A stretch of 24,481 bases of DNA from a virus, in the IMG/VR virus record IMGVR_UViG_3300045144_000086, positions 1-24,481 of that record; one strand, given 5' to 3'. Shown here piece by piece: positions 1 through 24,481 of the stretch. Within the stretch, counting starts at the first letter, position 1, and every line of letters starts with the position of its first letter. A model generated the notes under the pieces. The model was not told where the DNA came from. It did not search any database and saw nothing but the letters and a program-made list of their open reading frames with translations. A program made the position numbers and the translations under genes.

Positions 1-123
1 CAACCGGGGAGGCCGGTGTTTGAGCCGGAAGCAAAACAGCTTCGCCGTGAGCATGGTACCCTAAGACGGGTTGCCAGGAAGAATACTCTGAGCGCCGCAC
101 GACGGCATGGGATCAGGGTGTGA
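1..123 (+). CDS. 3' end of an upstream gene, product unknown (partial)
   Basis: An open frame runs from base 1 to a TGA at 121-123 and gives 40 residues of C-terminus; the start lies outside the window. The visible part is very basic, with many Arg residues in its last 25 positions, and has no motif I recognise. The stop overlaps the next gene's ATG as TGATG, the arrangement used throughout this window, which is the main reason to treat it as a real gene end. Its function cannot be judged from this fragment. Confidence 0.55.
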   Translation, partial: QPGRPVFEPEAKQLRREHGTLRRVARKNTLSAARRHGIRV

Positions 124-1412
124 TGCCCTACGCCATTCTCAGTTCAACCGCCATCGGAGCCGTTCGTGATGACGTGACGGCTTGGGCAATCAAGGGGATG
201 GGTGTTGGGCTTCGTATTGATTACGGGAGTACCACGGGCACGTACCCTCTTTTTGATGAGACGGTGGTGCAGCTTCCCCCCTGGTCGGCGGAGATGTTCG
301 ATGGTTTTTGGGGGATCATGCCCCTTGTGCTCAATCTCTGCGATGACCCCACCACGGATACTGAAAAGCTCTACAAGGCGATCCCGCAAGACAAGGGGGC
401 CGTTGACTGCCGCATTTCTGTGGACGCTGGGGCGACGTGGCTTGTGTGGAAGGCTGGGGCGTGGACTATCGCGGGGGCCGGGGAGTGGACTTCGTTTTAT
501 GACTTGAACGCCCACCTTGGGGCCATTCCCTTCGTAGTGCGTCGTCTGCTCATGCGAGTGCGCTTGCGCAAGGGTACGGATACCAAGATTGGCCCCATTT
601 TCAAGGGCGTACAGTTGGGGTATGCCACCCTTCCCAACATGGCTTTTGAAGATGTGCAGCGGACTTTGATCCGATGGATGCGCACGGAGTTTGCCGTGCG
701 TTTTCGGGAATCCTTTACGCTCCTTGCCGCGGCGAATACGGTTGACACCGGTAAAACGCTCTCCGTGAAGAGCGTGAAGCACGCTTACAACCTGACCGCT
801 GATCCTACCCGGCAGACCGATCTTGCGACCGGTGCCTTTTCGGGAACAGTTGTTAGCCTTTCAGCGGTGCAGGCGCTTGGGAGCGTCATTGAAGTGGAGT
901 GGGACGCGGGGTTGCCGGATGACAGGATTATTTTGCAACGCCGGGATGCCGACTTTTTTCAGGAGTTGGCCGTGCATTCGCCTGCTCTGATCCTGCACGT
1001 TGCGCCGGGTGAAGAGGCGGACAAGGCCAAGGTGTCGGGACAGGTGGACACCATCAATTACGCTACGTCTTATTACTGGCGTGAACGCATGGCTACACCG
1101 GTGGATTACCGTATCATGGTGCGTGCTGTGGCCTCTTCCAATGCGGAAGGGCTGGCCACGCGACTTTGCAACGCTGCGCACATGCTTTTCAAGGAGCGGT
1201 CGGAAACTCAATACCTGCCTACGGTTTATTTGGGATCGTACCTTGAGATCGTGGATTTCACTCCGGCTTTCGAGGACGAAAGTTTGGAAAAAGAAGGCTT
1301 GTCAATCAAACTCTTCTCCTGTATAATCTGCGCGAGAGAGTGGGCGGAGAGCGGGGTGCAAACTGGCCCGCTAGCGCGTGAGCACGAAATTCTTGTCGAG
1401 GAAATGGCATAA
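123..1412 (+). CDS. Unrecognised virion protein, possible tail terminator/neck protein
   Basis: This 429-residue protein is read from the ATG at 123. A GTG at 120 is in frame directly before it, but AGGG at 115-118 leaves only one base before the GTG and a short four bases before the ATG, and the TGATG overlap also favours 123. I do not recognise the family with confidence. It has no signal peptide or membrane segment. Roughly the last quarter (from about residue 325) alternates predicted strands with one helix, contains a PVDYRIMVRA segment and a long helix, and resembles small tail-terminator/completion proteins in general pattern only. Its place just before the sheath operon fits a neck or tail-end role, but that is inference. 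A sigma70-like promoter lies inside its 3' end, where unusual ATA and AGA codons occur. Confidence 0.85.
   Translation: MPYAILSSTAIGAVRDDVTAWAIKGMGVGLRIDYGSTTGTYPLFDETVVQLPPWSAEMFDGFWGIMPLVLNLCDDPTTDTEKLYKAIPQDKGAVDCRISVDAGATWLVWKAGAWTIAGAGEWTSFYDLNAHLGAIPFVVRRLLMRVRLRKGTDTKIGPIFKGVQLGYATLPNMAFEDVQRTLIRWMRTEFAVRFRESFTLLAAANTVDTGKTLSVKSVKHAYNLTADPTRQTDLATGAFSGTVVSLSAVQALGSVIEVEWDAGLPDDRIILQRRDADFFQELAVHSPALILHVAPGEEADKAKVSGQVDTINYATSYYWRERMATPVDYRIMVRAVASSNAEGLATRLCNAAHMLFKERSETQYLPTVYLGSYLEIVDFTPAFEDESLEKEGLSIKLFSCIICAREWAESGVQTGPLAREHEILVEEMA
1299..1327 (+). promoter_or_regulatory. Candidate sigma70-type promoter for the sheath operon
   Basis: TTGTCA at 1299-1304 (5 of 6 to the -35 consensus) and TATAAT at 1322-1327 (6 of 6) are separated by exactly 17 bases. 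Transcription would start near 1334, about 80 bases before the gene at 1412 and about 420 before the sheath start. It lies inside the coding region of the preceding gene. A perfect -10 alone occurs by chance a few times in a window this size; the matched -35 at ideal spacing is what makes it credible. Confidence 0.55.
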
Positions 1413-1744
1413 TGGCTCTGAAACTCATCAACGACGGCAGGGGAAAAGGGCCACGCACGGTCAACGTCTTTGGGCCGGATGGCCGTCTGATTCGTACCAT
1501 CAACATGCAGACGGACGAAGCGGTGGCGATCACCGACGAAGAGGCGGAGTGTCAGGAAATTGCCGGGTACGTTCGTCGCGGTCTGATGCGTCTTACGACC
1601 GTCCGCGAGCCAATGCAGCCGTTTCCGGCTCCTGTGGTCGCATCGCCGCGTGAGGAAGCTCCGAAGGTTGACTTGGAGCGGAAAACGTCCATGAAAGTCA
1701 AAACTCCGTCGAAGAAGGAAGAGACGGAAGAGCCGAAAGAGTAG
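1412..1744 (+). CDS. Small protein of unknown function upstream of the sheath
   Basis: This 110-residue protein starts at an ATG overlapping the previous stop (TAATG), with GAGGAAA about 8 bases upstream as ribosome site. Residues 1-60 look like a compact beta-rich domain (VNVFGPDGRLIRTINM, then a helix ending GYVRRGLMRL). From about residue 65 it becomes a Pro-rich linker and then a Lys/Glu-rich, probably disordered tail (KTPSKKEETEEPKE). I recognise no family. Its place as first gene after the candidate promoter and 12 bases before the sheath gene suggests an accessory structural or assembly protein, which is inference from position only. Confidence 0.8.
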   Translation: MALKLINDGRGKGPRTVNVFGPDGRLIRTINMQTDEAVAITDEEAECQEIAGYVRRGLMRLTTVREPMQPFPAPVVASPREEAPKVDLERKTSMKVKTPSKKEETEEPKE

Positions 1745-1756
1745 GGGGACTGACCG

Positions 1757-4177
1757 ATGGAACAGTTTGCACCGGGCGTTGAGATTCTTGAAAAAGATTC
1801 TCTGCCCACCATTCAAACTTCGGGCGCGCAGTTCTCCGGCATCGTGAGCACCGCGCAACGTGGCCCGGACAACGTGGTGACGCTGCTTTCCGGCATGGAG
1901 CAGTTCAAAAAGCGGTACGGCTACTACGGCGGCACCTTCTTGGGCTACCTCATGGCGAACGGGTACTTCGATCAGCTTGGCGTGGGTCTCTTCTTTGTTC
2001 GCGCCACGCATCACGACGGGGTGACTGGTGTGTACGTCCCCCGCGTGATGAATCAACAGTTGAACATCATCAGGACCATTTCCGCCATCACGAACGCCAA
2101 CCCCGCCCGTGTGACGACTTCGGTGGCGCATGGTTTCGTCCGCGGTCAGAAGGTTCGCATGGTGGACGTGACGGGCATGACGCAGGTGAGCGGCAACGTC
2201 TATGTCGTCACTCCGCACGCCACCGATCCCACCATATTCTTCTTGGACGGTTGCGATTCGACCGCTTACGGCGTCTTCATCGCCGGAACGGTGGAAGGGT
2301 ACGCGGAATCGTCCATCATCCAAGCGTCTTCGACTGGCGCTTGGGCGAACAGCACGCTTCTCACCTGCCAGAAGTACGCGCTTTCCCTGAATGCTGAAAC
2401 CACGGCGGGTGCAAGCACCTGCACGCCCGCCAGCATCGCCGGGATGGAAGTTGGTGACGTGGTGTACTTGGAGCAGTATTTGAACATTCTGCCCAACATC
2501 GTCACCGCCATCAACACGGGGACCAATCAGGTCACTTTCCGCACGGCGCTCCCGGCGACGGTGGCGATCACCAGCATGACGGTGGGCGCTCCCGGTGCCC
2601 CGATTATCGTGACGAAGGCTGGGCATGGTCTCAAGACCGGCCAGTACGTCAAGATCAGCGGCAACACCCGCGTCACTGGCCTTCCGACTCTCAACGCAAA
2701 TTGGGTCATCGCCCGAACGGGCGCTGATACGTTCACCTTGGACGGCAGCGATTCCATCAACTACACTGACACTGGTGTTGGAAGCTATGGCAATTACAAC
2801 CTGACGTGGGACACCGGTGCGTACCTCAAGTCCACCAACACGCACAGGACCAAGACGGCGCTCTCCGTCGCGTACACGTCGGGGACACAGATTCAAGTGC
2901 TTTCCGCCGCGACGATCAACGTGGGCGCTCTGCTCCTGTTGGTCACGTCCACTCGTGTCGTGGAAGGCCGGGTGGTTTCCAAAAACGGGAACATTCTGAA
3001 TGTGACCATTACCAAGGCGGATGGCACGGCGACTTTGCCGGTCAACACCTTGGTTGTGTCCGTCAACTTCGATCTTCTGCATCAAGTGGATGGCACCACC
3101 ACGCGGTACGAAGGTCTCTCCTGTGAATCCGAAGACAACATTGACCACTACGTTGCCCGCTTTGCGCAGAGCGAATACCTGCGGGGCGTGGCTGGCGATA
3201 CCGGTGCGGGCGGAGACTACAAGGCGTACACGTATCCGATGGCGTTCAATTACGAAGCCATGACGCAGGGCGCGGACGGCACCACACCGGACGACACGGA
3301 CAAACTCGGTACGAACACCAACAAGGCGTACAAGCACGGCATGGCGCTCTTTGACAGCGTGCCGACGCTTCCTCAATTCGCCGTTCCCGGTGGGTCCGTG
3401 ACGGTGCAGCGGGCTGCGGACACTTACGCTCAGAGTCGTGGCGACACCATCAACGTCATCGCTGCACCGGAAACGTCCGACACGCAGGAAGAGCTTTTGG
3501 CCTTCCGCAACGTGACGCTCAATCTGGTGTCGTCCTACACCGCGCTCTACGCTCCGTGGGGTCGTGAGCCGAATCCCGACATTCCGGGTGCCTATGTGAA
3601 TGTGCCCCCGGAAGGTCGTATCTTGGGCATGATCTCGGAAGTGTCGAAGCGGCGCGGAATCCAGAAGCCCCCGGCCAACGAGCTTGTGAAGTTTGCGAGC
3701 TTGGTGGCGTCCTTCACTCCGACCGAGCACGGCGTTCTCAACGCCGCTGGTGTGAACTTGATCCTCATGGAAGAGGGTCGCGGAATCCGGTGCATGGGTG
3801 CCCGGACTCTGTGGCCCAACGCCGACCGGAAACAGTACCTCAACGTCCGATCCATCCTCAACGGCGTGAAGCGCGGTCTCAAGGAGTTCGGAAAGGCCAT
3901 CGCGTTCGAGGCTTCCGATGACCTGCTGTGGAAGTACATCCAGACCGAAGGCAACAAGTGGATGGAGCAGCGGTGGAAGGACGGGTGGTTTTTCCCGCGA
4001 AACGACAAGACGAAGGCGTTTTTCTTCAAGTGCGATGCCACGACCAACACCGAAGAGTTGCGCCTGAGCGCCAAGGTCCGCTCGGTGGTCGGAATCAATC
4101 CCGTCCTGCCGGGTGAGTTGATCCAGTTCGAGTTGATGCTGTGGGACGGCGGCGTGGTCGCGGTCAACGAGCTATAA
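1757..4177 (+). CDS. Contractile tail sheath protein with inserted domains
   Basis: This 806-residue protein polymerises around the tail tube and contracts to drive it through the host envelope. The N-terminus has the sheath signature: PGVEI near residue 6, GIVSTAQRGPDN at 28-39, and a segment ending FFVRA near 80. The C-terminal 200 residues match the conserved sheath core, with RGIRCMGARTLW, NVRSILNGVK, a helix around DDLLWKYIQTEGNKW, KCDATTNTEE and a PGELIQFELML end. It is longer than typical sheaths (about 400-660 residues; T4 gp18 is 659). The excess is a middle insertion of roughly residues 100-450 containing two similar domains described separately. The start is the ATG after AGGGGG at 1743-1748. 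The tube gene follows 19 bases later, as usual for sheath/tube pairs. Confidence 0.97.
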   Translation: MEQFAPGVEILEKDSLPTIQTSGAQFSGIVSTAQRGPDNVVTLLSGMEQFKKRYGYYGGTFLGYLMANGYFDQLGVGLFFVRATHHDGVTGVYVPRVMNQQLNIIRTISAITNANPARVTTSVAHGFVRGQKVRMVDVTGMTQVSGNVYVVTPHATDPTIFFLDGCDSTAYGVFIAGTVEGYAESSIIQASSTGAWANSTLLTCQKYALSLNAETTAGASTCTPASIAGMEVGDVVYLEQYLNILPNIVTAINTGTNQVTFRTALPATVAITSMTVGAPGAPIIVTKAGHGLKTGQYVKISGNTRVTGLPTLNANWVIARTGADTFTLDGSDSINYTDTGVGSYGNYNLTWDTGAYLKSTNTHRTKTALSVAYTSGTQIQVLSAATINVGALLLLVTSTRVVEGRVVSKNGNILNVTITKADGTATLPVNTLVVSVNFDLLHQVDGTTTRYEGLSCESEDNIDHYVARFAQSEYLRGVAGDTGAGGDYKAYTYPMAFNYEAMTQGADGTTPDDTDKLGTNTNKAYKHGMALFDSVPTLPQFAVPGGSVTVQRAADTYAQSRGDTINVIAAPETSDTQEELLAFRNVTLNLVSSYTALYAPWGREPNPDIPGAYVNVPPEGRILGMISEVSKRRGIQKPPANELVKFASLVASFTPTEHGVLNAAGVNLILMEEGRGIRCMGARTLWPNADRKQYLNVRSILNGVKRGLKEFGKAIAFEASDDLLWKYIQTEGNKWMEQRWKDGWFFPRNDKTKAFFFKCDATTNTEELRLSAKVRSVVGINPVLPGELIQFELMLWDGGVVAVNEL
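2075..2290 (+). repeat. First E1_FCCH-like domain within the sheath (residues about 107-178)
   Basis: The translated segment follows the pattern of the E1_FCCH-type beta domain seen in many phage proteins: an initial strand with VTTSVAHGF, then GQKVRMVDVTGMTQVSGNVY, a short strand, FFLDGCDSTAYG and a Gly-ending strand. It is homologous in pattern to the segment at 2570-2785: both have an HG-F/L-x-x-GQ motif, a V-G pair, and a final LDG-x-DS-x-x-Y motif. It probably forms a surface decoration on the sheath rather than part of its contractile core. Confidence 0.65.
2570..2785 (+). repeat. Second E1_FCCH-like domain within the sheath (residues about 272-343)
   Basis: This is the second copy of the domain at 2075-2290. 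It contains VTKAGHGLKTGQYVKISG, RVTGLPTLNANW, and DTFTLDGSDSINYTDTG. The order of motifs and the spacing between HG and LDG-x-DS match the first copy, but the amino-acid identity is modest, so the duplication is old or the two were acquired separately. Assignment to the FCCH family is from memory of the motif. Confidence 0.65.
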
Positions 4178-4196
4178 GAGAAGGGGGTAAGACGCA

Positions 4197-4679
4197 ATGG
4201 CAACCGGAACGCGCATTGATCCCTTCCGGGGGTACAATTTCTACGTGTTGGCCCAAGCCAAGGGCTTCACCGTGGAGATGGGCTTCAAGAAGGTTTCCGG
4301 GCTGGATGTGGAAGTCGAAGTGACGGAGTACCGCGAAGGCACGGACGTTGCCACTGTCCGCAAGCTCCCCGGCTTGGCGAAGTATTCCAACATCGTGTTG
4401 GAGCGTGGCATCACCGACAACGGTGCGGCTGTCGAGTGGATGCAGGAGATCGTGAAACTCACCGAAGAGTCCGGTCTTGCTGCGGACGCCGATTTCCGTT
4501 CGGAGGTCACTATTCAACTGCTCAATCGCAATCAGGAAGTCGTGCGTGAGTGGCAGGCGACGGCTGCGTGGCCCGCAAAGCTCACGGTTGGTGATTTCGA
4601 CGCCACTTCGTCCGACGTGGCGATTGAGACGTTGGAGTTGGTCCACGAAGGTCTCACCTGCACGCAGTTTGGCGGGTGA
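4197..4679 (+). CDS. Tail tube protein (T4 gp19-like)
   Basis: This 160-residue protein forms the hexameric rings of the inner tail tube. Its length equals that of T4 gp19 and related tube proteins. It shows the family pattern: DPFRGYNFYV at the N-terminus, FKKVSGLDVEVEVTEYREGTD, then KLPGLAKYSNIVLERGIT, a WMQEI helix, NRNQEVVREWQATAAWP, and a closing VAIETLELVHEGL segment. These correspond to the strands and inter-ring loop of the gp19/PVC-type tube fold. The ATG follows a good AGGGGG site (nt 4182-4187). Directly downstream is a strong hairpin that could limit read-through and so let tube and sheath be made in excess over later products. Confidence 0.96.
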   Translation: MATGTRIDPFRGYNFYVLAQAKGFTVEMGFKKVSGLDVEVEVTEYREGTDVATVRKLPGLAKYSNIVLERGITDNGAAVEWMQEIVKLTEESGLAADADFRSEVTIQLLNRNQEVVREWQATAAWPAKLTVGDFDATSSDVAIETLELVHEGLTCTQFGG

Positions 4680-4719
4680 TAGCTCTCTGATAACCCATAT
4701 TCTTTAGGCGAACACGCAC

Positions 4720-4745
4720 GGCCCGTGCAAGCGATTGCATGGGCC
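4720..4745 (+). terminator. Intergenic 11-bp hairpin with GCGA tetraloop, possible partial terminator or processing site
   Basis: GGCCCGTGCAA (4720-4730) pairs with TTGCATGGGCC (4735-4745): ten Watson-Crick pairs and one G-T, capped by GCGA, a GNRA-type loop. It lies in the only sizeable intergenic gap (4680-4774), between the highly needed tube gene and the chaperone gene. The following bases, TTGTGAC, are a poor U-tract, so a fully efficient intrinsic terminator is unlikely. Attenuation or an RNA processing/stability role is more plausible. The rest of the gap shows no convincing promoter. Confidence 0.55.
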
Positions 4746-4760
4746 TTGTGACAAAGCCAA

Positions 4761-4767
4761 GAAAGGA
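4761..4767 (+). promoter_or_regulatory. Ribosome binding site setting the chaperone start at 4775
   Basis: GAAAGGA lies 7 bases before the ATG at 4775. An in-frame upstream ATG at 4739 lies within the 3' arm of the hairpin and has no comparable site, so 4775 is the better start. Confidence 0.7.
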
Positions 4768-4774
4768 TGCTCCC

Positions 4775-5692
4775 ATGTCCGACGACAAAACTCCCCCGAA
4801 AGATACACAGGACGTTGTTGTGCCGGAGACGCCGGTGGAACTCCCGCCCGCTCCGGTGATTGCCGCTGGTACGCCGGTGGTCAAGTCCATTCGCGCCGCC
4901 ATCAAGGATGTTCCGATTCATCTTGCGTGCGGCGTGCTGGTGGACGGGAAAATTTACCGGGATATTCTTGCCACTTCGATCATGGCCGGAGACCGCAAGG
5001 CGTTCGGAGAGTCGAAGAACAGGAACAACGGCGGGAAGATGATTACCGACCTGCTCACGACCAAGGTGCGGAGCTTTGTCGGAGCGAAATTTCCCCTGCA
5101 TCAACGGCATCTTCGTGACATGATGCTTTCGATGGATCGGGATCAGATCACCTATGAGCTTCGTAAAGCGACGGTGGGGGATCGGCCCTTTGAAGAGATT
5201 ATGACGTGCGTGCATTGTTCCTCGAAAAACTCCGTTAGCGTGGAAGCCGCGGAGATCGAAGAATCTTTCCGTGTCATGCCCGACGATGTGCGGTTGCATC
5301 TGGATTCCAAAGGGCGTTGCTACTTCACGGTCCATGTGCCTGAGTACGGTTTCCATGCCGACTTCTTCTATGGGGACGGCAAGGAACAGGAGTACATGGC
5401 GGGGACCACCAACGACAAAACCAACGTCTTCGACATGGAGTTGCATATTCTTTCCCGTCTCTGTCTTGATTGGAACGGGGAAGGCCCGATTTCCGCGGAG
5501 CAGCTTGCGGAGATGGATGTGGATTTCATCGAACGTCTCCAAGACGCGATCCGCGACTACGAGTACGGGTACAACTTCACTCCGTTGGCGTCCTGTTATT
5601 CGTGCGGGCGCTTTACGAAAGTGAGGGTCAACCCTCTGGATTTTTTGTTTCCGAAGACGGGCTTGGTGGAGCCGAAGAAGCGTCGTACCTAG
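4775..5692 (+). CDS. Zinc-ribbon tail assembly chaperone / baseplate-type protein (zero-frame product)
   Basis: This 305-residue product lies between the tube and tape measure genes, the position of tail assembly chaperones. Residues 1-35 are Pro-rich and probably disordered. A helical domain follows (about 60-140), ending RKATVGDRPFEE. Two CxxC pairs, C145/C148 (CVHC) and C274/C277 (CYSC), probably bind one zinc ion. The same layout, a helical domain leading into Cys pairs, is seen in small zinc-ribbon proteins of contractile tail clusters, including T4 gp26-type proteins; I cannot choose between these names. A slippery heptamer at 5641-5647 near the end allows a longer product. In known phages the short and long forms coat the tape measure during assembly and are absent from the mature virion. 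Confidence 0.85.
   Translation: MSDDKTPPKDTQDVVVPETPVELPPAPVIAAGTPVVKSIRAAIKDVPIHLACGVLVDGKIYRDILATSIMAGDRKAFGESKNRNNGGKMITDLLTTKVRSFVGAKFPLHQRHLRDMMLSMDRDQITYELRKATVGDRPFEEIMTCVHCSSKNSVSVEAAEIEESFRVMPDDVRLHLDSKGRCYFTVHVPEYGFHADFFYGDGKEQEYMAGTTNDKTNVFDMELHILSRLCLDWNGEGPISAEQLAEMDVDFIERLQDAIRDYEYGYNFTPLASCYSCGRFTKVRVNPLDFLFPKTGLVEPKKRRT
5641..5647 (+). other. Programmed -1 ribosomal frameshift site (T TTT TTG)
   Basis: In the zero frame the sequence reads gaT TTT TTG, a canonical X XXY YYZ heptamer with TTT in the P site and TTG in the A site. A -1 slip here enters an open frame that continues to 5832, while the zero frame stops at 5690-5692. GAGGG at 5623-5627, 13 bases upstream, could act as an internal Shine-Dalgarno stimulator as in dnaX; it can also pair with CCCTC at 5632-5636. 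A small hairpin downstream (GGCTT/GAGCC arms, 5660-5673, GGTG loop) is a weak candidate stimulator. Confidence 0.75.
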
Positions 5693-5832
5693 ACCGGGTG
5701 CTTTTCAATCTGGCCTACGGGCTTCATTGGCACTACCAAGACATGCTTGAGTTGCCTTATGAAGTCCTGATCCGTATGCACGAACTCCTGCAAGAACAAT
5801 GGGAGCGTGAGCGGAAGGCGTTGAAGGGGTGA
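5647..5832 (+). CDS. -1 frame extension of the tail assembly chaperone
   Basis: This is expressed as a fusion: 4775-5646 in zero frame, then -1 reading to the TGA at 5830-5832, for about 352 residues in all. The added 61 residues end in a helical stretch with the motif FNLAYGLHWHYQDMLELP followed by a helix rich in Glu and Arg. This Ala-Tyr/His-Trp pattern recalls the T part of G/GT chaperones and DUF6760-like small proteins of contractile tail clusters. A separate start, such as the GTG at 5698 (44 residues), is possible, but I see no ribosome site before it. The extension ends 13 bases before the tape measure start, as expected for a G/GT pair. Confidence 0.72.
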   Translation, partial: VSEDGLGGAEEASYLDRVLFNLAYGLHWHYQDMLELPYEVLIRMHELLQEQWERERKALKG

Positions 5833-5845
5833 GAGGGTCTAGGCG

Positions 5846-8800
5846 ATGAGTTTGATGAGTCTTGGAAATTTTGGACTCGGCTTCGTGGCACAGATGCGCG
5901 GAGTGCGATCCATCACCCTTGCCACTGCCGCCGTCTCCAAACTCCAAGATGAAGTGAACGCTCTCCGGCATCTTCAAGCGCGGGCGCGTATTGAAGCCTT
6001 TGGTGGGGATAAAGAAGCCCGGAAGTGGGGGCAGGCTTTTGGGATGCTGGCCGCGGAGCGAAGCGCGGAGCTTCGTGAGCAGGTGGAAGAACAGCAGCGG
6101 CTTCAAATGCGGCAATCCCTCATCGGCAAAGCAATGGTCGGTGTAGGTGTCGGCATGATGGGTGTCGGTGCCGCCCTTGGAGCGGGCCTCGGTGTGGCTT
6201 TGAAGAAGGCAACGCAGTTTGAAGCCACCATGAACATCGTGCGGATGAACATTCGGAACATTGATGCTTCGCAGTTGAAGTCTCTTGGCGAAGAGATGAA
6301 GGTGCTTTCTATCCGGCTCCCCGGCACTGTGCAGGATATGGCGAATGCTGCGGTGGTGCTCTCCAAGATGGGTATTCCCACTCAGGAGTTGGCCGCGGCG
6401 ACGGAGCAAGCCATTGTTCTGTCAACCGCCGCGGGTATTGACGCTGCGACGGCTGCGCAACACATTTCGACGGTCTATCTTACCACGAAGGCCACCCTTC
6501 CTGCGGCATGGAGCATGGGCGAAGCCATGCGCCGGATCAACTCGGCAATGGTGGCTCTCGCCACGTCCGGTCCTGTCACGGTAGATGAGTTGGCCGATCT
6601 CACCAAACGCTCCGCTGTGGCAGCGAATCAGCTTGGGTTGACCACGGATCAGACCCTTGCTTTTGCCGCTGCGTTGGGAGACCTGCGCATTCCGCCGGAA
6701 ATGGGTGGTAGTGCCTTGCTTCGTATTTTCAAGACGATTCAAAGTCAGCCTGAAAAGATTATCAAGGGTTTGGAAGCCGTGAATCATCCGGCGGCGAAGA
6801 TGTGGAATAGCCTTGCTGGTGTGGACAAGGTGAAGGCCGCACTGGAAGGCTTGAATATCGCCGCTCAGATGGAGCAGACCGGGCAGAAGATGGGTGGGCA
6901 GGCGGTGTCTTTGAGTAAGGTGATGGGTGAGATGTTTGGAAAGAACATCCGTACCGACATTGCCCTTGGCGCTCTCATGTCCAGTTTGCAGGAATCGTGG
7001 GACAAGGGGGAAAAGGGTCTTACTCGCTTGGACAACCGATTGAATACGGCGGCTCAGGGTATGCGTGAAGGTGCGGCGGCGGAACAGCGCATGGATCAGT
7101 GGGCCACCAGTCTTTCCGGTCAGTGGGAAATTATGACTTCGACGTTGGACACGTTCATCACCAGCGTTGGGGAAGAATTGGTGCCGCTGGCGAAGAAGGT
7201 GGTGAGCGTTTTTCGTTCGATTGCTGATTGGCTTGGGAGTTGGTCGGCGGCGCAGAAGAAGTTGCTTGGGTACGTTACGCTTTCCGCGGCGGCATTTTTC
7301 CTGATTACAGGTGCCATTATCGCTCTTGGCGGTGCCGTGAAGATTGCTACCATTTCCTTGAGTGCGTTGGCTCCGGCGTTGGCTGCTGGTACTGCGGGAG
7401 CCACGGGATTTGGTGCAGCACTCTCCGCTGTTGCATGGCCGATTACGTTGGTCATCCTTGGTGTGGCGGCTCTTGGTGCGGCGATCTACGGTCTCTACAA
7501 GCTGAAATTTTTTGAGGGTTTCGTAGATGGTTGGAAGACGCGGGCCAAGGAGATGAGTGAGGTATTTTCCGGTGTGAAGCAGATTTTCGTGGATGCTTGG
7601 GCGAGCATCAAAGAGGCGTTTGCAGATGTGGTGGTTTCAATGGGTGGGTCCGGCGGTGTGACTGCTTCCTTCCGTGACGCCGGTAAAGCCATCGGGATTT
7701 TTGCTACTTACGCGATGCAGGTGTACGTTGCCTACTTCAAGCCTTTCATTCAGCTTACGGTGAGTGCGGTGGTTTTGGCCGTGCGGACCATTGTTGCCGT
7801 TTTTGCCTATCTCGGAAGCGCCGTTTCGAGTTTCGTGACCTTTTTCCGCGGTGTTTGGGCTGTTTTGAAGGGCATTTTCACTTGGGATATGAGCACGGTC
7901 AAAGAAGGTTTCTCCCTCATCCTGAGTGCCATGAAAAGCTCTCTCTTGGGCTTCTTGACTTTTTGGAAGCGTATTTGGCGTGCCGCGGGGGATTTCATTG
8001 TCAGCTTCCTTCCTGAAAAGGTGCAGCTTGCTTGGCGCAAGATGATCGGGTGGCTTGCCGATGCGTGGGACCGCTTCTTGGTTTGGATTGGGTTGAAGGA
8101 GAAAACGCGGGCACAAGAAGAACAGATAGCACGCGATGGTGCCGTGAGTGCGGAGCAGCGTAAAGCGGAGCAGTTGCAGAAAATTCAGGAAGACGCCGCG
8201 GAGCGGCAGCGGGCCGGGGAGACGGCTACTACCAAAAGAATCGAGAACGAGCTTGCGGAGCGGGTGGCATCCTTCAAAGCCTACCAACAGGAGATTTTAG
8301 GGCTTCCATCGGAGAAGAAGGCTGAATTGGCCGGGAAAATGGAAGCCGAGCGGATCAGGGTCACTGAGATCATCCCGGCTTTAGAGGCGAATCGTATGGC
8401 CGTCTCCGGGGCTGGCGGTGTGGCTGGCGCGGCTGGCATGACTGGCGGTTTGGAGGCGTTGGTAGCGCAGGCGGAGAGCGCGGGTGTCTTGCAGGATTGG
8501 ATGGGGAATGCCGTTAGCGAGATGGTGTCTCGCATCGAAACGGCCACTCCCGAACAGGCGGAGCAGGTGTCTGCTGCTGCGGAAGCCTTGGCAAATCAGT
8601 TGTTCGAGAGCATCGGCGCTTCCATCATGCCGGACATTGCTACCTATGTGCAAAATCGTGCGACGGCGGATGTGGCGCAAGTGCAAGACCTCAATGCGCT
8701 TATTGCCGACATGACGGCAGATGTGGAGCCGTTGCGGGCTGCATACGAGCAGGCGGCGGCTTTGGCGGCAAGCAATCCCATGTTGGAAACTCTTGCGGAT

Positions 8801-9289
8801 GAGGCGGAGATTCGTCGTCAAGTTTGGATGGAAGAGCAGGGGTATGTGGATGAGCAGCGTGCTCTTCTTGAAGCTACGCGCAATAGCCTTGGGGCTTTGG
8901 CGGAGTATAAAAGTCTTCTTGATGTGGCAAATACCGCGGGTGGGACGCCGGAGCAAATGGCAGCGCGGGCCGAAGCCGTGCGTAAGCTGTTATCCTTTTT
9001 GTCCGGTAGAGACCTTCCCTATGAAGCTCCGTTTCGTCTTGAGGCGTTGCCCGGCGAGAAGGTTCCGCCTGCTGGCGCTCCGGGTGGTCGTCCGGGTACT
9101 CCCCCCGTTCGCGGCACCGGAAACGCTGTGGCCGATGCCGTTACGAGTGGGATGAACACCATGATAGAGCGGATGCCAAAAAAACTTGAGGGCACAATCA
9201 AGACCACTCTTCAAGTGGATCAGCGTGTGTTGGCTGAAACGGTCAATGAGTTCAACGCTAATGCCGCTGGTGCCACCGGAAATGGGTAA
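5846..9289 (+). CDS. Tail tape measure protein (TP901 core family)
   Basis: This 1147-residue protein sets tail length and is ejected ahead of the DNA. Residues about 118-300 match the TP901/phage-tail minor core: KKATQFEATMN, LSIRLPGTVQDMANAAVVLS, QELAAATEQAIVLST, then PVTVDELADLTKRSAVAANQ and LRIPPEMGGSALLRI. Hydrophobic Gly/Ala-rich segments lie at about 94-117, 473-500 and 500-550; these may insert into the host membrane during ejection. A second helical, weakly hydrophobic region (about 600-740) is followed by a coiled-coil, Glu/Gln-rich region and a Pro/Gly linker before the C-terminal 50 residues. No lysozyme or peptidase domain is evident. By the rough rule of 0.15 nm per residue the tail would be at most about 170 nm. 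The ATG follows GAGAGGG at 5831-5837. Confidence 0.95.
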   Translation: MSLMSLGNFGLGFVAQMRGVRSITLATAAVSKLQDEVNALRHLQARARIEAFGGDKEARKWGQAFGMLAAERSAELREQVEEQQRLQMRQSLIGKAMVGVGVGMMGVGAALGAGLGVALKKATQFEATMNIVRMNIRNIDASQLKSLGEEMKVLSIRLPGTVQDMANAAVVLSKMGIPTQELAAATEQAIVLSTAAGIDAATAAQHISTVYLTTKATLPAAWSMGEAMRRINSAMVALATSGPVTVDELADLTKRSAVAANQLGLTTDQTLAFAAALGDLRIPPEMGGSALLRIFKTIQSQPEKIIKGLEAVNHPAAKMWNSLAGVDKVKAALEGLNIAAQMEQTGQKMGGQAVSLSKVMGEMFGKNIRTDIALGALMSSLQESWDKGEKGLTRLDNRLNTAAQGMREGAAAEQRMDQWATSLSGQWEIMTSTLDTFITSVGEELVPLAKKVVSVFRSIADWLGSWSAAQKKLLGYVTLSAAAFFLITGAIIALGGAVKIATISLSALAPALAAGTAGATGFGAALSAVAWPITLVILGVAALGAAIYGLYKLKFFEGFVDGWKTRAKEMSEVFSGVKQIFVDAWASIKEAFADVVVSMGGSGGVTASFRDAGKAIGIFATYAMQVYVAYFKPFIQLTVSAVVLAVRTIVAVFAYLGSAVSSFVTFFRGVWAVLKGIFTWDMSTVKEGFSLILSAMKSSLLGFLTFWKRIWRAAGDFIVSFLPEKVQLAWRKMIGWLADAWDRFLVWIGLKEKTRAQEEQIARDGAVSAEQRKAEQLQKIQEDAAERQRAGETATTKRIENELAERVASFKAYQQEILGLPSEKKAELAGKMEAERIRVTEIIPALEANRMAVSGAGGVAGAAGMTGGLEALVAQAESAGVLQDWMGNAVSEMVSRIETATPEQAEQVSAAAEALANQLFESIGASIMPDIATYVQNRATADVAQVQDLNALIADMTADVEPLRAAYEQAAALAASNPMLETLADEAEIRRQVWMEEQGYVDEQRALLEATRNSLGALAEYKSLLDVANTAGGTPEQMAARAEAVRKLLSFLSGRDLPYEAPFRLEALPGEKVPPAGAPGGRPGTPPVRGTGNAVADAVTSGMNTMIERMPKKLEGTIKTTLQVDQRVLAETVNEFNANAAGATGNG

Positions 9290-9292
9290 GCA

Positions 9293-9904
9293 ATGGCTGT
9301 AACAACGCAGACACCTAAGAACAATTTGGGAGCACTGAATCGTGGTCCTGCCAAGGGTTTTTTGGCGGCGTATGACGACCCCAATGTGCGATTGGTGTTT
9401 CAGTACAACCCGCCTGAGATCACTGAGACAAAAGAGATGGAGTGGCCGGAGATCGTCATTCCCGGCGCGGATGATGCTTTGGCTAATTTTGGTGCGGGAA
9501 AGAGTTTCAAGCTGGCTTTCACGCTCTTTTTCAATGAGGTTGGCGAGTCGTACACGAAGCCCGGTGCGGTGCCTGCAAAGGATACCCGGCCCCCGGCTCC
9601 CCAAGGGATGCCGGACACTGGCAACCGGGTGGAGATGGCTCTGGCCTTTCTGCACTCTTTTACGGAGACACAACAGGCGACGGATCAGTACATGGGCCTT
9701 TCTCCGCGGATTCTGCTCTTTTGGTTCGGAGAGTCGCAGTTTGGGACCGGTGCGCAGTATCAATCTTCGCCCGGTGGCCCGGCCATGATTGTTCGGATTA
9801 CGAAGTTGACCACGAAACGGGGCTTTTTTGACAAGAAGACGCTGGTGACGCGCAGGGCAACCGCTGAGATCGAACTAACACGACACGCTCTGTTTCCGAG
9901 GTAG
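9293..9904 (+). CDS. Tube-baseplate adaptor, CIS-tube N-terminal domain-like (Afp7/gp48-54-like)
   Basis: This 203-residue protein starts three bases after the tape measure stop. It carries the pattern of the contractile-injection-system tube/LysM adaptor: VRLVFQYNPPEITETKEMEW, a FGAGKSFKLAFTLFFNEVGE strand pair, a helix NRVEMALAFLHSF, PRILLFWFGES, and closing strands MIVRITKLTTKRGFF and ATAEIELTRHA. In eCIS particles the homologous domain sits between hub and tube and is fused to a C-terminal LysM domain. Here no LysM follows, but the next gene encodes a LysM/gp53-like protein, so the function appears split over two genes. A role starting tube polymerisation is inference from this family. 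Confidence 0.82.
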   Translation: MAVTTQTPKNNLGALNRGPAKGFLAAYDDPNVRLVFQYNPPEITETKEMEWPEIVIPGADDALANFGAGKSFKLAFTLFFNEVGESYTKPGAVPAKDTRPPAPQGMPDTGNRVEMALAFLHSFTETQQATDQYMGLSPRILLFWFGESQFGTGAQYQSSPGGPAMIVRITKLTTKRGFFDKKTLVTRRATAEIELTRHALFPR

Positions 9905-9907
9905 GCC

Positions 9908-10222
9908 ATGCCGGTATATTCCACATCGCGGTACAAGGGTGGTCTGGTGGTTCCTATCCTTTCAGAGCGTAACGGGATCACCAAGGAGCGTCCTTATCTC
10001 TATACGCGCCCGGCAATCGGTAATGTCACGATTACGCAAATCTACACCACGCAGGACGGGGACCGTCTTGACCTTCTGGCTTTCCGTTTCGCCAAGGATT
10101 CGACGTTGTGGTGGATTATCGCGGAAGTAAATAAGATTTTCGGTTTTCCGTTCTTTTTGGCACCGGGCACGCCTCTTTTGATTCCGTCCTATGCCGATTT
10201 TCAGCGGCTTGGGGGTGCGTAG
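9908..10222 (+). CDS. LysM/gp53-like baseplate protein
   Basis: This 104-residue protein starts three bases after the previous stop, with GAGG at 9899-9902 as ribosome site. Its second half has the LysM-like signature shared with T4 gp53 and P2 gpX-type proteins: YTTQDGDRLDLLAFRFAKD, STLWWIIAEVNKI, then a loop and PGTPLLIPS. The double Trp and IAEVN are typical of gp53. The N-terminus (residues 1-45) has strands and a YLYTRP segment. It probably binds the hub or clamps the wedges; peptidoglycan binding is not required for this fold in baseplates. Its stop overlaps the GTG start of the hub gene. Confidence 0.85.
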   Translation: MPVYSTSRYKGGLVVPILSERNGITKERPYLYTRPAIGNVTITQIYTTQDGDRLDLLAFRFAKDSTLWWIIAEVNKIFGFPFFLAPGTPLLIPSYADFQRLGGA

Positions 10223-11505
10223 TGGCGGAGTCGATGGTTACTACCATTTCAAGCAAGCACCGCACCGGTGACTTCATGCGCCATGCGCTCCGGCTTTCCG
10301 TTTTCGCTCTTCCTGAGAAGACGGGGCGTAACGGATCAATGGATATTTCCGGCATTGTGTCCGGTGTGTCCATTGAGGAAGAGCATGGGGCGAAGAAGAA
10401 AGACGTGATGGCGACGGTTTCCGTTTTCAACTACGACTATGCTATGCAGGAAGTGGTGCTTTTTTCAGAGGGTCATAGGCTCGCCATTTCGATGTTTGAC
10501 GGGTACGTTGCCAGAGATTTTGGGGATTTCGTCATTGTGAATCCTGACCGGCAGTACGGAGAGAGTACGTCCTTGAATCTGCGGCTCCGGTCGGATCAAA
10601 TCGTGAATCAGCTTCAACCCATCTCTTACAAGTTTGTCAACTGCACCATCGCAGAAGCGGTTGCCGATCTGTGGCAGTCCTTGGGGTATCAGACCGACGT
10701 GACGCCCACGGATGAGACTTTTCCCGAAGTCATGTTGGCGAATGAAACGGCAGTGCAGTTCACGAAGCGGTGGGCGGAGAAGTTGAATTATGTATGGGGA
10801 ATCCGAGAGGGGAAATTCTACTTCAAGAAAGAAGAAGAAGTTGTGGTGGATCATCGGACTGACCCGAAGAACACCCTCAAATTCTCGCCGCCTTTTCCCG
10901 AAGTTGGCTCCATTATCTCCGCACGATCACAGGCGAAGACGGATCAGGCGCGGGGTGGGAAGCCGAAAATTGCCGGGATTGATTTTTCCGCGGGCGGTTT
11001 CTCTTCCGATATTATGAATGACCTGATTGCGGCGGGCAGCGTGCGCACGGAAGAAGGGCGTCCTATTGTCACCGATCCCACCAAGAAACCGTCTTTTCAG
11101 GCGACGGACGTGACCCGGTATAAACTGCTCTCCATGCTGCGTGGCCCGAATTTTCAAGGCGGAGAGGATTCTGATAGCGTTTTGTTGCCGCCCTACTCCT
11201 TGGTTCCAAATGTTCCCGGTCGCGTGGGTTTGATTCAGCGGAGCAACGATCAGGCGAGTGCCATGCGCGATATTCTTTTTGTGCAGAATGCCGTGAATAA
11301 CTATGAGTTGCAGGTGGTGACGTGGGGCAACGCCGCCTTGAGTGTCGCGGGTTTGGTGGACGTAGCCGGGCTTTCGCCCGAAGATAATGGGACGTGGTTC
11401 ATCAAGAAAATCGTTCATAACTTCGATTCCACGTACAAACAGACGTTGACGCTCTATCGTAATGAGCGGGAAGCGGTTGCCAAGAGGAAGAAGATCAAAA
11501 AATGA
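10222..11505 (+). CDS. Baseplate hub protein (gp27/gpD-like)
   Basis: This 427-residue protein starts with GTG overlapping the previous stop (TAGTG), about 7 bases after GGGGG at 10210-10214; an ATG at 10234 is a weaker alternative. It matches the late-control D/gp27 hub family. There is an N-terminal barrel with DISGIVSGVSIEEEHG and SVFNYDY, then a domain including CTIAEAVADLWQSLGY and AVQFTKRWAEKLNYVWGIREG followed by FYFKKEE. The C-terminus returns to a barrel (NNYELQVVTWGNAALSVAGLVDV) and ends with a Lys-rich tail. The family forms the trimeric hub converting the sixfold tube to the threefold spike, and the spike gene follows by ATGA overlap. Residues about 225-300 are a less typical, probably flexible insertion. 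Confidence 0.93.
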   Translation: MAESMVTTISSKHRTGDFMRHALRLSVFALPEKTGRNGSMDISGIVSGVSIEEEHGAKKKDVMATVSVFNYDYAMQEVVLFSEGHRLAISMFDGYVARDFGDFVIVNPDRQYGESTSLNLRLRSDQIVNQLQPISYKFVNCTIAEAVADLWQSLGYQTDVTPTDETFPEVMLANETAVQFTKRWAEKLNYVWGIREGKFYFKKEEEVVVDHRTDPKNTLKFSPPFPEVGSIISARSQAKTDQARGGKPKIAGIDFSAGGFSSDIMNDLIAAGSVRTEEGRPIVTDPTKKPSFQATDVTRYKLLSMLRGPNFQGGEDSDSVLLPPYSLVPNVPGRVGLIQRSNDQASAMRDILFVQNAVNNYELQVVTWGNAALSVAGLVDVAGLSPEDNGTWFIKKIVHNFDSTYKQTLTLYRNEREAVAKRKKIKK

Positions 11506-12866
11506 GATGGGTGAATCCACAAGACGGTCGCACCTACTTTCTCGGCAAGTACCGTGGGAGAGTAGTGCGTGTGGACGATCCCACGAAAGGGTGCCGGGTA
11601 CAGTGTCTTGTCCCTGATGTGTACGATGAGATTCCTTCCCCGTGGGCCATGCTTTCCCTGCCCGGAAGCGACGTGAAGATTCCCCCCGCTGGTTCGCAGG
11701 TGTGGGTGGAGTTTGAGCAGGGAGACCCCGACCTTCCGATTGTGTGCGGGTACACTCCGTCCGGCAAGGACGGTTCACAGGCTGCACCGGGGAATGCGCT
11801 GGCGGAGGATGACAACACCACGGAGATGTGCGGCGGCAAGGGTGGGGATGCCGTGGATGTGGAAGACGTGGAAGGCACCAACACCATCTTGGAGCCTACT
11901 ACTTCTTCACAGCCGGAGTATGGATACGTGCAATCCCTTCGGGTCAATTCTACCATGTTTGAAGTGGATGGGACTCCCCAAAAAGAGCGCCTTCAAGCCT
12001 ATCACGACACCGGCGCGTATTGGGAGTTTGGACCGGGCGGGCAGTATAATTTCAAGGCTTTTGGTGTCAGTACGTGGTGGTTGAAGGGCAGCAAGGTTGA
12101 GATGGTGAGCGGCGGATTGAAAGCCGTGGTGGGTGCTCCCGCGGAGTATTACTACAACGCCTCTGTCACCACTAAGATCGGCACGGCGTACATCCTCACT
12201 GTCGGTGGGGACATTACCGAGACGGTCAATGGGAGCTTGATTCAGACCTACGAAGGCGGGTGGACGCAGGATGTGGGCGGTCTTGCCAACCTGAGTTACG
12301 GTGCCCTGAGCATTATGAGTGGCGGTCCATGCAATCTTGGTGTTATGGGGGCATACCAGATTGCCGTGACCGGTGCCATGAACGTGACCGTTGCCAACGC
12401 CGACTTTCAGAACGGGCAAGTGACTGCCTACGCTCTTACCGCCATTGTCGGGAACATCGCTCTCACGGCGACGGCGGGGGCGTTTCTCATCACGTCCGGT
12501 ACCGCGCTCACTCTCATGGCAGGAGCCGCGGCGACTCTTACGGCGAGTGCGGCGGTGACTGTGACGGCTGGTGCGGCCATGACGCTCACGGCTTCGGCTG
12601 CGTTCACCATTACTGCGGCGAGCGTAGTGCAGACTGCGCCGACGAATACGATTGTGGGGAAAGTGTTTCTTGGTGTGGCTGGCGCGGCTAATCCGGCAGT
12701 GCTTGGGATTGAGTTTGTGGCCTTGATGACGGCTCTTTTTACGTGGCTTGACACGCACACGCACACGGGAAATCTTGGGGCTCCGACGACCGTACCCATC
12801 GTGCCTTCAACGTCTGTGGCCAGTCTGGTGACGGCTACTCAATCGAAAACGGTGACGTTGGTATGA
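11502..12866 (+). CDS. Baseplate spike protein (gp5/gpV-like) with beta-helix and HxH tip
   Basis: This 454-residue trimeric spike punctures the outer membrane. Residues about 14-90 form the OB-fold of the gp5/gpV family (YRGRVVRVDDPTKGCRVQC, then AGSQVWVEFEQGDPDLPIVCGY). A linker follows, then a domain with AYHDTGAYWEFGPGG near 166-180. Residues about 225-375 are a beta-helix, including five clean eight-residue repeats at 333-372. The C-terminus has DTHTHTGNLGAPTTVP at 417-432, the His-x-His pattern that coordinates a metal ion at the tip of gpV-type spikes. There is no lysozyme domain, unlike T4 gp5, and no separate PAAR gene is visible nearby, consistent with a self-tipped spike. Confidence 0.93.
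   Translation: MRWVNPQDGRTYFLGKYRGRVVRVDDPTKGCRVQCLVPDVYDEIPSPWAMLSLPGSDVKIPPAGSQVWVEFEQGDPDLPIVCGYTPSGKDGSQAAPGNALAEDDNTTEMCGGKGGDAVDVEDVEGTNTILEPTTSSQPEYGYVQSLRVNSTMFEVDGTPQKERLQAYHDTGAYWEFGPGGQYNFKAFGVSTWWLKGSKVEMVSGGLKAVVGAPAEYYYNASVTTKIGTAYILTVGGDITETVNGSLIQTYEGGWTQDVGGLANLSYGALSIMSGGPCNLGVMGAYQIAVTGAMNVTVANADFQNGQVTAYALTAIVGNIALTATAGAFLITSGTALTLMAGAAATLTASAAVTVTAGAAMTLTASAAFTITAASVVQTAPTNTIVGKVFLGVAGAANPAVLGIEFVALMTALFTWLDTHTHTGNLGAPTTVPIVPSTSVASLVTATQSKTVTLV
12498..12617 (+). repeat. Eight-residue beta-helix repeats in the spike
   Basis: Five consecutive 24-base units encode GTALTLMA, GAAATLTA, SAAVTVTA, GAAMTLTA and SAAFTITA, with looser copies (GNIALTAT, AGAFLITS) just upstream. The period of eight matches triple-stranded beta-helix spikes such as T4 gp5C. 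The units differ at the DNA level, so this is not a recent simple-sequence expansion. Confidence 0.85.
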
Positions 12867-13144
12867 AGGAAAAAGACGGAGATAGACTGCTTGAGGAAGT
12901 TGCGGACGGCGTGAAAGGGCTTTTCACCCCGGATGGGACGCTCCCGGAGTGGAAGGGGCTGGCCGATACGCAATTCGGGCAGCGAATCGTTGACTTGGCG
13001 GGGAAGGCCAAGGAAGCTGAGAGAGTGATTCTTGAACAAGCGGTGGTGCAGTTGCATGGCTTAGCGATGCTGGCGCAACATTTTTTGCCGCCGGGGACGA
13101 AGGTGAACGTGCCGACGCTTGAGGAATTGAAGAATGTCCGCTAA
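12863..13144 (+). CDS. Small helical protein of unknown function in the baseplate operon
   Basis: This 93-residue protein begins at an ATG overlapping the spike stop (ATGA); no strong ribosome site is visible, so translational coupling is likely. It is mainly helical and charged: an N-terminal helix (DRLLEEVADGVKGLF), a short loop with PDGTLPEWKG, and a long helix of about 30 residues (QRIVDLAGKAKEAERVILEQ onward) ending FLPPGTKVNVPTLEELKNVR. There is no membrane segment or known motif. It overlaps the next gene by 11 bases. It may be an assembly factor or small baseplate component; the sequence alone does not decide. Confidence 0.75.
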   Translation: MKEKDGDRLLEEVADGVKGLFTPDGTLPEWKGLADTQFGQRIVDLAGKAKEAERVILEQAVVQLHGLAMLAQHFLPPGTKVNVPTLEELKNVR

Positions 13145-14372
13145 CGGCCAATGGGTAACGCTGCATCTCGAACTGCCGCCTGCCTTGCAGTCCATTTTGG
13201 ACGTAGGGGCGGACGGGTTGGACGCGGTGGCTACTTTTTTGGAAGCGCAAGCGGCTTTCTTGCAGTTGATCGCGGACATGGCGCAGGCTCTTTTTGACGC
13301 CTACTCTGCCATTGTGAACGCTCTCATCACGATGGTTCAAAATTTTCTTCTCGACCTGAAAAATGCGGGCATCTACGTCTTTTTGGATTATCCGAATAAC
13401 TTGAAACTCTCCGACTTCAATCCGGCGGCGGAAGAGAATTGGGAAGGGACGATTTTTGATGACGACCTTCTTGCTGCTGCTTCCTTGAATGATGTTGACC
13501 TTGTGGCTATTGCCAAGCAGCGGAAATCGTGGAGCCGACAGTCAAATATGTTGCTGAGTTTCGGTGACGTGCTTTCCCGCATCTCCACCGGATTCTATGA
13601 CGTGCATGACCCTTATCGTCCGCGGTTTTCCGAGACGGCGGCGACCTTTGGGGTAGTGATTCTCGCCTATTCCGTGGAGCTTGCCCTGTTTTTGAAGATG
13701 GTACGGCAACTTTCTGACATCTTTGCCCTCTCCGATCTCCGGGGCATTCTTCAACCGGCTATTGTGTCGGATGCCTTCAAAGCACTTTGGGGCAAAGCGG
13801 TGGACGAATGGGATTCGGTGGATTGGGAAAATTGGAAGCCGCAGCTTCCCGCTAGTTTTCGCAATCCGGGGGCCTTCCCGAACTGGCTGGGGAGATTTAC
13901 TTTTCAAGACCTTTTTCCGCCACTCGGACAGTTATTGCAGGCGTTGGCGAACATGCTTGAATTGCTCCGTCCCAATGGAGATATTGCGAAATTTATTCAG
14001 GATATGATAAACGCTTTGGTCAGAAAGGTTGATAGAATCCGCAGGCTTGCAGAGACTTTGGCGGAGTTGGCCGATTTGATCCGAAACGTCTTTTCCGGTA
14101 CTCAGTTGTGCGCGTGTGCTATCAATTCCGCGGAAGGAAATAGTGGATTTATCAATGGTCTTCGCTCTGCCAAAGGCGCTCCGCAGTTTGAGAAAGCCCT
14201 TTGTTGCTCGGTGGTGCTTTACACCGGCGGGCCGGGCATCGTTCCCTTGCAGTTGCTTTTCAGTGGCGAAGGCGAGCCTATCCCCGGATCGAGTTATGAG
14301 GAAAATCTTGAGAATGAGCGGCAGGATGAGCCGATTGTGCCGCCGGACTACACGGGGCGTGATCCACAATGA
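13134..14372 (+). CDS. Unrecognised baseplate-associated virion protein
   Basis: This 412-residue protein starts at an ATG after GAGGAA about 6 bases upstream. It is largely helical. Residues about 25-85 are a long hydrophobic to amphipathic helical region (FLEAQAAFLQLIADMAQALF), a second such stretch lies near 175-200 (FGVVILAYSVELALFLKMV), and many Trp residues cluster near 220-240. After a charged helix, the C-terminal third has LCACAINSAEG and an unusual segment FEKALCCSVVLYTGGPGI leading into PLQLLF, then an acidic, Pro-rich tail. I recognise no family. Its position between the spike and gp25-like genes suggests a lineage-specific baseplate or hub protein. Confidence 0.8.
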   Translation: MSANGQWVTLHLELPPALQSILDVGADGLDAVATFLEAQAAFLQLIADMAQALFDAYSAIVNALITMVQNFLLDLKNAGIYVFLDYPNNLKLSDFNPAAEENWEGTIFDDDLLAAASLNDVDLVAIAKQRKSWSRQSNMLLSFGDVLSRISTGFYDVHDPYRPRFSETAATFGVVILAYSVELALFLKMVRQLSDIFALSDLRGILQPAIVSDAFKALWGKAVDEWDSVDWENWKPQLPASFRNPGAFPNWLGRFTFQDLFPPLGQLLQALANMLELLRPNGDIAKFIQDMINALVRKVDRIRRLAETLAELADLIRNVFSGTQLCACAINSAEGNSGFINGLRSAKGAPQFEKALCCSVVLYTGGPGIVPLQLLFSGEGEPIPGSSYEENLENERQDEPIVPPDYTGRDPQ

Positions 14373-14755
14373 GTGGGATGTTCACCAGCATTGAGAGGGA
14401 TACGATTTTGCGGGCACTCTCCGACTTGAGAGCCGTGTATTCCAAGTCAGAGGTTGCCAAGGAACGGCAGCGGCTTTTTGATTTACAGGCGGAGGTGGAG
14501 CGCAGACGGAAGGGCATTGAGGACGCTCGGAGTTTGCTGGCCGATTTGGAACACGCGGCGCGTTTGGTGCAAGCGATTGCACCTGATCTGGCTTATGCCT
14601 TCACGGTTCGTGCGAATGTGGTGCGGGAGCAGATAAAGAAGTTGAATCCGGCTGACTTAGAGCATAGAATGACGGGGATTGAAAACGATTTAGCGTTGGT
14701 GGCACTCTTGGGTGTTACGTTGTCCACGGATTACAGGGAGCTTTTTGAGGAATGA
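14369..14755 (+). CDS. Coiled-coil protein of unknown function
   Basis: This 128-residue protein starts by ATGA overlap. Residues about 20-60 form a strongly predicted coiled coil (KSEVAKERQRLFDLQAEVER and on through RRKGIEDARSLLADLEHAAR), followed by two more helices. It has no Cys pairs, membrane segments or catalytic motif. Such small helical proteins in tail operons often bridge baseplate subunits or act in assembly, but no homology is apparent to me. It overlaps the gp25-like gene by four bases, so its amount is probably tied to that wedge protein. Confidence 0.78.
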   Translation: MSGMFTSIERDTILRALSDLRAVYSKSEVAKERQRLFDLQAEVERRRKGIEDARSLLADLEHAARLVQAIAPDLAYAFTVRANVVREQIKKLNPADLEHRMTGIENDLALVALLGVTLSTDYRELFEE

Positions 14756-15237
14756 TTCGGCAAACTCCATACGATCCTGTTGGTGTGGGAATCAAAAGTC
14801 CCATGTCCTTCGATGGGGGTGGGCTGAATCTCACCGCTAGAACACGGGTCAAGGTGGTAGGGGATGCCGGAATTGGGGACGGTCCTCAGACCTTCACCCG
14901 TGAAGTGATTTCCGCGACGAACGAAGAGCGCAGGCAGACCATTGCGCAGGTGATGAATCGAATTGCCCTCACGCCGCAGAAGACGCGCTTTATGGACGGC
15001 GGCTACGGGTCTCTGGTGCCGGATTTTGTGTTTGAGACGAATGAGGATTGGGTGTGGGCGCTGGCGGCGTCCTACGCGAGCTTGGCGATTTGGTCTAGCG
15101 ATGCCCGCGTGGTGGTGCAACAGGCGTGGGGCGAAGCGTCCGATGATGAAGAATACGCCTTCCTTGTGCATGTGGCGTACTCCGTGAAAGGCACCAGCCT
15201 GCTCGGAGAAGTGCAGATTGGGGTGGTGCAGCGATGA
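14752..15237 (+). CDS. Baseplate wedge protein (gp25/gpW-like)
   Basis: This 161-residue protein begins by ATGA overlap, with AGGGAG 11 bases upstream. The gp25 signature is clear in residues about 50-158: ATNEERRQTIAQVMNRIALT, then RFMDGGYGSLVPDFVFE (family pattern R-x-x-P-x-(F/Y)-G-S-x-L with a Gly replacing the usual Pro), a helix LAASYASLAIW, SSDARVVVQQAW and YAFLVHVAYSVKGT. In T4 the EPR core motif of gp25 contacts sheath and gp6; here the corresponding segment reads SDAR, so the motif is altered. The N-terminal 50 residues are less typical and Gly-rich. It is followed by the gp6-like gene, the usual partner in the inner baseplate. Confidence 0.88.
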   Translation: MIRQTPYDPVGVGIKSPMSFDGGGLNLTARTRVKVVGDAGIGDGPQTFTREVISATNEERRQTIAQVMNRIALTPQKTRFMDGGYGSLVPDFVFETNEDWVWALAASYASLAIWSSDARVVVQQAWGEASDDEEYAFLVHVAYSVKGTSLLGEVQIGVVQR

Positions 15238-17027
15238 CGAAATCGTGGAGACTTCCTTCCCTTGATTATACGAGCCGGGACTACCAAGCCATCCGCAACG
15301 ACGCGGTGGAGCGAATCAGCGCCTTTATCGAAGAGTGGACGGACCACTCTCCATCTGATCCCGGCATTGTGATTTTACAGCTTTTTGCGGGGATGCACGA
15401 TGTTTTGCACTTTTACGCCGACCGCGGGGTGAAGGAAAATCTCATCACCGATGTTCTTGGTCGCAGAAACATGATTGCGCTGGCCGCGCTGGTGGGACAG
15501 AGGCTTTTGGGCAAGGCTCCGGCGGTTGCCAATATGACTTTCGACATTCCAGCGCAGCCTACGGATACTTCGATACCCACCGGCACTCTCTTGACGACGC
15601 AGGGGGTCACTCCGGCGGTTTATTTTGAGACCCGGCAGGATGTGACGATCTTGGCGGGCGATACTCGTGTGGAAGACGTGCTTGCCGCGGCGGGGCGTAC
15701 TTTCTCCGGCACTATCGGCACGTCCAACGGACAGGAATGGCAGAGCTTCCTTGTGGCGGATACGGACGATGTACTTGATGAGGGTATTACCGTTACCGTG
15801 GACGGGGTGCCTTGGACTTATATTGCGAGCCTGGGCTTGGCGGAGCCGAATGGGACCAACTGGACGTACACACGGGATGAGCGTGGACGGGTGTATGTTT
15901 GCTTCGGCAACGGTACGGCTGATTCCGGGTATGGATTGATCCCCGACAACCTTGCGGTGATTGAGGCGGCGTGGCGACAGGGCGGGGGGCGGTTTTCTTC
16001 GGTCCCCAAGAACACCATTCGTACCGTGGTCTCCACCATCATGTCCGGTGGCATACCCATCTCCGTATCTTGTACGAATCCGAATCCGGCGGAAGGTGGG
16101 GATGAGGAAGAGGATATTGAAGTGGCCCGGCGACGCATCCCACGGGCCTTCAAGGCGAATGACAGGGGCGTGACCGCTGGCGATCTGGAAGCGTTGGCGG
16201 AGAGCATTCCCGGTGTGGTGCAATCGCTTGCATTGGTGACGCAGCCGGGGCATTGGACCGTGTATGTTGCCCCGCATCCTACGGTGGGAGCGGGTACACT
16301 TGGCGGTACCGATCCGTTTGGGTACACCGTTCTGGCAACGCAGGAGCTTTCGCAGCAGGCATTGGCAACGGTTGTGACCAATGCTCTGCTCGGCAAAAAG
16401 ATGGGCACGGATAGTGTGCGAGCGATGCTGGTGCGGTACATGCCGGTGGAGATCGTCACCACGCTCTACCTGCTCCCCGGAGCGCGGCGGGATGCCGTGG
16501 AGGGGGAGCTTGCTACCTTCTTGAAGAGCTACTTCGACGTGACCACCCGCGAGATTGGGTTGACCGGGCGTGTGCAGGGGGACGCCAACTTATCGAAGTG
16601 GGAAGACGACGTGGGGGATTTGGAAGGGGTGGATTACGCCACCACTACGCGGTTTCAGCTTCGTCCGATGGTGGAGACCATTCAGGCGGTGGGCACTCCC
16701 GTCTTCTCAAGCATCGTTACCACGGAGCACACACGGCACGCCTATTGGGAAGTCCTGTTTACCAGTCCCACGGTGTTCGTGGTGTATCGACAGGATATTG
16801 GCGGACCGCGAATCCTGCAATCCGACTTGGGGCTTGTTGGGAAGTCCTATGTGTCGGCAGATGGGGAAGTTCAATTCTCCATCACGGTGCCTTCCGGCGG
16901 TACTCCCCCGGCTTCGGGAGATCGTTTTCGTTTTCGAGTGTCTCCGCAGCTTGATACGGTGAGGATATTGACCGGTGAGATGGCTGTTGGCGGTATCCTG
17001 AGTTATACAATGGAAGGCGGTGCGTGA
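15234..17027 (+). CDS. Baseplate wedge protein (gp6/gpJ-like)
   Basis: This 597-residue protein forms the inner ring of the baseplate wedges. The N-terminus shows the J/gp6 pattern: LPSLDYTSRDYQAIRNDAVE, DHSPSDPGIVILQLFAGMHD, FYADRGVKENLITDVLGRRN and a segment on LVGQRLLGKAPA. A beta-rich insertion of about 130 residues follows, with DVLDEGITVTVDGVPW and RGRVYVCFGNGTADSGYGLIP. The family core resumes with DIEVARRRIPRAFKANDRGVTAGDLEALAESIPG and MPVEIVTTLYLLPGARRDAV. It starts by ATGA overlap with the gp25-like gene. The C-terminal 110 residues are a further beta domain not typical of short J proteins. Confidence 0.93.
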   Translation: MTKSWRLPSLDYTSRDYQAIRNDAVERISAFIEEWTDHSPSDPGIVILQLFAGMHDVLHFYADRGVKENLITDVLGRRNMIALAALVGQRLLGKAPAVANMTFDIPAQPTDTSIPTGTLLTTQGVTPAVYFETRQDVTILAGDTRVEDVLAAAGRTFSGTIGTSNGQEWQSFLVADTDDVLDEGITVTVDGVPWTYIASLGLAEPNGTNWTYTRDERGRVYVCFGNGTADSGYGLIPDNLAVIEAAWRQGGGRFSSVPKNTIRTVVSTIMSGGIPISVSCTNPNPAEGGDEEEDIEVARRRIPRAFKANDRGVTAGDLEALAESIPGVVQSLALVTQPGHWTVYVAPHPTVGAGTLGGTDPFGYTVLATQELSQQALATVVTNALLGKKMGTDSVRAMLVRYMPVEIVTTLYLLPGARRDAVEGELATFLKSYFDVTTREIGLTGRVQGDANLSKWEDDVGDLEGVDYATTTRFQLRPMVETIQAVGTPVFSSIVTTEHTRHAYWEVLFTSPTVFVVYRQDIGGPRILQSDLGLVGKSYVSADGEVQFSITVPSGGTPPASGDRFRFRVSPQLDTVRILTGEMAVGGILSYTMEGGA

Positions 17028-19822
17028 TGGGTGTTCCGTCCTTCATCATCAAAGTCACTCCCACCCACGTTCCTCTCAATGGCGAGTTGATCGTGGACGC
17101 GATTCCTTCGGAACCTTTGCGGGGATATCCAGATATTACGGTGGACATGGCGACGTTGGTTGCCGGTCCAATGTATCAGCCGTGGGGGGCTTACCGGGCC
17201 GTTTTCGTGGTCCGTGGATATAATAACGGTTTGGTTCGGGTGCGCGGATTTTCCTATGAGGATGGGTTGGAAGGCGCATCCTTGGTGTCCGGTGCGTTTA
17301 CGCTCGGTGCCGGTGTTCCCGTTGGCGTAGAGGGGGTGGGGTGGTCCCCGCCGGGTGTGAGTCTTGAGTTTGCTCCCGGTATGGCAGCTTCCGATGTGTT
17401 GGCGGCGTTCAACTTCCGGGTGGAACGTGGGTACGAAGGTCCACAGGTGGTGTGCAAGTGGGACAATCCGACCAACGAACCACTACTGCTTGTGGTTCGT
17501 ACTGAATTTGCATGGCCGGAAGATGCTGATGGCACTTTTGGAAATTCCTTTGCGTTTCCGATGATCTATGGCGTGACCTCTTTTGCCGATGTGTGGTGCC
17601 AAGATGGGGTCATGTACTACTACGGTTTGTATCGAGTGAACCTGGGCAGTGGCGATCCCCTACTGGAATGCCTCGGTCATGGGGCAATCTTTCCCATTGA
17701 TAACCGTCCCACGGTGGAGCTTGTTCCGCAGACGCCGGTTTTGGATGTTGTGGGCACTCTTCCGATGGCTCCGGTGGATGGGGACAGGTATTTGCTGGAT
17801 GCGTCCCATCCCGAATCTCCGAAAATTGCCACGTACACCGGCGGGGCTTGGGTGTATGAGATGCCTTCTCGCAGGTGGTCCGTGGTGTCCCCTCTCTGTA
17901 CCAGTCCCCTCATGCGCTCTATTTTCAACACGCTTGCGTTTCCGACGACATGGTGTTTTCGTGAATTTGGTGCTTACCTGCAAGACCTTACTGGATCGCC
18001 AGGTCTTTGGTGCCCCTTTGTGGATAAGGAGCGTCTTGACCTCTACTCCTTCTTGGATTTGTTTGACCGGGCGCAGGATTCCAAGTCCGTGACCAAAGCC
18101 CTGTCAACTCAGACCTTGGAGGAGTTGGAGTTTGATGAGAGGTTCAACTTCGAGACCGATCCGGGGATGATGCAGCCTGCGGCAAAGCGGTTTCTCAAAC
18201 TTTTCACCTTGCCTATTGGGACAGCCAAGGGGTTGATTGACTGGCAGCGGAATAGCTTGATGCGGGTGAACACCACCGATTTGCGTCTTGTGCCCAACAT
18301 TGGTGCCTTGGTGGGATATGAACACTACGACGCCCTGCCGGTATCTTTGCAGCGATTTCTCGTCTTGAATCTGAGTCACTTTTATCCCATTCTTGGCCGG
18401 TGGGATGAGATCGGGAGAGCTTTCCGAAACTGGCTTGGTCCGGGGTATGATTTCAATTTGAAACCCTTTGCGAGCAACGTAGCCTACATGAACGAGGCCA
18501 TGTTTGCCGTGGTGACGCCTTCCCCGGAAGAAACCGGAACAGAGCTTGACTGCGGTTTCTACATGACGCACACCGACCCGGAAAACGTACATCACTTCAA
18601 AGGCGTGGAGCTTTTTGCCGACATAAACCCTTTCTTGGTCACGTCGATGGCCGACCCCGAACTAGGTCCGTCCGAGTTTAGGCCGAAGCTGACCCCCACA
18701 AGGCGGGGAGCTTTTTGGACCGTGGTATCGGCAACGCAAACTACCGAGCCGACTATAGATCAGGTGGGACAGCTATTTTTAGTGCCGGTGGGTGCCGATC
18801 CGGGGTGGGCGCGCTTTGAGCGGGCCGTTGTTTTCGTTTTTGACGTTGGCGTGTATTTCCCGTGTTGGCCTTGGGACTACGAGGGGATTGTGGCCGAAGA
18901 TACCGGACACCTATGGGTGTTTCGGCAAACGTGGCTTGGCGATCCGTTGGACCCACAAACGCACGGGGAATGGTTTGAGCTTCCGGGGCTGCAACAGTTC
19001 TATGCCTTGCAGTGGTGGTTGCAATGCTATGGAGCGCCGGGGACGCTGCACATGGAGTTTCGGGATCGTCCTTTTCCCCCGATGAGCCTGGTGGATGACC
19101 TGCGAAGTTGGCCCAATGGTCCGGTTACGTCGGTTACGTCGAAGCACGGGTGGTGGTCGGACACGGTTCCACCCATTCCCCTTCCGCCTGTGATTCCCTT
19201 TGACAAGCATGAGATCATGGGGGTGCATTATCTTCGTGGCGGGGTGCCGGATTTGCCTTCCGGTTGGAGTCCGGGATCGAGTCCGTCTCTTTTGCAAGGA
19301 GTATTTGATTTTGCTTGCGCTGGTTATGGGCATCGTAGGTTTGAGTTTACTTTGGATTTTGTACTCCCCGTAGGTTTTCCCGGTCCGACGATGCTGGGGG
19401 CGGTTCCTGTGGGCGATACGGCTTTTTATTGCCCGATTTCCTTGGCGTGTCGTGTGGATAATTTTGGTTTCTCTAATGGATTAGCCATGCTTACTGCGGT
19501 GACTTCGGGTGGTGTGTGCAGTTTTGTTTTCACCGTTGGTCCCATACCAGGGGGCTCTTTTCCCGGCTCTTATCAAATAATTCCGGTGGGTGCTTTGGCG
19601 GACGGCAATCCGCATACGCTTTTCGTTGCGTGGGATTTGGATGACCAGCTAATTTCTGCCACTATTGATGGAATATATGGGATAGAGCATCCCGTTGTTT
19701 CGACCGGTGTACCGAATGGCATTGCTATCGTTTCTTGGGGTGGGCGGACATGGGTGGGGGCACCGTTGGTGAATGACATTCCCCCGTGGGATTTCACGAA
19801 TCTTGAGATTTCCGTTGACTGA
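17027..19822 (+). CDS. gpI-like baseplate/tail protein with DUF2793-like and lectin-like modules
   Basis: This 931-residue protein is read from the ATG at 17027 (TGATG with the previous stop); a GTG at 17024 is an alternative, both served by GGAAGG at 17012-17017. Residues about 1-215 are a beta-rich domain I do not recognise. Residues 238-288 resemble DUF2793 (PMAPVDGDRYLLD, then IATYTGGAWVYEMP). Residues about 290-480 are helical with motifs like tail protein I (AAKRFLKLFTLPIGTAKGL, LQRFLVLNLSHFYPILGRWD), the family that links wedges to fibres. Residues about 755-931 look like a concanavalin-A/LamG-type jelly roll (DGNPHTLFVAWDLDDQLISA) and are encoded by DNA of about 45% GC. It is much longer than P2 gpI (about 180 residues). 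Confidence 0.85.
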   Translation: MGVPSFIIKVTPTHVPLNGELIVDAIPSEPLRGYPDITVDMATLVAGPMYQPWGAYRAVFVVRGYNNGLVRVRGFSYEDGLEGASLVSGAFTLGAGVPVGVEGVGWSPPGVSLEFAPGMAASDVLAAFNFRVERGYEGPQVVCKWDNPTNEPLLLVVRTEFAWPEDADGTFGNSFAFPMIYGVTSFADVWCQDGVMYYYGLYRVNLGSGDPLLECLGHGAIFPIDNRPTVELVPQTPVLDVVGTLPMAPVDGDRYLLDASHPESPKIATYTGGAWVYEMPSRRWSVVSPLCTSPLMRSIFNTLAFPTTWCFREFGAYLQDLTGSPGLWCPFVDKERLDLYSFLDLFDRAQDSKSVTKALSTQTLEELEFDERFNFETDPGMMQPAAKRFLKLFTLPIGTAKGLIDWQRNSLMRVNTTDLRLVPNIGALVGYEHYDALPVSLQRFLVLNLSHFYPILGRWDEIGRAFRNWLGPGYDFNLKPFASNVAYMNEAMFAVVTPSPEETGTELDCGFYMTHTDPENVHHFKGVELFADINPFLVTSMADPELGPSEFRPKLTPTRRGAFWTVVSATQTTEPTIDQVGQLFLVPVGADPGWARFERAVVFVFDVGVYFPCWPWDYEGIVAEDTGHLWVFRQTWLGDPLDPQTHGEWFELPGLQQFYALQWWLQCYGAPGTLHMEFRDRPFPPMSLVDDLRSWPNGPVTSVTSKHGWWSDTVPPIPLPPVIPFDKHEIMGVHYLRGGVPDLPSGWSPGSSPSLLQGVFDFACAGYGHRRFEFTLDFVLPVGFPGPTMLGAVPVGDTAFYCPISLACRVDNFGFSNGLAMLTAVTSGGVCSFVFTVGPIPGGSFPGSYQIIPVGALADGNPHTLFVAWDLDDQLISATIDGIYGIEHPVVSTGVPNGIAIVSWGGRTWVGAPLVNDIPPWDFTNLEISVD

Positions 19823-19843
19823 CTTCCGGGCTAAGGCTAAACT
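19815..19843 (+). promoter_or_regulatory. Candidate promoter for the tail fibre gene
   Basis: TTGACT at 19815-19820 (5 of 6) and TAAACT at 19838-19843 (4 of 6) are 17 bases apart, placing a start near 19850, just before the ribosome site AAGGAG (19855-19860) and the ATG at 19870. It lies at one of the few gaps between genes here (47 bases), where a separate fibre promoter would make sense. The -10 is weak, so this is tentative. Confidence 0.4.
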
Positions 19844-19869
19844 GCCTGACCAAGAAGGAGTAAGTGAAA

Positions 19870-22800
19870 ATGGCTCCTAGAATCATGCAACAGCCGTTCA
19901 ACGGGGACTACTCGCAGGACTTGTTTTCCGAGCGCAAACAGTTCCTTGGTGCGCTTTTCCAGCAAGGCAAGAAGATCATGGACGCTGACTGCAATGATTC
20001 CACCGTGGCTCTGGTGGGACGGTTGCAGCGCATGATTCAGTCGGCCTTTCCCGCGCAGGCGGTGGGGAAGGCGTTTCAAATCATTCAGTCTCCGACTGCG
20101 ACCACCAACAATTTCTTGGTCCGCGGGTGCTGGGAAGACGGCTTCTACGCGCAAGCGGCGCTCCCTGAGACCTATGCCAAGCTCTTCATCGGCGGTCTGT
20201 GCGCCCTCATCTCCAACTGCACGACCACCACGGCGGGAAAAGAGGGCATTGAATTTGCCTGGACGGGGCCGACTACGGGTGGCGGGGAATACATCGCTGG
20301 GGCGCTTCACCATCGGAGCACGGCGCTCGCCCCCTTGGTCTTGACCGATACCAACGCTCGATTCGTGGTCAACTCCCTCAAGGGCATGACGCTTGTTCCG
20401 TCCGTGCCCGTGGGGGGTGCACACACGTACCAGATTCTTTCCAACACGGAAACGCAGATCACGGTGGTTGATCTTGGCGGCACGGACATGACGCTTTTTG
20501 CGTCTGCCGGGGAGTTCTACCGCATCATGCCGTCCACGCCCATTGCGGGTGGAGCCGGACAAGGACGCCGTGACTTGGTGTTTTTGGATGTGTACGTGGG
20601 GGAAATGGACTCCGCGGAAGACTCCACGCTTCTGCATCCCATCGCCGGTGGTTACGAAGCGGCGCGGCGCATGGTGATTCGACAGCAGGTGTTGGTGCGC
20701 GAGAACAAGGACGGATCGGGAAACGATGTGCTTGGGACACTGGCTGACCCGGCGTACACGCGCCCCGGCCTCCCGTGGGCGAGTGATCCCACGGCGACGG
20801 AGAGCTACTATCAGGATGGGAACGGACAGACGCATTATTGCGTGGCTTTGGCGGAACTTTCCCGTCCGCAAGCCGACGCCACTCTTGTCACGGCGTACAT
20901 CACCGACCTGCGTGACCCATACTTCGGCTCTTCACGGGAAGTGGTGGAAGCCCGCCGCGGGTACGACAACCTCTATGACAGCATTGAAGCCGCGGAAAAC
21001 AAGCCTTCCCGTGCGATGGCGCTTCCCCATGAAGCCCCGACTCCGGTGACGCTTTCTCAAACCAACGTCTTGCAAATTACTGACACGGCCTACGTTGGCG
21101 AATCTGTGTCCGACAACATCAAGGAGACGTTGAAGCTCTTTGAGTACGATCCGCAGCACCCGTCCGTGACAAGCCGGAATCCGTTGCGTGGCGATCCGGC
21201 TTCTCTCATCTCGCCCATCACGTCTTACGCCAGTTTGACCGGACAAGACTTGGCGGTACGGATGCGCGATCCCGTCACGGGGGCAGTGGTCAGTTCCACC
21301 GTGGGAAATTTCGGTGGCTGTGCGTCTCCGCTCACCGCGGCGCAGTTGGTGACACTGCTCAATGGCACGGTGTTCCCGGCCATGACCATCACTTTCTCCA
21401 CCGGCGCTGTTGCCCTCAGTACGGTGTTGGTGGCGCAGGAGATTCAGAGCAAATACCTTGGATTGCGCTCTCTCATCACGGGCCGGTATTCGTACATCGA
21501 AATTCTCTCCACGTATCCAATCTCCAATCTGTTCGGCACCATTGATCCGGCCACGCATTTCTATCAGAAGTTTGCCGCCTACGAAGGGCCGGGTAACACG
21601 TTTTCGTCGGTGCGCACACACTCCGGGTTGGAACCGGAAGTGGTGGACATTGTGAACGCCGGGGGTACCAGCATCATCGGCGGCACGACGACTCCGCACT
21701 TCTTCCTCAATCCGTACTTCTGCTTCGACATGATCTTGAACGTGCAGGCGATTGCACGTTACGGTATCAAAACGACCTTTGCCACGGAGCCGTCCAAGGC
21801 GTACATGCAGCGCGATCTTCACAACGGTCGGTCGCAACTGGATTATCGCTTGCAGGTGGAGCATGATGTTGACGGACAGCATCAGCGGGGGTTTCTTACT
21901 GAACCCATGATTGATCTCGGCATTGGTGCCGATCAGGTTAGCGCGGCTTCCATTCGTCTCTTTGCCACCATCACCAACGTCGGTCTTGCCGATGTGACGA
22001 CCATTCAACAGGCGCTTGAGGCGGTCCTTCCGCTGGCTGGCGGAACGCTTACGGGACTGCTCACCATCAACGCCGGTGTGCCGGTGGGTCTGAATCTCTC
22101 CGCTTCGCGCATCGCATCCGTGGCCGATCCGGTGAATCCGCAGGATGCCGCGACCAAAGCCTACGTGGACATGGTGGCCGCTGGTCTGGACATAAAGCCG
22201 TCTTGCGTGGCTCTCTCTGACACTCCGGGGACGCTTGCCACCGATTTCAAGGCGGGGGATACGCTGGATGGCGTGGTATTGGGCTTGGGACAGCGCATTT
22301 TGCTCACCGCTCAGGCCGATGCCAAGGAGAACGGCATTTGGGTGACGACAAATGCCGCTCCGACACGTCCGGCGGATTTCAGCCCTACGACTCCGAATAC
22401 CACCGGTTCGTTGGTTTTCATCGAAGACGGTACGAACTACCACGATACGCAGTGGGTGATGACCACGTATCCCGATCCGGTGATTGACACCGACGCGAAT
22501 GACTGGACGCAGTTTGCCGGGGCGGGGACGTATGTGTGGCGAGACGGTATTGACGCCACGGGCATGACCGTGGACGTGAAGGTGCTGGCTCCCATCACGA
22601 TCAGCGGTGGCATCGGTTCCGGCGGCGTCGTGATGCTTGATTACTCCCGCCTGTTTCAGCTTGTGGCGAATGTCTTTGACGTGGACTCCGGGGAGCTTGC
22701 CGGGACTGGTTTGGAAGTGGGGCCGTCCATTGACACCTATTCCGGGCCTTTGCGCATCGCGGCGGCTGCGGCGGGGAACGGTCTCACTGGTGGTAGCGGT

Positions 22801-24481
22801 TTCCCCTTGGCGGTGCTGGCGAATCCGACAAACGCGAGTATCACCGTGGGAGTGGCGGGAGTATCGGTGCGGTACAACGCCGCTGCCGCTTTGACGGTCG
22901 GAGCTTCCGGTTTGGCCGTAAACTCCACCATCGCGGGTGGCGGTTTGACGTGGGCGGCGGGTGTTGTGGCAGTGGGAGCCGGTGACGGTATCACGGTCAA
23001 CGCCGATGACGTTGCTGTAAACAACGGAAACAACTTGGGTTTTGATGGGTCTGCTCTGGTTACGCTTGGTGTGTCTTCATGGGTGTCCGGTGATTCGGGC
23101 ACAGTGAGCAATGTCAACCGACAGGTCATAATCGGGTCGTCCGGTTCGCAGATTGTTAGTGTTCCCCAAGGGAGCATCATTGCTTCCGAGTCTTCTGCTA
23201 TGGTCGGGCCTATTACGGGAGAAGAGGATGTTGCCATTCTTGCTTCTTCTGACGTGATTATGTGGGGCGCGATGGAGCAGGTGGCTTTTGTCGGGGTTTA
23301 CGATTGCGATGTGAGCTTTCCATCCGCGGCCACCGGCACCACCGTTCGTCGGGCCATCGTGGGCGGTTCTACCACCAGCAACTTGACGGGGGATGATGAT
23401 TCCGCTCGTTTATATAATACGGCTATGTTCGCCTGCGTGGATGGGTACATTACGGCCAGTGAATCCAATATCAACGAAGCCGCGGTGATCGCTTCTGACG
23501 GCAGCGGAATTTTGGCGGATGCTTATACCATTAACGAATCCGCGGTAATTGCATCTAAGGATAGTGAGATTGATAATACCAGCACTGGCGCTTCGCAGAA
23601 CGTGGGACAGTGTGGGCTTTTTGCCACATCCAATTCCACAATAGATCATGGGCTTACGTCTGCTGTTGTTGCGTCTTCGTATGGTTTGGTGGGTCGCGGA
23701 TCGCATGATGGGGATATTTTTAACTCTGCAATCTTGGCGTCTTATGATGTGGACATGGGGTACGGAAACTACACTGGCGGTGTTCATAACTGTGCCATCG
23801 TCGCTTCCCGCGACGGATGCCGTGTTACGGCCCGTAGTACCTATGATACATATAGCTGTGCCATCGTTGCTTCGGATGATACCTGCGTGGTGGACGCGAC
23901 TGCTGGAAATACAAATCAAGTTTTGATTGCCGCGTCCGACACGGCGACTGTAGGTGATGAAGTGACGATTGGCCTCACTATGTTGTCCACTTATAATTCG
24001 GTGCCGAATAATATCCCGCGGCCCATTTCTGGCATTTATGATGACTTACCAAGTTACTCAGTGCAGGGCGTTTACAACAACGGTGAAGCGTGGGCGCTGG
24101 ATACGGTGGACGGGGATATTTATTGCACCGGCGCTTTGTACGATGGATGGGCACCCGATTATGCGGAGATGTTCGAGAGTGCGGATGGATTGAGCATCCC
24201 GGTCGGCACCTTGGTCACATTCGATGAGGCTTCGCCGGACAAGATCAGGGTTGGGAAGAAGGGGGATGACTACCTGTTGGGGGCCGTTTCTGCGACGGCT
24301 GGTGTGGTGCTTGGGTCGGCGTCTCTCCTTTGGGCCAAGAAGTTTGAACGTACCGAGTTCGGTGAGGATATTTATGAGGATGTTCCCGATACGGCATGGA
24401 CACCGAAGGAAGGCGAGATTGAGGAACAGCGCCCGAAGATTCGTCAAAAGAAGCTGACGAAGGACTACGACCCTTCCAAGA
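19870..24481 (+). CDS. Large tail fibre protein with DUF6519-like N-terminus and G2-type self-cleaving C-terminus (partial)
   Basis: The frame is open from the ATG at 19870 to the window end: 1537 residues without a stop, so the 3' end is missing. AAGGAG at 19855-19860 is a strong ribosome site. Residues about 1-60 and 235-280 match DUF6519 (NGDYSQDLFSERKQFLGALF, LVFLDVYVGEMDSAED). Residues 721-770 have the common fibre module (LAGGTLTGLLTI, DAATKAYVD), and 772-840 a typical following domain (GLDIKPS, ADAKENGIWVTT). Residues about 1094-1360 are short VIAS-type repeats of a beta-helical region. From about 1420 the sequence fits the Peptidase G2 autocleavage domain (DYAEMFES at 1430-1437, DYLLGAVSA, WAKKFERTEFG). 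It probably trimerises and binds a surface receptor. Confidence 0.92.
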   Translation, partial: MAPRIMQQPFNGDYSQDLFSERKQFLGALFQQGKKIMDADCNDSTVALVGRLQRMIQSAFPAQAVGKAFQIIQSPTATTNNFLVRGCWEDGFYAQAALPETYAKLFIGGLCALISNCTTTTAGKEGIEFAWTGPTTGGGEYIAGALHHRSTALAPLVLTDTNARFVVNSLKGMTLVPSVPVGGAHTYQILSNTETQITVVDLGGTDMTLFASAGEFYRIMPSTPIAGGAGQGRRDLVFLDVYVGEMDSAEDSTLLHPIAGGYEAARRMVIRQQVLVRENKDGSGNDVLGTLADPAYTRPGLPWASDPTATESYYQDGNGQTHYCVALAELSRPQADATLVTAYITDLRDPYFGSSREVVEARRGYDNLYDSIEAAENKPSRAMALPHEAPTPVTLSQTNVLQITDTAYVGESVSDNIKETLKLFEYDPQHPSVTSRNPLRGDPASLISPITSYASLTGQDLAVRMRDPVTGAVVSSTVGNFGGCASPLTAAQLVTLLNGTVFPAMTITFSTGAVALSTVLVAQEIQSKYLGLRSLITGRYSYIEILSTYPISNLFGTIDPATHFYQKFAAYEGPGNTFSSVRTHSGLEPEVVDIVNAGGTSIIGGTTTPHFFLNPYFCFDMILNVQAIARYGIKTTFATEPSKAYMQRDLHNGRSQLDYRLQVEHDVDGQHQRGFLTEPMIDLGIGADQVSAASIRLFATITNVGLADVTTIQQALEAVLPLAGGTLTGLLTINAGVPVGLNLSASRIASVADPVNPQDAATKAYVDMVAAGLDIKPSCVALSDTPGTLATDFKAGDTLDGVVLGLGQRILLTAQADAKENGIWVTTNAAPTRPADFSPTTPNTTGSLVFIEDGTNYHDTQWVMTTYPDPVIDTDANDWTQFAGAGTYVWRDGIDATGMTVDVKVLAPITISGGIGSGGVVMLDYSRLFQLVANVFDVDSGELAGTGLEVGPSIDTYSGPLRIAAAAAGNGLTGGSGFPLAVLANPTNASITVGVAGVSVRYNAAAALTVGASGLAVNSTIAGGGLTWAAGVVAVGAGDGITVNADDVAVNNGNNLGFDGSALVTLGVSSWVSGDSGTVSNVNRQVIIGSSGSQIVSVPQGSIIASESSAMVGPITGEEDVAILASSDVIMWGAMEQVAFVGVYDCDVSFPSAATGTTVRRAIVGGSTTSNLTGDDDSARLYNTAMFACVDGYITASESNINEAAVIASDGSGILADAYTINESAVIASKDSEIDNTSTGASQNVGQCGLFATSNSTIDHGLTSAVVASSYGLVGRGSHDGDIFNSAILASYDVDMGYGNYTGGVHNCAIVASRDGCRVTARSTYDTYSCAIVASDDTCVVDATAGNTNQVLIAASDTATVGDEVTIGLTMLSTYNSVPNNIPRPISGIYDDLPSYSVQGVYNNGEAWALDTVDGDIYCTGALYDGWAPDYAEMFESADGLSIPVGTLVTFDEASPDKIRVGKKGDDYLLGAVSATAGVVLGSASLLWAKKFERTEFGEDIYEDVPDTAWTPKEGEIEEQRPKIRQKKLTKDYDPSK
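23149..23950 (+). repeat. Short beta-helix repeats in the fibre (xAxVASxD units)
   Basis: The translation carries recurring units with a core like A-(V/I)-(I/V/L)-A-S-x-D/S: GSIIASESS, VAILASSD, EAAVIASDG, SAVIASKD, SAVVASSYG, SAILASYD, CAIVASRD, CAIVASDD, VLIAASD. Units are about 16-30 residues apart, with variable loops between them. This fits a beta-roll or beta-helix stack like the head repeats of proteins that end in Peptidase G2 domains. Several lines here fall to 40-50% GC. Confidence 0.75.
24130..24481 (+). other. Peptidase G2-like autoproteolytic domain of the fibre (truncated by window end)
   Basis: Residues from about 1421 to the end match the conserved order of this domain: a TGALYDGWAPDYAEMFE opening, an ADG turn, GTLVTFDE, KIRVGKK, DYLLGAVSATAGVV, and LLWAKKFERTEFGED. 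In phi29 gp12-type appendages the domain acts as an intramolecular chaperone for trimer folding and then cuts itself off. Acidic residues D1430 and E1433 are candidate active-site positions, but I cannot assign them without an alignment. The usual C-terminal part is outside the window. Confidence 0.75.

Follow-up and report, generated by a model that had tools for sequence, protein, structure and literature searches.

A candidate -1 frameshift in a zinc-ribbon tail assembly chaperone gene, with relatives that appear to slip in either direction

Slippage in the -1 direction is already known from phage tail assembly chaperones (PMC5009743, PMC3931495 and PMC12846349, in the available parts of each). 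In phage lambda, low-level -1 slippage yields the two isoforms G and GT, of which the short part binds the tape measure protein, and T4 is an exception to this frameshifting (excerpts of PMC5009743). Contractile-tail phages of the Vandenendeviridae and Andersonviridae carry a conserved GTTTTT -1 site in their chaperone genes, and poly-T sites occur in the chaperone genes of T4-like phages (excerpts of PMC12846349). A +1 site, TTT-CGC, has been proposed for haloviruses of the HF1 group, whose genes run in the order tube, chaperone, tape measure (available part of PMC7230728).

The locus described here lies in a 24,481-nucleotide stretch of viral DNA (the window), where an ORF list and profile searches give the order tail sheath (1757-4177, 806 aa), gp19-like tail tube (4197-4679, plus strand; PF06841, 2.3e-37), chaperone ORF and tape measure (5846-9289, plus strand, 1147 aa; PhageMin_Tail PF10145, 5.7e-17; phrog_1272, 6.5e-42). 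At 286-340 the sheath resembles E1_FCCH (E 1.2e-6, which narrowly misses the Pfam cut-off). The chaperone ORF (4739-5692, plus strand, 317 aa) sits between the tube and tape measure genes as expected of a G/GT-type gene, and its short, G-like product bears the zinc-ribbon cysteines C157, C160, C286 and C289. Its end consists of the half-site C286/C289 followed by AAC CCT CTG GAT TTT TTG TTT CCG. Thirteen residues past the last cysteine, the slippery heptamer T TTT TTG occupies 5641-5647 (plus strand) in zero-frame phase, with codon boundaries at 5642 and 5645. From 5647 the -1 frame reads GTT TCC GAA GAC GGG and stays open for 61 codons to a stop at 5830-5832 (extension 5647-5832, plus strand), 13 bases before the tape measure ATG at 5846. 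A phased slip site, followed by a shifted frame that stays open almost to the tape measure start, is the G/GT-type arrangement, and its coordinates, as first given in a sequence-only reading of the window, check.

Based on these features and on the comparisons below, we propose, with a probability of roughly 0.93, that this gene uses programmed frameshifting to make both isoforms of a G/GT-type tail assembly chaperone, of the kind represented in T4 by gp26/gp51 (PF12322). Sequence comparison shows a slip site in phase and a second domain that is homologous among relatives, and it shows that these are conserved; the occurrence of slippage, its rate and the binding roles we infer. Most ribosomes would terminate at 5692 and release the short zinc-ribbon protein. 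In a minority, the P- and A-site tRNAs would slip back by one base on T TTT TTG and re-pair there, a step that a downstream stem probably aids and an upstream GAGGG perhaps does, and the slipped ribosomes would read 61 further codons to give a long, GT-like form whose C-terminus carries a helical domain. On the model of lambda G/GT, the short part may coat the tape measure while the extra domain of the long form recruits tail tube subunits, and both isoforms would leave before the virion is complete. If slippage follows the decoding of both codons, as we assume from studies of HIV-1, the main junction peptide would be ...LDFL/VSEDG, with LDFF/VSEDG presumably as a minor form; of the peptide expected initially, VSEDG after the slip stands, whereas the second Phe would mark the minor form.

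Homologous loci were sampled in scans anchored mainly on the tail tube, plus named phages (best 80 of 520, 546 and 177 confirmed relatives). This gave at least 247 loci at which the tube query matched and, following the tube, 149 distinct junctions, of which 72 are from viruses or phages and 77 from genome contigs, the rows being related so that junction counts are not fully independent. Seventeen of the 247 loci were unscored: two have an open tube, and 15 lack a next gene that could be scored (<700 nt of contig left in 14 of these). Junctions were classed by which alternative frame holds an extension of 110-260 nt, with the motif unused in classing; four (L112, L117, L118 and L045) were classed by hand. 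Of the 72 viral junctions, 64 were classed (14 as -1 and 50 as +1) and eight were dropped by the extension-length rule. Dropped rows examined later comprise two -1 junctions with T TTT TTA (L027 and L128) and two +1 junctions with TTT_C (L030 and L095); in these four an extra ORF separates the tube gene from the chaperone gene, which begins well past it. Three loci (L017, L039 and L086) have the +1 motif on contigs that end before the second ORF closes and were left out of the counts, as was L048, whose contig ends inside the gene.

A canonical X_XXY_YYZ heptamer lies in the overlap at all 16 viral -1 junctions, window included, and at each of the 14 classed the overlap (last 150 nt) holds a single heptamer, whose first codon stands 12-14 residues past the last cysteine. 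The heptamers are T TTT TTG, TTC or TTA, and A AAT TTT in L025. Since the in-phase background in -1-class chaperone genes is 16 of 3495 codons, an overlap of 24-50 codons would contain a heptamer by chance in 10-20% of cases, and TTTTTTG occurs eight times on both strands of the window against 5.7 expected. A lone heptamer is therefore weak evidence, and the heptamer becomes strong evidence through the comparison, 16/16. The sequence-only reading had asked for the heptamer and the -1 frame to be conserved in homologous loci; this holds throughout the viral -1 class, although most sampled viral relatives use a +1 shift at TTT_C instead. L112, a -1 junction, has TTT at the site, whereas all 42 of its other counted Phe codons are TTC, and L191, a cellular -1 homologue that is itself a long phage-like form, is without a canonical heptamer.

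In the +1 class, TTT_C lies in the overlap at 52 of 52 viral junctions scored, exactly once at each of the 50 classed, against a background of 13 in 13,326 codons. Elsewhere in the chaperone and next large gene of this class, Phe is encoded by TTT 222 times versus TTC 1085 times (83% TTC), and TTT at the site in all of them would have a probability of ~5e-23 if 29 clusters (70% identity) were independent. The +1 site is 14 residues past the last cysteine in 49 of 50 junctions and 15 in one; across both classes the distance is 12-15 residues in all 64 junctions measured, of 68. Signal and extension are conserved together among homologues, in 16/16 -1 and 52/52 +1 scored viral junctions. The window itself carries TTG TTT C (5645-5651, plus strand), identical to the +1-class motif, in zero-frame phase and overlapping the -1 heptamer, so that the window could conceivably slip +1 as most of its sampled viral relatives do. 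We regard this as extremely unlikely, since a +1 shift there would add just 32 residues that by eye bear no resemblance to the extension domain, and the domain homologous to those of L106, L108 and L104 sits in the -1 frame of the window. The motif at 5645-5651 is possibly a relic or a bidirectional site.

Alternatively, the small ORF could be a separate gene, translated from a start of its own, whose overlap with the chaperone is due to chance or to translational coupling. Its frame in the window is open upstream of the site as well (120-aa ORF from TTG at 5470), and an ATG, GTG or TTG occurs no later than codon 15 of the new frame at 4 of 14 -1 and 20 of 50 +1 junctions, with an SD-like stretch before the ATG in L127 (duplex energy -7.5) and L089 (-5.7). 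Records of the Streptomyces phages BRock, GiJojo, LuckySocke and Alone3 (L007-L010) annotate the +1 extension as a separate hypothetical protein, that of pSt2308 does not annotate it at all, and 12 of the 57 cellular pairs described below have a start codon (ATG, GTG or TTG) ≤4 nt from the stop. In the window, however, the new frame has no ATG, GTG or TTG between the heptamer and 5698, and the GTG at 5698 falls inside the first predicted helix; an own start would also leave unexplained why a frame-appropriate slip motif stands at one place in 16/16 -1 and 52/52 +1 junctions. We therefore consider an independent gene very unlikely. Homologues without the heptamer but with a clear start of their own, which the sequence-only reading had named as counter-evidence, were absent from the 16 viral -1 junctions; outside the viruses they do occur, with an ATG overlapping the stop in L184 and L190 (Tumebacillus) and an ATG or GTG at the stop in L199, L205 and L221, none of the five with a canonical heptamer. 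One -1 junction, L127 (5299-5330), combines T TTT TTC with an SD-preceded ATG in the new frame and may have two routes to the domain.

T homopolymers are error-prone, and a sequencing or assembly error could in principle have split a single in-frame gene. The probability of this is close to negligible, as the junction is identical in two further contigs (83 and 87 kb, possibly the same virus) and the gene is divided at this same point in relatives in which the heptamer or the shift direction differs. Position, the complete agreement of the viral -1 junctions and a homologous helical extension thus support the -1 frameshift in the chaperone gene that was originally suggested.

The 93 nt after the heptamer (5648-5740) are predicted to fold at -40 kcal/mol (MFE; z -4.0 to -4.4 across runs) into a small hairpin (5650-5661) and a long stem (5662-5740), together 5650-5740 on the plus strand. 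Among 610 folding windows across the fragment, z is as low as -4.0 in 2 and the energy as low as -40 kcal/mol in 8. The long stem begins 14 nt past the heptamer and is absent when just 80 nt are folded (-24.6 kcal/mol); stimulators usually lie nearer the slip site than 14 nt. Downstream RNA has a mean z of -1.69 in the -1 class (n=14, window included) versus +0.12 in the +1 class (n=50; Mann-Whitney p 1.6e-4) and is negative at 13 of 14 -1 junctions, with L112 as the exception at +1.2. This contrast is as expected if structure aids -1 slippage alone. The strongest predicted fold of the 610 (z -4.8) is at 4681-4773, spans the tube-chaperone gap and the chaperone start, and could be a terminator or a regulator.

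The SD-like GAGGG at 5623-5627 (plus strand), 13 nt before the heptamer, is a possible stimulator; it ranks in the best 2.6% of positions in its gene and also pairs, as the 5' side, with 5632-5636 in a hairpin of 5 bp. The element is thus present and good in the window as was claimed for it, but it is not conserved: it reaches the best 10% of gene positions in 3 of 14 -1 and 2 of 50 +1 junctions and is strong just in the window, L106 and L108, and we reject a conserved SD-like stimulator as a family feature. A special upstream hairpin at 5600-5647 was likewise rejected (z 0.04).

Among 29 aligned chaperone homologues, 28 match PF12322 (T4_baseplate) at E<=0.01, not all of them above Pfam's own cut-off, and the window protein is the sole one without a match at that threshold. 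T4 gp26 and gp51 both belong to PF12322 (8.8e-64 and 3.9e-52). This family membership overturns the idea that the zinc-ribbon protein is a novel attachment for G/GT frameshifting. The chaperone profile relates to gp26 at P 89.7, to an eight-member gp51 alignment at P 95.2 and to T4 gp51 alone at P 26.6. An AF2 model of the zero-frame product (pLDDT 85.9) has as its best two of 659 solved chains by Z YqbN (3klu, Z 6.1), which we take to be a chaperone homologue, and the HK97 tail assembly chaperone (2ob9, Z 5.5); both are under 8, so these fold matches are supportive at most. Viral-library matches of the model include T4-like baseplate hub assembly proteins. Foldseek gave no PDB match for it at E<=0.001, PDB sequence searches with the queries A10, A11 and A12 no convincing relative, and the search for relatives in named phages via L113 and the hub protein no match.

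The extension of the window is predicted as three helices (pLDDT 86), in agreement with the helical domain proposed before. Searched directly, it matches no family, PF20546 (DUF6760) included. DUF6760 is matched at E<=0.05 by 4 of 14 -1 and 5 of 25 +1 extension members, and the extension profile matches 16 extensions of bacterial contractile-injection-type loci at P 95.5, one of which (L168) matches DUF6760 at 4.5e-22; profile-profile comparison thus relates the extension domain to DUF6760. In T4, an in-frame C-terminal segment of gp51 (L249, 9077-9226, the 3' end of gene 51) seems collinear with the extension and is absent from gp26, which makes gene duplication in place of frameshifting possible. 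We rejected this segment as an established in-frame copy, the match being suggestive in the combined profile (P 36, E 4e-4) and below P 3 with separate profiles.

The same domain appears to be reached by slips in either direction. The chaperones of L104 (+1) and L106 (-1) share 52% identity over 265 aa; at the site, L106 reads ACT TTT TTG TTC AGA TAG with the domain in -1, and L104 reads TCG TTC TTG TTT CGA TAG with the domain in +1. In a set of about a dozen sequences, the extension domains of these two are 46% identical over 74 aa (E 2e-21), and the -1 domain of the window matches that of L106 (41% over 41 aa, E 3e-10) and the +1 domain of L104 (E 3e-8). Profiles of the 14 -1 extensions and of 25 of 29 representative +1 extensions match at P 92. 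A tree of 43 representatives, inferred by a quick method from the tube and the chaperone portion before the site, places two changes of direction, one at L104 and one on the stem leading to the large +1 clade. The tree has several long -1 branches, and gain and loss are indistinguishable on it. By sequence comparison, slip direction would therefore have changed at least twice at one homologous site, as between L104 and L106.

Related arrangements occur in bacterial contractile-injection-type loci. The tube query reached 77 junctions in genome contigs, of which 20 were skipped for not having the expected gene pair and 57 were kept, including L191, kept by name. Neighbours were scanned in breadth at one locus, L168 (Paenibacillus), which encodes SpoIIE, an AAA ATPase, Pvc16_N, a sheath and two gp19-like tubes, and for three ORFs of L209. 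In L168 a short CxxC protein lies between the tubes, followed by the DUF6760 ORF in -1, and 16 such short CxxC proteins correspond to the phage chaperone profile over its first half (P 98.3). A canonical heptamer lies ≤75 nt from the stop in the overlap of 44 of the 57 pairs, against a background of 28 in 6411 codons; the heptamers include T TTT TTR or TTT, A AAT TTT, G GGG GGR, C CCG GGG and others, and those of three of the 44 (L186, L189 and L244) lie further upstream and may be incidental. Nine of the 13 pairs without a heptamer carry NNG GGG GAR, a G_GGG tetramer; slippage tetramers are a known class (available part of PMC4066793). Independent initiation is possible in part of the set. 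A CxxC protein with a DUF6760-like ORF in -1 overlap and slippery heptamers is seen at L168 (6512-7101), L209 (6551-7095) and L214 (6429-6946). From these sequences, bacterial contractile-injection-type loci seem to carry the same -1 arrangement as the phage chaperones in 44 of 57 pairs.

Taken together, we consider it probable that this chaperone family keeps a two-isoform output while the slip itself flips between -1 with RNA structure and +1 at TTT_C without it, at least twice and 12-15 residues past the last cysteine, and that injection systems share the -1 signal. Our confidence is held down by the single injection-type locus with neighbours scanned in breadth and by the pairs with a start codon at the stop. 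The homologous site would then offer a natural series, with backward slips, forward slips and, in L184 and L190, apparently a start codon in its place, in which it can be tested how recoding signals evolve under a kept two-product output. Gene products are also expected to have been missed in Streptomyces phage records, which list them as hypothetical proteins with no link between them, and in loci for contractile injection systems, a kind under development as protein delivery tools; if true, these bacterial nanomachines, too, would depend for their assembly on a chaperone made by frameshifting. Among the matches listed in our literature search, in which absence weighs little, we found neither a direction change within one chaperone family nor frameshifting in injection-system chaperones, and we tentatively regard as new the direction change at one homologous site, the bacterial-phage TTT_C family and the injection-type heptamers.

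Of the known systems, the Vandenendeviridae and Andersonviridae resemble the window in having a -1 signal in the chaperone gene of a contractile-tail phage, and the available part of PMC12846349 describes no direction change for them. Phage P2, with its products E and E+E', is likewise a contractile-tail phage with a -1 shift at a T6G run; sub-threshold Phage_P2_GpE matches occur in injection-type extensions (L213 at 0.0035, L168 at 0.049), whereas Phage_TAC_7 is without a match in the window and reaches just 0.023 in L113. P2 gpE is not known to be a zinc-ribbon protein of the PF12322 type. The two-isoform -1 scheme of lambda G/GT is like that of the window, but the lambda chaperone is not known to be a zinc-ribbon protein and its slip site is another. 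The archaeal virus HSTV-2 has a TCC TTT CGC site, with TTT C as in the +1 class; we rejected its chaperone as a homologue, as it has no cysteine and similarity is not visible by eye. T4-like chaperones reportedly (Vladimirov 2022, by its title) suggest a mechanism other than frameshifting. T4 gp26 and gp51 are of the same family, PF12322, as the zero-frame homologues described here, and T4 uses separate genes for them.
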